Position numbers and translations under genes: made by a program. Of a DNA stretch of 55,931 bases, positions 1 to 55,931 are shown in pieces. Within the stretch, counting starts at the first letter, position 1, and each line of letters begins with the position of its first letter. The notes under the pieces were generated by a model that was not told the origin of the DNA, did no database searches, and saw only the letters and a program-made list of their open reading frames with translations. Source of the DNA: a virus; the IMG/VR virus record IMGVR_UViG_3300010354_000113, positions 1 to 55,931 of that record. One strand, written 5' to 3'.

Positions 1-132
1 GATGAGCAAGTCCAACTAGCACAACAGTTGATAGACTTAGACCTCGATGATTCACTCACACAGTATCAACAATTCTGTGACTATTGCATTGCTGAGGGTA
101 TGTGCTATGATGTGCATGTAGGGAGCAGTTGA
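1..132 (+). CDS. 3' end of an unrecognised gene (partial)
   Basis: An open frame runs from the first base of the window to a TGA at 130-132, giving the last 43 residues of a protein whose start lies outside. The visible part is acidic at first, with a run of Asp and Leu, and later has two Cys close together in CDYC. I do not recognise the family. A 7-bp perfect hairpin lies 8 bases beyond the stop, which fits the end of a transcription unit. Confidence 0.55.
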   Translation, partial: DEQVQLAQQLIDLDLDDSLTQYQQFCDYCIAEGMCYDVHVGSS

Positions 133-139
133 TGACACT

Positions 140-160
140 GGGGACAGTGTATTTGTCCCC
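140..160 (+). terminator. Hairpin after the first gene, possible weak terminator
   Basis: GGGGACA (140-146) pairs perfectly with TGTCCCC (154-160) around a 7-base loop. It sits just after the stop codon at 132. The following ten bases are T-rich (TATTTGTTAT) but lack a clean T run, so termination would be weak; an mRNA 3'-end-stabilising role is also possible. Confidence 0.35.
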
Positions 161-167
161 TATTTGT

Positions 168-187
168 TATACCCTGGGTCGGGTATA
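168..187. other. Perfect 7-bp inverted repeat TATACCC/GGGTATA
   Basis: TATACCC (168-174) and GGGTATA (181-187) form a perfect inverted repeat with a 6-base centre. It is followed by TAAAAAAC rather than a T run, so it is not an obvious terminator for the plus strand. It could be a protein-binding palindrome or an RNA stem. Confidence 0.35.
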
Positions 188-351
188 TAAAAAACTTCCC
201 TATCGCTAACCTACAACAGTATCCCAACGCCCTCGACTTATATCGAAATGAAACTGCGGGTCCCCCCTTCTGAAAAAAATTTTCCAGGATACAAAAACCC
301 TCCCAGGGTCCACACAACATTATCAGAGCAATTTGAATACATTGCCATAAC

Positions 352-408
352 ACTCTCAGAGACGCTCAGAATCGCCTGTAAGGCAGGTCTAGAGAGGTTG
401 ATGAGAGT
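352..408 (+). ncRNA. Candidate structured RNA element (nested stems)
   Basis: ACTCTCA (352-358) pairs with TGAGAGT (402-408). Inside it AGAC (360-363) can pair with GTCT (387-390), and GCCT (374-377) with AGGC (381-384). The nested arrangement gives a small branched stem in a leader region. Short inner stems can arise by chance, so this is only a candidate for a cis-acting leader or small RNA. The same bases are open reading frame if the downstream gene starts at 248. Confidence 0.2.
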
Positions 409-447
409 AACTAGGCGTAAACATGGAATTACCAAAATCTCAAAGAT

Positions 448-455
448 TATAGATA
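448..455 (+). promoter_or_regulatory. Late-promoter-like element TATAGATA
   Basis: TATAGATA differs by one base from the T4 late promoter octamer TATAAATA and lies 23 bases upstream of the ATG at 479. The spacing is like that of other late-type elements in this window. One mismatch and a single occurrence make it tentative. Confidence 0.35.
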
Positions 456-478
456 ATGTTAAACTGAATAGCACAGAC

Positions 479-643
479 ATGAAGAGATATGTTTTAGATG
501 TCCAAGAGGATGAGCACACAGGCGATTGTTACATCACTTTGCCTGAAGAGTTGCTGGAAGAGACTGGATGGGTTGAGGGGACCAACTTAGAATGGTCTGA
601 GGAAATCGATGGGTCGATTATTCTCAAAAAGGTTGAAGAGTAA
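479..643 (+). CDS. Small AbrB/MazE-like protein
   Basis: A 54-residue protein starting at the ATG at 479. Its second half (TLPEELLEETGW..G..LEW, then G-S-I-I-L-K-K) follows the pattern of swapped-hairpin AbrB/MazE domains: 'I.LP.elle..GW..Gd.l......G.i.l'. In toxin-antitoxin antidotes and transition-state regulators this fold binds DNA, but phage homologues are mostly uncharacterised and no toxin partner is next to it. The same frame is open back to an ATG at 248, which would give 131 residues. I prefer 479 because the protein-like, family-like part begins there and a TATA-like element precedes it, although neither start has a clear Shine-Dalgarno sequence. Confidence 0.6.
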   Translation: MKRYVLDVQEDEHTGDCYITLPEELLEETGWVEGTNLEWSEEIDGSIILKKVEE

Positions 644-667
644 AAAAATCGTAAAAACCGCGTTAAC

Positions 668-928
668 ATGAATAACAATTATGACAGGGATGAGTCTTCG
701 GAAACTCCCAAATTCAAAACACCAGAGGAATATACTTCATGGTGTGTAGGTAAACTTGCTGAGGCGATTACGAATCTTGCGAATCGAATTAGTAACCTTG
801 AAGCGATTGTGCAAAAACTTCCTCCTCCTGGTGCTGACATGATTCAGTATAAGATTCCAGGGAATGAAGACTACAGTAATATCAAAGAGTTATTCGATGA
901 CATTTACTCTCGATTAGAGTCTAAATAA
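668..928 (+). CDS. Hypothetical 86-residue acidic protein
   Basis: The ATG at 668 follows the previous stop by 24 bases. The protein is acidic, with a central amphipathic stretch (about residues 28-50, LAEAITNLANRISNLEAIV) that reads as a short helix or coiled coil, then a Pro-rich break, and an acidic C-terminus. I do not recognise the family. It could be a small chaperone or accessory to the large virion protein that follows, but this rests on position alone. Its stop codon overlaps a CTAAATA element that probably drives the next gene. Confidence 0.55.
   Translation: MNNNYDRDESSETPKFKTPEEYTSWCVGKLAEAITNLANRISNLEAIVQKLPPPGADMIQYKIPGNEDYSNIKELFDDIYSRLESK
921..927 (+). promoter_or_regulatory. 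Late-promoter-like CTAAATA
   Basis: CTAAATA overlaps the stop codon of the preceding gene (TAA at 926-928) and lies 25 bases before the ATG at 953. It resembles the T4 late octamer TATAAATA, which in T4 is read by RNA polymerase carrying the phage sigma gp55. The same heptamer sits at three other gene junctions in this window. Confidence 0.55.
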
Positions 929-952
929 TTCATCGAATAACTTTTCTGTATA

Positions 953-3900
953 ATGCCCGCGTATTTGTTAGAGACTGGTAGGAGTTATCCGAATCCGATT
1001 GATGGTCAAGGATATAAGACTACATTCAAGCGTCCAGCATCGGGTAAGTATAGGTCTCACTCATCACAACCTGGGTTAGGCACAGGTACAGATTATCAAA
1101 TTACATTTCAGGGAGCAGGTCCTGGGTCTATGCCATTAGGTGTAGACTCAATTCACTATATCGGTGACCAAGAGCCAACCTGTGTTGCGAATTGTGGTAA
1201 TACTCGCAAGGCAGTTTATCGTTGGTATCGTGGGTCAAAGAGAGACCACAAATATACATCGGAGCCTGAAATCCGCAAAGTGGATATGGGTTGCGAAAAT
1301 GAGGATTGGAAAAAAGCGGCGTCTGGATACAATAAAGAACCTCGCAGTGGAAAGGGTGTCTTTTATGTGATGGACCGCCAGGTATCTGGGTCTGTGCCAT
1401 TAAAGGTATGGTTTTCTTATTGGCCAGATAATACAGTTTTGACTGTAGGGAATGCAACCCCACCTTCTGTTGGTTGTGGAAGAAATCAATATTTGGCAGT
1501 TGAGACACTTGGATATGTATTTACTTCATCTGCTGCAGCACAACAGTATGGGACAACTGTAACTCCTTTATATCATTATCGCTATGGCAGTTATAGTGCT
1601 AGTAGTGGTGTTGGTATTGATGACTTCTATACAGTAGACCCATCAAAGGAAGTAAATCTGTCTGGTGGTCCGATTGCCCCTAAAAAGAGAATGAAGGGGG
1701 AATACGTCTATCAAGGTATTCTGTGTTATCTGTTTAAAAACGATGCCCCTGACGCCCCTCGTAGAAGGGTCATAGACGTTGGTAAGATTGGTCCTACTGG
1801 TCAATGCATCGATAAGTCTGGTTGGTATCAATTCAAACCTACAGGTCCATTCTCATACTTCTCCTATAGGATTAGTAGTCAGACTCCTGGTGTGATTGGA
1901 TTTGGTAATCCAGATAATGCCGCTATCATTAATGAGGCAGCAAACTTTGAATGGTTGTATGGACTGAATGGTAGCATTAAAGGTGCAGTGCCACGTTACT
2001 TGGGATTTGAGGATTCTTATGATTCTCAGTTTCTCTATTATCTGTATGATACTTCATATCCTTGGAATGGTCCTATCTTTGGTATTCAATACAAACTGAA
2101 TGATATTCCCTGTTGTCCGAATGCTACATGTCCCAATCCTTCTGGGTCTGGAGCAGCTGTGCCATGTTGTATTCCCAACTATGCCCACTATTCTCACTTC
2201 TATCAGATTCGTCAAGACTCTTGGGAGACCACTAGGACCAGGATAACGATGAGTGATGTGTCTACTCAGGGTGTGAATGAGTCGTTTGTGACCATTGACA
2301 CTGATAGTCCACGCATTCTGTTTAGGTATCTCACCCGCAATGGAGACTTTAACAAGGGAGAAACCATCAATGGATGGGATATTGCCAAGGTTCTCTACTA
2401 TGGTGATGAGTTAAAGTGCGGCACAATGGACCTCACAGGCACTGGTGGGGAGTTTACTTACCTGCAACAGTTTACTTCTACGGATGGTGGCACCATTGAA
2501 GTGCTGGCAGGATACGGAATTGGCGATAAAGCAGCGTTTGCTGGTGTGTATGAGTTTCCAAAGAAGATTTCATACTACAAAGTTGAGATTGATCCACAGC
2601 ATTTAATCCCATCTCGCACACTAGACACCGCAAAAGCAGAGGCAGTGGTCAATAGCAACGGTGCAATTGTGCATGTCAACGTGATTAATGGTGGTCGTGG
2701 GTATAAAAATCCCAAAGTTACTGCAATTTCTCCCCGTGTTATTGATAGTTGGTCTGCAACTGACCTTGCAAAAACGCAAGAAGGTGCATTGAGTGGTGCA
2801 AAAGACGCTTTTAATGCACTTCCTACCCCAGAAGTTGATGGTTCAATGGAGCATTCTATCCGTGATGCCGTAAAAGTGCAGGGTATTCACGATAAGAGAA
2901 TCAAATTTCCTAAGGATAAAGACGGAGACCAGTTTGAAATCCGCCCAGCAAAGCTAGAAGTTGCTGAATTGAATGAAGAAGGCGTGATTATGTCCATTCG
3001 TGTTGTCGATGGGGGCGCAGGTTATCGCCAAGATGAGATGCCAACTGTGTTTATTACAGACCCAGACAACTTTGAATACAAAGGAGAGGACCCTGGTGAC
3101 ATGTCACAGCAGTCATCTAACCTCCAAGGTATGTTTAAAAATATTGAAGGTAGTGCTGCCAACAGTATGAAGAATATTGTGCAGCAAGCATTTGATGTGA
3201 TTCAGGGTAATATTGGAGGTCAGGTCTCTGTGCCAGACAGTTATATCCGCATGGCAGACATTGGTGATGACAAAACTAGATTCTGTCAGAATCTTCCATC
3301 GACATGTATCAACATTGATGGGTATACTGGTGGAGTTATTTCGTCATTACCAGACCAAGAGAACTTCAAGTATCTCTTTACAAATAGTGGATTTGCAGAA
3401 TTCAACCGAAAGGTAATGGGTGAAGTGTATGATGGTGTGATTAAACACGATGAATACTCTGAAACTTCAACTAAAGGACTGTATGGACCTTGGGGTGGTG
3501 ATAAATGTTTTGATATGGCACAACCTAGACTGTATAATGTCCAACGTTGGTTTGATGTGCCATGTGCATATCTTGATATTGGTTCCGATGGTAAGCAAAA
3601 AGCATTTGGATTCATGCCTTTCAAGTATTGTGCATCGAAAGAAATGGAAGCATCCTTTACAGTTTCTTTAGAATTTGAAGGAAGCACTACTGGCACCCAG
3701 GGTGCAGCATTCATGAATTATCTCGACACCTTCACCAAACCTAAATTAACCGAAAAGAGAAAGGTTAGTGGTGGTTATAGGACATGGAGTTGTGTCCAGG
3801 GTAGTATTAAGGGGAGATGCTATAGAGACCCAGGCGATAGGAATGATATTATATTCGTGCCAGTTGGTCTTGATGAGAATACTTACGACTACAATCGCAA

Positions 3901-4591
3901 TGGATTTACCGAATACGAGCAGTTTAAACTCTGGTTGGGTAATAATCTGACTGGAGGTGGACTAACATCTTCGACACTTAGTTGGCAAACAAGCTCCACA
4001 ACGACTACTAACCCACAGACGGGTCAAACTACTACTACTACAACGTCGGATTCCTCCACATACACTAAATTTACTGTGGATTGCACTCCAAATCCAGGAA
4101 GCACAAATGTGCCTAATCATAATTGTTGGGATAAGTATGTAAGAGGGTCTGGAAATGCGGGTGGATGCCTCGATGTTTACTGTGGATGGGATGCTCAGGG
4201 GAATGGAATACCAGGATTGCGCTTCTGGGAGATTACAGGTCCAGGTCCAACTGGGACAGTCAATCCATTTTGCTCACAGTGTGCAGGTGGTGGAGGTTTA
4301 TTTATTTTCATATCACCCGCAGTAACACCACCAAATGTTGGTCTAGATAATGTAAATGATGCATCTATTGCGATTGACCCGCAGAGAGTGTATACAGACG
4401 CCAAATGGGCAGGTAGGAAGGTAATGATGATGGGTCCATATGACGGCACAATGACAGTTAGAAACTTCTTATCTGGAAGTATTACACAATTATCCAGAAT
4501 GTTGCGTAATTTTGGCAACCCATATTTTGATGAATGCAGCGATACAGACAATCCATTTATCCAAGGAAACGAAATTGAGGATTTAGCGTAA
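953..4591 (+). CDS. Large Cys-rich virion protein with DUF5648-like lectin repeats
   Basis: 1212 residues upstream of a PAAR-like gene, in a position occupied by hub or spike genes in T4. The N-terminal third has Tyr-rich segments resembling DUF5648 repeats: 'VYRWYRG...DHKYT', 'PLYHYRYGS...DDFYTVD...GYVYQGILCYLF', and later 'YSHFYQIRQD'. DUF5648 is found in secreted and surface proteins and may bind glycans. Around residue 380 is a Cys cluster (CCPNATC, then CC). Two GxGY segments follow, at about residues 575-590 and 685-710. A Thr-rich linker occupies roughly residues 1015-1035, ahead of another Cys-containing region. I infer a tail tip or fibre protein. The start follows a CTAAATA element; the stop overlaps the next ATG by one base. 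Confidence 0.7.
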   Translation: MPAYLLETGRSYPNPIDGQGYKTTFKRPASGKYRSHSSQPGLGTGTDYQITFQGAGPGSMPLGVDSIHYIGDQEPTCVANCGNTRKAVYRWYRGSKRDHKYTSEPEIRKVDMGCENEDWKKAASGYNKEPRSGKGVFYVMDRQVSGSVPLKVWFSYWPDNTVLTVGNATPPSVGCGRNQYLAVETLGYVFTSSAAAQQYGTTVTPLYHYRYGSYSASSGVGIDDFYTVDPSKEVNLSGGPIAPKKRMKGEYVYQGILCYLFKNDAPDAPRRRVIDVGKIGPTGQCIDKSGWYQFKPTGPFSYFSYRISSQTPGVIGFGNPDNAAIINEAANFEWLYGLNGSIKGAVPRYLGFEDSYDSQFLYYLYDTSYPWNGPIFGIQYKLNDIPCCPNATCPNPSGSGAAVPCCIPNYAHYSHFYQIRQDSWETTRTRITMSDVSTQGVNESFVTIDTDSPRILFRYLTRNGDFNKGETINGWDIAKVLYYGDELKCGTMDLTGTGGEFTYLQQFTSTDGGTIEVLAGYGIGDKAAFAGVYEFPKKISYYKVEIDPQHLIPSRTLDTAKAEAVVNSNGAIVHVNVINGGRGYKNPKVTAISPRVIDSWSATDLAKTQEGALSGAKDAFNALPTPEVDGSMEHSIRDAVKVQGIHDKRIKFPKDKDGDQFEIRPAKLEVAELNEEGVIMSIRVVDGGAGYRQDEMPTVFITDPDNFEYKGEDPGDMSQQSSNLQGMFKNIEGSAANSMKNIVQQAFDVIQGNIGGQVSVPDSYIRMADIGDDKTRFCQNLPSTCINIDGYTGGVISSLPDQENFKYLFTNSGFAEFNRKVMGEVYDGVIKHDEYSETSTKGLYGPWGGDKCFDMAQPRLYNVQRWFDVPCAYLDIGSDGKQKAFGFMPFKYCASKEMEASFTVSLEFEGSTTGTQGAAFMNYLDTFTKPKLTEKRKVSGGYRTWSCVQGSIKGRCYRDPGDRNDIIFVPVGLDENTYDYNRNGFTEYEQFKLWLGNNLTGGGLTSSTLSWQTSSTTTTNPQTGQTTTTTTSDSSTYTKFTVDCTPNPGSTNVPNHNCWDKYVRGSGNAGGCLDVYCGWDAQGNGIPGLRFWEITGPGPTGTVNPFCSQCAGGGGLFIFISPAVTPPNVGLDNVNDASIAIDPQRVYTDAKWAGRKVMMMGPYDGTMTVRNFLSGSITQLSRMLRNFGNPYFDECSDTDNPFIQGNEIEDLA

Positions 4592-5124
4592 TGGCATACG
4601 GTCTTTTAAAACCTGTTGCATCCCTAAATGGACTTCCATGCTCGGGTCATGGTCTCTGTTTGCCATCTACAGTGCACTCAGTGCAGTGGTGTGGCACTCC
4701 ACCAGTGCCATATACCATCTGGATTAAGAATTTTACATGCTGGTGGCCACCTTTTCCTCTAATTCCCATCTTTCCTGTGACGCCAGAGCGTGCAACAGTG
4801 CTGGTAAACTTCATTCCCATCATGCTTTTGGGAGATGCGTTTGTTTTTCACATCTCAACTTGCACGAATTTAATTATTTACATCTGCCCATGTGGTCCAA
4901 ACTTGTGTGCATACCCCACTCCAATCCCATGTAGCGTACTAACTATCGAAGATAACGGTGGCGTTGGTCACATTAGGGTTGTGCAAACCACAACCTTGAC
5001 TGTTTTTGCGCTGAAGAGACCAATTGCTCGCATCTTAGACCCACTCGGAGTAGGGTTTCCTGGGTTTTCTTATCCTTGCTCATCAGTTGTTGCGTGGGGT
5101 CACCCAACAGTGCTTGCGTCCTGA
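4591..5124 (+). CDS. PAAR-like tail spike tip protein
   Basis: 177 residues; the start shares one base with the preceding stop (TAATG). The segment ATVLVNF.P..LLGDA.VFH (residues 68-87) matches the PAAR core 'V.vNg.p..r.GD....H', and an earlier SGHG (18-21) matches the family's first His region. PAAR proteins form the sharp, metal-binding tip of the central spike; T4 has gp5.4 (97 residues) in the matching place. This version is longer, very rich in Pro, Trp and Phe, and has ten Cys (17, 23, 34, 50, 91, 99, 101, 106, 114, 163), unusual for the family. The Gly normal in 'VNG' is Phe here. It lies between a large virion protein and the gp25-gp6 baseplate genes, which fits a spike role. Confidence 0.65.
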   Translation: MAYGLLKPVASLNGLPCSGHGLCLPSTVHSVQWCGTPPVPYTIWIKNFTCWWPPFPLIPIFPVTPERATVLVNFIPIMLLGDAFVFHISTCTNLIIYICPCGPNLCAYPTPIPCSVLTIEDNGGVGHIRVVQTTTLTVFALKRPIARILDPLGVGFPGFSYPCSSVVAWGHPTVLAS

Positions 5125-5141
5125 CCTAGATATGCTATACT
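5114..5141 (+). promoter_or_regulatory. Possible sigma70-type promoter TTGCGT-N16-TATACT
   Basis: TTGCGT (5114-5119) and TATACT (5136-5141) are separated by 16 bases and end 22 bases before the ATG at 5164. The match is imperfect in both boxes, and a vegetative promoter in a late block would be unusual, so this is weak. Confidence 0.25.
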
Positions 5142-5163
5142 ACATGAGGTTTCTGAGGAAATT

Positions 5164-5310
5164 ATGGCAGTAAAAGCAAAAATCGGTCTCGTTAAGTCTG
5201 GTTATACCCCAGGCAAACCCAAAAAGACCCGCCAAGGTCGCTCACAAAATACCCACCTTGGTGCAAGCTCCCGCAATGGACGCAAAAAGAGGTATCGTGG
5301 TCAAGGTTGA
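5164..5310 (+). CDS. Small highly basic protein (48 residues)
   Basis: Starts at the ATG at 5164 with a good Shine-Dalgarno (GAGGA, 5154-5158) and ends at TGA 5308-5310. The protein is dominated by Lys, Arg, Gly and Ser, with segments such as PGKPKKTRQGRSQN and SSRNGRKKRYRGQG. I recall similar short basic proteins in marine T4-like cyanophages, but no function is known to me; the charge suggests nucleic-acid or virion-interior binding. It overlaps the start of the next gene in another frame. Confidence 0.65.
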   Translation: MAVKAKIGLVKSGYTPGKPKKTRQGRSQNTHLGASSRNGRKKRYRGQG

Positions 5311-5494
5311 GACAACTCCAGAGCTTGTAGATGAGGCAACTTGGGCACTTTTTCGTGCCACAATGAATTTGCCTCATGCTGCAGCACATTGTGGAATGAC
5401 AAAACGTGAAATGAAGATGACATTTAGAGAATTTCTCAAGTCTCACCCCACAGATTATGACTTGGGAGCAAAACAGTTGACTATGAATCTCTAA
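5276..5494 (+). CDS. Hypothetical small protein, overlapping start
   Basis: The 72-residue reading from the ATG at 5276 overlaps the preceding gene by 35 bases. A GTG at 5297 with an AGAGG at 5288-5292 would give 65 residues and only 14 bases of overlap, and may be the true start. The protein begins 'VKVETTPELVDEATW' and continues with a helical segment and 'MTKREMKMTFREFLKS'. It is probably a small helical protein; family not recognised. The stop codon lies inside a CTAAATA element. Confidence 0.6.
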   Translation: MDAKRGIVVKVETTPELVDEATWALFRATMNLPHAAAHCGMTKREMKMTFREFLKSHPTDYDLGAKQLTMNL

Positions 5495-5497
5495 ATA
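5491..5497 (+). promoter_or_regulatory. Late-promoter-like CTAAATA
   Basis: CTAAATA contains the preceding stop codon (TAA 5492-5494) and lies 54 bases before the ATG at 5552. It probably drives the 61-residue gene and the gp25-gp6 genes after it. A further GATAAATA occurs at 5627-5634, inside the small gene, 103 bases before gp25. Confidence 0.55.
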
Positions 5498-5551
5498 ATA
5501 CAGAGATAGCAACCTCTCAAAAAGTTCTGTTGACCCTATACGGAGAGACAG

Positions 5552-5737
5552 ATGGCAAATTCACCAGTAGACCAAGGTTATGAATTTGTGCAGTCGGGAA
5601 TGACCCTTATTACCGACCCCAGAAGTGATAAATATCTCAAAATGGCGCGAAAGCGTCGTAGCGATCCACCCAGTGATCGCTCTTCTAAATGGTGTGGTGG
5701 TAAAAATGGGTTTGACGACTATGTAGAGTGGATGTAA
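5552..5737 (+). CDS. Hypothetical 61-residue protein
   Basis: The ATG at 5552 has a clear Shine-Dalgarno (GGAGAG, 8 bases away region 5541-5546). The protein has a basic centre (KMARKRRSDPPSDRSSKW) and ends in an acidic-aromatic stretch (FDDYVEWM). No family recognised. It ends immediately before the gp25 start, so the two are probably translationally linked in one late transcript. Confidence 0.6.
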   Translation: MANSPVDQGYEFVQSGMTLITDPRSDKYLKMARKRRSDPPSDRSSKWCGGKNGFDDYVEWM

Positions 5738-6151
5738 ATGGCATCTTACAGATTCAGATCTGAAAAATACGTCAGTAGAGGATTCAAGGATTTAGCGGTT
5801 TCGTTTAATCCCAATCCCTCTACTGGCGATTTTGGCGTAGTTAAGAATGAAAATGCTATAAAGCAGTCTGTAAGGAATCTTGTCCTCACCATGTTTGGTG
5901 AAAGACCCTTTCAAGAGAATGTTGGGTCCAAAGTAAAATGGCTTTTATTTGAGCAGTGGGACGTTTTTACTAAAGACTCTCTTGAAAGTGAAATTAGAAA
6001 TACTATCTCACGATTAGAACCACGAATCATCGTCGATTCGGTGGATGTGCAAGACGATTCTGACATAAACGGTATCCAAGTTTCCATAGATTATACAATC
6101 GTCGGTCAAACACTTGTCCAAACAGTCGCATTCTTGCTAGAGAAGACCTAA
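5738..6151 (+). CDS. gp25: gp25-like baseplate wedge protein
   Basis: 137 residues, close to T4 gp25 (132). The family signature is visible: 'DLAVSFNPNPSTGDFGVVKNE', then 'NAIKQSVRNLVLTMFGERPFQ' with the conserved GERPF turn, and 'WDVFTKDSLESEIRNTISRLEPRI'. gp25 (lysozyme-like fold, no lytic activity required) sits where the baseplate wedge meets the hub and primes sheath assembly. The gene starts directly at the preceding stop and gp6 begins one base after it ends. In T4 gene 25 is not next to gene 6; the gp25-gp6 adjacency matches other contractile injection systems. Confidence 0.93.
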   Translation: MASYRFRSEKYVSRGFKDLAVSFNPNPSTGDFGVVKNENAIKQSVRNLVLTMFGERPFQENVGSKVKWLLFEQWDVFTKDSLESEIRNTISRLEPRIIVDSVDVQDDSDINGIQVSIDYTIVGQTLVQTVAFLLEKT

Positions 6152-6152
6152 A

Positions 6153-8237
6153 ATGTCAGCAATTCCTTCACAATTAACATCTCTAGACTTCTTTGAGATT
6201 AAGGAGTCTATCAGATCATACCTCAGAACTCGTAAAGAATTCACAGATTACGATTTTGATGGTAGTAGTGCTTCATATCTGCTTGATATCCTAGCATACA
6301 ATACCTATTACACAGCGTTTAATGCAAACATGGCGTTAAACGAGTCATTTTTGGAAACTGCTACAGTTAGAGACAACATCGTAAAGGTAGCAAAGCAGTT
6401 AAACTATACTCCAAGGTCAATTAAAGCAGCAGTTGCGTGTGTTTCTCTGACTGCACAGACCACAATTGGTCTTGACAACGTTTCATATCCTGAATATGCA
6501 ACTCTTAAGAAGGGTGATATCTTTATTGCAGAGAATGCAAACGATAATTATACATTCTGCCTAACCAGAGACGTGCAAGTTCCCGTTGATAAATCAACTG
6601 GTTTAGCATCTTTTGAAAAAATCTTGATTTATCAAGGAAATCTGCTGAATTACAACTATACAGTTGATTATACTCGGAAACAAGATTTCATCATTCCTCA
6701 GGAAAACGTAGATACTCAACTAATTTATGTTGACATCTCGCCAAATGCACAATCAACTGAAGTTGACACATATAACCTTAACAAAAACGTAACCGAATTA
6801 AATTCTACATCTAGAGTTTACTTTTTAGAGGAAACTGATGACCTGAGATACAGATTGATTTTTGGTGATGGCATCATTGGTCGTAAATTGATTGATGGGG
6901 AGTATATCAACATCAGTTATGTGACGACATATGGTGCTGAAGCAAATGGTTCTTCCAACTTTGCCTATATCGGTAACATTATCGATAGTGATGGTCGCGT
7001 AGTTCCCCCTGCTGGCATCAATTTGCTGACAATCGATCCAGCCCAACAAGGCGAGGATAGAGAAACTGGATTGTCAATCAAGTTTAGAGCACCAAGGGCA
7101 TATGCAACTCAGAATAGAGCAGTTACTGAAGCAGATTACGAGCACATTGTTAGTGAAATCTATCCACAAGCGGCGTCTGTGACCGCCTATGGGGGCGAGA
7201 AACTGGTCCCTCCAGTATACGGCAAGGTCTACATCGCAATTCGCCCCAAAACAGGCACAAAACTTAATGCCACCACAAAGGTCAAAATCAAAAATGACCT
7301 GAAGCGTTATACCGTGGCATCTATTGAGCCTGTAATTATTGACCCAATGACATATTATGTCATTCCCAAGTCATATGTGTATTACAACGGCAACCAGACT
7401 GCTTTAAGTGGGTCCCAATTGGGCACTAAGTTACTTCAGAATATTGATCAATATAATAAGACAAATTCTTCAGATAAATTTGGTGGAAGAATTGATGGGT
7501 CCAAATTTGCTGCAATGTTAGACAATAGTGATACCTCAATTAGTGGTAGCGTTACTCAACTGACTCTTGGTCAAAATCTTGACCAATTTACCTTTGGAAA
7601 TGTATTCACTCAATGTTTAGATTTTGGCAACCCATTTTACAATCCATCAGATTTTGCTGGATCTGGCACTGGTAATGGAGACCCATGTGCTCCAAATTTT
7701 TCCGTTGTTAAGTCTGGCACATTTTATGCTACAGGATATTCTGAGGAAGTAGTAAATCTGCAACTACAAGACGGCACAACTGCTGGACAAATTACTACTC
7801 AAGTATTTTCAACAAATCAATCCAATCAAGCCTTGGTGCCAGTAACTATTAGAGATGATGGCAGAGGAAATCTTTTGCTTGTGACAAAGAGAAACGAGAA
7901 GGAGTTAATTCTTAATCCTTCTGTCGGTAGTGTTGATTACAATACTGGTCAAGTCTGTGTTGGTCCTTTGGCAATTGAAGGCACCCCAGACGACTCCGAA
8001 AGACTGCCAATTCAGGTTGTTCCATATGGCGGATCTATTAACATCCCACCTGGGGTTGACCCAACAATTTTCAATCCAAGTGTTAATCCGATTGATTACA
8101 CAATCAATGACATCCCAATCCCCACCTTCGATCCAAACAACTTTGGTGGATGGAATTTTGGTAACGTGTCGGGTATAAATATCATTGACTACCCAACGGA
8201 TACCTTCACATATCCCGTTTCAACGTCCTGTTTCTGA
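6153..8237 (+). CDS. gp6: gp6-like baseplate wedge subunit (baseplate J family)
   Basis: 694 residues; T4 gp6 is 660. The N-terminus (LTSLDFFEIKESIRSYLRTR, then DYDFDGSSASYLLDILAYNT) and the following 'NANMALNESFLETATVRDNI' are characteristic of gp6/baseplate-J proteins. The middle has 'YRLIFGDGIIGR' and 'FRAPRAYATQNRAVTEADYE', also family hallmarks. gp6 dimers form the continuous inner ring of the baseplate. The C-terminal 150 residues, Pro, Asn and Ile rich, seem less conserved. A perfect TATAAATA lies within the 3' end (8174-8181), probably serving the next gene. Confidence 0.93.
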   Translation: MSAIPSQLTSLDFFEIKESIRSYLRTRKEFTDYDFDGSSASYLLDILAYNTYYTAFNANMALNESFLETATVRDNIVKVAKQLNYTPRSIKAAVACVSLTAQTTIGLDNVSYPEYATLKKGDIFIAENANDNYTFCLTRDVQVPVDKSTGLASFEKILIYQGNLLNYNYTVDYTRKQDFIIPQENVDTQLIYVDISPNAQSTEVDTYNLNKNVTELNSTSRVYFLEETDDLRYRLIFGDGIIGRKLIDGEYINISYVTTYGAEANGSSNFAYIGNIIDSDGRVVPPAGINLLTIDPAQQGEDRETGLSIKFRAPRAYATQNRAVTEADYEHIVSEIYPQAASVTAYGGEKLVPPVYGKVYIAIRPKTGTKLNATTKVKIKNDLKRYTVASIEPVIIDPMTYYVIPKSYVYYNGNQTALSGSQLGTKLLQNIDQYNKTNSSDKFGGRIDGSKFAAMLDNSDTSISGSVTQLTLGQNLDQFTFGNVFTQCLDFGNPFYNPSDFAGSGTGNGDPCAPNFSVVKSGTFYATGYSEEVVNLQLQDGTTAGQITTQVFSTNQSNQALVPVTIRDDGRGNLLLVTKRNEKELILNPSVGSVDYNTGQVCVGPLAIEGTPDDSERLPIQVVPYGGSINIPPGVDPTIFNPSVNPIDYTINDIPIPTFDPNNFGGWNFGNVSGINIIDYPTDTFTYPVSTSCF
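8174..8181 (+). promoter_or_regulatory. Perfect T4-type late octamer TATAAATA
   Basis: TATAAATA, identical to the T4 late promoter consensus, sits inside the end of gp6, 73 bases upstream of the giant gene's ATG at 8255. Such an octamer can occur by chance in AT-rich coding DNA, but its place just before the longest gene is suggestive. Confidence 0.45.
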
Positions 8238-8254
8238 TAATACAGATAAGATAG

Positions 8255-11200
8255 ATGCAAAAGAATATCGCAGTCTCGGACAGAGTTGAATTTCAACTCC
8301 CAGAATTCATTCGTGAGGAAGACAGACAGTTTGTCAATTTTCTTTTTGAGTACTACAAGTCTCAAGAGAAAACTGGCAGACCTTATGATATTCTAAACAA
8401 CCTTCTGAATTATCTGGACCTTGACAACTATGATTCGGATAGTCTGTCAAAGGATACCCAACTGTTGACAGACATTGGTGTTTATGACACCAAGATTGAG
8501 ATTGAAAGTATTGATGGATTCCAACCATCAGATGGTTCCATCATGATCGATAATGAAGTCATTTACTACGAGTCAGTTACTCGTGGTCCTGACGCAATTA
8601 TCACTCCTGGCGTATCTTTCTCTCAGTTTAATAAGAAAAAGCAACTTCTGGAAAATCCATTTCCACTGTTCGATGGTGTAAGAAATAAGTTTCCACTTGC
8701 ATTCCTTGGCACTCCAGTAGCACCCCCATCACCTGAGCACCTTATCGTTATTACATATAACGAAATGAAGATTCCAGGTGTTGATTATTTCCTGGAAGGT
8801 GATGAGATCAGATTCGCAATTCCACCAAGAGCACGCACAGGTGCTGATGACTCAGAGTTTACTCAAATCATCTATCTGATTGGTTATGCTGATCAAGAAA
8901 TTATCACAACGGATTCGATTCCCTGGCAAGAATGGCAGGGCACTAAGTCATATCCACTTAGACTAAACACTGCACAATATACGCCAACTTCAGAGATTGG
9001 TCTAGTTATCAACAAGAATGGCAGACTTCAAGTGCCATATGAAGACTATACTGTTTATAACCAAGAAGTAGTCTTTAGATACCCAATTGGGTCTGCGGAT
9101 AATATTCACATTCGCTCTGTAGAGTATATTGCACCTGCATATGGTAGTGGTGCAACTGCTGTTGTTGCAGTAAGTCCAAATGGACAAGTAAATAAGGTTA
9201 TCGCTAAAGATGGTGGAAGCAACTATCGTTTAGATTTTGCTCCAAAAATTGCAATTCAAAGCAAAGAGAGTGGTAAAGGTGCTACTGCTAGATCTTTGGT
9301 CGGAGGTATCAAAAATATTAATCTGATCGATGGTGGGCAAGGTTATACCTCATACAATCCTCCAATTCCAACAATTCTTGCTCCATCCAATCCCAATGGC
9401 ACTCCAGCAAGACTGTCATTAACTGTTAATGACACAACTGGTCAGGTTGACACTATCACAATTGATAATTCTGGTAGTGGTTATGATTTCATCCCAGCAA
9501 TTACCTTTGTCAACCCAGGTGGTGCAAGAATTAGTAACCCAACTATCGATAGTGAGGGTAGAATTAACAATGCATCGATTCAAGTCCTGAGCAGAGGTGG
9601 CAACTACACAAATCCACCAGAAGTTTATATTGATCCTGCACCCGAAGGTGGTATCAATGCTCAAGCAATTTCTAGAGTTGACCAAGATGGTCAGGTGTAT
9701 GAAATTTCCATTGTAAACCGTGGTAGAGGATATACTACTCCCCCAAGAGCACGCATCATCGACCCAATCGGTGCACAAGTCCTCGATGTGACTGTTGCAT
9801 CTGGATCAGTGACAAATATTGAGATGTTAACTGGTGGTCGTGGTTATACTGATGCACCTTCTGTCTATATTGTTGATGACAGAAAAGACGCATATGGTGA
9901 ACCAATCGGTGGCACAGGTGCAACCGCAGTTGCTACCATTTTTAATGGGGAAATCACAGATATCAATATTACAAACTTTGGTGAGGGTTATTCTGCAGAG
10001 TTTCCTCCAAAGATTTTTATTGCAGAACCAAAATCTGCCAGAGCATCTGTTGCTGTTGGATTTGGTGAAGTAACTGGTTTTGACATTTTCCAAAATGGTG
10101 AGGGTTATTCGCCTTCAGCATTCCTGAATTGCTCTAGAGGTGTATCTGGTCCAGTTGCATACGACCAATTACACAATGAAATCTATGCGGGCGAGAAATC
10201 ACTTCGTCAATCGAATCACCTCGCTGGCACCACTGTAATTAATCTCGACTCTCTGTTTATTAGAGAGGTATTTGATAAGTTTAGAAGGCAGTATCTACCA
10301 ACAATCGAGATTGACTACTCGGCAGTCAATCCAGTTCAGATTGTAAAAAGTATTAAAGACTTCTACATCTCAAAGGGCACAAAACTCGCTACACAATACC
10401 TCTTCAAAATTATGTTTGGAGAGGAAATTGATGTTTACTACCCCAAGGATGAAATTATCAGTCCATCTGCTGCTAATTGGGTTGTAGACACCATTCTTCG
10501 TGCTGAATTGATTTCTGGTAATCCAGATAACTTGATTGACTCCGAATTAATTCAATATGCAGACAATGTAGACCTTAATGTGAAGGGCGCTTCTGCTCTG
10601 ATTGAAAACGTAATCAGCATCATCCAGGGAACAGATACAATTTACGAATTGGCAATTTCAGAAGAAACCCTTAATGGGTCTTTTGTTATTCCATATAAAA
10701 CGACTCTCGTTGAGCCATTAGATACAGACTCTCAGATTATCACCGTTGACTCAACAATCGGATGGCCAGAGAGAAATGGCACTATCTTAATCAATGATGA
10801 AGAGGAAGTCCAATATAAGGAGAAATCACTTAACCAATTCATCGAATGCACCAGAAGCAAAAATGGTGTTGTAGAAGATTGGGATCCTGGCACCAAAATC
10901 TTCAGTGATATCTTTGTTTACACCAACAAGGGAACTGATATTGAGTGCAAACTCAGAGTTTTGGGTATTGCCGAAGCGGGCACAACTATTCTGGATAACA
11001 CTGGGTCATATTATCTGCCTGGAGACAAGCTGAAAGTTGCAAACCTTGGTTCAACTGCTGAAGGTGAAGAGAGACTTTCTTCTTGGTTATATAATGTCAA
11101 GAAACTCATCAAGATTGATACTATTGAGCCTGGTGGTGTTAATAACCAGACTGCTACTGTATATTGTGAAAATCCTCACGGTCTTCTGGTATCTGACCAA

Positions 11201-14200
11201 GTTACAATTTATGGTGCAAACCCAGTTGTATACAACGGCACCTTTATTGTAACTTCTCGTATTGACGATTTTACATTCTCATATCAATTAAATGTGCCTA
11301 CTAATATTATCCCACAGGGTAATATTCTTTTGTCAGTTGACCTCAATAGAGGTAAATCTGATGTGCCATCTATCAATAAAGTAATCAGTGAGTTTACTAC
11401 CAATATTCAGAATACATTCTTTAATAGTGATTATGTCTATATTGCTGCGTCTGGTCTTCCAAACTACAAAATTGGTCCTTTCACTGGTTCAGCTCTGATT
11501 CCTGGTAACCAACGCAAACTATTCAGACTACCAAGAAAAGTCCAAACTATCTCAGAAAGAAAAGATATTGTTCCTGGCACTCCAATTGGCGCATGGATAA
11601 ATGGTGTTTCGATTTGGTCTTATAAGTCTCGTGAATTTGTAAGATTTGGTCCAATAACATCAATCGATGTTATTGATGGTGGTATCAAATATGACGCTGG
11701 AAACAAACCATCTCTAGAAATTTCAGGTGGTGGTGGCACTGGGGCATCTGCAGAAGTAGTTATTAATGGTCAACTGGTATCATTTGAAGTTACTAATGAG
11801 GGTAGTGGATATATTGAGCAACCACTGGTCTCCATTGTCGGCGGTGGTGGTAGTGGTGCTACAGCGCAAGCAATCGTCACTGGCGGTAGAGTAACAAGAA
11901 TCCTGGTTGAGCAACCTGGCACAGGTTATATCTCACAACCCAGCGTTTCAATCACTGGTGGTGGTGGCACTGGTGCTACAGCAACCGCTAATGTTAGGGG
12001 TCCTGTAGAATCAGTATTTCTCACAAGTGCTGGTAATGGGTATACTGAAATTCCAACAATTAAGTTAAATTCTGGTGAAGGTGCCCTTGCACAACCAATT
12101 GTAATCAATGGTCGTATTGTTTCTATTGCTATTATCAACTCAGGTGCTGGGTATACCACACCACCAACGGTTGTAATTAATGGCGATGGTTTTGGTGCAA
12201 TTGCAAAGGCAAATATTGGCACTGTTGGTGAAGACAAGGGCAGAGTGCTGAGCGTTGAAATTACTAATAGGGGTATTGGATACACTCAAGGCAATACTAC
12301 AATTAGATTGGAGTCAATTGGAGAAAACGCAGTATTCCAAGCAAATGTATTTGAATGGAATAAGAACCTGCAAGCAGACCTTTCTACCAAATTTGACTCT
12401 GCTAGAGGTTATGTTTTCACTGGTTATAATAACCAATTTGGTGGTGAGTATGCTCACCTTTCTGACCCTAAAGAGTTGAGATATGTAGTTGGTGATAATG
12501 TTTTCCGCAATCCAGTCACTCAACAGTTCCAAGAATTAACATCAAACTATAAGCACTCCCCAATTTTGGGTTGGGCATTTGATGGCAACCCAATTTACGG
12601 TCCATATGGATATGATGACCCAACTGACCAGAATAGCGGTATTAGAAGACTGCGTACATCTTTTAAATTAAAGACAAATATTGTATTTGATGAAAATACC
12701 AATCCCAATCCAAGTCGTATTGATGGTCCTTCACTGACAGAGTATCCTGCAGGATCATTTATTGATGACTACTTCTATGATTTCCAGTCTGGCGATTTAG
12801 ACAATTATAACGGTCGTTTCTGTAAGACTCCAGAATTCCCAGATGGAGTTTATGCATACTTCATCACAATCGATGCTTCCGATGCTGGTAAGGCAGAATT
12901 TCCATACATCATTGGTCCCAAATATAACTCACTGCCTGATAGTTGGAACTTTACTCAAGGAGCAACTCAGGAAAATATCCCTGCAGATATTGTGAGATTC
13001 AGAGACCCATATGTTGACGTTGATATTGATGTCGATCGTCAACCAAATCAAGAGTCCAATGTCTTAACTACTGAGATTGAAGGTTATCCTATTATCTTTG
13101 AGATTCAAGACTCCAATAATGATGGTTTGATTGATGCTAACGAGCAACAGGAGTTTCTTGAGTTATCCGAAGAACCAACTCTGCAAATCTTTGATTACTT
13201 CCCACAAGTATCTTCTGAGTCTAGAGTTGATATTGAAGTTGAGAGCACAACTCAGTTTGAAGATGCTAAGATTGATGGATTTGTTATTGAAAATCCAGGT
13301 GTATCCTATCAGGTTGGAGATACTGTATTCTTTGATAATGAGGGCACTGGTGGTTTTGGTGCTTCTGCCCTTATTGAGTCGGTTAAAGGACAGAAGATTC
13401 TTGGTTATACTAAAGAAATTATTGCAGATAAACCCTACGGTGTTATTACAACAGAAATTGAGCACGAATTGCGTCAGGATGATGAAATCCTTGTAAATTC
13501 AACACCCATCTTAGATAATACCAATAAGACCTTTAAAGTAAAGGTCGTAGCAGGTATTGAGCGTATCAATATCATTCAAAGTGGTGTTGGTTACAATCGA
13601 GACATTCCACCAACCTTCGAACTGATTACATCAGCAGGTCAAGATGGTCAACTTGAGTTGATTCTTGAAAATACTGGTCAAATCAATAAAGTAAAAATTG
13701 TCAATTCTGGTAATGCATACGACCCCGAAAATCCTCCAGAGATTCGCGTATCACACCCTCAACAATTCAAGAAAACTCGTTATTGGTTAACTGAATATTA
13801 CGAGGCAACTAGCACTGTAAGAATCATTCACTCAGTTACAACATCAGATAGATACACCTACATTTGCGGTAGTATCACTGAGTCTGATGGTGATATGTCT
13901 GGTTTTATCGCCAAGTTTGATGACCTTGGCGCAAGAGTGTGGCAGAGAAATCTGCTTCCACAGAATTCTGGACAAAAGAGAGTTGAATTCATCAAGATGG
14001 TCATTGATGAGGAATTTGAAAATGATGTCATCTATGTGGTTGGTCAATCCTATAATCCAACTACCTCACAATACAGTCCAGATGTATTCCTAGCGCAGTA
14101 TGAGTCTGGATTTAACAATGCAAACGCTCCAGATGGCATTCTGAGGTGGCAAAGATCTATTGCTGGTATTTCTGGCACTACTAGAAGAGATTATGTGACT

Positions 14201-17200
14201 TCTCTTGCATTAGACCAAGAGAAGAAGATTTATATTGGTGGTTACACTGATACCAACTCACCAGACCCAGATGATATGTGGGTAATTCAGTGTGATTTTG
14301 ATGGTGACATTAAAGAGAAGCGTAAGATTGCATCGGCAGATGGTTCTGAGAGACTTTACCAGATTCATCTGATTTCTGATGATAATTTCTTCTTTGTTGG
14401 TGTAAATGAAGATACGGATGACCTCATCTTTGGTCAATTCTTCTTTGATGGTGCAAATATTGAAATTGATTGGATTCGTCAGATTGCTGTTATTGGTGGT
14501 CAAGTAAGAAATCCCAAATTTACAGTTGATGATTATGGTGCATGTATTCTTGTTTGGGATGTGTATAACGGCACTACAAGCAAGTTTGAAAAAATCCAAA
14601 TCAACAAATTCCAGATTTCAACTGCCAATGCACAGTGGGAATGGGCAAAGAGCATTACTCTAAATACATCCTTCCTGTCAATTAATCATGCAAACGTTAG
14701 CGTTGACGTATTTGGCAACTACACTATTGTAGCAGACGTTGTTGAGTCGCAAAATGAAAGATATTCAATCATCCATTACTTGAAGTATGATGGTACTATC
14801 ATTAAAGAAACCAAAGTTGTAGATGTAAGTAATATTGGTTTTAGTGCTAAGAATCATACTGTTGACAACTCTGGTGACTGCATCATCGCAGCAAACCGTC
14901 AACAATCAGACCAACTCGCATCCTTTAGATTTAATACTGTAGGTGATATTGAGTTTGATTTTACAAAGCAGAATTTGGCAACTTGGACATATGTTGACCA
15001 AGCAAATGTTGTTTTGGATACAACCATCTATAAGTATGGCACTGGATCTTTGAAGTATGTTGCAGGTGCAAAACCAGCATCTCTGACAGGGTTTGACATT
15101 ACACCAAACGAGTGGTCTGCTAGAGCATGGTTCTCGATGAATACAACTGCTTGGTCAACTGCTCATCAACCAACATTCTTTGAGTTTGTACCAGCAACAG
15201 GAAACCGAATTCGTTTTGATATTGATGGTGATTCTGGCAGTGCCAACTACCAAAAGATATTGATTTATGTAAATGGAACTTTAGCAGCATCATCAACAAC
15301 TGCAACTTCTTGGTCGGCATTTGCATCTGGTGCATGGGTGCATGTTACCTTCCAAAAACGCCAAGAGTCCCTGGGTCTCTATAAGTATGAGGTATTCATT
15401 AATGGCAACCTGCAACTGAGTTATCAGACAACAGATGACATTCATCTGGATGATATTGTGATTGGTGGTCCATCCGTATTACCAACTACAACAAATTGCT
15501 TTATCGGTAATATTGACGACTTGGTAATTGATGATATTGCACCATATGAAAATGCATACACAGTCCCAACGTCTGAGATTGCTATTACAACATCAGATTC
15601 TGACGTTGTTTTAGTTAAGTTTGACCGTTTGCATACGAATAGAGGTGGTTACACTCTCCAAGACGTAACCCGTTATGGCGAATTGGAGTTCAGTGATATT
15701 GAAACTGCAACTACTTGGGTGAATATTAACATTCCAGCATTCCAAGCTTGGGAAGAAGGTCCTGGTGGTTTGCAAATCCTCGACATGTCGCAGGTTATCT
15801 CCACATTTAACCCAACAACATATACATTATCTACTGCCAAGTATCAGTATGCATCTAAGACCTCCACGGTGCCATCACCTAGAGGTAAGAGATTAATTAT
15901 CGATTGCGACGTAATCAATAAATTCTATCTTAAGGATGCATCTTACCAGAAGATTGATAATGTGTTGGAATTCACACTAAATCAAAGTGCATTCTTAACA
16001 AAATACAGCATCATTCAGCAATTTAACGCACAGGGTGTTACCACAGCATTTGGTACTATTGTAGGCGTCCCAGAGGGCACTCTTGCAAATCCTGGTATTG
16101 GCACCAAATACAAAGTTGGTAAGATTTATGGCACATTCAATTCTACCGACCGCCTCAGAACAACTGCAGGTGATGTAAATGAAATTATCGGTGAGTATTT
16201 CGATACTGAAGAAGCAGAGCAACCATGGGTAGCAGGTGGCACATACGCTATCGGTGATAGAGTCTACGCAAACAGAAGAATCTATCAATCACAGAGTGCT
16301 GGCACCGCAGGTACCATTTCACCTCAACATACATCAGGCACTGCATCTGATGGAAGTTTGGATTGGGCATTAGTTGATGATGCTGGTAAGTTTGATATCG
16401 ATCTTACCGAAAAACCATACCCAAGACCCATCTATGCTGGTCTTGACATGCCTGAGTGGGATTCCCAAAAGTTATATGCTGTTGGTCAGAGAGTCTGGTG
16501 GAAACTGAATGTTTATCAGGTTGCAGTAGGCGGTGGAGGTGTTTCTGGCACCAATCCCCCAGTCCACACAACTGGCAGCCAATCCGATGGTAGTGTTACT
16601 TGGGAATTTGTAGAAACCCTTGAACAAATCTCTCCATATGCAAGATTTATGGAGTATGACCAGGGAAATAACTACAGCGTCCTCATCGAAGAGATTCACC
16701 CTGGGTCTAGTTACATTCCAGGAGATGTTGTAAGTCTGAGATCCAATAACATTCAGTTAGACTCTTCAAGAAAGCAGGTAAGAATCGTTGGATTCCCATC
16801 TGTTAAGAAAATTCGCGTGACTGCACGCCTTGAAAAAGATATCATCCCAACCCAGTTTGATAGGACTGACCTTGTATATTGCACATCAACAAGTCCCCAC
16901 TTCTATAACATCTCCGATATCATCTACACTGAAGGTTTCCAGGGCGATCAGTTTGATGGTTCATTCTTTGTCCAAGATGTCATTGGTAGCAGAGAATTTA
17001 CTTTCGCTATTCGCAATGCTGCCGTTTCAGATCCAGTATTTAATGCTGGAGCAATCAGCAATGTCAACATTTACGCTAAGCACCCAACACTGAGATTCAC
17101 TAAGAATCACCAGTATAACTTTGACCTTAGTGACCCATCAAACTTTGGTTATTATCTGTCATTCTCTCAAGATAACCAGTATAAACTGGAGTATTCATTC

Positions 17201-20200
17201 AATAATATTGTTAGAGAAGGCACTCCAGGTATCCAGGCAGCTGGTGCGGCACCATTCGTAAAATTCCTGGTAATTGGAGATATTACAAATATCTCATATT
17301 ATTTTGACCCATCACGCACAGGTAGCAACTCTCCTGTTGGTGCAAATTCGTTTATTGATGTTTATGCAACCCCATATCAAGGAAGATTTAAGATTGCTCA
17401 AGTTGTTAATGATTTTACATTCAAATTCCCACTCGTAAGAGAGCCAGAAAAGAATTCTGCAGAGATTGGTGTTGACGACCAAGATAAGGAATACTCCTTC
17501 TACTCAACAACATCTACCAGAGCAGTTGGTCCTATTAATAGCATCAAACTGGTATCTCCTGGTGGTTTCTATAAGAAACTCCCAATTATTAAAGAGATTG
17601 CATCCTTCCGCCAGATTGAAAAAATTGTCATTAATGATGGGGGAACAGAATATTCCCCAGGCGTCTATTATGATGTCCAAATTGCAGGTGATGGTGAAGG
17701 TGCACGATGCATTGTCACTGTGGACTTCGATGATGAAGTTGGGTCTGGCACAATTACCAAGATTCAAGTTACAGACCCAGGTAAAGGTTATACATTTGCA
17801 TCCCTTGATATTGATTCTATTCCTGGCATTCTTGGACCCACACTTGCTGGTTCTGGTGCCTCAGCAACTGTTGTTATTCCAGAAGAAGGTAGTGGTGCCT
17901 CAGTATTCCTTACAGGTAGAAATATCGGTAAGATTAAGAGACTTAAGAATAATGAGTTTGGTTTCGGTTATTCGCACGACTACACTCTGAAACCAGAAAT
18001 TACATTCCCAGTCAACCTGCAACTCTTCAATACTTCTATTCTTTCGGAAATCAAGATTACAGACCCTGGCAGCGGTTACACTTCTGCTCCTGCAGTTGTG
18101 ATTGAAGGTGGTGGCGGCGTAGGTGCTGAGGCAGTCGCTGTTGTAAAAAATAATCGTTTAAATGAGATTCAAATCAAAAATCCTGGTGCTGGTTACTCAT
18201 CCGAGCCTACAGTCACCCTGAAGTCTGAGTTTAACTACGTTGTTAACCTTGACCTTAACTATCTGCAGTTTAACTTCCCACATGGCATTACAACAGGTGC
18301 TGCCATCCAATTCCGTGCAGATAATATTGGATCTATTGAAGGTGATCTTCCAAAACCAAGTAGTGCTGGTTTAACAACTCTTGTTGAGGGTCAAATCTAT
18401 TATGCAATTGCTGGAGAAATTAACTCCCTTGAGCCAGACCAAATCCGCTTTGCACTTACCCCACAATCCGCTGCAGCAGGTGATTATATCACATTCCTGA
18501 CTCAGGGTAGTGGTCGCCAAGTGTTGCTTACCGAAGTCTTTGGCGGTAAAGCAGTTGCAGTGGTGGAAACTTCCAGATTCTTGGAGGGTGAAACTGTATT
18601 CCAAGGTAACACCCTGGAGCAGGCATCTGCCATTGGCAAAGTATCCACAAACACAGGTTGGCAGATTGGTCCTAAGATTCTTAAGATTGTGGACTACAAT
18701 GGTGACTGGAAAGTTGGCGAAAAGGTCAATGGTGTCATCTCTAAAGCATCTGGTATCATTGATAACCTTAGTATTGCTCGTGGTGTGCTCAACATTGGTT
18801 CACTCACTAAGACCCCTGGTAAGTTTATCGATGACGTTGGCAAGCCATCTGAGATTGTCCAAAAGATTCAGGACTCCTTCTTCTACCAAAACTTCTCTTA
18901 TGTGATTAAGTCGGATATCCCCATCACTAAGTGGAAGAATCAGATTCTGCAAAACAACCACCCAGCAGGTTTTCTGATGTTTGGTCAGTTACAACTGACT
19001 GGTGGTAAAGATATTTCTGGTCGCAAAATTGCAACTGAGTTTACTAAAGAAGTAAACATCAATAACTATGCAAACATTAATCAGATTACATCATTTGCTG
19101 CAGCACAACCAATCTACACAGATTACAATAACACCGAAGTCCTCTTCCGTAAGAAGCGCCTGACATCTTCGGAAGAAATCTTGACATCTATTGTTAAGAA
19201 ACTTGATAATGTTTCAAATCTTTTCAATGGCATTGAAAAGTCATTCCCAATTACTGTTGAGGGTGAGCAAGTAATCGTTAATAGTAACCAGTTACTGATT
19301 ACTTTGAATGGTATCATTCAAGCACCTGGAGAGTCTTATCAAGTAGTTGGTGGCAACATTGTCTTCTCCGAACCACCAAGACCAGCATCTAGAGTCAACT
19401 ATAGAACTTTAGGCATTACACCTATTCCAATTTACAGAATCAATCTGTATTCTGGCACAGTAGGTATTGCTAACTATGGTATCTTCCCAACTCTGGGTCA
19501 ACAGGTACAAGGTCAAAATACCAATACTTTTGGCACAGTAATCGACTCTGGCACAAACCACATTGATGTCATCAACATCACTGGTAGTGGATTCCAGTTG
19601 AATGAAGAAATTACTAGAGGCACACTCTTCTCTGCTCTGGTGGAGTCGGTGACTCTACTCAACACTGAGACTATCTTCAGATTTGGTGAGTCAATCACAA
19701 ACCTTGAGGGCGATACTGCAATCATTGAGGAAGTTAACATTGACCCAGAAGGTAATGTAGTTGACAGAGTTGTTGTAAGTAAGACTTCGGGCACTGCTGA
19801 GTTTGAAACTGGCATCTTTGATATTAGACTAAATGAATTCATCTACTCAGCATCCAGCAAGATTGCTGGTAAGGTAACCTTTATTTCACCTTATATTGAC
19901 CCAGCAACTGAAGATCCTGTGGATGAGTTGATTCTTAACCCAGGGTCCACCTTCTATGGTTTGCTGTTTGAGCGTCTGGTGAGTATCACCAACCCCAACG
20001 TCATCCTTGATGATATTTCCAAGTCATCGATTACTGCAACAGAATTGTATGACTCGGGAAATAGAATCAACGCCAACTTCTTAAGTTTTGAAGATGTCAG
20101 AAGCACAGAGGTTACCTATACTGACCTTACTAATGGCACTCTTATCGATGGCGAGTTGGTTTCAAATAAGAAAGTAACTTATACAAATCCTGTGACAGCA

Positions 20201-23200
20201 TATCATGGTAGTGCTGGCAATAGATTCTATGATGCTGCGAATATGATTCGTGATAACAAGCAAGAAATTATTGACTTTGCTGAGGCACAAATTGCTGTTG
20301 AGTATCCCGATTTCTACTTCCCTGGAGATGTCAACACCAATCCAACTAGCAGATATTCAGATTCATACAGAATGATTCAACTGAATAAGGATTTGATTGT
20401 TGGTATGTCATACGATGACATGATTACCCAGTATCCTCTGGTATCTGTCCCTGATGTCAACAAGTGCAAGAGAGACCTTGGTTATTTCGTAGATGCGCTT
20501 TCAATTGATATCTTCCGTGGTGGTAATGTTTACACTCGTAAGTTTACATCTTACTACTTTGATGATACTGGTGCTCTGGTATATGTAAACGCTCAGGCGG
20601 CAGAGACACGTTATGCTTATGAGAGAGCATTAGATTGGATGAAGCAGGCGATTACAAACCAACTGGCTGGCACAATCTCTGCAGTTAATTCTGTAGATTC
20701 TTGGACTGGATATCAAGACCTGACTATCACTGCAGACCCATCACCAAACGATCCATATGGCACTGCAGGGAGCAATACCAGCAATACCGACCCACAGTCA
20801 TGCTCAGACGTTCAAGACGCTCTGACGACGCTCTGGGAGGTCGTAGACACTGCTCTGGATACTGGCACCTTGGATGAGTTGCCAGATGAAGAGATTGGCG
20901 AATACTCTCCAAATGAGACTAAGTGCCGTCGCGACATTGGTTACTTTGTGGATGCTATCGCAAATGATGTTTCTAGGGGTGGCAACTATAACATTGTAAC
21001 CTTTACCAAATTCTACTTCAATAATGCTGGTGCACCTATCAGCAATGGTCTGGTTGGAGAAACTGCACAATCGATAACTGCATTTGAGAAAGCAAGAGAT
21101 CTTTCATACAGAGCAATCAATAACCTCCTGTATTATAAGGACCTAACTCTTCTCAATGACCCAGATTCTTATGGTGGTAATGCTCCAGGTCATACCTACG
21201 ATGCAGACTACTCCACTGGTAGTAACCAACTCATTACCAACTGTGCTGATGTCCAGTCATACATTGCAACCCTGACCGATATTGCAGTTGATGCAATTAC
21301 TGCAGGTAACTTGAATAATGTAAATGCTCTTGCAACCATCAGCGATGGCACTTTTGTCAATAGCGAAAACATCAGGTCAACAAAGATTGCTTATAAGAAT
21401 AAGTCAACTGGTCTGTTTGCCTTTGATGACCAAATCACTGGTGTTACCAGCGGTGCTATCTTCAAGGCGATTGGCGCTAACGCTGGTCTCAAGTGGATTT
21501 ATGCAGGTCCAATTACAGGTGCTATGCAGATTGGCGAATACATCACAAACTCAACTTTGGCAAATCAAGGTGGTGTTACACAGAGTGTAATTGTTAAAAA
21601 AGCAGAATTAAGCGGCACTAAGTCTCTCAACTTCCCTGCTGCAGGGTATCTTGTTGCTGCAGAATCTTACAATTTTGCATTTGGTGCTACCGATGACTTC
21701 ACAATTGAAGCATGGATTAGACCATCTGGCATTAGTGGGACTCAGCATCTCTTTGATTTCAGAAGAACCGCAACTGATGGTCTCAGAATTATCATGGATG
21801 GTCAGCAACTGAGAGTTTATAACGGCACTTCTTCACTGATTATCAGTGGAAATGTATTCACTGCTGCTGATACTTGGTATCATGTTTCTGTTGTAAGAAG
21901 CGATAATGTGCTTCAAGCATATGTGAATGGTGTCCAAGTTGGGTCTAACTATGCCGATACTAATGATTATGGATATGCTCCTTGCTATATCGGTGCAGAT
22001 TTCAATACCACAAACCAGTTTACTGGTTACATGGACAATCTGTATGTCAAGAATGGCACTGCAGACCACATCGGCGCATTTACTCCACCAACTCAAGTTG
22101 ATTATACAGATACTGAAATTGTGCTTGGACTCAATGGCGAAGGTCCATTCATCCTGTCAACTACAGAAACATACGCCACACTCACAAGCATTAATGTATA
22201 CAGTGCTACTACTAAGGTTGTGAATTATGATGACCTTAGTTTTGTTATCAAGGATATTGACCTGGGTAGAAAAGAATACAGAGATTGTGCTGATATTATC
22301 AGTCTGAATGCCGCTTGGATTGCTGAAGAAGCAGTTGGTCGCATGAAGGCTCAATTCCCAGACTTCATTATGCCTGGTGATGACCCAGCAAATAACAGTT
22401 ATGGTGGCACTAACTACTGCCTGCGTGATACTAAGGACTATATCATTGCAGCACTGGTTAAGGACTTAAGAGATGGTGGCAACTATCATACACTCTATAC
22501 AGCACGCACATACCTGTCAACATCTGGTAAGTTGAAGCATGTTGGTAATGAAATTCTGCAGACATTATACACTTGGGATGAAGTGAGCAATATCATGATT
22601 GATATCATCACAACTACAAGCAATGATTTGTCTGGAGAATACACAGAGAAACTGCGTATTCCAAACAACTTTGATTCACCAGCATCTCAGGCAGTCCAAG
22701 ACGAAATTCGTCAGTTAACCACTGACATGCTTGAGGTTATTGCACCATCTCCAAATAGATTTAGAGATTCTGGTATCTTAATCTGGAAAAACCGCGACTA
22801 CATTGCTGATGAAGTTGTTGGTTATATTCAAGACAAGTATATCAAGACTCTTGCTGGTAACCCTGTGGATTTCCTTGATATCCCAGGTGATGATAACATT
22901 TGTAAGCGTGACATCAAGGCATATATCATCCCAGCAATTATTGCGGACCTTGCAACTGGTGGCACATATCAAACACAGAATGTAATTGACTTCTATCTGG
23001 ATTCTCAGAAAAATATTCTTTTTGTTGAGAATGAATTAAATCCAATGCTGGATGCATTCAATAAGACTAAGGAGTTGTGCCAGTTTGCGGTCAACAATCT
23101 TCTGTTAGATGCTGGCACAACTGCATCTGAATATGGATATTCAGCATGGGCACAAGATGATTATTATGAGCCACAGTGGACTTCAAGAAATGCATATAGA

Positions 23201-26200
23201 GACACAACAATCGAAGTCGATGATGAAGGTTACCCACAGGCAACTCGCAACCGCAACGACAGATATATTGATGCAACTAATTTAATCAAGGCGAACAAGG
23301 AATTGATTGCTAAAGAAGCAGTTGCAACAATGAATGACTTGTCCAAGTTTGGTGACTTCCAAATTCCAGGTGGGTCTGTAAATTGCGAAGATGATGTTAA
23401 GGATGTTTTAGATGCTCTCACTCATGACTTGCTGTTTGATTGCAACGACAAGATTTATGAAGCAGCGTCAATGTATATTGAGCCAGAGAATAATTCTCTC
23501 AGATATATTGAGAGTGAGTGGGAAGCATCCGTAACAACATTTAAGATTGTTAGAGACATTACAACTCTGACAATGAGAAATGCTTTTGGCAGAGACTATA
23601 TTCCTGGCACAAGTATTTCAGGTGTCCCTGTAGAGTCCTACGAGCAAAATCCCAAAGAAAATATCTTTAAGTATTGTGGCGATGCTATTGATGGAAACAT
23701 TCGCTATATTGCTGAGCAAGCAGTGTATGACGGACAGCAGCAATATCCTGGTCTTGTAATTCCGAATGGTGCAATTAATTGTGTCCATGACGTTGCAGAC
23801 ATTCTCAAAGCACTGGTATTTAACCTGAAGTATGGTGGTGATAACTGGATGCAGTATGCTACTGAATTCTATGTAAATTACTCTGGCAATCTGCAGCATA
23901 TCACATCGCAGACTACAGAAACTATCTGGATTCTGAATAGAGCCCGCGACCTTGCAATTAAGGCAATTAAGGATGCTCCAATCACAAACAACTCTGGATT
24001 TGCAGGGTCGCAAAGATTCTACGATGCATCTCCAAATCCAACAAACCAACTTAGAAATTCAAACAATACTACTGGTATTAACTTAACAACATTCAACAAT
24101 ATTGTAACAAGGTCATTTGCACCTGGCACCATTAATATTCAGAATGCTGACAATAGCAGCATTGGTATGGACAATAGTGATGACTTCACTGCACGCTGCA
24201 TCACTGTCCTCCCATCTGGCACTCCAACAGACTCTGTGCTGTTTGAGGGTGGTGGTAGTGGTTATGGCACCTGGATTGGTTTCCGTGACAGTGGCACTTA
24301 CCTGAGATTCCGTGCTGGAAACGGTGGTAATGCATATACTGGCGGTGCTTCATACACTAGCGATACTGGTCTCGCAAAGCTGGATATTCCAGTTGCAAAT
24401 CTTGTTGCTGCTGGTTATATGGATGGAAACCAACATGAGTTGGTTTGGGAAGTGAGAATTGGTGGTAATATTGCTACAGGTCCAGGTAGAGTCAGACTCT
24501 TTATCGACGGCAATCTTGTTGGCACTGCAACTACACCAGGATCTCTGAATACTGGTCTGGCAGCAGGTGGTGGCGCATGGTCTGGTGGTAATGATGGTGG
24601 ATTTGCAGCAACTGCTGGTGCAGTGCCTGCAGGTGAGCCAACAACGGCATGGCCATATGCAATCACTGGCAATATGGATTACTATCGTGGTCGCTTGGTA
24701 GATTCCTCATACACTGGCACCGAAGCAAATTCGGTAATTACTGAAATTAACACCTTGATGTCTAAAGTAACATCAGGGATTCAAAATCCAACCAACGTTG
24801 CTACTCGTAGTTACACTCTGCCAACTATTTGGCCAGTTAAGTATACTCCAGAGATTGCTAAGCGTGATTTAACAATTACATATGACACAATTAGTGGTGG
24901 GTCTGGGGCAAGCGGCACTTGGTATAACACATGTGGGGAAGTAGCATCATCCATTGATACCCTCATGGATATTCTCATCAATACAATTGAGGAAGCAGCA
25001 AATAATAACGTCAACTATCTTACTACCAATGTAACCAGAACATTCAAACCAGTCAATAACACTGAGTATCAACTTGGCACTTGCTATGACGTTGTATCTG
25101 CTATTGATACACTGTTTGGTCTGATGACTGAAACATTAGGTGCTGGTCCAGAGAATACAAAACTGATAGCAAACATGATTCTCTTCAATGAGAATGCAAT
25201 TGCAACCAGAGCATTTAATGAAACTCGTGCATATTATGGCACTACAAATCTGACTATAGACTTTGCACTCAATGTGCTGAAATCGTGCAGATATGACATG
25301 ATTACTGGTGGTAATGCTGGGTCATTCAAACTTCTTCAAGATTGGTTTGATGGCGAAGGTAACTTCATTGCATTCCCAGGAGTAACCAGATCTCATATCC
25401 TCTTCTGCCTCACTAAGGTCAGAGAGTATATTAAGAGTGTAATGTATCTTCTGGATACTGACCCAGATTGGACTCTCTATACCACATATAATCCAGTTGA
25501 AAGACTTGAGTGGTTCCAAGAAGCAGCAGAATTCATTGTTGATTCTTCACTAAATTCAATTGAATATGCGTTGGAAGCATCTAAGTTTCCAACAGAAGCA
25601 AAGGTTACATTTATTGCATCTACAGATGCTGTGAATCTGTCAAATACCTACAACATGGGTATTGACTACAATACTGACCCCGCTCTCGTTACTCTCTTAC
25701 CACTTACTGAAGTTGGTTATGAGCGTGCTGAGTATAGAGTCAGAATCAATCGTCCAAACTCTTTCCGTAGGGGAGATATTCTCCAGTATATCCCAGCGTC
25801 AGAAACATCTCTAAATGGTCTGGCAGGAACTGATTATGTCTATGTAATTAATGCTGAGGCAACTTGGTTTGAGATTGGTCTCCACTACATCCACGATGGC
25901 AGATTTAAGCAATTTGCTGTGGATACTGCAAATACTGGTGCTCAGATTCTGCAGGTTGTCAGAAGGTCTGGTATTGATATTAAGAATATCGTTTACCCAG
26001 TAGATCCATCACAAACACCTGTCCTTGGTGGTTTCAACTCTGCAGATGTTATCTATGGAGTTACTTCTCAGGCACATGCAGAAATCGGCGTTGTCCAAGA
26101 AAACAAGGCAAAAATTTACAAGTCGTTTACTAGATACGACCTCAATAACGTGTCCGAAGTGCTTGGAGTTTATGATAACTTTATTAACGGTGAGCAAGTT

Positions 26201-28420
26201 GTTGTCCAAGGTGCAACTAGCAACACTGGTTACATCTTGCAAACTGCAACAACAAATAATGACGGAGAAACATTTGTAAATCTTATTACAGAGACTGGCA
26301 CTATTTCAATTGGTGATGATATTGAAGGCGTTGATTCTGGCACTATTGCTACCGTTACGGGAATTTCTGATAGACTGCTTCTTAATATCAAGTCTGGTAG
26401 TTTTGATAGCAACCAGTGGTTGTTTGAAACTGATACCTCAACTGAGGCATACATTACAGAATACACGAATAAGAGTGGCACTCTGACTGGCAATAGTGGT
26501 GGTCGTATTACGATTGATGTTGAAACTATCGAGAATTCTTGGAATGCTGGAGATGTAATTTACGGTAGTTTGACCGATTATATCCTTGAAGTTAGAGGAA
26601 TCAGCGGCACTCAAATTCAACTTAATCAGTATATTCATGGCACAAATGTGTATCAACTAGAATTGGGTGCTGCAATCATTGATACTGGTATTGCTGATAC
26701 ATTTAGAGTTGGTGATGAGGTATACCTCTTACAAGGCACCACAGTTAAGAATCCTGGTTTCGTGGCAACTGTTACTCAATACATCAATGACACAGACCAA
26801 GGAATTCATAGATTGTTTATTGCAAACCTAGTACCTGTGGGCGCTGGTGCTGATATTAATGAGGTTATCACTAGCACAAATAACATTGGTAAGATTGATA
26901 TTGGATCTAACTTCCCAACAATCTATGCAAATGTCCTCTCATACACCGATACCGAATACTCATCTTATGGTAAAGTAGTTGCTATCGAGCAAAGTGGTAT
27001 TACTGCTAAGATTTGGGTCCAAGATGCAGTTGGCGAATTTGTCAACAACATGAGCGTCAAATCAGACTTCGGTTGGGGTGCTGCAGTTTCTAAGGCAACT
27101 GTCCTTGAAGGTAGAGTCGATAGATACTTCCGTGGTTTTGATGGTGTCCAAACAACATTTGATATCACCATCAATAATGGTGAAGCATACTACCCAGACC
27201 CAGCAGGACACCTGCTTGTGTTTGTGAATGCCGTGCTGCAACCTCCTGGTGCTGGGAATTCATATATTGCATTCTCAGATAAGATTCAGTTTACTGAGCC
27301 ACCTGAGATTGGATCTGAATTCATTGGTTACTATGTTGGTAAACTCCGTCAACTGGATGATATTAGTTTTGAGTTTGACTCACTGCGCTCATCCTTCAAC
27401 CTCAAGCGTGATGGTCTCTTCTACTCACTGACATTGACTGAGGGCGTATCGTCCAATACAATTCTGCCAGAAAACAATATTATCGTTTCTTTGAATGGCA
27501 TCGTTCAGGAGCCAGGTGTTGCTTATGAGTTGGTTGGTTCTAGAATCATCTTCTCAGAAGTCCCACGCGCAGGTAGCACTTTTGTTGGATTCTCCTACAT
27601 TGGTAGTGACGCTGACGTGGTTGCAGCAACAGTTGTGCCACCTATTGAAGCTGGCGACCAACTCTTTATTGATGGTGAAGAATTTAACCGCGAAGTTGCT
27701 GTTATTGAATCTTCCAACTCTCTGGTAACATTTGAGTATACTGGATCGATTAAAGGTAGAAATGCAGATGCTCTTGCTGAGGTCACATCTGGTCAATTGA
27801 CAGGCGCCATTCTTACAAACCCTGGCGATGGATATACATCACGTCCAAACGTAGACGTTATCTCATCTACTGGTTTTGATGGAAGAATCAAGGCACTGAT
27901 GGGTATTACTAGAATTGATGTGAGAAATGCTGGAGTTGGTTACAAGAAACCAGTTGTTGCAATCGATAATGAAGTCCCAGATAATTTTGTGACACCAGTT
28001 GGAACACCAATTAACGGCGGTATTGACATTTACAATGCAGAAGAAAATGAGGGTGGTGGAGGAGTTGTTATTACTCCAGGAACAATCACTATTGTTTCAG
28101 ACCCAGTTAATGTGACAGTTAACCAAGGTCAGACTGCAGTATTCACTGTAACTGCAAGAGTATCTAACAATCAAACTTTGAATTATCAGTGGCAGAAGAA
28201 GGAGTATGGCACTACGGTTTGGACCAACATTATTGGCGCAAACCAAAGAACATTCAGCACGGGCGCTGCAACACAAAATGATGATGGTGATGAATTTAGA
28301 GTTGCAATTACTGCTGCTGGTGCTACACCAGTTTATTCACTGTCGGCAATTATTACTGTCCAGACAGGTGCTACGGTAATCGCAAACTTCAGTCCAACAC
28401 AAATCTTTGACGACATCTAA
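8255..28420 (+). CDS. Giant modular baseplate or tail protein (6721 residues)
   Basis: A single uninterrupted frame of 6721 codons between gp6 and gp8, the T4 gene 7 slot (T4 gp7 is 1032 residues), so I infer it replaces or extends gp7; direct homology to gp7 is not visible. Approximate residues: 1-285 N-terminal region; 288-618, 1128-1348, 3095-3330 and 6508-6568 GxGY Gly-rich repeats; 1395-1565 YHYH-type domain with the motif degenerate (YAHL, 1399-1402); 1845-2237 propeller-like repeats; 2240-2445, 4453-4632 and 5296-5490 LamG-like domains; 2653-2788 two CBM5/12-like modules; 3982-5768 helical Cys-Arg-Asp modules; 3662-3718, 6288-6362 and 6382-6448 'LNGiiQ.PG..Y' modules; 6607-6706 Ig-like domain. 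The many putative sugar-binding folds suggest a host-contacting fibre anchored in the baseplate. The TAA lies within CTAAATA. Confidence 0.88.
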   Translation: MQKNIAVSDRVEFQLPEFIREEDRQFVNFLFEYYKSQEKTGRPYDILNNLLNYLDLDNYDSDSLSKDTQLLTDIGVYDTKIEIESIDGFQPSDGSIMIDNEVIYYESVTRGPDAIITPGVSFSQFNKKKQLLENPFPLFDGVRNKFPLAFLGTPVAPPSPEHLIVITYNEMKIPGVDYFLEGDEIRFAIPPRARTGADDSEFTQIIYLIGYADQEIITTDSIPWQEWQGTKSYPLRLNTAQYTPTSEIGLVINKNGRLQVPYEDYTVYNQEVVFRYPIGSADNIHIRSVEYIAPAYGSGATAVVAVSPNGQVNKVIAKDGGSNYRLDFAPKIAIQSKESGKGATARSLVGGIKNINLIDGGQGYTSYNPPIPTILAPSNPNGTPARLSLTVNDTTGQVDTITIDNSGSGYDFIPAITFVNPGGARISNPTIDSEGRINNASIQVLSRGGNYTNPPEVYIDPAPEGGINAQAISRVDQDGQVYEISIVNRGRGYTTPPRARIIDPIGAQVLDVTVASGSVTNIEMLTGGRGYTDAPSVYIVDDRKDAYGEPIGGTGATAVATIFNGEITDINITNFGEGYSAEFPPKIFIAEPKSARASVAVGFGEVTGFDIFQNGEGYSPSAFLNCSRGVSGPVAYDQLHNEIYAGEKSLRQSNHLAGTTVINLDSLFIREVFDKFRRQYLPTIEIDYSAVNPVQIVKSIKDFYISKGTKLATQYLFKIMFGEEIDVYYPKDEIISPSAANWVVDTILRAELISGNPDNLIDSELIQYADNVDLNVKGASALIENVISIIQGTDTIYELAISEETLNGSFVIPYKTTLVEPLDTDSQIITVDSTIGWPERNGTILINDEEEVQYKEKSLNQFIECTRSKNGVVEDWDPGTKIFSDIFVYTNKGTDIECKLRVLGIAEAGTTILDNTGSYYLPGDKLKVANLGSTAEGEERLSSWLYNVKKLIKIDTIEPGGVNNQTATVYCENPHGLLVSDQVTIYGANPVVYNGTFIVTSRIDDFTFSYQLNVPTNIIPQGNILLSVDLNRGKSDVPSINKVISEFTTNIQNTFFNSDYVYIAASGLPNYKIGPFTGSALIPGNQRKLFRLPRKVQTISERKDIVPGTPIGAWINGVSIWSYKSREFVRFGPITSIDVIDGGIKYDAGNKPSLEISGGGGTGASAEVVINGQLVSFEVTNEGSGYIEQPLVSIVGGGGSGATAQAIVTGGRVTRILVEQPGTGYISQPSVSITGGGGTGATATANVRGPVESVFLTSAGNGYTEIPTIKLNSGEGALAQPIVINGRIVSIAIINSGAGYTTPPTVVINGDGFGAIAKANIGTVGEDKGRVLSVEITNRGIGYTQGNTTIRLESIGENAVFQANVFEWNKNLQADLSTKFDSARGYVFTGYNNQFGGEYAHLSDPKELRYVVGDNVFRNPVTQQFQELTSNYKHSPILGWAFDGNPIYGPYGYDDPTDQNSGIRRLRTSFKLKTNIVFDENTNPNPSRIDGPSLTEYPAGSFIDDYFYDFQSGDLDNYNGRFCKTPEFPDGVYAYFITIDASDAGKAEFPYIIGPKYNSLPDSWNFTQGATQENIPADIVRFRDPYVDVDIDVDRQPNQESNVLTTEIEGYPIIFEIQDSNNDGLIDANEQQEFLELSEEPTLQIFDYFPQVSSESRVDIEVESTTQFEDAKIDGFVIENPGVSYQVGDTVFFDNEGTGGFGASALIESVKGQKILGYTKEIIADKPYGVITTEIEHELRQDDEILVNSTPILDNTNKTFKVKVVAGIERINIIQSGVGYNRDIPPTFELITSAGQDGQLELILENTGQINKVKIVNSGNAYDPENPPEIRVSHPQQFKKTRYWLTEYYEATSTVRIIHSVTTSDRYTYICGSITESDGDMSGFIAKFDDLGARVWQRNLLPQNSGQKRVEFIKMVIDEEFENDVIYVVGQSYNPTTSQYSPDVFLAQYESGFNNANAPDGILRWQRSIAGISGTTRRDYVTSLALDQEKKIYIGGYTDTNSPDPDDMWVIQCDFDGDIKEKRKIASADGSERLYQIHLISDDNFFFVGVNEDTDDLIFGQFFFDGANIEIDWIRQIAVIGGQVRNPKFTVDDYGACILVWDVYNGTTSKFEKIQINKFQISTANAQWEWAKSITLNTSFLSINHANVSVDVFGNYTIVADVVESQNERYSIIHYLKYDGTIIKETKVVDVSNIGFSAKNHTVDNSGDCIIAANRQQSDQLASFRFNTVGDIEFDFTKQNLATWTYVDQANVVLDTTIYKYGTGSLKYVAGAKPASLTGFDITPNEWSARAWFSMNTTAWSTAHQPTFFEFVPATGNRIRFDIDGDSGSANYQKILIYVNGTLAASSTTATSWSAFASGAWVHVTFQKRQESLGLYKYEVFINGNLQLSYQTTDDIHLDDIVIGGPSVLPTTTNCFIGNIDDLVIDDIAPYENAYTVPTSEIAITTSDSDVVLVKFDRLHTNRGGYTLQDVTRYGELEFSDIETATTWVNINIPAFQAWEEGPGGLQILDMSQVISTFNPTTYTLSTAKYQYASKTSTVPSPRGKRLIIDCDVINKFYLKDASYQKIDNVLEFTLNQSAFLTKYSIIQQFNAQGVTTAFGTIVGVPEGTLANPGIGTKYKVGKIYGTFNSTDRLRTTAGDVNEIIGEYFDTEEAEQPWVAGGTYAIGDRVYANRRIYQSQSAGTAGTISPQHTSGTASDGSLDWALVDDAGKFDIDLTEKPYPRPIYAGLDMPEWDSQKLYAVGQRVWWKLNVYQVAVGGGGVSGTNPPVHTTGSQSDGSVTWEFVETLEQISPYARFMEYDQGNNYSVLIEEIHPGSSYIPGDVVSLRSNNIQLDSSRKQVRIVGFPSVKKIRVTARLEKDIIPTQFDRTDLVYCTSTSPHFYNISDIIYTEGFQGDQFDGSFFVQDVIGSREFTFAIRNAAVSDPVFNAGAISNVNIYAKHPTLRFTKNHQYNFDLSDPSNFGYYLSFSQDNQYKLEYSFNNIVREGTPGIQAAGAAPFVKFLVIGDITNISYYFDPSRTGSNSPVGANSFIDVYATPYQGRFKIAQVVNDFTFKFPLVREPEKNSAEIGVDDQDKEYSFYSTTSTRAVGPINSIKLVSPGGFYKKLPIIKEIASFRQIEKIVINDGGTEYSPGVYYDVQIAGDGEGARCIVTVDFDDEVGSGTITKIQVTDPGKGYTFASLDIDSIPGILGPTLAGSGASATVVIPEEGSGASVFLTGRNIGKIKRLKNNEFGFGYSHDYTLKPEITFPVNLQLFNTSILSEIKITDPGSGYTSAPAVVIEGGGGVGAEAVAVVKNNRLNEIQIKNPGAGYSSEPTVTLKSEFNYVVNLDLNYLQFNFPHGITTGAAIQFRADNIGSIEGDLPKPSSAGLTTLVEGQIYYAIAGEINSLEPDQIRFALTPQSAAAGDYITFLTQGSGRQVLLTEVFGGKAVAVVETSRFLEGETVFQGNTLEQASAIGKVSTNTGWQIGPKILKIVDYNGDWKVGEKVNGVISKASGIIDNLSIARGVLNIGSLTKTPGKFIDDVGKPSEIVQKIQDSFFYQNFSYVIKSDIPITKWKNQILQNNHPAGFLMFGQLQLTGGKDISGRKIATEFTKEVNINNYANINQITSFAAAQPIYTDYNNTEVLFRKKRLTSSEEILTSIVKKLDNVSNLFNGIEKSFPITVEGEQVIVNSNQLLITLNGIIQAPGESYQVVGGNIVFSEPPRPASRVNYRTLGITPIPIYRINLYSGTVGIANYGIFPTLGQQVQGQNTNTFGTVIDSGTNHIDVINITGSGFQLNEEITRGTLFSALVESVTLLNTETIFRFGESITNLEGDTAIIEEVNIDPEGNVVDRVVVSKTSGTAEFETGIFDIRLNEFIYSASSKIAGKVTFISPYIDPATEDPVDELILNPGSTFYGLLFERLVSITNPNVILDDISKSSITATELYDSGNRINANFLSFEDVRSTEVTYTDLTNGTLIDGELVSNKKVTYTNPVTAYHGSAGNRFYDAANMIRDNKQEIIDFAEAQIAVEYPDFYFPGDVNTNPTSRYSDSYRMIQLNKDLIVGMSYDDMITQYPLVSVPDVNKCKRDLGYFVDALSIDIFRGGNVYTRKFTSYYFDDTGALVYVNAQAAETRYAYERALDWMKQAITNQLAGTISAVNSVDSWTGYQDLTITADPSPNDPYGTAGSNTSNTDPQSCSDVQDALTTLWEVVDTALDTGTLDELPDEEIGEYSPNETKCRRDIGYFVDAIANDVSRGGNYNIVTFTKFYFNNAGAPISNGLVGETAQSITAFEKARDLSYRAINNLLYYKDLTLLNDPDSYGGNAPGHTYDADYSTGSNQLITNCADVQSYIATLTDIAVDAITAGNLNNVNALATISDGTFVNSENIRSTKIAYKNKSTGLFAFDDQITGVTSGAIFKAIGANAGLKWIYAGPITGAMQIGEYITNSTLANQGGVTQSVIVKKAELSGTKSLNFPAAGYLVAAESYNFAFGATDDFTIEAWIRPSGISGTQHLFDFRRTATDGLRIIMDGQQLRVYNGTSSLIISGNVFTAADTWYHVSVVRSDNVLQAYVNGVQVGSNYADTNDYGYAPCYIGADFNTTNQFTGYMDNLYVKNGTADHIGAFTPPTQVDYTDTEIVLGLNGEGPFILSTTETYATLTSINVYSATTKVVNYDDLSFVIKDIDLGRKEYRDCADIISLNAAWIAEEAVGRMKAQFPDFIMPGDDPANNSYGGTNYCLRDTKDYIIAALVKDLRDGGNYHTLYTARTYLSTSGKLKHVGNEILQTLYTWDEVSNIMIDIITTTSNDLSGEYTEKLRIPNNFDSPASQAVQDEIRQLTTDMLEVIAPSPNRFRDSGILIWKNRDYIADEVVGYIQDKYIKTLAGNPVDFLDIPGDDNICKRDIKAYIIPAIIADLATGGTYQTQNVIDFYLDSQKNILFVENELNPMLDAFNKTKELCQFAVNNLLLDAGTTASEYGYSAWAQDDYYEPQWTSRNAYRDTTIEVDDEGYPQATRNRNDRYIDATNLIKANKELIAKEAVATMNDLSKFGDFQIPGGSVNCEDDVKDVLDALTHDLLFDCNDKIYEAASMYIEPENNSLRYIESEWEASVTTFKIVRDITTLTMRNAFGRDYIPGTSISGVPVESYEQNPKENIFKYCGDAIDGNIRYIAEQAVYDGQQQYPGLVIPNGAINCVHDVADILKALVFNLKYGGDNWMQYATEFYVNYSGNLQHITSQTTETIWILNRARDLAIKAIKDAPITNNSGFAGSQRFYDASPNPTNQLRNSNNTTGINLTTFNNIVTRSFAPGTINIQNADNSSIGMDNSDDFTARCITVLPSGTPTDSVLFEGGGSGYGTWIGFRDSGTYLRFRAGNGGNAYTGGASYTSDTGLAKLDIPVANLVAAGYMDGNQHELVWEVRIGGNIATGPGRVRLFIDGNLVGTATTPGSLNTGLAAGGGAWSGGNDGGFAATAGAVPAGEPTTAWPYAITGNMDYYRGRLVDSSYTGTEANSVITEINTLMSKVTSGIQNPTNVATRSYTLPTIWPVKYTPEIAKRDLTITYDTISGGSGASGTWYNTCGEVASSIDTLMDILINTIEEAANNNVNYLTTNVTRTFKPVNNTEYQLGTCYDVVSAIDTLFGLMTETLGAGPENTKLIANMILFNENAIATRAFNETRAYYGTTNLTIDFALNVLKSCRYDMITGGNAGSFKLLQDWFDGEGNFIAFPGVTRSHILFCLTKVREYIKSVMYLLDTDPDWTLYTTYNPVERLEWFQEAAEFIVDSSLNSIEYALEASKFPTEAKVTFIASTDAVNLSNTYNMGIDYNTDPALVTLLPLTEVGYERAEYRVRINRPNSFRRGDILQYIPASETSLNGLAGTDYVYVINAEATWFEIGLHYIHDGRFKQFAVDTANTGAQILQVVRRSGIDIKNIVYPVDPSQTPVLGGFNSADVIYGVTSQAHAEIGVVQENKAKIYKSFTRYDLNNVSEVLGVYDNFINGEQVVVQGATSNTGYILQTATTNNDGETFVNLITETGTISIGDDIEGVDSGTIATVTGISDRLLLNIKSGSFDSNQWLFETDTSTEAYITEYTNKSGTLTGNSGGRITIDVETIENSWNAGDVIYGSLTDYILEVRGISGTQIQLNQYIHGTNVYQLELGAAIIDTGIADTFRVGDEVYLLQGTTVKNPGFVATVTQYINDTDQGIHRLFIANLVPVGAGADINEVITSTNNIGKIDIGSNFPTIYANVLSYTDTEYSSYGKVVAIEQSGITAKIWVQDAVGEFVNNMSVKSDFGWGAAVSKATVLEGRVDRYFRGFDGVQTTFDITINNGEAYYPDPAGHLLVFVNAVLQPPGAGNSYIAFSDKIQFTEPPEIGSEFIGYYVGKLRQLDDISFEFDSLRSSFNLKRDGLFYSLTLTEGVSSNTILPENNIIVSLNGIVQEPGVAYELVGSRIIFSEVPRAGSTFVGFSYIGSDADVVAATVVPPIEAGDQLFIDGEEFNREVAVIESSNSLVTFEYTGSIKGRNADALAEVTSGQLTGAILTNPGDGYTSRPNVDVISSTGFDGRIKALMGITRIDVRNAGVGYKKPVVAIDNEVPDNFVTPVGTPINGGIDIYNAEENEGGGGVVITPGTITIVSDPVNVTVNQGQTAVFTVTARVSNNQTLNYQWQKKEYGTTVWTNIIGANQRTFSTGAATQNDDGDEFRVAITAAGATPVYSLSAIITVQTGATVIANFSPTQIFDDI
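9120..10110 (+). repeat. GxGY Gly-rich repeat block 1 (protein level)
   Basis: About seven degenerate units of 45-55 residues (giant protein residues 288-618). The unit reads roughly 'G.V..I.i...G.GYt..P.v.I..p...GA.A.A'. Regular alternation of short strands and Gly/Pro turns suggests a beta-helix or beta-roll shaft. Confidence 0.75.
11640..12300 (+). repeat. GxGY Gly-rich repeat block 2 (protein level)
   Basis: Five units, the most regular in the window (residues 1128-1348): 'GSGYIeqPlVSIvGGGGSGATAqA', 'GTGYISQPSVSItGGGGTGATA' and so on. The GGGG.GA.A core is repeated at DNA level with synonymous drift. Confidence 0.8.
17540..18240 (+). repeat. GxGY Gly-rich repeat block 3 (protein level)
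   Basis: About four units at residues 3095-3330 of the giant protein, including 'DPGSGYTSAPAVVIEGGGGV' and 'NPGAGYSSEPTVTL', the same module as blocks 1 and 2. Confidence 0.7.
20200..25560 (+). repeat. Array of Cys-Arg-Asp / GGN helical modules (protein level)
   Basis: Within the giant protein (residues about 3982-5768), seven copies of a segment of roughly 80 residues: 'N...IA.eAv......yP.f.iPGd...C.RDi...i.Al..Dl..GGNy......fY'. The Cys-x-x-Asp landmarks are near 20464, 20920, 22416, 22900, 23382, 23777 and 25286. Four 'C.dV..aI.TL.d' segments accompany them, near 20797, 21242, 24932 and 25083. Two LamG-like domains interrupt the array. I know no named family for this module. Confidence 0.7.
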
Positions 28421-28423
28421 ATA
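28417..28423 (+). promoter_or_regulatory. Late-promoter-like CTAAATA
   Basis: CTAAATA includes the stop codon of the giant gene (TAA 28418-28420) and lies 11 bases before the ATG at 28435. That is close for a promoter, leaving almost no leader, so it may be fortuitous or serve a leaderless transcript. Confidence 0.4.
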
Positions 28424-28434
28424 GAAGTAAAAAC

Positions 28435-30036
28435 ATGACTGCAACTGCCAGTTACAACGACGCCACCTATGTGCTAACTGTTTCAGCAGATGGACTTCCA
28501 TCTCCTGTTTCCTATGGCACATTTCCGAATCAGTTTAATCCAAATTCGGTAACACAGCAAGATTTCGACCACGATTTCTTGTATCGTGGTGGCACGTTTG
28601 GAATTTCCAGGACTTTTGATGATAACACTTGGACCCAAGTTGGATTCATTAGAAGCATTAGTCTATCATTATCTGATAACGCACTGTTTGGTAACAATTC
28701 ATCAATCAGACCTGGCGACAATTTAATGTTTGTATTCAGTGACGGCATTAAGAGAAAGTTTCTCTATACTGGCACTACATTTACATCCGTTGCAAATCAA
28801 TGTTGGTTAGCAACGGATAATAGATTGGATTTGATTATGTCAGTCCAAGAGACATCTACTGGTACATACACATATTATGACCAAAGAAATGGGAGACTAG
28901 AAACTCCCCTAGGTGCTATTGGAATTGCTGCTAATGGCGTAGTGCTATTCAATCCCAGTGCAGGAAATGGAGGAAACCCACCACTAGGATTTAGTTGGAA
29001 TGCTCACTATGACAATTCCCCAGTAAATTTTGGTGGGGATCAATGTGGTGGACACCCAGAGCAAACAGGACAGTATCACTATCACGATGGACACTTCCTT
29101 GACTGTTGGCGAGAAAACGGTGCTATGGGTGGATATAATGATTACTATGGTAGTAGTCAGTATAACGGCGATATCCTTAGGCATCCAGATGGTCACTCCA
29201 AAATTATTGGATTTGCCTTTGATGGATTTCCAGTATACGGTCCATTTGGATATGATGCTGCCTGGGATAATTTAAGTGGCACTAGACCAATAACTTCATC
29301 CTATGAAGTTAGGGATATTGAAGCGCCTGGTAGACCCGAGTATGGGAATACCAATCAGAATCCCCCTGCTGGGTCTTTGATGGAAGACTGGCAGTATGTT
29401 GAGGGACTGGGCGACTTGGATGTGCACAATGGCAGATTCTGCATAACTCCAGAATATCAGAATGGCACATATGCATATTTTCTTACTGTAGATCCAGATG
29501 ATGTTGACCATCCAACATTCCCATACATGATTGGCACATCAACTAGAGAAAGTATTGATGTGCCAATCAATAGTGGAGCAAAACCAGTAGATACTGGCAC
29601 AGGTGGAGGTGGTGGTGGAGAAGCACCTGTCAGACCTACTTTACAGTTTACATTACAACCACAAAATGCAACCGTAAATGCTGGACAATCAGTTACATTC
29701 AGTGCGCAAGCACAACTTCTGCCAGAAAACGGTCCAATTGGTTATCAGTGGTATAGGTCAACTGATGGTGGATTTGCATTTGCGGCAATTACTGGTGCTA
29801 CAGACATCTCATATACAACTACAGCATTGTCGTATATGACTGGGTATCGCTATAGATGTCGTATTATTGGTCCACTTGGAGTTGCTTTAAATGAAAGAGC
29901 AACCAATTCACCTTTAGACTCAAACGTTGCAGTCTTGACTGTTGCTGGTTCTGGCGGTGGTGGAAACCTTGCAAATAGATTTGACTCCACATTATCGAGA
30001 TATGATTCTACCTCTCAGAGGTATGATGGCACCTAA
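28435..30036 (+). CDS. YHYH-domain virion protein with Ig-like C-terminus
   Basis: 533 residues. Residues 1-150 form a beta-rich leader domain. The YHYH domain follows: GQYHYHDGHF has YHYH at 214-217, then 'HPDGHSKIIGFAFDG.PVYGPFGY' around 250-275, 'RFCITPEYQNGTYAYFLTVD' and 'FPYMIGTS'. YHYH proteins occur in marine bacteria and are mostly uncharacterised; the His cluster suggests metal binding. A Gly-rich linker (about 387-396) leads to an Ig-like domain (about 401-503: 'P.natvnaGQsvtfsa.A...........YQWYRS....' ending 'AVLTV'). The tail (NRFDSTLSRYDSTSQRYDGT) is a short RYDST repeat. It shares both domains with the giant protein just upstream, so it may be a paralogous, shorter adhesin on the same structure. 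Confidence 0.85.
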   Translation: MTATASYNDATYVLTVSADGLPSPVSYGTFPNQFNPNSVTQQDFDHDFLYRGGTFGISRTFDDNTWTQVGFIRSISLSLSDNALFGNNSSIRPGDNLMFVFSDGIKRKFLYTGTTFTSVANQCWLATDNRLDLIMSVQETSTGTYTYYDQRNGRLETPLGAIGIAANGVVLFNPSAGNGGNPPLGFSWNAHYDNSPVNFGGDQCGGHPEQTGQYHYHDGHFLDCWRENGAMGGYNDYYGSSQYNGDILRHPDGHSKIIGFAFDGFPVYGPFGYDAAWDNLSGTRPITSSYEVRDIEAPGRPEYGNTNQNPPAGSLMEDWQYVEGLGDLDVHNGRFCITPEYQNGTYAYFLTVDPDDVDHPTFPYMIGTSTRESIDVPINSGAKPVDTGTGGGGGGEAPVRPTLQFTLQPQNATVNAGQSVTFSAQAQLLPENGPIGYQWYRSTDGGFAFAAITGATDISYTTTALSYMTGYRYRCRIIGPLGVALNERATNSPLDSNVAVLTVAGSGGGGNLANRFDSTLSRYDSTSQRYDGT

Positions 30037-30039
30037 ATA
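30033..30039 (+). promoter_or_regulatory. Late-promoter-like CTAAATA
   Basis: CTAAATA includes the preceding stop codon (TAA 30034-30036) and lies 23 bases before the ATG at 30063, the same arrangement as at 921 and 5491. Confidence 0.5.
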
Positions 30040-30062
30040 ACACTGTAAAAGAGTAACTATCA

Positions 30063-31538
30063 ATGGCTAAGCAAAATCTTAATATTGGCTCGTCAGCAAA
30101 TGATGGGACTGGAGACAGTCTTAGAGATGGTGCTATTAAACTTAATGGTGTAATTAATGAGTTATACACCAACTTGGGAAATGATACCAATCTCCTAATC
30201 AATATCAACCAACCCGCAGCAGGACAAGTCTTGAGGTGGAATGGGTCAGTTTTTGCTGAGAGTCACTTAGATTCACTAAGTGCAGACCTTAATGTTAAGG
30301 GATTTAAGATTACGTCGGAGAGCAATGGCGATGTAGTCATTCAGCCAAATGGCGCTGGTGATATTAAGTTTTGGGCGGGTGGCACTGGTGGTGCATACAC
30401 ATACATTGATGGTGCCGATGGTAAGTTAAAATACAGTAACTTCTTTACTGCTCTGGGCGATTTGCCAGACGCTTCAACTCACCATGGAATGTTTGCTCAT
30501 GTGCACAATGAGGGGCATGGATATGTCGCTCATAGTGGAGCATGGATGCAACTAATTGATGAGGGGTCATCAATTGGTGAATTATCAGATGTCAATATGA
30601 CTGTTGGTGGAGGTCCTTCTAATGGTCAAGTATTAAAGTGGAATGCAGCTAACCAATATTGGTATCCAGCAAATGATGCTACTGGGGAAGGTGGTGTTGT
30701 ATCAACACAAAATCTGTGGGAATCAATTTTTGCAGATAGTGGTCAAACTACAGCAAGTGCACCAACAGATACTTTAACTATTGCTGGTGGGACAAATATT
30801 TCAACATCCATTACTGGTGATGTCCTGACAATCAATATGACTGGAGATTTGGGTGCCCCAGACCAAAATATTTTCTCAACAATTGGGTCTGATAGTGGAA
30901 GCAAAACTGCAAATAGCACTGCAACCACTATCAATATTCTTGGTGGAGTTGGTATATCAACTGCAATTAATGGGAGTAATCTTACCATTACAAATGATGA
31001 ACCAAATATTGTCCAAGAAGTATTTAAAACAGTTGCTGGAGATACTGGTAGCACTACCGCACAATTATCAACATCTACCCTCTCAATACTTGGTGGTAAT
31101 GGAATTGACACAACCGCAACAACAAATACTCTGACGGTAACCGCTCAATTCTGGACTAATCAAACTATTTCTGCAAACAAAAACATTATTTTTGATAATA
31201 ATGGTATGGCAGAAATTGTTGCTTCCCCGACATTGGGTTGGACAATTAGTGGAAGTGTGGCTGATGGGTATTCATTTAATGGTCCTGGTGTATTGACAAA
31301 CCAATTTAATCCAACACTCTATGTGTATAGAGGATTTACATATAGATTCCAGGCACCACCATCGCACCCAATAGCACTACGTCAAACTGCAGGTGGGGCG
31401 GCAGTGACAACTGGTGTAAGTGGTGCTCAAGATGGAGTGCAATATTGGACAGTGCCAATGAATCTCTCTGCTGGCACTACATATGTGTATCAGTGCACTC
31501 TACATCCAGCAATGGTCGGAAACCTCGTAGTTGTATAA
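30063..31538 (+). CDS. Fibre-like virion protein ending in a cupredoxin domain
   Basis: 491 residues. The N-terminus (LNIGSSANDGTGDSLRDGAIKLNGVINELY) is a start I associate with cyanophage tail or fibre proteins. Residues about 220-375 hold three repeats of roughly 45 residues ('iF.ti..DSGs.tA.s.t.tl.i.GG.gI.t'). The last 110 residues form a cupredoxin-like domain with all four type I copper ligands in order: His435 (PSHPIAL), then Cys478, His481 and Met484 in YQCTLHPAMVGN. Cys-x2-His-x2-Met is the amicyanin-type loop, one of the short ligand loops of blue copper proteins. I infer that the domain can bind copper; whether it carries electrons or merely stabilises the fibre tip is unknown. The gene follows a CTAAATA element. 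Confidence 0.82.
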   Translation: MAKQNLNIGSSANDGTGDSLRDGAIKLNGVINELYTNLGNDTNLLININQPAAGQVLRWNGSVFAESHLDSLSADLNVKGFKITSESNGDVVIQPNGAGDIKFWAGGTGGAYTYIDGADGKLKYSNFFTALGDLPDASTHHGMFAHVHNEGHGYVAHSGAWMQLIDEGSSIGELSDVNMTVGGGPSNGQVLKWNAANQYWYPANDATGEGGVVSTQNLWESIFADSGQTTASAPTDTLTIAGGTNISTSITGDVLTINMTGDLGAPDQNIFSTIGSDSGSKTANSTATTINILGGVGISTAINGSNLTITNDEPNIVQEVFKTVAGDTGSTTAQLSTSTLSILGGNGIDTTATTNTLTVTAQFWTNQTISANKNIIFDNNGMAEIVASPTLGWTISGSVADGYSFNGPGVLTNQFNPTLYVYRGFTYRFQAPPSHPIALRQTAGGAAVTTGVSGAQDGVQYWTVPMNLSAGTTYVYQCTLHPAMVGNLVVV

Positions 31539-31541
31539 TAA

Positions 31542-33422
31542 ATGACAAGAATAGTACCTGGAAGCGGCGCAGAAATCTTCCCAGTATTCAATAGTATTGC
31601 TGGTGTTAGAGAAGTATACGTTGTCAAGAGTGGTAGTGGATATGACCCAAATAATCCACCTAGACTTCGTGTGGAGAATTGTGGCACACCCATTCGTGAA
31701 GCGGTATTACGACCTGTAATTGAGGGTATTCGTGGAGAAATTACTGCTGTAGAGATCCTAGACCCAGGTGAGGGTTACGACCCACTAAGACTGGTAATCC
31801 ATGATGAGGGGGCGGCGGTTAAGGCAGACGGACAAATCTATCTAGATGAAGATGGGGGAATTGATTATATCCAAATAACTAAATTTGGAGATGAGTATTT
31901 TGATACTACTGCAGAAATTAAAGGTGGTGGTGGATCTGGTAGTGAATTAATCCCTGTGACTGGTCTTGTTACTGGTCTGGCAATTGAAGAGTTTGGAAGA
32001 AACTACACAGAGAATGATGTCAACATCGTTATCTCTGGTGGTGGAGGTACAAATGCAACTGGTGTTGCAACCGTAAATAGATTTGGACAAGTAAGTGGTA
32101 TTACACTTACAAATGCTGGTGAATTTTTTGAAACTCCTCCTATCATCCAACTAATTGGTGGAGGTGGAAGTGGCGCTACTGCTGCAGCATATATTGACCT
32201 TGGTAGAATTACCCAAATTGAATTATTATCTGGAGGCGGTGGTTATGTAAACCCACCTCAAGTTATTTTTGCTAGGGATACTGATTTAATCAAAACTGCA
32301 AGAAACCGACAATCGTTAGATGCTGTAGTATATGATTTAACAGGTATTCTCAAAAATGTTGCAGTTGATGATGATGAAATTTTTGTAGAAACGACAAACC
32401 AATATGTTGGATCTGGTAAGATTCTTTTAGGTAAAGAAATTATTCGTTATACTGGCAAGACTGCGAATTCTTTTACTGGATGTGACAGAGGTATAAACTT
32501 CCGTTTCGACCAGAAGGTAATTCTTGACAATTTGCAGGATGACGATGCTACTGGAATTTCAAATTATCAATTCCAGGTTACCGATAGAATCAGACGAGTA
32601 GTCGAAAACGCAACCAACAGAGTCCCCATTGTGTATGACTGGGACCCAGTTGAGAGAGCATTGTATCTCACATTTGAAGTTGATGAATTGGCGTTTATTG
32701 ACGCAGGAAGATCTGGCGAAAAGGCAAAAATTATTGCATTTGTTGCTGGGTCTGCAGCATCTTCTGGCACTGGTATTGCACCACATAGCTTAGTGGAAGC
32801 AGAGGGTCAAAACATTGTTGCATTTACAAACCCACTATCATTAATCCTCAATAGAAAATTTGAAGATGATGATGAGGAATATTTGGATGCTCAAGGTGCA
32901 TTGGTAACAGGCGATGGAATTATCGACCTTATCAATACTGGCACTGAGTTTGATAATCAAGTTAATTTGGATGGTGGCATTGCATCATCTAAATATGGTA
33001 TTGAAGAGACTCTTGGTGGCACCAACACCACGCTCTTCCAAGTTGGTGACCAATTATATGATGGCAGTGCTAGTACATTAGTTGCTACAGTGCAGTCTGC
33101 TGGACAACTTGGTGATGGGGATGCTCACATATCTACAGCAAATATTGTAATTGCATACAACACCTCAGCACTCTTCCAGGTGCCAAATGTTGGTGGTGCT
33201 GAAGTAGTTGAAGGATTAACATCTGGATTGCAGGCAACCACAGTCTCTAGAGTTACGGGTCCTAAGACTGGTCAGTTTACATTGAGTGTAAAGAATATCA
33301 TTGACAATGACCCAACTTACAAATTTGCTATTGGTGAAACACTCAGAGGGAATACTAGCGGCGCTGAAGCAACTATCATTTCTGTTGAGTATACCACATT
33401 CATCAGAAATGAGCCCGAGTAA
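31542..33422 (+). CDS. GxGY-repeat virion protein
   Basis: 626 residues, starting three bases after the previous stop. Residues about 15-245 contain five GxGY units, the clearest being 'GGGGTNATGVATVNRFGQVSG' onward to 'GGGGSGATAAAYI', then 'GGGGYVNPPQVIF'. After this comes a module 'VDDDEIFVET......GKILLGKEIIRYTGK..NSFTGCDRG' (about 275-325), also seen in the giant protein and the DUF4815 protein. Near the C-terminus is 'ETLRGNTSGAEATIIS', a TSGA module. There is no enzymatic motif. I infer a fibre or baseplate appendage subunit lying next to gp8. Confidence 0.78.
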   Translation: MTRIVPGSGAEIFPVFNSIAGVREVYVVKSGSGYDPNNPPRLRVENCGTPIREAVLRPVIEGIRGEITAVEILDPGEGYDPLRLVIHDEGAAVKADGQIYLDEDGGIDYIQITKFGDEYFDTTAEIKGGGGSGSELIPVTGLVTGLAIEEFGRNYTENDVNIVISGGGGTNATGVATVNRFGQVSGITLTNAGEFFETPPIIQLIGGGGSGATAAAYIDLGRITQIELLSGGGGYVNPPQVIFARDTDLIKTARNRQSLDAVVYDLTGILKNVAVDDDEIFVETTNQYVGSGKILLGKEIIRYTGKTANSFTGCDRGINFRFDQKVILDNLQDDDATGISNYQFQVTDRIRRVVENATNRVPIVYDWDPVERALYLTFEVDELAFIDAGRSGEKAKIIAFVAGSAASSGTGIAPHSLVEAEGQNIVAFTNPLSLILNRKFEDDDEEYLDAQGALVTGDGIIDLINTGTEFDNQVNLDGGIASSKYGIEETLGGTNTTLFQVGDQLYDGSASTLVATVQSAGQLGDGDAHISTANIVIAYNTSALFQVPNVGGAEVVEGLTSGLQATTVSRVTGPKTGQFTLSVKNIIDNDPTYKFAIGETLRGNTSGAEATIISVEYTTFIRNEPE

Positions 33423-33426
33423 TTAT

Positions 33427-33434
33427 CATAAATA
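33427..33434 (+). promoter_or_regulatory. Late-promoter-like CATAAATA
   Basis: CATAAATA lies in a 36-base intergenic gap and 24 bases before the gp8 ATG at 33459. It matches the T4 late octamer TATAAATA in seven of eight positions. Confidence 0.55.
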
Positions 33435-33458
33435 AACTTATAAACAAACTGGTGTAAA

Positions 33459-34994
33459 ATGGCGTTACTTACTGATCAATTCAGAATTTTTACTGCCAAC
33501 CGCCTTATCAGAGCACTGGAGGGTCCAGATCCCACCCAACCTGATATTGAGGCAGGCAGCGACCGTGACCGTCTTTATGTGTTTATTGGTCGTCCCCAAC
33601 CATGGGATAATGAAAACGCACCACCAGACCCAATCGACTCACTTCAAGAGTTTGGTGATACATTTTCGGATATGATTTCTCTGAAGAGAGTGCTGTCTAA
33701 CGATACGATTCAGGTGATTCGTAGAGTTGACTGGATTCCACCCGAGCAAACAACTGGTGGTTTGGGTTATGTTTATGACATGTATCGTCACGATTATAGT
33801 GCAACAAAAACTGCATCATCTGGTGCTACAAAACTTTATGATGCCGATTTCTACGTTGTAAACTCATCATATCAGGTATATAAGTGCATTTATAATGGCA
33901 CTTCACCTTCCGATCCTAACGGTAAACCATCAACTGTTGAGCCAACTGGCACATCTACATCTATTATTACTACTGCTGATGGATATCGTTGGAAGTATAT
34001 GTATACCATCCCTGTGGGTATGGTGTTGAAATTCTTCTCCAACGAATACATGCCCGTGCTGAGTGACACTGCTGTGGTGTCCGATGCCATTGGTGGTGAG
34101 ATTGATAGCGTTGTTATTGCATCATCTGGATCTGGTTACAATAATGGTACCTATGAAAGTGTACCAATCAAAGGTGATGGTGTTGGTGGTCGTGTTTCAC
34201 TGGTGGTTGACGGTGGTCGTCTTGTTTCAGCAACTGTTACATCTGGTGGTAGTGGGTATACCTTTGGTAAAGTAATCATTGACGAAGTTAATGGTATCGG
34301 ATCTGGCACAGGCACAGGCGGTAGCGTTGAAGTCATCATTCCGCCCATCGGTGGTCATGGTGCAAGTCCATCTACTGAAATGGGCGCTTATCGCGTCATG
34401 ATTAATACAAAGTTTACCTACGCTGAAGGTAGTGGTGACTTCCCAACCGATAATGATTACCGTCGTATCGGTCTGATGATTAACCCATATAAGTATGGCA
34501 CAAGCGAATTGGCATCTGAAATTACGCTGTCAGCAACAAAGGCAGTTATCTTCTCGCCAACATTCACTGGACAATTCCAAACTGACGAGATTATCACACA
34601 GTCTCGCACCATTGGTGGTCAGCAAGTAACTGCTCGTGGGCGTGTAATCTCTTGGAATAGCACAACTAAAGTGCTTAAGTATTACCAGAATAGAATTGAT
34701 GGTATCTTCCCAGAATTCACTGGTAGTTTGATTGAGTTTGAAGGCGGCAACCCAGTGGTGGGTAGCACATCTGGTGCATCTGCTGACCCAGATATCAACT
34801 TCCCCATCATTTCGGGGTCTTCGACTCGTGTTATCAATAACACAGAATATGACCTTGGTATGTCATTTACCAATGGTTATGCAAAACCAGAAGTTGAACC
34901 AAACTCTGGTCAAATTATCTACATAGATAATAGAGGTGCGATTACTCGTGCTGGTGACCAAATTGAAGACATCAAGATCGTAGTAGAGTTCTAA
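33459..34994 (+). CDS. gp8: gp8-like baseplate wedge subunit with GxGY insertion
   Basis: 511 residues; T4 gp8 is 334. The start 'LTDQFRIFTANRLIRALEGP' and 'DRLYVFIGRPQPWDNENAPP' and the block 'DFYVVNSSYQVYKCIYNGTSP' to 'DGYRWKYMYTIPVGMVLKF' match gp8 proteins of T4-like cyanophages. gp8 is a wedge component that binds the gp7 arm in T4, in agreement with its position downstream of the gp7-slot gene. Residues about 210-303 are a GxGY Gly-rich insertion (SGSGYNNGTYESVPIKGDG, then GGSGYTFGKVII), the same module that fills the neighbouring fibre genes. After it the gp8-like sequence resumes (GAYRVMINTKFTYAEGSGDFP). The insertion accounts for much of the extra length. Confidence 0.9.
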   Translation: MALLTDQFRIFTANRLIRALEGPDPTQPDIEAGSDRDRLYVFIGRPQPWDNENAPPDPIDSLQEFGDTFSDMISLKRVLSNDTIQVIRRVDWIPPEQTTGGLGYVYDMYRHDYSATKTASSGATKLYDADFYVVNSSYQVYKCIYNGTSPSDPNGKPSTVEPTGTSTSIITTADGYRWKYMYTIPVGMVLKFFSNEYMPVLSDTAVVSDAIGGEIDSVVIASSGSGYNNGTYESVPIKGDGVGGRVSLVVDGGRLVSATVTSGGSGYTFGKVIIDEVNGIGSGTGTGGSVEVIIPPIGGHGASPSTEMGAYRVMINTKFTYAEGSGDFPTDNDYRRIGLMINPYKYGTSELASEITLSATKAVIFSPTFTGQFQTDEIITQSRTIGGQQVTARGRVISWNSTTKVLKYYQNRIDGIFPEFTGSLIEFEGGNPVVGSTSGASADPDINFPIISGSSTRVINNTEYDLGMSFTNGYAKPEVEPNSGQIIYIDNRGAITRAGDQIEDIKIVVEF

Positions 34995-34996
34995 AA

Positions 34997-37900
34997 ATGC
35001 CCCAGAATACCAACCTGAATATCGCTCCTTATTTTGACGATTTCGATAAGGACAAGAATTTCTACAGAGTGCTCTTCCGTCCAGGATTCCCAATCCAGGC
35101 ACGAGAACTCACTACAATGCAATCGATTCTTCAGAATCAGATTGAGTCAATTGGTCAGCACTTCTTCAAAGAAGGCTCGATGGTTATCCCAGGTCAAGTG
35201 GGTTATGACCTCGATGTTAAAGCAGTCATTCTCCAGCAATCATTCCTGGGTGTCGATATCGAGACCTACAGAGAGCAACTTAATGGTCAGATTATTGAGG
35301 GTATTACTACTGGCGTTAAGGCAAAGGTCCTCTACTCGATTCCATCAACCGAGTCCGAGCGTGGTTATATCACTCTGTATGTGAAATATATTGACTCTGG
35401 AGATACTACATCTGGAGAATCCTTTAAGACATTCCAACCAAACGAGCAACTTCTTGCAGAAACAGAAATTACGTTTGGTGCAACTCTGATTGAAGTTGGG
35501 TCACCATTTGCACAACTTCTTCCTGTAAATGCTACTGCAATCGGTTCTGCAGCATACATCAATGCTGGTGTTTATTTCCTGAGAGGTCACTTTGTAGACG
35601 TGCAGTCTGCATACCTCATTCTCGACCAGTATAGCAATAACCCATCATATCGTGTTGGTCTTGATATTAGCGAATCAATCGTTACTCCAGAAGATGACCC
35701 ATCACTGAATGATAATGCGGCTGGCACTTCAAACTATGCTGCTCCAGGTGGTCATAGATTTAGAATTAAAACATCACTGACTAAGAAAGTAATTGCCGAC
35801 GAGACTGACAAAAACTTTGTCGAATTACTCCGCATTAATAATAGTAAAGTTGAGCAGTTTGTAAATGCAACTGCATATTCAGAATTAGAAAAGTCTCTTG
35901 CTAGACGCACTTACGAAGAGTCAGGTGACTATGTTGTTGATACAATCTCACTTAAAGCAAGAGAGCAACTAGATGATGGTTTCAACAATGGTGTTTATCG
36001 TGCAGGAACTCGGTCTGCTCAAGGTAATATTGCATCAGATGACTATGTAACCTTTGAAGTATCTCCAGGTAGAGCATATGTTAAGGGTTACAGGACTGAA
36101 TTCCTGGTGCCTCAGTATATTGATTGCCCTAAACCTCGCGATTATGAAAGTGTCCAAAACAGTATTCTCTCATTCCGTGTAGGCAACTTTGTCAAGGTAT
36201 ATGATGTATATGGTTGGCCTGACTTGACTGGTGAAGGTGTGTCTAAGGCATATCAAACACTAGAATTATATGATGATTGGACAATTGGTAATGCATACAA
36301 CACTGTTGGTAGAGTGATTGGTCGTGCACGCACAATTCAACTCCAAATTAATACAAATGCTACATATAACCTGTGGTTTTTTGACCCACAGATGTTTACT
36401 GCTATCAACTTTGCAACAGGAAATAACTCAGTAACCGTTGGTGATGTTTTAACGGGTAGAACCAGTGGTGCTAAAGGTTTTGTTGCAGATGCTGGTAGTG
36501 GCACATTCTGTATGTTAGAGCAAGTCACTGGTGTATTTGTGAATGGCGAAGTCCTCGAAAGAGATGGCAGAGTAATTGGCACCATGGAAGCGGCTCATAC
36601 TTATAGCATTACAGATGTAAGATCTTGCCGTGGTAGAAATAATAACAATCAAATTATCTTTGGTGCTAACTGGTTGTTAAATGACCAGAAAGAAATTGAG
36701 GCATCTACTGTAACTATTGACCAAGGCACTGGAGAGATTATTGGTTTCCGCACCAAGTTTGCAAATGACCTTCGCCCTGGTGATGTAATTACTCCAACTC
36801 AGACATCTGCAGAAGGTGAGAATAGTCTGAGAATCACAAGAGTAAATCCCTCTGCAATCGCTGTTAGCAGCGGCAACACATATTCTGGTGCTGGTGGCAA
36901 CTACATCTTCGATTATCTGAATCAAGAAGCAAAGATTGATGGCACCCTGAAAAAGGGCACAGTTACTGATGGTGAATATGCAACTATTGCAAGACTGAGA
37001 CCATTCGTCTTCCAGAAGGACTATCAAGATGGTGAAATGTCTATTGACTGTGCTCGCAATTCGATGAGGTCAATTACTGATGAATCATTCTTTGTCTATC
37101 GCACCTTTGCAAACAAGACAGTCGTTGCTGGTGGTATTACTGTATCTCTTCCAGAATCTGAGCAGTTTGCATCTCTCGATAATGAGAATTATATCCTCAC
37201 AGTCATGGCAGAGAATGGATCTGCTTGGGATGTTGGTGATAATCTAGACATTGACAACCTTAATGATACTGATGTATTAACAGTTACCTTTGGTGCTGAC
37301 CGTCAGTCTATCACAATTTCTGGTCTCACTAATGTCCAGACGGTTAAACTGACCGCTTTGGTGTCTAAGAATATCGTTACTAGAAAGATTAAGACTGCAT
37401 CTAAGATGCGTGCAATGAAAGTTGTCCGCACTCAAAATAATAATGATGTTCAAAAGTATGGACTAGCATATGGTAATCTGTATGGCACTCGTATCGAAGA
37501 CCGTGAAATCTCATTCGGTCTGAATGACGTATACCATATCCAGGCAGTATATGAGTCCGAGGATAACAATGATGCATCACCTCCATATGTTGTGCTGCAG
37601 AATCCAACCTTCTTTGACAATGGTAGCGTTGTCATTGGTAAGACATCTGGTGCCCGTGGTCGTGTAATCCAGTTTATCAATAGCACTCTTAGACTTTATT
37701 TCGTTGCTCTTAACGAAATTCCATTCCAGGCTGGTGAGCAGATTGATGGTGTTGACGATAATGGTGTCCCCCTCACTGCTATTATTGACGACGCTGAAGG
37801 GTCTGTTTTCAAGGGAAGCAAGGTAATTACCACTCAGTTTGAGTTGGACGCAGGTCAAAAGTCACACTTCTATGATGTGTGCAAAATGATTCGTCTGCCA

Positions 37901-40900
37901 GGATTTTCGGCACCAATTCGCAAAATCATGGTGGTGTTTGACTACTTCCTGCATGAATCTTCTGGAGACTACTTCTCAGCACAGTCATACACGGGCATTG
38001 GATACAAGGATATTCCTAAGTATAAGTTGGATGGATCAATTAACTGGTTGAGAGACCAAATTGATTTCCGTCCCGCTATCGGTGAATTAGCATCAGGTAC
38101 TGGCACAATTACAGCACCTTTCTATGTAAATTGTGCTTCTTTGGATTTCTCCGCTCGCCAATTTGATACTTCTGGTGGTGCTGGTGGGTCTACAATCTTT
38201 GACGTGCCAAAAGTTAATACTGAAATTAGATTCGATTACACCTATTACATTCCAAGAGCAGCAAAACTCTTCCTCACACACGACAATCAGCTGAAGATTG
38301 TTAATGGTGCTTCTCACCCAGAGATGCCACATCCAGACAATATTCAGAATGCAATGCTTCTCGCTACAATCGAGATGAGACCATATGTCTATGATGTTGA
38401 GAGAGATGTATTAGTCTACCCAGAAATTATTCGTCGTTATACGATGAAAGATATTGGTGACTTGGAAACACGACTTGCACATGTTGAGTATTATACAGCA
38501 CTGTCTCTACTTGAAGTCCAGGCAGAAAATACTAAAACCTATGATGACAATGGATTTGACCGCCTGAAGAATGGTTATGTGGTAGATGATTTCACTGACC
38601 ACACAGTTGGTGACGTATTTAACGTTGACTATAAGTGCTCTCTTGACTTTAAAGAGGGTATGCTCAGACCTTCTCACTATACAACAAACGTCCCACTGGA
38701 ATTAAATCTGGAATCTTCCACAGATATTGTGAAGACCAGAGGTAATATGGTCATCCTGCCATATGAGGATGTTGCAATCGTCACTCAACCATATGCATCT
38801 CGCACAGAGAATGTTAACCCATTCAACGTGTTTACCTTCATTGGTCGTATCGACCTGACCCCAGCATCTGATGACTGGGTGGATATTGAGCGCCTGCCCG
38901 CTCGTGTTGAAAACGTTGAAGGAGACTTCTCTGCTGTTGCTAGAGACTTACAAATTGACCAGAATGGTTTTGCTCCAATTCAGTGGGGATCATGGGAAAC
39001 CAACTGGACTGGTGAAGACTTAATTTCAACAACACAATTCCAAAATCGTTCTGGTAGTTTTTCAGCAGGTGGTCGTCGTCTTGGTCGTCTTGGTCACGGT
39101 CAGGGTCAGCAACCACTCTTCGTGCACGAAAGACGTACATGGCGTGTTGTTAACAACCAAGCACGTCAAGGTATTAGGACTAGAGTAACACCTAAGATTG
39201 ACCGTAAGTCGCTGGGTGATAGCATCCTTTCTCAGACTGCTATTCCATGGGTGCGCTCACGAAATGTTGCTTTTTCAATTGAGAGACTCAAGCCTCGCAC
39301 AAGAATGTATTTCTTCTTCGATGGCGTAAACATCACAAACTATGTAACTCCTAAAGTCATCGAGTTAACAAAGAGCAGCACTCAAGATCCCAATACAAAT
39401 GAAACACCATTTGTTGTTGGTGAAACTGTTGTCGGTCAAACTTCAGGATGCAGACTTCGCGTGGCGCCTGCAAATGATGGATATAAGACAGACCCATATG
39501 GAGTTGGCACGGCTTCCCTGTTGGAGTCATATGCATCACAGACTCCGTATCTGAATATTGATACTATGGCAATGGCGGAATCTGTGAATCCAAACTTCTA
39601 TGGCAATGTCCTTACTGGTGAGGTATTGATTGGTCAAACATCTGGCGCTAGAGCAATTGTTAGAGACCGTCGTCTTCTGACTGATAATATTGGCACCATG
39701 ATTGGCACATTCTTTATTCCATCACCCAAGAATGATTCCAACCCACGTTGGGCAACTGGCACCAGGACAATAAGAGTTACTTCAAATGCAACTAATGACA
39801 AGACACCTGGCAATGTAGATTCATCTGCAGATACAACATATACTGCATCTGGTCAATTGAGAGTTGTACGTGAGAATATTCTGGCAATTCGTAATGCTGA
39901 TATTGTTAGAGATACAGTTTCAGACGAAAGGACAGTTATCACAACTAGGACCGAAGATCGTCAGATTGGTTGGTATGACCCTCTGGCACAATCCTTCATC
40001 ATTGATGAGGAAGGTGGTGTATTCTTGACTGGTGTGGATGTATTCTTTAGAACTAAGGATGAAAATATCCCAATCTCAATGCAGATTCGCACCATGGAGA
40101 ATGGTTATCCAACTAAGGATATTCTTCCTTTCTCGGACACTACAATTTCTCCAGACCAAGTTGAATTGTCTGAGAATGCTGCAATTCCAACCAGATTTAC
40201 ATTTAGGTCTCCAGTATACATTAAGCAATCAATAGAATATTGCTTCGTGCTTCTGTCCGACTCCAATGAATATAATGTCTGGATTTCCAGAATGGGTGAC
40301 ATTGATGTATCTGGGACAAGGACCATCTCTGAGCAACCTTATGCTGGTGTCCTCTTCAAGTCGCAAAACGCATCGACATGGACAGCAGACCAGTATGAGG
40401 ATATGAAGTTTACCATCTATCGTGCTGAGTTTGTCGCAAATCGTGGCACAGCAATCTTTAACAACGCTGAGTTGGGTAAAGGTAATGGTGGTATTCACAA
40501 CCTGATTGAGAATCCAATTCAAACTCTGAAACCAACTCAACAGTTACAACTTCCTGTTGGGCAAAATTACAACTTCACTATTGGCGCAAGAATCACTCAA
40601 AGTCCATCAGGTGCTTCTGGCACTATTAAGGAATTTGATGCTGTGTCAGACCCAGAAATCATCACAATCAGTGATATTGAAGGAATCTTCTCTGCTGGTT
40701 TCTTGGATGCAAATGGTGATACATTCCAAGGATTAGCATCATCTCAATCCGTGGCAACTATTGTCCTGTCTGCAATTTATAATGGTGTATTTGAGATTGG
40801 TGATGAAGTAACTGGATCCACATCCAATGCTTCAGGTATTGTTACCAACTACACTGCAGGCACAAATACTCTAACACTAAATTATATCAGTAAAGAATTT

Positions 40901-42322
40901 GACGAAACCGATACTCTAACCGCTCCAAGTGGCACCAGTGCAACCATCACAAGTATTACTTATAGTGGTGACTCATATGATGCATATCCAACTGCAGCGC
41001 CTTCTTATCCCTCAGATGATAAAGAAGTCATGATTCGTCATAGAAATCATGGTATGCACCAACGCACCAATAATGTGTTGATTGAAGGTGTTGTTTCTGA
41101 AGTGCCACCTACCACTTTGACTACAACTTTAGCACAAGGTGCAACTACTATCCAGGTCCAAGATGCATCTCAATTCCACAAAATTATTGGTGGTGCAAGC
41201 ATTGGTAATCTCAACCCTGGTTATATTAAGATTGATGATGAGTTAATTCAATACTCAGCAATCTCAGTAAATGGGCAAACTCTTACAGTTGCAGTTGGTG
41301 GTAGAGCAGCAAATGGTACTGCTGATGTTGAGCACCCTGCAGGTAGCGTAGTTGAGTGCTATAACCTTGATGGCATTCCTCTGGTAGATATCAATAAACT
41401 CCATAACCATCTGGAGTGTCCATGGATTGATACCTATATGCTCTCTGTTGACCACGTTGCAACCAATGGTATCCGTGCTGGTGGCACCAACTGCTTTGCT
41501 ACTCAGAATGTCCAGTTTGAGTTACTGACACCAACTGTGTCAACTATGGTATTACCACAAACTGAGATTACTGCTCGTGTAAATACTACAACTGCAACAT
41601 CTGTTGGTGATGGTGGTGGTGAAGGTGGGTCCGTACCTCGTGACCAAAATTCCTTCATTAATAATGGTAACTTTATCGACATCGTGCTCAACAGCAAGAA
41701 TATCTTTGCAAGTCCTCAGATGATTGCATCTAAAGTTAATGAAGAGAATGAATTGGATGGTAACAAGTCTCTGACTATGGCAATCGAATTGACAACAGAG
41801 AAGCCAACCCTTTCACCTTGTATTGACCTTGACCGCACTTCTCTGATTACTACTACAAATAGAATCAACTGGTGGCCAGGTGGTCCATCGATATATGGTC
41901 AGCAGCAGAGAATTGACCGCACTCAGGATGTTTCAACTCTTCCAACTGGTGACCAAAATGATGCTGTGTATATCACACGTTTGGCACGTCTTGGTAGAGA
42001 AGCAAGATCTCTGAAGGTCGATTTCCAAATTGCCCGTCACCCAACATGTGAAGTAAGAATTTACTATCGTGCCTTTAAGACTGGTGATGCTGCAGATCCT
42101 AATACTATTGGTTGGGTCCAAATGGCACTGCCAACAAGCAATGCAAACATTGGTGAGACATACGATATTTCTCCTACAGACCAATTCCTGTGGAAAGATT
42201 ATTCATATGAAGCAAGGGGTCTTAACTTCAACGCATTCCAAGTCAAGATTGTTATGAAGTCCAGAAGTCAGGCAAACGTTCCTCTGATTGCTGACCTTCG
42301 TGCTATTGCACTTGCTACATAA
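34997..42322 (+). CDS. Very large DUF4815 baseplate or fibre protein
   Basis: 2441 residues, starting two bases after gp8. The N-terminus (NIAPYFDDFDKDKNFYRVLF, PGFPIQARELTTMQSILQNQ) and the segments 'DQIDFRPAIG' (about 1019), 'YTYYIPRAAKLFLT' and 'RRYTMKDIGDLETRLAHVEYY' (about 1140-1165) are DUF4815 signatures. In a compact family member these blocks are much closer; here some 600 residues of modules lie between. TSGA-type modules ('vtGqTSGA.g.V') occur near residues 99, 482, 879, 1477, 1546, 1868 and 1938. A 'GYIKIDDELIQYSAI' module lies near 2075. The C-terminal 400 residues (NWWPGGPSIYGQQQ..., ARHPTCEVRIYYRAF) form a separate domain. Position after gp8 is that of T4 gp9-gp12, so I infer a baseplate-to-fibre adaptor plus fibre. 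Confidence 0.87.
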   Translation: MPQNTNLNIAPYFDDFDKDKNFYRVLFRPGFPIQARELTTMQSILQNQIESIGQHFFKEGSMVIPGQVGYDLDVKAVILQQSFLGVDIETYREQLNGQIIEGITTGVKAKVLYSIPSTESERGYITLYVKYIDSGDTTSGESFKTFQPNEQLLAETEITFGATLIEVGSPFAQLLPVNATAIGSAAYINAGVYFLRGHFVDVQSAYLILDQYSNNPSYRVGLDISESIVTPEDDPSLNDNAAGTSNYAAPGGHRFRIKTSLTKKVIADETDKNFVELLRINNSKVEQFVNATAYSELEKSLARRTYEESGDYVVDTISLKAREQLDDGFNNGVYRAGTRSAQGNIASDDYVTFEVSPGRAYVKGYRTEFLVPQYIDCPKPRDYESVQNSILSFRVGNFVKVYDVYGWPDLTGEGVSKAYQTLELYDDWTIGNAYNTVGRVIGRARTIQLQINTNATYNLWFFDPQMFTAINFATGNNSVTVGDVLTGRTSGAKGFVADAGSGTFCMLEQVTGVFVNGEVLERDGRVIGTMEAAHTYSITDVRSCRGRNNNNQIIFGANWLLNDQKEIEASTVTIDQGTGEIIGFRTKFANDLRPGDVITPTQTSAEGENSLRITRVNPSAIAVSSGNTYSGAGGNYIFDYLNQEAKIDGTLKKGTVTDGEYATIARLRPFVFQKDYQDGEMSIDCARNSMRSITDESFFVYRTFANKTVVAGGITVSLPESEQFASLDNENYILTVMAENGSAWDVGDNLDIDNLNDTDVLTVTFGADRQSITISGLTNVQTVKLTALVSKNIVTRKIKTASKMRAMKVVRTQNNNDVQKYGLAYGNLYGTRIEDREISFGLNDVYHIQAVYESEDNNDASPPYVVLQNPTFFDNGSVVIGKTSGARGRVIQFINSTLRLYFVALNEIPFQAGEQIDGVDDNGVPLTAIIDDAEGSVFKGSKVITTQFELDAGQKSHFYDVCKMIRLPGFSAPIRKIMVVFDYFLHESSGDYFSAQSYTGIGYKDIPKYKLDGSINWLRDQIDFRPAIGELASGTGTITAPFYVNCASLDFSARQFDTSGGAGGSTIFDVPKVNTEIRFDYTYYIPRAAKLFLTHDNQLKIVNGASHPEMPHPDNIQNAMLLATIEMRPYVYDVERDVLVYPEIIRRYTMKDIGDLETRLAHVEYYTALSLLEVQAENTKTYDDNGFDRLKNGYVVDDFTDHTVGDVFNVDYKCSLDFKEGMLRPSHYTTNVPLELNLESSTDIVKTRGNMVILPYEDVAIVTQPYASRTENVNPFNVFTFIGRIDLTPASDDWVDIERLPARVENVEGDFSAVARDLQIDQNGFAPIQWGSWETNWTGEDLISTTQFQNRSGSFSAGGRRLGRLGHGQGQQPLFVHERRTWRVVNNQARQGIRTRVTPKIDRKSLGDSILSQTAIPWVRSRNVAFSIERLKPRTRMYFFFDGVNITNYVTPKVIELTKSSTQDPNTNETPFVVGETVVGQTSGCRLRVAPANDGYKTDPYGVGTASLLESYASQTPYLNIDTMAMAESVNPNFYGNVLTGEVLIGQTSGARAIVRDRRLLTDNIGTMIGTFFIPSPKNDSNPRWATGTRTIRVTSNATNDKTPGNVDSSADTTYTASGQLRVVRENILAIRNADIVRDTVSDERTVITTRTEDRQIGWYDPLAQSFIIDEEGGVFLTGVDVFFRTKDENIPISMQIRTMENGYPTKDILPFSDTTISPDQVELSENAAIPTRFTFRSPVYIKQSIEYCFVLLSDSNEYNVWISRMGDIDVSGTRTISEQPYAGVLFKSQNASTWTADQYEDMKFTIYRAEFVANRGTAIFNNAELGKGNGGIHNLIENPIQTLKPTQQLQLPVGQNYNFTIGARITQSPSGASGTIKEFDAVSDPEIITISDIEGIFSAGFLDANGDTFQGLASSQSVATIVLSAIYNGVFEIGDEVTGSTSNASGIVTNYTAGTNTLTLNYISKEFDETDTLTAPSGTSATITSITYSGDSYDAYPTAAPSYPSDDKEVMIRHRNHGMHQRTNNVLIEGVVSEVPPTTLTTTLAQGATTIQVQDASQFHKIIGGASIGNLNPGYIKIDDELIQYSAISVNGQTLTVAVGGRAANGTADVEHPAGSVVECYNLDGIPLVDINKLHNHLECPWIDTYMLSVDHVATNGIRAGGTNCFATQNVQFELLTPTVSTMVLPQTEITARVNTTTATSVGDGGGEGGSVPRDQNSFINNGNFIDIVLNSKNIFASPQMIASKVNEENELDGNKSLTMAIELTTEKPTLSPCIDLDRTSLITTTNRINWWPGGPSIYGQQQRIDRTQDVSTLPTGDQNDAVYITRLARLGREARSLKVDFQIARHPTCEVRIYYRAFKTGDAADPNTIGWVQMALPTSNANIGETYDISPTDQFLWKDYSYEARGLNFNAFQVKIVMKSRSQANVPLIADLRAIALAT

Positions 42323-42331
42323 TAAGTACTA

Positions 42332-42364
42332 GAGAGGGTGTTTATCAACCCTCTCATGGTTGAT
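42332..42364 (+). other. Two overlapping, mutually exclusive hairpins
   Basis: GAGAGGGT (42332-42339) pairs with ACCCTCTC (42348-42355), and ATCAACC (42344-42350) pairs with GGTTGAT (42358-42364). They share bases 42348-42350, so only one can form at a time. There is no T run after either. The region lies between the DUF4815 gene and a small gene. Confidence 0.5.
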
Positions 42365-42370
42365 TATAAT
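42342..42370 (+). promoter_or_regulatory. Possible sigma70-type promoter TTATCA-N17-TATAAT
   Basis: TATAAT (42365-42370) is a perfect -10 box; TTATCA (42342-42347) matches TTGACA in four of six bases and the spacing is the optimal 17. The ATG at 42385 is 14 bases away, so the leader would be very short. Such a host-type promoter in a late block would be unusual. Confidence 0.35.
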
Positions 42371-42384
42371 TAATTCTGGATACT

Positions 42385-42669
42385 ATGTCAAGCCCATACT
42401 CAGGACCTAGCGACGATATCAATCTTTTCAAACCAGGACTTATTCCAGTCGAAGGTAAAGAAGGTTGGTATCGAGACCCAGACTCCATGGCTATTGTCAA
42501 TTGCAATGCTACGGAGTATGATAACTATATGGCAGCATACCATCGCCGTCATAATAAAGACAAAAAACTAGAGTCTTTACAAGGCGAAGTAAGTGCGCTA
42601 AAATCAGACCTTGGTGAAATCAAAGACCTACTCAAATCATTAGTTAAAGGAGAACAAGATGACCGCTGA
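42385..42669 (+). CDS. Hypothetical small protein with C-terminal coiled coil
   Basis: 94 residues. The first half contains 'GLIPVEGKEGWYRDPDSMAIVN' and an 'EYDNYMAAYHRR' segment; the second half (KKLESLQGEVSALKSDLGEI and on) has a heptad pattern of Leu, Ile and Val that reads as a coiled coil. I associate this type of protein with cyanophage structural regions but know no function. The last 11 bases overlap the start of the next gene, whose Shine-Dalgarno lies inside this one. Confidence 0.65.
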   Translation: MSSPYSGPSDDINLFKPGLIPVEGKEGWYRDPDSMAIVNCNATEYDNYMAAYHRRHNKDKKLESLQGEVSALKSDLGEIKDLLKSLVKGEQDDR

Positions 42670-42868
42670 AGTGACAGAAACTATGGATCAAGAGACTCTT
42701 CTCACACAGTTTCGGACCCGCTATGAAACACTGGTTCGTCAGAATCAGGAGATGGCAAAACAAATCAAAGAGAATGAAACTACTGCCCTGAAACTCCTTG
42801 GAGCTATTGAGACTCTGGAGTATCTTGGTGGGAATAATGAAGCACCGACAGAAGAAGCTGCTGAATGA
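42659..42868 (+). CDS. Hypothetical 69-residue coiled-coil protein
   Basis: The ATG at 42659 has a strong Shine-Dalgarno (AAAGGAG, about 42645-42651) in the end of the preceding gene, so the two are translationally coupled. The protein is acidic and rich in Glu, Gln, Thr and Leu; 'FRTRYETLVRQNQEMAKQIK' and following residues look like one long helix. No family recognised. The gene is followed six bases later by an intrinsic terminator. Confidence 0.65.
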   Translation: MTAEVTETMDQETLLTQFRTRYETLVRQNQEMAKQIKENETTALKLLGAIETLEYLGGNNEAPTEEAAE

Positions 42869-42874
42869 GCAGCA

Positions 42875-42894
42875 CCCCCGAAAGGGGGTTTTTT
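42875..42894 (+). terminator. Intrinsic (rho-independent) terminator
   Basis: CCCCC (42875-42879), GAAA tetraloop (42880-42883), GGGGG (42884-42888), then six T (42889-42894). A GC-only stem capped with a stable GNRA loop and followed directly by a T run is a textbook terminator. It ends the transcript from the DUF4815 and small genes before the fibre gene. Confidence 0.88.
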
Positions 42895-42900
42895 ATTACG

Positions 42901-42908
42901 CATAAATA
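42901..42908 (+). promoter_or_regulatory. Late-promoter-like CATAAATA
   Basis: CATAAATA, seven of eight matches to TATAAATA, follows the terminator by six bases and precedes the fibre gene ATG by 44 bases. The terminator-promoter pair marks a boundary between two late transcription units. Confidence 0.6.
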
Positions 42909-42952
42909 AACAAGAAAGACTGTATGCAGTTGTTGCAGGATCCTTATAAGCA

Positions 42953-45900
42953 ATGGCAAATAGAATTCAATTAAGACGAGATGGCGCTCAGCAGTGGGCA
43001 AACGTTAACCCAATTCTTGCGCAAGGAGAGTTGGGAATCGAGATTGATACCTCGCGTATCAAGATCGGTGATGGCGTTACTGCATGGAACTCTCTAAAAT
43101 ACGAGAGACCAATTGAGACAGAATCAAACACAGCAAACACGTTGGTTAAACGCAATGCTGACGGTAACTTTGAAGCGGGTGCTATTACAGCATCTCTGGT
43201 TGGTAATGCATCTACTGCAACTCGATTGGCAAACGCTCGCACCATCGGACTGGGCGGCGACATGTCTGGTAGTGGCACGTTTGACGGATCCTCAAACCTG
43301 ACCATTACTGCAGAATTGAATTATGTGCCTGCGCTTCCTCACTATGATCCTGCAAACTTGGATGCAACTGGTACCTACACTCGTATTACAGTTGACTCTC
43401 GCGGTCGCATTGTTGATGCTGATAGTCCAACAACTCTGACAGACTTTGGTATTGCTGACGCACAGCCATTAGATACTGACTTAACCTCACTCGCCAACAT
43501 GACGGGTTTTGGTTTCATTTCCCGTCAGGCAGAAGGCACTCTGGTAAACCGCACCATCACTGGTGGTAGTGGTCGTATTATTGTCCAGAATGGTAATGCT
43601 CAGACAGCAAACCCATTTATTGACTTAGCAGATACCACAGTTGTTGTTGGTAAGTATAACCCCATCGCATCGATGGACCCCTTGGTGAATCCAAGAGTTT
43701 CAGCAACAACTGGTGAGCAAACTGTTAACACTTGTAATATTCAAGTTGACAGATATGGTCGCTTGATTTATGCTAATACCTCACCAATCGCGACTGCGAC
43801 GCAGGGGGCAAAGTCTGGAACATCTTTCACCACTTACGATAACTCTACTGCGTATCCTAGATTTTCCAAGATTATTGCAAGCAACGGGCGTTGCTATCAG
43901 GCAGCAATTAGAGACATCCCAGCAGGTCTTGGAGAGCCAACCCATAACACACAACTTGGCGCTGCAGACGATCAGGGTGGATGGAGAGACCTGGGTACTG
44001 ATGCCGTCGAGCAAAAGGGTCTGGCGAGTTTCGACCAAGAAGATTTCGATGTAGATGCAAATGGCCATGTGACGATTGCTGATAGAGCAATCGAAAACTC
44101 ACAACTTCAGTCTCTGGGTAGACTGATGTTTACTGACCAAAACGTAACGGAGACATTCGAACTTGACCCCGAGCGCACGGTTAATAATGCTTATCATGGC
44201 ATTACCGCTATTAATCACGTTAATATTAACAACAGGACTGGCACTAGCGTCTTCCGTGTCGTTGGCTATAATACTGCTGAGTATCCTTTCCAACCAGGAA
44301 TTCTCCCTCAGGGATCTTCCTATCCCGCTGTTGCTGCTGATGCTCAATACGGCAATGGCAGTGCAGACTGGGGATCAAGTCTTACTGGCGCTATTGACAT
44401 TAATCTCGATACTACCGTTAGTGGTAACATTACTCTTGACGTTAGTAAGACGAATCAGTTTATAAAGCGCACTAGCGGTAACGTTGACTTCCATCTTGAA
44501 GTCAATGAAGCAGCATCACGCAACCTGAATATCTTTGCTGAGAATGCCAATGCTGGTGGTCTTGCAAATATTAACATCATTGCAGATAACGAAATCACAA
44601 TTACCAGCACAGACGGTAACTATTTCGTTAACGTAGAAGATTACAGATTCCAGCAGAATACTCTTAGCACTCGTAATGCTACGATGATTCTGGACCCAGG
44701 CGATGATGATGCTGCAACTGGTCTGGTTATTGTCCGTGGTGACCTGCAGGTAGACGGTGTAACTACAACTGTTAATTCTGTTGTAATGACTGTCCAAGAC
44801 CCCATCATTACTCTTGGTGGTGAGGATACCTTAACGAGTGATGACAATAAAGACCGTGGTATCGAGTTTAGATATTATGATACTCAACAGCGTTTTGGAT
44901 TCTTTGGTTGGGATGAAAATTATGCGAATGCTAATATGTGGAGTGGCACTGGCGGCTATCGCTTCCTCTACAATGCGACTAACACCAATGAAGTTTTTAC
45001 TGGCACTGACGCTGCTCTCATTGCTGGTAACCTCAGACTCACGACCAACACAAACTCCAGCAGCACAACAACTGGCACTCTAGTTGTTACTGGTGGTTTC
45101 GGTCTGTCTGGTAATGCACATATTGGCGGCAACGTAACCATTGCAGACTATCTGGAAGTCAACGATTCGATTATCCTTAGAAGTGATAACGAAGACTTCC
45201 TGATTCAGACAACTGCTGGTGTCACTAAGTTTAGTGTAGACTCAGATACTGGCAACACCGTCATCGAGGGCACACTGGATGTGCAACTTGAGACTGAAAT
45301 TACTGACAACCTTATTATTTCCGCTGATGCAAAAGAATTCATTATTCGCACCGCTGCTGGTGTTAATAAGTTTACCGTTGATACTGACAACGGTAACACA
45401 GATATCCAGGGCACTGTCCATGTTGTCGGTGCAGTAGATATTGATAGCACTCTAAACGTTGATAGTGCGGTAACCTTCAACAGCACTCTGGATGTTGATG
45501 ATGATGTAGTTTTCCACAATGACTTCCTGATGGATGTTACTGGTAAATTCTTCACCATCACTAATGGGTCATCTCAGACATTCCGAGTAACGTCCACAAA
45601 CGGCAACACTGATATTGAAGGTAGTCTGAATATTGGTGGTTTCAATACATTTGAGCGCACCAACAACATTACTGTTGATGCTACTACATCTGAGTCCGAT
45701 ATTACTATCAGTTCCCAGGGCAATGCCACCTTTGCTGGTGGTGTTAACATTGAAAAGGATGTCCGTATCGCAACTGACCTTTATGTTGCTGACCGTATCG
45801 TAGTTAAGGATGCTGGCACTGCTCGCACACGTCCCTCACTACTGAATAACCTTGACGTTAAGTATCGCCAATATATTGGTGGTAGCGCAGCACATAATGC

Positions 45901-48900
45901 AAACTTTGCTGACGATGCAGACGCAAACCTGAGAATTGCTGGCGGCGTTGGTATTGTCCAAGACCTTCATGTTGGTGACGACTTCTACGTTGGTAAAGTT
46001 GGCAGTCTTGATACTATTGAATTTAGTATTCTTGGTGAGTCTGGTTACACTACCATCGGTCGTGTTGGTCAAGGTAACGCTACTGATGGCGCTCTGGTTG
46101 TCCATGGTGATGCAACATTCAACCGTGAATTCAACATCACTGGTTACAACACAACCATTGGTGACGCTGCAACTGATGCATTCAGTATTAATGCGACCTC
46201 AACTTTCAATGCTCCCGTAACTATTTCGGGATCTAATAATCTTTCTGTTGGTGGTAACATTACAGTTACTGGAAACCTGACCGTTAACGGAAGCACAACA
46301 ACTGTAAATTCAACAACAATAACGGTTGACGATCCTATCATTACTTTAGGTGGAGATACTGTACCTGTTTCTGATGATACAAAAGATAGAGGAGTTGAAT
46401 TCCGTTATTACGCTTCAGGTGCCGCTAGACTCGGTTTCTTTGGTTGGGATAACTCAGCAGGTCGTTATACCTTTTTCAACGCTGCTACAAACTCTTCTGA
46501 GGTATTTTCGGGGACCAGATCTGGTATTGATGCTGGTAGTCTGAAACTGTTTGATACTACGAATGCAATCAACTCTGCATCTGGCACACTGGTTGTTGGT
46601 GGTGGTGTTGGTATCGGTCTCAAACTGTTTGTTGGCACTGACCTCTCTGTGGGCGGAACTGCATCTATTACAGGTGCAACTACGATGTCCAGCACCCTGA
46701 GTGTTGCTGATGACTTCAACGTATCGACAACCTTCACAGTTGATGCTCAGACTGGTAACACATTTGCAAATGGCACATTCACAGTCAATGGCAACTCGGT
46801 AATTGGTAATGCTGGGTCTGACTCACACACCATTAATGGCACTGTGCTGTTTAACCATGCAATCACTTCAACTGATATTACTGCCGACCAGATTAAAATT
46901 GGTGTTGATGCATCAAATGAAATTAGCACAACTGCAGGTAATTTAATTCTGGATTCCTTCAGTGGCACTGTTAATATTACTGACAATGCTGATATTGATG
47001 GTGACTTGAATGTTGATGGTAATACTTTACTTGTTGGCACTCTGGCAGTAAATGGCAATACTACCATTGGTAACCAGTCTACAGATGCACATACCGTTAA
47101 TGGCACAGTGCAGTTTAACCAGGCACTGACTGGCTCTGCTCGTGCAAATATTCGTAATCTTAAGATTGGCACAGATGCTGATAATGAAATCGGCACACTT
47201 GCTGGCAACTTGGTGTTAGATTCCACTACAGGTCTGACTTATGTGGATGATAACCTGCAGGTAGTTGGCACTCTTGTGGTTGGTGGTAATACCACTATTG
47301 GTGACGCTGGAACTGATGCTCATACTATTAATGGCACAGTAACATTTAATAATCCAATTACATCAACTGATATCACTGCAGATAACATCAAGATTGGTAT
47401 TGATGGTTCTTCTGAAATCAGCACAACTGCTGGTAACTTAACTCTGGATTCTGCAACTGGTAGCACAATCATTGATGATAATTTATCAGTGACTGGCACC
47501 ATTGTATCAACTGGTCTTATTACTGCTAATGCTGGATTAACTATTTCTGGATCTACTGGTGCTGGCGAAGACTTCATTATTACTGATGGCACCAATACTA
47601 AATTTAGTGTAACATCTGCTGCTGGTAATACACTAATCTCTGGCACTTTAGGTGTAACTGGGGCTACTACATTCTCAAGCACAACTGCACATACTGGTGC
47701 TGCAACATTCTCATCAACTGCTTCTATTGCTGGTGATGTTAATATCACGTCAACCACCAATCCCAATATTGGCCCAGTATTTCTTAACTTGCTAACCCCA
47801 GCATTTAAAGTTGCTGGTGGTGCACAAGTTGGCGGTAAAATGGCAGTTGGTCAGGACCTGACGGTATTTGGTAACTTTGAAGTTGTTGGATCTGTTGCCA
47901 CGAGTGGCAACCAGGCATTCAGTGGTAGAGTTTCTTTCACCAAGAATGAAACACCCTCATCTCTGACTGGTAATGCTCCACTAATGGTTACATCTGGTGG
48001 TGCAACAATCGCTACAGACCTGTTTGTTGGCGATGATATCTTTATTGGACCAAATGCTGCTACTAAAATTTCTCTGTTTGGCGCAACTGGTAATGCAACA
48101 TTTGCTGGCACTTTAGGTGTAACTGGTGCAACCACATTAACAACCCTTGCTTGCTCAACCATCACCGTCTCAGGTTCTGCAAACATTACAGGATCTCTGC
48201 TGATTAACACCAACAAGTTTACAGTTACTGCATCTACTGGTAACACTGCTATTGCAGGCACACTTAACGTGACTGGCAACACAATTCTTGCTGCCAACCT
48301 CACGGTTAATAATGCAGTTGACTTTGATAGCACACTTAACGTTGATGGTGCTGCTACATTCAACAGCACTATCACACAAAACAGCACATCACTCTTCAAG
48401 GATAACTTTGTCCTTCAAGGTGCTTCTAAGACCATGCAACTCAAGGATGGTGCTGGTAATGTCAAGGTTGAATTGCAGACAACTACTGGTAACATCACTG
48501 CTAATGGTTTAATCACCACCAGCACGCTTGCAGCGACCTCTAACGTCACAATTGGTGGCACTCTGGGAGTTACTGGTCAAATTACTGGTAATGTAACTGG
48601 TAATCTCACTGGCACTGCCGACAAGTCTAACCTTGTCAATATCACTGAGACTGCGACTTCTAACCTGACATACTACATACCCTTTGTTTCTGCCAACACT
48701 GGATATACTGAGGTCCGCACAGACTCTTCAAACCTTACTTATAATCCCAGCACAAACACACTGCAGGTCAACAACTTCAAGTCAACCACCGACTTTGAAG
48801 TGCAGGGTAACTTGAATGTGACTGGAAATATTACTTTCTTCCAATCACAAGTTGGTAGTATTGCAAACCATACTACCGATGCTCTTGCTGAGGGTAGCAC

Positions 48901-49771
48901 AAATCTCTACTTCACTAATGAGCGTGTTGATGACCGTGTTGCTGCTTTGATTAATGGTGGCACAGGTATCGCTGCAGTATACGATGATGCAAATAACATC
49001 CTCGGTCTGTCGGTTGACTTTGGTGAAATCAGCACTAGCAACTTGACGGAGGGTACAAACCTCTTCTTTACGAATGCTCGTGCTCGTGCTGCAATTAGCG
49101 CCTCTGGGTCACTTTCATACGACAGTGGCACTGGTGTTATTTCTTATACAACTCCAACCACAATTGCTTCACTGAGCAACCACACCACAACTGCTCTTGT
49201 TGAAGGCACCAACCTTTATTATACAGACGAAAGAGTTGATGATAGAGTTTCATCTCTTATCGTTGGTGGCACTGGTATCAGCAGCACATACAATGATGCT
49301 GGAAATAGTTTAACTCTCGCTGTTGATTTTACGGAATTCAGCACAACAAATATTACTGAAGGCACTAATCAATACTTTACAACTGCTCGCGCTCGCTCAT
49401 CGATTAGTGTATCTGGTTCACTGTCCTACAATAGTGGCACGGGTGTTATCTCCTACACTGCACCCACATATGCAACTGTTGCTACCTCTGGTGCTTATAG
49501 CGACCTGTCTGGTACGCCAACAATCAGTGCATTTGGTGCATCTCTTATTGATGATGCAACTGCATCTGCTGCTCGCACCACTCTGGGTCTTGGCACCGCT
49601 GCTACTACAAACAGCACTGCATATGCAACTGCTGCCCAGGGCACAACAGCAGATGATACTAATAGTGACCTGACTGCGCTCTACAGTGCTTTGAATGCGA
49701 TTGGTAATGACGCTGGTATCGCAACTGTTGCCCAACTCAAGGCTGCTCTCGCTGCTCTCACTCGCCCCTGA
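42953..49771 (+). CDS. Long repetitive tail fibre protein (2272 residues)
   Basis: The N-terminus (ANRIQLRRDGAQQWANVNPI, LAQGELGIEIDTSRIKIGDG) is the virion-attachment type seen in major tropism determinant and many tail fibres. The shaft is a long series of beta-rich repeats rich in Thr, Gly, Asn and Val. Two copies of a 120-residue module (about 611-729 and 1122-1246) contain 'DPIITLGG' and 'DRG.EFRYY...RFGFFGWD'. Three tandem units of about 84 residues follow (1273-1512: 'TING.V.FN..iT...it...IKIG.D...EI.T.AGNL.LD'). Near the C-terminus are three 'TEGtNlyFT..R....i' repeats (1966-2172), then 'LIDDATASAARTTLGLGTAA', a common phage-fibre ending. It probably forms trimeric fibres that meet the host surface. 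Expression is likely from the CATAAATA at 42901. Confidence 0.88.
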   Translation: MANRIQLRRDGAQQWANVNPILAQGELGIEIDTSRIKIGDGVTAWNSLKYERPIETESNTANTLVKRNADGNFEAGAITASLVGNASTATRLANARTIGLGGDMSGSGTFDGSSNLTITAELNYVPALPHYDPANLDATGTYTRITVDSRGRIVDADSPTTLTDFGIADAQPLDTDLTSLANMTGFGFISRQAEGTLVNRTITGGSGRIIVQNGNAQTANPFIDLADTTVVVGKYNPIASMDPLVNPRVSATTGEQTVNTCNIQVDRYGRLIYANTSPIATATQGAKSGTSFTTYDNSTAYPRFSKIIASNGRCYQAAIRDIPAGLGEPTHNTQLGAADDQGGWRDLGTDAVEQKGLASFDQEDFDVDANGHVTIADRAIENSQLQSLGRLMFTDQNVTETFELDPERTVNNAYHGITAINHVNINNRTGTSVFRVVGYNTAEYPFQPGILPQGSSYPAVAADAQYGNGSADWGSSLTGAIDINLDTTVSGNITLDVSKTNQFIKRTSGNVDFHLEVNEAASRNLNIFAENANAGGLANINIIADNEITITSTDGNYFVNVEDYRFQQNTLSTRNATMILDPGDDDAATGLVIVRGDLQVDGVTTTVNSVVMTVQDPIITLGGEDTLTSDDNKDRGIEFRYYDTQQRFGFFGWDENYANANMWSGTGGYRFLYNATNTNEVFTGTDAALIAGNLRLTTNTNSSSTTTGTLVVTGGFGLSGNAHIGGNVTIADYLEVNDSIILRSDNEDFLIQTTAGVTKFSVDSDTGNTVIEGTLDVQLETEITDNLIISADAKEFIIRTAAGVNKFTVDTDNGNTDIQGTVHVVGAVDIDSTLNVDSAVTFNSTLDVDDDVVFHNDFLMDVTGKFFTITNGSSQTFRVTSTNGNTDIEGSLNIGGFNTFERTNNITVDATTSESDITISSQGNATFAGGVNIEKDVRIATDLYVADRIVVKDAGTARTRPSLLNNLDVKYRQYIGGSAAHNANFADDADANLRIAGGVGIVQDLHVGDDFYVGKVGSLDTIEFSILGESGYTTIGRVGQGNATDGALVVHGDATFNREFNITGYNTTIGDAATDAFSINATSTFNAPVTISGSNNLSVGGNITVTGNLTVNGSTTTVNSTTITVDDPIITLGGDTVPVSDDTKDRGVEFRYYASGAARLGFFGWDNSAGRYTFFNAATNSSEVFSGTRSGIDAGSLKLFDTTNAINSASGTLVVGGGVGIGLKLFVGTDLSVGGTASITGATTMSSTLSVADDFNVSTTFTVDAQTGNTFANGTFTVNGNSVIGNAGSDSHTINGTVLFNHAITSTDITADQIKIGVDASNEISTTAGNLILDSFSGTVNITDNADIDGDLNVDGNTLLVGTLAVNGNTTIGNQSTDAHTVNGTVQFNQALTGSARANIRNLKIGTDADNEIGTLAGNLVLDSTTGLTYVDDNLQVVGTLVVGGNTTIGDAGTDAHTINGTVTFNNPITSTDITADNIKIGIDGSSEISTTAGNLTLDSATGSTIIDDNLSVTGTIVSTGLITANAGLTISGSTGAGEDFIITDGTNTKFSVTSAAGNTLISGTLGVTGATTFSSTTAHTGAATFSSTASIAGDVNITSTTNPNIGPVFLNLLTPAFKVAGGAQVGGKMAVGQDLTVFGNFEVVGSVATSGNQAFSGRVSFTKNETPSSLTGNAPLMVTSGGATIATDLFVGDDIFIGPNAATKISLFGATGNATFAGTLGVTGATTLTTLACSTITVSGSANITGSLLINTNKFTVTASTGNTAIAGTLNVTGNTILAANLTVNNAVDFDSTLNVDGAATFNSTITQNSTSLFKDNFVLQGASKTMQLKDGAGNVKVELQTTTGNITANGLITTSTLAATSNVTIGGTLGVTGQITGNVTGNLTGTADKSNLVNITETATSNLTYYIPFVSANTGYTEVRTDSSNLTYNPSTNTLQVNNFKSTTDFEVQGNLNVTGNITFFQSQVGSIANHTTDALAEGSTNLYFTNERVDDRVAALINGGTGIAAVYDDANNILGLSVDFGEISTSNLTEGTNLFFTNARARAAISASGSLSYDSGTGVISYTTPTTIASLSNHTTTALVEGTNLYYTDERVDDRVSSLIVGGTGISSTYNDAGNSLTLAVDFTEFSTTNITEGTNQYFTTARARSSISVSGSLSYNSGTGVISYTAPTYATVATSGAYSDLSGTPTISAFGASLIDDATASAARTTLGLGTAATTNSTAYATAAQGTTADDTNSDLTALYSALNAIGNDAGIATVAQLKAALAALTRP
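44785..46690 (+). repeat. Two distant copies of a ~120-residue fibre module
   Basis: The segments 44785-45140 and 46320-46690 encode closely similar modules: 'DPIITLGG' + acidic loop + 'DRG(I/V)EFRYY' + 'GFFGWD' + 'TGTLVVTGGFG' or 'SGTLVVGGGVG'. The span given includes the unrelated sequence in between. Confidence 0.75.
46773..47490 (+). repeat. Three tandem ~84-residue repeats in the fibre shaft
   Basis: Units begin near 46790, 47050 and 47285. Each contains 'TIG..(G/S)TDAHT(I/V)NGTV.FN', 'IKIG.D...EI.T.AGNL.LDS..G'. Similarity is also visible at the DNA level (for example ATTAATGGCAC and AGCACAACTGC), which offers a target for unit gain or loss by recombination. Confidence 0.75.
48850..49470 (+). 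repeat. TEGxNLYFT repeats near the fibre C-terminus
   Basis: Alternating units 'LAEGSTNLYFTNERVDDRVA', 'LTEGTNLFFTNARARAAISA', 'LVEGTNLYYTDERVDDRVSS' and 'ITEGTNQYFTTARARSSISV', with spacers 'GGTGI...Y.d..N.L.L.VDF.e.sTsN'. This is a known repeat style in phage tail fibres. Confidence 0.75.
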
Positions 49772-49777
49772 TAACTA

Positions 49778-50578
49778 ATGGCAATCCCAACCTCCAAAGC
49801 AGAACTCAAGGAATACTGCCTCCGTAGACTTGGTAAACCAGTCTTGGAGGTGAATGTATCCGATGACCAAATAGACGACGCAATCGATTACACCCTTCAG
49901 AAATTCCAGCAATTTCACTATGATGGTGCAGAAAGAGTTTATCTGAAGCATCAAATTACCCAGGAAGTATTAGATAGAGCGCAGACTTCTGCCACCTCAC
50001 TATCCCATGCTGGAAATGACACTTGGAAAGAAGGTAATGGTTATATTGAAGTTCCTGACCATATTCTTTCGGTAGAAGGTCTCTTCTCTTTTACGGATAA
50101 AGGCACAGCGAATATCTTTGACATTCGTTATCAGATGAGATTGAATGACCTGTATGACTTTACGTCAACGCAGTTCTATCATTACTACATGATTCAACAG
50201 CACTTGGAAACAATTGACTTTCTGCTAGAGGGCATGAAACCAATTCGTTATTCTCAGGTGCAAGATAGACTTTATATTGATTGGGACTGGCCAGCAGATG
50301 CTCTCTTGAATCAGTATATTGTTGTTAAGGCATGGCGTGCACTTGACCCAACAACATGGACAGAAATCTATAACCAAATGTGGGTTAAAGATTATGCCAC
50401 TGCAAAGATTAAGAAGCAGTGGGGTCAAAATCTCACCAAATTTACAGGCGTGCAAATGCCTGGTGGAGTTACTTTGAATGGTGAGATGATTTACAATGAT
50501 GCCGTTGAAGAATTAAAAATTCTTGATGAGCAACTCCGTACAACATGGGAAACACCACCACTGGATATGATCGGATAA
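49778..50578 (+). CDS. gp13: gp13-like neck protein
   Basis: 266 residues; T4 gp13 is 309. 'TSKAELKEYCLRRLGKPVLE' and 'VNVSDDQIDDAIDYTLQKFQ' with following 'YDGAERVYLKHQIT' are the hallmark start of gp13 in T4-like phages, and 'WDWPADALLNQYIVVKAWRA' is also conserved. gp13 together with gp14 forms the neck that connects the filled head to the tail and seals the portal side. The gene begins six bases after the fibre gene stop, and gp14 follows with a one-base gap, so gp13, gp14 and gp15 form a tight operon. Confidence 0.93.
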   Translation: MAIPTSKAELKEYCLRRLGKPVLEVNVSDDQIDDAIDYTLQKFQQFHYDGAERVYLKHQITQEVLDRAQTSATSLSHAGNDTWKEGNGYIEVPDHILSVEGLFSFTDKGTANIFDIRYQMRLNDLYDFTSTQFYHYYMIQQHLETIDFLLEGMKPIRYSQVQDRLYIDWDWPADALLNQYIVVKAWRALDPTTWTEIYNQMWVKDYATAKIKKQWGQNLTKFTGVQMPGGVTLNGEMIYNDAVEELKILDEQLRTTWETPPLDMIG

Positions 50579-50579
50579 T

Positions 50580-51455
50580 ATGGCACTCAATCCATTCTTT
50601 ACACAAGGTATTACGGGTGAGCAGGACCTATTAGAGGATCTTGTTATCGAACAAATTAAGATGTTTGGAAAGAATGTATACTACATTCCTAGGACATTAG
50701 TTAAAGAAGATATGGTATTTACTGAAGATACCCTATCCCAATTTAATGAAGCATTTCAAATTGAAGCGTATCTTGAAGATGCCGTAGGACTTCGCGGTGA
50801 TAAGGATATGTTTACCAAATTTGGAGTGAGACTTTCCGACCAAGCAACATTTATTATTTCTAGAAAAAGATTTACCGAAGCTGTTGATAACAACACCCAA
50901 CTAATTGTGGAGGGTAGACCAAATGAGGGAGATCTTATTCACTTTTCAATGCTCGGCAAAACGTTTGAAATCCAGTATGTTGAGCATGAGGTGCCCTTCT
51001 TCCAGTTGGGTAAAATGTATGTATGGGGATTACGATGCGAGATGTTTGAATATGGACATGAAGACTTTAATACTGGAGTGCCAGAAATTGATGTCCTTGA
51101 AACAAACCTTTCCAATGCAATCACACTCACCATGCTTGACGGTGGGACAGGAGACTTTACCCCTGGTGAGACTATTACGGGATCCGTTACCAATTCTACT
51201 GCGGATGTGAAGTCTTGGGACCCTGATACTGGCAAGTTAGTTGTTGTAAATCGCTCAGGAAGATTTACCATTCCCGAGAATATTACAGGTAACACCAGTC
51301 TTGCGTCCTGGACAACTGGAAATTACAATACGATAAATAATGTGAATGACGATACAGATCAGAATTGGGATATTGAAATCCAAGCTGATGCCATTCTGGA
51401 TTTCACCGAGGGCAATCCTTTTGGTGATTTTGGTAACTCTGGTGGAACAATCTAA
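50580..51455 (+). CDS. gp14: gp14-like neck protein with inserted TSGA-type module
   Basis: 291 residues; T4 gp14 is 256. 'LNPFFTQGITGEQDLLEDLV' and 'IEQIKMFGKNVYYIPRTLVK' are the family start; 'VEGRPNEGDLIHFSMLGKTF' and 'FEIQYVEHEVPFFQLGKMYV' are conserved core segments. Residues about 188-248 ('GDFTPGETITGSVTNSTADV', then 'NRSGRFTIPENITGNTSLAS') resemble the 'GE.vtG.tSgA..V' module that is scattered through the fibre genes, and account for the extra length relative to T4. gp14 works with gp13 in head completion and neck assembly. A GATAAATA lies at 51332-51339, 115 bases before gp15. The last base overlaps the gp15 ATG. Confidence 0.92.
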   Translation: MALNPFFTQGITGEQDLLEDLVIEQIKMFGKNVYYIPRTLVKEDMVFTEDTLSQFNEAFQIEAYLEDAVGLRGDKDMFTKFGVRLSDQATFIISRKRFTEAVDNNTQLIVEGRPNEGDLIHFSMLGKTFEIQYVEHEVPFFQLGKMYVWGLRCEMFEYGHEDFNTGVPEIDVLETNLSNAITLTMLDGGTGDFTPGETITGSVTNSTADVKSWDPDTGKLVVVNRSGRFTIPENITGNTSLASWTTGNYNTINNVNDDTDQNWDIEIQADAILDFTEGNPFGDFGNSGGTI

Positions 51456-52258
51456 TGTTAGGGACTTATACATATCACGAAATTATTAGAAAGACCGTTG
51501 TCAGTTTTGGCACACTTTTTAATAATATTGAAATTCGTCGCACCTCTGGTAGCAAGACGGAAGTTATGAAGGTGCCCCTGGCATATGGTCCAAGACAAAA
51601 GTTTTTGGCAAGACTGAAAGCAACTGGTGACTTGACTCAGAAGGATCAGGTGCAGATTACCTTGCCAAGAATCTTCTTTGAGATTAATGGTATTTCATAC
51701 GATGCCAGCCGTAAGTTATCTCCTACCCAAATCATTCGCCACACAACAGCGGATGGTAAGGATAAGAAGTCATTCATGCCTGTGCCCTATAATATCAGTT
51801 TTGAATTGGGCATTCTTGCAAAAAATCAAGATGATGGTTTGCAAATTCTTGAGCAGATTCTTCCATACTTCCAACCAAGTTTCAATATCACGATGAATCT
51901 GGTTGCTGAGATTGGAGAGAAGAGAGACTTTCCTGTTACTCTAACATCGGTGGACTACTCCGATGAATATGAGGGCGACTTTGATACCCGTCGCACACTG
52001 GTATATACCTTACAATTTACATGTAAGACATATCTGTTTGGTCCCATTAGCGACACCACGGATCAGGTCATCAAGAAAGCGCAGGTTGACATGTCCACCC
52101 GTTTGGATGTTACTGCTCCAAGAGAACTTCGCTACACAGTCACGCCAGACCCAGTTGACGCTGACCTTGGCGATGACTTTGGATTCAATGAGATTTACAG
52201 TGAGTTTACAGATGCAAGAGATTGGAACCCAACCACAGGACAAGACGAAGACGTTTGA
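51455..52258 (+). CDS. gp15: gp15-like tail completion and sheath stabiliser protein
   Basis: 267 residues, nearly the T4 gp15 length (272). 'TYTYHEIIRKTVVSFGTLFN' and 'VPLAYGPRQKFLARL' match the family, as do 'QITLPRIFFEINGISYDASR' and 'MPVPYNISFELGILAKNQDD'. gp15 hexamers cap the tail tube and sheath and form the surface to which the head and neck attach. The start overlaps the gp14 stop by one base (TAATG), and the end overlaps the small terminase gene by 47 bases if that gene starts at 52212. Confidence 0.93.
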   Translation: MLGTYTYHEIIRKTVVSFGTLFNNIEIRRTSGSKTEVMKVPLAYGPRQKFLARLKATGDLTQKDQVQITLPRIFFEINGISYDASRKLSPTQIIRHTTADGKDKKSFMPVPYNISFELGILAKNQDDGLQILEQILPYFQPSFNITMNLVAEIGEKRDFPVTLTSVDYSDEYEGDFDTRRTLVYTLQFTCKTYLFGPISDTTDQVIKKAQVDMSTRLDVTAPRELRYTVTPDPVDADLGDDFGFNEIYSEFTDARDWNPTTGQDEDV

Positions 52259-52655
52259 TGGGATTGAGGATGCTTTGAATGTTGAGACCGCTATAGTCCC
52301 AACAGAAGAAGCACCCATCGCCCATATTGAACCTACTACAACTAAGGACCAACTTAAAAAAGACTACGAATACACTAGAGCAAATCTCTATAGTCTAATT
52401 GAGAAGGGGCAGGAAGCAGTTGATGGTATTCTTGAGTTAGCACAAGAATCTGACCAACCTCGTGCATATGAAGTTGCGGGACAACTTATTAAGCATATTG
52501 GGGACGTTGCTGATAAACTCGTAGACCTACAGAAGAAGGTCAATGAGATTGAGAATCCCAAGAAAGAGAAGCAAGTCAATACTACAAACAACACTATGTT
52601 TGTTGGTAGCACTGCGGATCTTGCTAAATTCTTAAAGTCCCAGCAAGATAAATAG
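52212..52655 (+). CDS. gp16: gp16-like small terminase subunit
   Basis: 147 residues from the ATG at 52212; T4 gp16 is 164. Core segments 'FDGIEDALNVET', 'KDQLKKDYEYTRANLYSLIE', 'KGQEAVDGILELAQESDQPR' and 'AYEVAGQLIKHIGDVADKLV' match gp16 of T4-like cyanophages, ending in 'FVGSTADLAKFLK'. gp16 recognises DNA ends or concatemers and regulates the large terminase gp17 ATPase and nuclease. The frame is open far upstream, inside gp15. I chose 52212 because it is the last ATG before the conserved block and gives a family-like length; a TTG at 52275 would cut into that block. The large terminase gene does not follow within the window. Confidence 0.88.
   Translation: MQEIGTQPQDKTKTFDGIEDALNVETAIVPTEEAPIAHIEPTTTKDQLKKDYEYTRANLYSLIEKGQEAVDGILELAQESDQPRAYEVAGQLIKHIGDVADKLVDLQKKVNEIENPKKEKQVNTTNNTMFVGSTADLAKFLKSQQDK
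52647..52654 (+). promoter_or_regulatory. Late-promoter-like GATAAATA
   Basis: GATAAATA overlaps the gp16 stop codon (TAG 52653-52655) and lies 27 bases before the ATG at 52682. It matches TATAAATA at seven of eight positions. Confidence 0.5.
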
Positions 52656-52681
52656 TTTGACAGAAACTGGAATTAGTTGAG

Positions 52682-52957
52682 ATGTCACGAAGAGTAATTG
52701 TACAATCTACTGAGGTAACTCTCAGTGCTGCTACAAATCTTGGTAGTGCAAGAATGGTTAGAGTCCTGAATGATACTAATGCAAGTATCGTCCTCACCAT
52801 CGATGACACTGCACAAGCAGCAGCAAGAACAGATTACAAAACCCTAGGGTCTAGAGATATCACCATTGCCGCTGGTGAAACCATCTATCTAGAGAAGGAA
52901 CCCCTTGAAACTATCAATGGGGCTGGTTTAAAGTGCACACCTATCGCGAGACAGTAA
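52682..52957 (+). CDS. Small beta-rich protein, conserved type, unknown function
   Basis: 91 residues. The sequence alternates short hydrophobic strands: 'MVRVLNDTNASIVLTIDDT', a loop with 'DYKTLGSRDITIAAGETIYL', and 'EKEPLETINGAGLKCTPIAR'. The phrase 'aGe..yleKeP.etI.......C.P.a' is one I associate with small proteins of marine phages, probably a beta-sandwich. Function unknown; it may be a head decoration or virion accessory, given late-type expression from the GATAAATA at 52647. The next gene begins one base after it ends. Confidence 0.65.
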   Translation: MSRRVIVQSTEVTLSAATNLGSARMVRVLNDTNASIVLTIDDTAQAAARTDYKTLGSRDITIAAGETIYLEKEPLETINGAGLKCTPIARQ

Positions 52958-52958
52958 G

Positions 52959-54833
52959 ATGCCTGCAGTTAATCAACGTCAACGCCGTCTCTTTGGGATG
53001 GTAAGAGCTGCTCAGAAGGGTGAGAAGCCAGCATCCCCTGAGGTTGCTAAAATTGCTGCCTCCATCTCTCCCGCAGATGCGAAGAAGTTTGCCAAGACTA
53101 AGGAGAAGAATCTCCCCGAGTCTGCAGTTCCTGGTAAACCTGCCGAGCGTGTAGGTGCTCTGACTAATATTGACATCCCTCAGGATGAGCGTGAAGCGGC
53201 AAAGCAAAGACTTCTTAAGAAAGCAGCAGAGAAGCGTGCTGCCATGAAGAAAGAAGAGGTCGAAATCGAAGAGGGTATGTCTCTCAAAGACTTTAAGGCA
53301 AACCGCAGAAAACTGAAGCGTAAAGAAGCTTCTGACGATGCCAAGAAGAGAGGGCATGTTGGTAAAGAATGGTATAACAGTGGTAGGACCTATTCTCCTG
53401 ATGAGGCGAAGAGTGGTCGTGAAAATATGCCTGATCATGAAAGAAGCACAAGACATCGTAGTGCTATGGACCCTGAGGGTGATGATGATATGTACTCAGC
53501 AGATAAGACTAAAAACCCCAAGAAACTTCGCAAGCAAAAGGCAATGGGTGAAATCAAGAAAGAGGGTTATCTTCCTGAGGAAGAGTCCGACCGTCTGAAG
53601 GACCGTCGTATGGAGCGTGGTGGTATTGATGGTAACAATCGTTATTCCTCAAAACCATCTGCAGGCAAACCCGAAACTGCTGCTGAAAAGAAAGCACGCG
53701 AAGACAAGCATAGAGAAACTACAAAGAAAGCACTTGATATGGTAAGAAACTCCATTACTGCTAAGTATGGCAAGGGTGCTCTGATGAATTCTTTTGATGC
53801 TGAAGGCGAGACAATCCAAGAGGATGAATATCGCAAACTGATGGCACAGGAGCGTAAGGCGGAGAAGGATAGAGAAGCAAAGCGTGCTGGTCGTAAAAGT
53901 ATTACTCCTGGCAAACTTGCTCAGAGCACTGGGAATGACTATGCTGATAGCAACATCAAGTTTCATGCGAAAGTGACTGGAAAGAAAACAACTACTGAAG
54001 AAGTAATTCAGGAGCGTGGTGACTTCTGGCATCCAGACCCTGAGCAAGACCGCAAACTTGGTGGTCCTGGTGCTAACCAGCGTGCTCGCGAAGATAAGGC
54101 TGCAGCATCCAAACCTAAGGAAGACCCCAAGAAACTGAAGAAGGGCGAGTCCTATATGGATTATGCCAAGCGTCAGTCTTCCTATAAATCAAGTGGCAGC
54201 ACTGCTACCGAGCGTCTGAATAAACTGGGTGCTAACATTAAGAAGAAAGAAACTCTGGGCGACAAGATTAAGCGTAAACTGGGCAGTGCAGTTGACCGTG
54301 TTGCTGGTATCAAGAAAGAAGGCACCATCTCATATAAGGATTTCATCGCAGAAGGCAACCGCACTGGTCGCATGATGCAGAAGTCTAAGACTCAAGTTAC
54401 TGGTCACATTTCTGCTGACCGTGGCGATGATGAGAAGGCAAACCGTGAGAAGCGTAAGGGTCTTGAGAAGGACCTTAAGAAGCATGGTATCGGTCACAAG
54501 AAAGGTGTGGGCGAGTATAAGTATGGTAGCGGCGAAACTGGTCGTGAGGTTTCATACCAGACTTCCAAACCCGAGAAGATGTCTAAGCGTCGTTTCGGTA
54601 AGGTAATGCGTCGCCTTGGTCGTAAGCATGGTCAAGAATCTGTTATCACAAAAGATGCTGACAAATCAGCAAAACTGCACTATACTGAGAAAGGTAGTAA
54701 GGCAAAGTCTGACTCAATCGGTAAGACTAAAGCGGGCAAGCATCCCGAAGGTTACGGTGAAACATCTGGCACCAAGGTGAGAAGCGGCAAACTTCCTAAG
54801 AAAACAACTAAAGGAGCATACCATTATGGCTGA
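52959..54833 (+). CDS. Lys-rich DUF3008-like protein with internal CTS and DUF3293-like domain
   Basis: 624 residues, very rich in Lys, Glu, Arg and Ala, mostly disordered-looking. Residues 1-50 ('NQRQRRLFGMVRAAQKGE', 'SPEVAKIAASISPADAKKFA') match DUF3008. Two sites fit the T4 prohead protease gp21 rule (Ile/Leu-x-Glu, then Gly/Ala): I103-E-E105/G106 and I463-A-E465/G466. The second lies in ISYKDFIAEG (457-466), which resembles the T4 internal-protein capsid-targeting sequence MKTYQEFIAEA. Right after it, residues about 480-565 follow the DUF3293 pattern (N..R..L...L...G......G.Y.....EVSY.T.....RRFGKVMRRLGR.HGQESVI). Cleavage at 465 would release a 159-residue basic protein with that domain. 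I infer an internal or scaffold-associated head protein. The 3' end overlaps the next gene by eight bases. Confidence 0.75.
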   Translation: MPAVNQRQRRLFGMVRAAQKGEKPASPEVAKIAASISPADAKKFAKTKEKNLPESAVPGKPAERVGALTNIDIPQDEREAAKQRLLKKAAEKRAAMKKEEVEIEEGMSLKDFKANRRKLKRKEASDDAKKRGHVGKEWYNSGRTYSPDEAKSGRENMPDHERSTRHRSAMDPEGDDDMYSADKTKNPKKLRKQKAMGEIKKEGYLPEEESDRLKDRRMERGGIDGNNRYSSKPSAGKPETAAEKKAREDKHRETTKKALDMVRNSITAKYGKGALMNSFDAEGETIQEDEYRKLMAQERKAEKDREAKRAGRKSITPGKLAQSTGNDYADSNIKFHAKVTGKKTTTEEVIQERGDFWHPDPEQDRKLGGPGANQRAREDKAAASKPKEDPKKLKKGESYMDYAKRQSSYKSSGSTATERLNKLGANIKKKETLGDKIKRKLGSAVDRVAGIKKEGTISYKDFIAEGNRTGRMMQKSKTQVTGHISADRGDDEKANREKRKGLEKDLKKHGIGHKKGVGEYKYGSGETGREVSYQTSKPEKMSKRRFGKVMRRLGRKHGQESVITKDADKSAKLHYTEKGSKAKSDSIGKTKAGKHPEGYGETSGTKVRSGKLPKKTTKGAYHYG

Positions 54834-54972
54834 GGTGAAAATGTGGGAGGGTGACGAATTCAAGTGCAAGCACTGTGGAGTTACCCCTCCCAAGGGTCAT
54901 TGGAGACCTACAACTTGGTTAGAAAAGCATGAGGCAAACTGCCCTAATAATCCAGAGTTGAAAGAGCAATGA
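54826..54972 (+). CDS. 48-residue zinc-finger-like protein
   Basis: Begins at the ATG at 54826 with a strong Shine-Dalgarno (AAGGAG, 54811-54816), overlapping the preceding gene by eight bases, and its TGA overlaps the next ATG (ATGA). The protein contains Cys14-x2-Cys17, then His35-x3-Cys39: C-x2-C-x17-H-x3-C, a C2HC-type zinc finger spacing. Trp at 26 and 31 fall between the ligand pairs. It is probably a tiny metal-binding protein; possible roles include DNA binding or binding the neighbouring head proteins. No family name is claimed. The tight overlaps on both sides support it being real. Confidence 0.7.
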   Translation: MAEVKMWEGDEFKCKHCGVTPPKGHWRPTTWLEKHEANCPNNPELKEQ

Positions 54973-55316
54973 TTAGTTTCAAGGATTTTCACGAGAGTTA
55001 CAAAAAGAAAACACCAAAGACACCTGCAATCAATCCCCATCCTATGTCGGATGGAGAAAAGGATGTTAAGGAAGGTGCTGCCTGGACTCGTAAAGAAGGG
55101 CAAAATAAAGAAGGTGGACTTAATGAAAAAGGACGTAAGTCCTATGAGCGTGAGAATCCTGGAAGCGATTTGAAAGCACCCCAACCCAAAGGTGGTCCTC
55201 GTAAGAGGAGTTTCTGTGCTCGTATGAGTGGTATGAAAAAGAAACTCACAAGCAAGAAGACTGCTAATGATCCAGATAGCAGAATCAATAAGTCCCTTAG
55301 AGCGTGGAATTGCTAA
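54969..55316 (+). CDS. DUF6321-like protein
   Basis: 115 residues. Segments 'AWTRKEGQNKEGGLNEKGRK' (38-57), 'RENPGSDLKAPQ' and 'SFCARMSGMKKKL' (81-93), ending 'RINKSLRAWNC', match a family I recall as DUF6321, found in many phages and of unknown function. It is strongly basic. The N-terminus 'MISFKDFHES' is a weak version of the T4 capsid-targeting pattern (MKTYQEFIAEA), without a clean cleavage site. The start overlaps the preceding stop by four bases and the stop overlaps the next ATG by one, so it is part of a coupled group. It could be a DNA-associated internal head protein; that is inference. Confidence 0.72.
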   Translation: MISFKDFHESYKKKTPKTPAINPHPMSDGEKDVKEGAAWTRKEGQNKEGGLNEKGRKSYERENPGSDLKAPQPKGGPRKRSFCARMSGMKKKLTSKKTANDPDSRINKSLRAWNC

Positions 55317-55621
55317 TGAAATCCTACTCAGAATTCTTATCAGAAAGCGTCAACATCAAAGGCGACTTCAACGGTAATCTTTATATCAACTCTGCAGAGC
55401 AACAGCAAGTTGAAGAAAAGTATACTGCTGATATGGAATACAACGGTGAGTTGTATCGTATTGAGATGACCTATGAAGGTATGATTCCTGATAGGTTAGA
55501 GTTGACTGAGATGATTCAGTCTGAGTATCCTGGTGCAATTATTCAGAATGTGTATCCACCTTCAGGCGAGCGTAAAGTCCTAGGTGCCAAGAAGGTTTAT
55601 CATGATTCGGAATGGAGTTGA
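55316..55621 (+). CDS. Protein with T4 internal-protein-like N-terminus
   Basis: 101 residues from the ATG at 55316, which shares one base with the preceding stop (TAATG). A start four codons upstream (55304) is possible, but 55316 places 'MKSYSEFLSES' at the N-terminus. This aligns with the T4 internal-protein capsid-targeting sequence MKTYQEFIAEA (identities at M1, K2, Y4, E6, F7 and E10), and L8-S-E10 would be the cleavage point, with Ser rather than Ala or Gly following. The rest is acidic and beta-rich (YNGELYRIEMTYEGMIPDR, then YPGAIIQNVYPPSGERKVLG), about 91 residues after cleavage. I infer a candidate internal protein packaged in the head and perhaps ejected into the host. No homologue is recognised. 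Confidence 0.65.
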   Translation: MKSYSEFLSESVNIKGDFNGNLYINSAEQQQVEEKYTADMEYNGELYRIEMTYEGMIPDRLELTEMIQSEYPGAIIQNVYPPSGERKVLGAKKVYHDSEWS

Positions 55622-55624
55622 TAA

Positions 55625-55931
55625 ATGGCAATATGGAATAAGAAAGATCAAGACTTCTTAAATCAAGAAAGATCTTTATTTGAAACAATTAATATTGCTG
55701 ACCACTGGGGTGAGCAAACGGATTGGAGACCTCAATTTTCATCAAAGAATAGATTTAAAACATCTCCTTTTCAAACAGTATTCTTCAACACTTTCCAATT
55801 TGGAAAAGAAACTGATGTCTGGGATGAAGCAACTACGGGCGCTGGTGCTGCTATCCATAATCCAAATGCAGCAAACATTATCATGTCTGTTGGTGGAACT
55901 GCTGGGGATAAGGTCATCAGACAGACCAGAA
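55625..55931 (+). CDS. 5' end of a virion structural protein (partial)
   Basis: Starts at the ATG at 55625, three bases after the preceding stop, and runs off the window; 102 residues are visible. 'FKTSPFQTVFFNTFQFGKET' followed by 'DVWDEATTGAGAAIHNPNAA' and 'SVGGTAGDKVIRQTR' resembles the N-terminus of a type of tail or capsid-decorating protein I associate with marine phages ('F.T.Q...q..VfDe...G.a...hn.n...i...v....gd.virQTr'). Its function cannot be stated from this part. Confidence 0.6.
   Translation, partial: MAIWNKKDQDFLNQERSLFETINIADHWGEQTDWRPQFSSKNRFKTSPFQTVFFNTFQFGKETDVWDEATTGAGAAIHNPNAANIIMSVGGTAGDKVIRQTR

What the first reader, a model, noticed from the sequence alone, without database searches (positions are those of the whole stretch)
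54327..55360. A possible set of capsid-packaged internal proteins with T4-type targeting and cleavage motifs
T4 internal proteins carry the N-terminal capsid-targeting sequence MKTYQEFIAEA, cut by gp21 after the Glu. Two nearby genes have look-alikes: ISYKDFIAEG inside the 624-residue protein (residues 457-466, ideal I-x-E/G site) and MKSYSEFLSES at the start of the gene at 55316. A third, MISFKDFHES at the start of the DUF6321-like gene, is weaker. They are grouped after gp16. T4 internal proteins are injected with DNA and can counter host defences, so these are candidates for injected effectors.
Basis: partly seen in the sequence, partly recalled or inferred. Interest (0 to 1): 0.8.

Follow-up and report, generated by a model that had tools for sequence, protein, structure and literature searches.

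The report
Capsid-targeted SAM-destroying enzyme in marine phage
A marine cyanobacterial virus appears to tag a SAM-destroying enzyme, and at least one small neighbouring protein, with the same short 'load me into the capsid, then cut me off' peptide that phage T4 uses for its injected proteins, which suggests that ocean phages deliver a ready-made anti-defence enzyme together with their DNA.

Summary
T4's capsid-targeting sequence (CTS) depends on residues 4 and 7 for targeting and on residues 8 and 10 for gp21 processing (PMC9026906). The 624-aa protein (ISYKDFIAE|G) and the 101-aa protein (MKSYSEFLSE|S) match at all four; the DUF6321 protein (MISFKDFHES) matches only the targeting pair. Chance is excluded for the first two. 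Nearly every SAM-lyase-domain homologue examined keeps the motif, and stand-alone homologues carry it at the true N-terminus (MKTYKEFIREA, MKTFKEFISEA, MKTFSQFMAEG). The predicted scissile tripeptide is [L/I/M/F]-x-E|[G/S/T/A] in 40/40 sequences.

New here: the domain released by that cut is a SAM lyase. Support is Pfam PF23780, four invariant ligand-contact residues, and Foldseek's top five PDB hits all being phage SAM lyases.

Published virion proteomics supports packaging by homology. In S-CREM2 the five N-termini that best match a CTS profile all belong to virion-detected non-structural proteins, including the SAM-lyase homologue. In S-SCSM1 one of two does; the 101-aa orthologue was not detected.

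Best reading: a T4-type internal-protein system whose cargo includes a SAM lyase, here embedded in a modular precursor. Packaging and cleavage in this phage, injection and SAM depletion are inferred.

The parts
52959..54833 (+). 624-aa modular precursor: DUF3008-like N-terminal module, several basic linker modules, CTS-like site, C-terminal SAM-lyase domain
   Evidence: orthologue S-SZBM1_194 covers 100% at 61% identity
52959..53126 (+). N-terminal DUF3008-like module (residues 1-56); a stand-alone 69-aa relative is virion-detected in S-SCSM1
53265..53273 (+). I-E-E (res 103-105) before module GMSLKDFK; I/L at P3 in 7/7 distinct relatives; possible extra gp21 site (inference)
53571..53579 (+). 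L-P-E (res 205-207) before module E(E)SDRLKDRRME; hydrophobic P3 in all 11 distinct contexts; possible extra gp21 site (inference)
54006..54014 (+). I-Q-E (res 350-352) before module RGDFWHPDP; I/L at P3 in all 26 distinct contexts (21 I, 5 L); possible extra gp21 site (inference)
54327..54356 (+). internal CTS-like motif and predicted gp21 site ISYKDFIAE|G (res 457-466); all four functional CTS positions match (Y4, F7, I8, E10)
54354..54830 (+). SAM-lyase domain (res 466-624), predicted mature fragment; ligand-contact residues G518, Y520, E530, Q559 (E560, S561)
54826..54972 (+). 48-aa Zn-ribbon-like ORF overlapping both neighbours; conserved in S-SZBM1 and S-WAM1; role unknown
54969..55316 (+). 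DUF6321 protein (115 aa), N-terminus MISFKDFHES: CTS targeting residues present, processing residues 8 and 10 absent; stand-alone relatives have fuller CTS
   Evidence: S-CREM2 ORF137, with C-terminal DUF6321, is virion-detected
55316..55621 (+). 101-aa protein (phrog_1742) with N-terminal CTS MKSYSEFLSE|S (nt 55316-55348)

Best explanation
This is a T4-type internal-protein (capsid-cargo) system of a marine cyanomyovirus, and its main cargo here is an S-adenosylmethionine (SAM) lyase. The aromatic pair of the CTS-like peptide (Y/F4, F7) docks the protein onto the prohead scaffold. The prohead protease gp21 then cuts after Glu at [I/L]-x-E|[G/S]. For the 624-aa precursor this frees the C-terminal SAM-lyase domain (from G466); for the 101-aa protein it removes the first 10 residues. 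The cargo stays with the packaged DNA and is injected with it. The SAM lyase would then cleave host SAM to homoserine lactone and methylthioadenosine, and/or bind the host SAM synthetase as the T3 enzyme does, disarming SAM-dependent defences (restriction-modification, BREX-like) before any phage gene is expressed. Shown: the motifs, their conservation, the domain's family, fold and ligand-contact residues, and virion presence of homologues. Inferred: packaging and cleavage in this phage, injection, enzymatic activity, anti-defence role.
For: (1) CTS match: T4 CTS function maps to residues 4 and 7 (targeting) and 8 and 10 (processing) (PMC9026906); the 624-aa and 101-aa motifs match all four. 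(2) Conservation: among the SAM-lyase homologues examined (53 distinct contexts plus about 30) nearly all have the motif directly upstream or at the ORF start; it stays when upstream sequence changes, and is N-terminal in stand-alone proteins (MKTFKEFISEA L311; MKTFSQFMAEG L088). (3) Predicted scissile site: P1 Glu 40/40, P3 L/I/M/F 40/40, P2 of 12 kinds, P1' G/S/T/A, the T4 gp21 L/I-X-E rule. Cyanophages have gp21, with comparable capsid-protein sites, e.g. NFLSE|AP in P-SSM2. (4) SAM lyase: PF23780 at 9.8e-8 in the window and 2.3e-19 in S-CREM2 ORF6. G56/Y58/E69/Q104 of Svi3-3 correspond to G518/Y520/E530/Q559, invariant 40/40 and aligned in T3 SAMase. AlphaFold pTM 0.71 with the motif disordered. 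Foldseek PDB hits 1-5 are 6zm9, 7ock, 6znb, prob 1.00. (5) Virion data: S-CREM2's top five CTS-scoring N-termini of 219 (SAM lyase, kinase, cytidylyltransferase, ORF13, ORF136) are all virion-detected; Fisher p=4e-5. S-SCSM1's NMNAT, MKSFLQFLKEA, is also virion-detected; combined p=5e-6.
Against: No virion proteome exists for this phage, and the record ends before gene 17, so its own gp21 is unseen. In the 624-aa protein the motif is internal; T4's proven CTS is N-terminal. The 101-aa orthologue scored high but was not flagged as a virion protein in S-SCSM1. The S-CREM2 authors note that their extra proteins might be CsCl carry-over. I saw the S-CREM2 N-termini before building the profile, although no S-CREM2 sequence was in it; the blind S-SCSM1 test alone is not significant (p=0.13). 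Foldseek E-values are modest (best 1e-3), and hhalign against T3 SAMase alone is insignificant. S-SCSM1 and S-CREM2 encode Dam-type methylases, so prolonged SAM depletion would have a cost to the phage.
Confidence: 0.68

Rival explanations
1. The motifs are real gp21 sites and scaffold-binding peptides, but the proteins are structural core/scaffold components of the prohead (like T4 gp67/gp68/IPIII) whose fragments help shape the head, not injected effectors. The SAM-lyase fold would then be a recruited, inactive core domain.
For: The 624-aa protein is very basic, modular and variable in linker length. Cyanophages lack gp67/gp68 (PMC2984593). It sits among head and neck genes. Several further [I/L]-x-E sites at module starts suggest a fragmenting core protein.
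Against: G, Y, E and Q of the SAM-binding site are invariant in 40/40 homologues down to about 33% identity, which is not expected of an inert domain. The domain occurs stand-alone behind a CTS in many phages.
Confidence: 0.17
2. The SAM lyase and 101-aa proteins act inside the infected cell as ordinary late-expressed proteins; the motif is a general interaction peptide, and virion detection in other phages is contamination.
For: The S-CREM2 and S-SCSM1 authors raise carry-over. The 101-aa orthologue was not found in S-SCSM1 virions.
Against: Carry-over would not pick out precisely the proteins with T4-type CTS N-termini (5 of the top 5 in S-CREM2). The strict processing signature (P1 Glu 40/40, P3 hydrophobic 40/40) points to a protease.
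Confidence: 0.1
3. The look-alikes are chance or compositional, in Lys/Glu-rich proteins.
For: Total [I/L]-x-E count in the 624-aa protein is not above shuffled expectation (6 vs 4.2, p=0.22). The DUF6321 motif is weak.
Against:: position-specific conservation and rarity elsewhere.
Confidence: 0.03

Closest known systems
T4 internal proteins IPI, IPII, IPIII with capsid-targeting sequence and gp21 processing
   Same: Same CTS chemistry at residues 4, 7, 8 and 10, same L/I-X-E cut rule, gp21 homologue in the relatives. T4 IPI is an injected restriction inhibitor and IPIII is needed on a particular host strain (PMC9026906, PMC9391042).
   Different: Cargo is unrelated in sequence and is a SAM lyase. 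In this phage the CTS is embedded inside a 624-aa modular precursor instead of at its N-terminus.
Phage SAM lyases: T3 SAMase (gene 0.3) and Svi3-3 (PF23780)
   Same: Family, predicted fold, and invariant G-x-Y, E, Q ligand contacts.
   Different: T3 SAMase is an early-expressed 152-aa protein without this signal. Here the domain follows a capsid-targeting and cleavage peptide.
S-CREM2 ORF6 'SAM hydrolase' detected in virions (PMC10665884)
   Same: Homologous domain (40% identity to window residues 471-581), N-terminal CTS MKDFDSFLEE, found by virion MS. Its authors already suggested entry into the host against restriction.
   Different: Stand-alone N-terminal CTS, far from gp16. The authors' text on these proteins mentions no targeting sequence.
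Phage P1 DarA/Hdf and SPN3US ejection proteins
   Same: Head-packaged anti-restriction or ejected proteins associated with head maturation.
   Different: Different families and targeting; giant phages use an S/A-X-E type rule.

Membership tests
T4-type internal (CTS) proteins | Aromatic at CTS residue 4 and Phe at 7 (targeting) | tested here: met
   624-aa, 101-aa and DUF6321 motifs all meet it
T4-type internal (CTS) proteins | Hydrophobic residue 8 and Glu 10 (gp21 processing, L/I-X-E): 624-aa and 101-aa proteins | tested here: met
   Met for both and conserved in homologues
T4-type internal (CTS) proteins | Hydrophobic residue 8 and Glu 10 (gp21 processing, L/I-X-E): DUF6321 protein | tested here: not met
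   H8, S10 in the window's gene; T4 IPI also lacks them at these positions and is cut further down
T4-type internal (CTS) proteins | CTS at the protein N-terminus | tested here: inconclusive
   Met for 101-aa; not met for the 624-aa protein itself, but met in its stand-alone homologues
T4-type internal (CTS) proteins | Presence in the mature virion | tested here: inconclusive
   Homologues of the SAM-lyase, DUF6321 and DUF3008-like modules detected in S-CREM2/S-SCSM1 virions; 101-aa orthologue not detected
T4-type internal (CTS) proteins | Cleavage by gp21 | not testable with these tools
   Only the site and the existence of gp21 in relatives could be checked
T4-type internal (CTS) proteins | Injection with DNA | not testable with these tools
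   Inference
Phage SAM lyase (PF23780) | Profile match above curated cut-off | tested here: met
   32.5 bits (35.2 for the domain alone) vs cut-off 28; several relatives above it, some just below
Phage SAM lyase (PF23780) | Conserved SAM-contact residues Gly56, Tyr58, Glu69, Gln104 | tested here: met
   Invariant in 40/40 homologues and aligned to T3 SAMase
Phage SAM lyase (PF23780) | Fold | tested here: met
   Model pLDDT 75, pTM 0.71; Foldseek top five PDB hits are SAM lyases, prob 1.00, TM up to 0.63
Phage SAM lyase (PF23780) | Trimerisation and SAM cleavage to homoserine lactone + MTA | not testable with these tools
   Needs an enzyme assay

The most novel reading that the evidence does not exclude
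Marine T4-like cyanophages share a general, so far unnamed CTS/gp21 cargo system that loads a changing set of enzymes (SAM lyase, kinase, NMN adenylyl-/cytidylyl-transferase, others) into the head. In this phage the 624-aa gene is a gp21-processed polyprotein that yields several internal peptides, with conserved [I/L]-x-E at the start of its modules, plus a SAM lyase from one precursor.
Probability: 0.4. Interest if true: 0.88.

Novelty: new variant of a known kind. Interest (0 to 1): 0.8.

Why it matters
T4-like cyanomyoviruses are described as ubiquitous, and many of their virion proteins have no known function. A recognisable CTS lets one predict from sequence which proteins are carried in the head and injected, which turns a list of 'virion hypothetical proteins' into testable effectors. 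A pre-loaded SAM lyase would explain how such phages blunt SAM-dependent defence before any gene is expressed, and links the T3 strategy (destroy SAM) to the T4 strategy (inject a protective protein). No paper found in the held library describes CTS-type targeting in cyanophages.

Tried and rejected
Chance look-alike: rejected for two of the three motifs. Sheer abundance of L/I-X-E in the 624-aa protein is not significant (p=0.22), so the case rests on position-specific conservation. A conserved gp21 site before DUF6321 domains in general: rejected (P3 hydrophobic in only 55%). Reading GenBank 'similar to S-SM1 protein' notes as MS detection: not supported by the S-SM1 record, dropped. Profile search of A1 against PDB sequences: no hit; hhalign of A1 against T3 SAMase alone: insignificant; the Pfam model, the contact residues and the fold comparison carry that claim. 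A rank test over all S-CREM2 N-termini is not significant (p=0.22): only a minority of virion proteins carry a CTS. The structure of the 101-aa protein was submitted but not returned in time, so its function remains open. Annotation of S-CREM2 ORF12 as Cas9 was not supported by Pfam.
Full report
OBSERVATION. The locus is the gp13-gp14-gp15-gp16 region of a T4-like cyanomyovirus fragment (G000 is only this 55,931-base virus record). Its closest isolate in the phage collection is Synechococcus phage S-SZBM1, which has the same gene order after gp16.

IS IT MORE THAN CHANCE? A pattern taken from T4 internal proteins finds 10 N-terminal hits in about 1650 ORF calls and none at about 4450 internal Met. 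The hits include T4 IPII and IPIII and the window's 101-aa protein. An 11-mer profile (trained on T4 and cyanophage N-termini, with neither the 624-aa site, S-CREM2 nor S-SCSM1 in it) places TISYKDFIAEG at 16.4. The non-N-terminal sites at that level are this one, its S-WAM1 and S-SZBM1 orthologues and one T4 protein. T4 gp23's known gp21 site, AFGSFLTE|AEIGG, also surfaces, at 14.2. Published mutagenesis of T4 IPIII assigns targeting to residues 4 and 7 and processing to residues 8 and 10 (PMC9026906). The 624-aa and 101-aa motifs match all four; DUF6321 matches only 4 and 7.

CONSERVATION. Homologues of the C-terminal module of the 624-aa protein were collected from viral contigs. Nearly all have a CTS-like peptide directly upstream or at the ORF start, with different letters but the same pattern: aromatic-x-x-F-[I/L/M]-x-E|G. 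Upstream sequence varies freely. Where the domain is a stand-alone protein, the peptide is the N-terminus: MRTFQEFLQLCE|G (P-SSM2_114), MKTFSQFMAE|G (L088), MKTFSEFMAE|G (L092), MKTFKEFISEA (L311), MKTFKEFLEE|S (L334). In a 40-sequence alignment P1 Glu is invariant, P3 is L/I/M/F in all 40, and P2 takes 12 different residues: the T4 gp21 L/I-X-E rule. When the CTS runs past position 10, a new [I/L]-x-E appears just downstream (e.g. MKTFQEFVVECYSIQE|T), much as T4 IPI has MKTFKEF followed later by ITEA. The 101-aa family keeps MK[S/T/N][F/Y]xxF[L/I/M][S/T]E in 80 of 80 loci, although its next 15 residues are also highly conserved. Stand-alone DUF6321 proteins elsewhere start MKSFSQYILEG, MKTFNQFIAEE, MKTFSEYLNED. 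One contig (L406) fuses CTS, SAM lyase and DUF6321.

WHAT THE CARGO IS. Residues 484-593 match Pfam S-AdoMet_lyase above the curated cut-off, as do several divergent homologues; S-CREM2 ORF6 matches at 2.3e-19. Gly56, Tyr58, Glu69 and Gln104 of the solved lyase Svi3-3 (PMC7877911) correspond to G518, Y520, E530 and Q559. They are invariant in 40/40 homologues and aligned in T3 SAMase. AlphaFold gives a usable core (mean pLDDT 75, pTM 0.71) with the first ten residues, the CTS, disordered. Foldseek's five best PDB matches are all phage SAM lyases. One of these entries (7ock) is titled as a SAM synthetase (MAT) in complex with the SAM hydrolase, so synthetase binding is a second possible activity.

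VIRION EVIDENCE FROM RELATIVES. S-CREM2 virions contain a SAM hydrolase (19 unique peptides), a kinase, a cytidylyltransferase and many hypothetical proteins (PMC10665884 Table 3). That SAM hydrolase is homologous to the window domain (40% over 115 aa) and begins MKDFDSFLEE. Ranking all 219 S-CREM2 N-termini by the profile, the top five are all virion-detected non-structural proteins, with a wide gap to the sixth; Fisher p=4e-5. ORF12 also has an internal LRFASFMAEA at residues 17-26. S-CREM2 ORF137, with a C-terminal DUF6321, is virion-detected. In S-SCSM1 (virion flags in MK867354; PMC9602691; bases 50,001-59,999 not read) only two of 263 N-termini score clearly. One is the virion-detected NMNAT (MKSFLQFLKEA); the other is the 101-aa orthologue, not detected. 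A stand-alone relative of the 624-aa protein's N-terminal module is virion-detected there. Combined p=5e-6. Caveat: I had looked at the S-CREM2 list before building the profile; S-SCSM1 was blind, and alone is not significant.

MECHANISM. Shown: motif, conservation, domain family and ligand-contact residues, gp21 in relatives (39% identity between the S-CREM2 and T4 proteases), virion detection of homologues. Inferred: scaffold docking, cleavage at E465|G466 and E10|S11, injection, SAM depletion, defence. A virion-delivered enzyme makes sense because restriction acts on entering DNA before phage expression; T4 IPI and IPIII set the precedent (PMC9026906, PMC9391042). Two open points are whether an internal CTS can target, and what the 101-aa and DUF6321 proteins do.

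POLYPROTEIN HINT. Three other module starts in the 624-aa family carry a hydrophobic residue at P3 before Glu in every distinct relative (26, 11 and 7 contexts), with varying P2. The background in the same proteins is 23% hydrophobic, 12.5% I/L. P1' there can be R or E, unlike classic gp21 sites, so this remains a suggestion.

NOVELTY. The CTS idea is T4's, and SAM lyases are known. The combination is what I did not find described: a SAM lyase riding a T4-type CTS, in at least 31 phage-collection records for the domain and hundreds of marine contigs, embedded in a modular precursor here, and with a signal that flags virion proteins in sequenced cyanophages.

Noticed in passing
T4 AF158101 18966-19130 (L431): T4 gp61.1, a 54-aa hypothetical protein, starts with a complete CTS (MKTFKEFIKED), suggesting a further T4 internal protein.
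   Followed up: partly
P-SSM2 AY939844: 158143-159417, 164043-164690, 169737-171458, 172902-173654: Four further P-SSM2 ORFs begin with CTS-like peptides (MKSFSQFLTET, VKTFKQFQEA, MKSLSQFIIET, VKTYQQFNES): candidate capsid cargo.
   Followed up: no
window residues 103-105, 205-207, 350-352 of the 624-aa protein: Conserved [I/L]-x-E tripeptides at the start of repeated modules: possible additional gp21 cuts and a polyprotein design.
   Followed up: partly
L175:7704-10313 (S-CREM2 ORF12): Annotated as Cas9 and virion-detected, but Pfam finds no Cas9 domain; it carries an internal CTS-like LRFASFMAEA near its N-terminus.
   Followed up: partly
S-SZBM1 80389-81486 and S-WAM1 151830-152894: ORFs of about 360 aa starting MRFRQFIIEA, probably the conserved cytidylyltransferase/NMNAT found in several cyanophage virions.
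   Followed up: no
window 54826-54972: 48-aa Zn-ribbon-like ORF overlapping both neighbours, conserved between the SAM-lyase and DUF6321 genes in S-SZBM1 and after the SAM-lyase gene in S-WAM1.
   Followed up: no
window 8255-28420: A single 6721-aa ORF matching virion-structural/baseplate-wedge PHROGs (phrog_701), unusually long.
   Followed up: partly
P-SSM3 L012:3501-4017: The SAM-lyase stretch matches in three pieces with no annotated gene, suggesting a disrupted or frameshifted copy in this phage.
   Followed up: no
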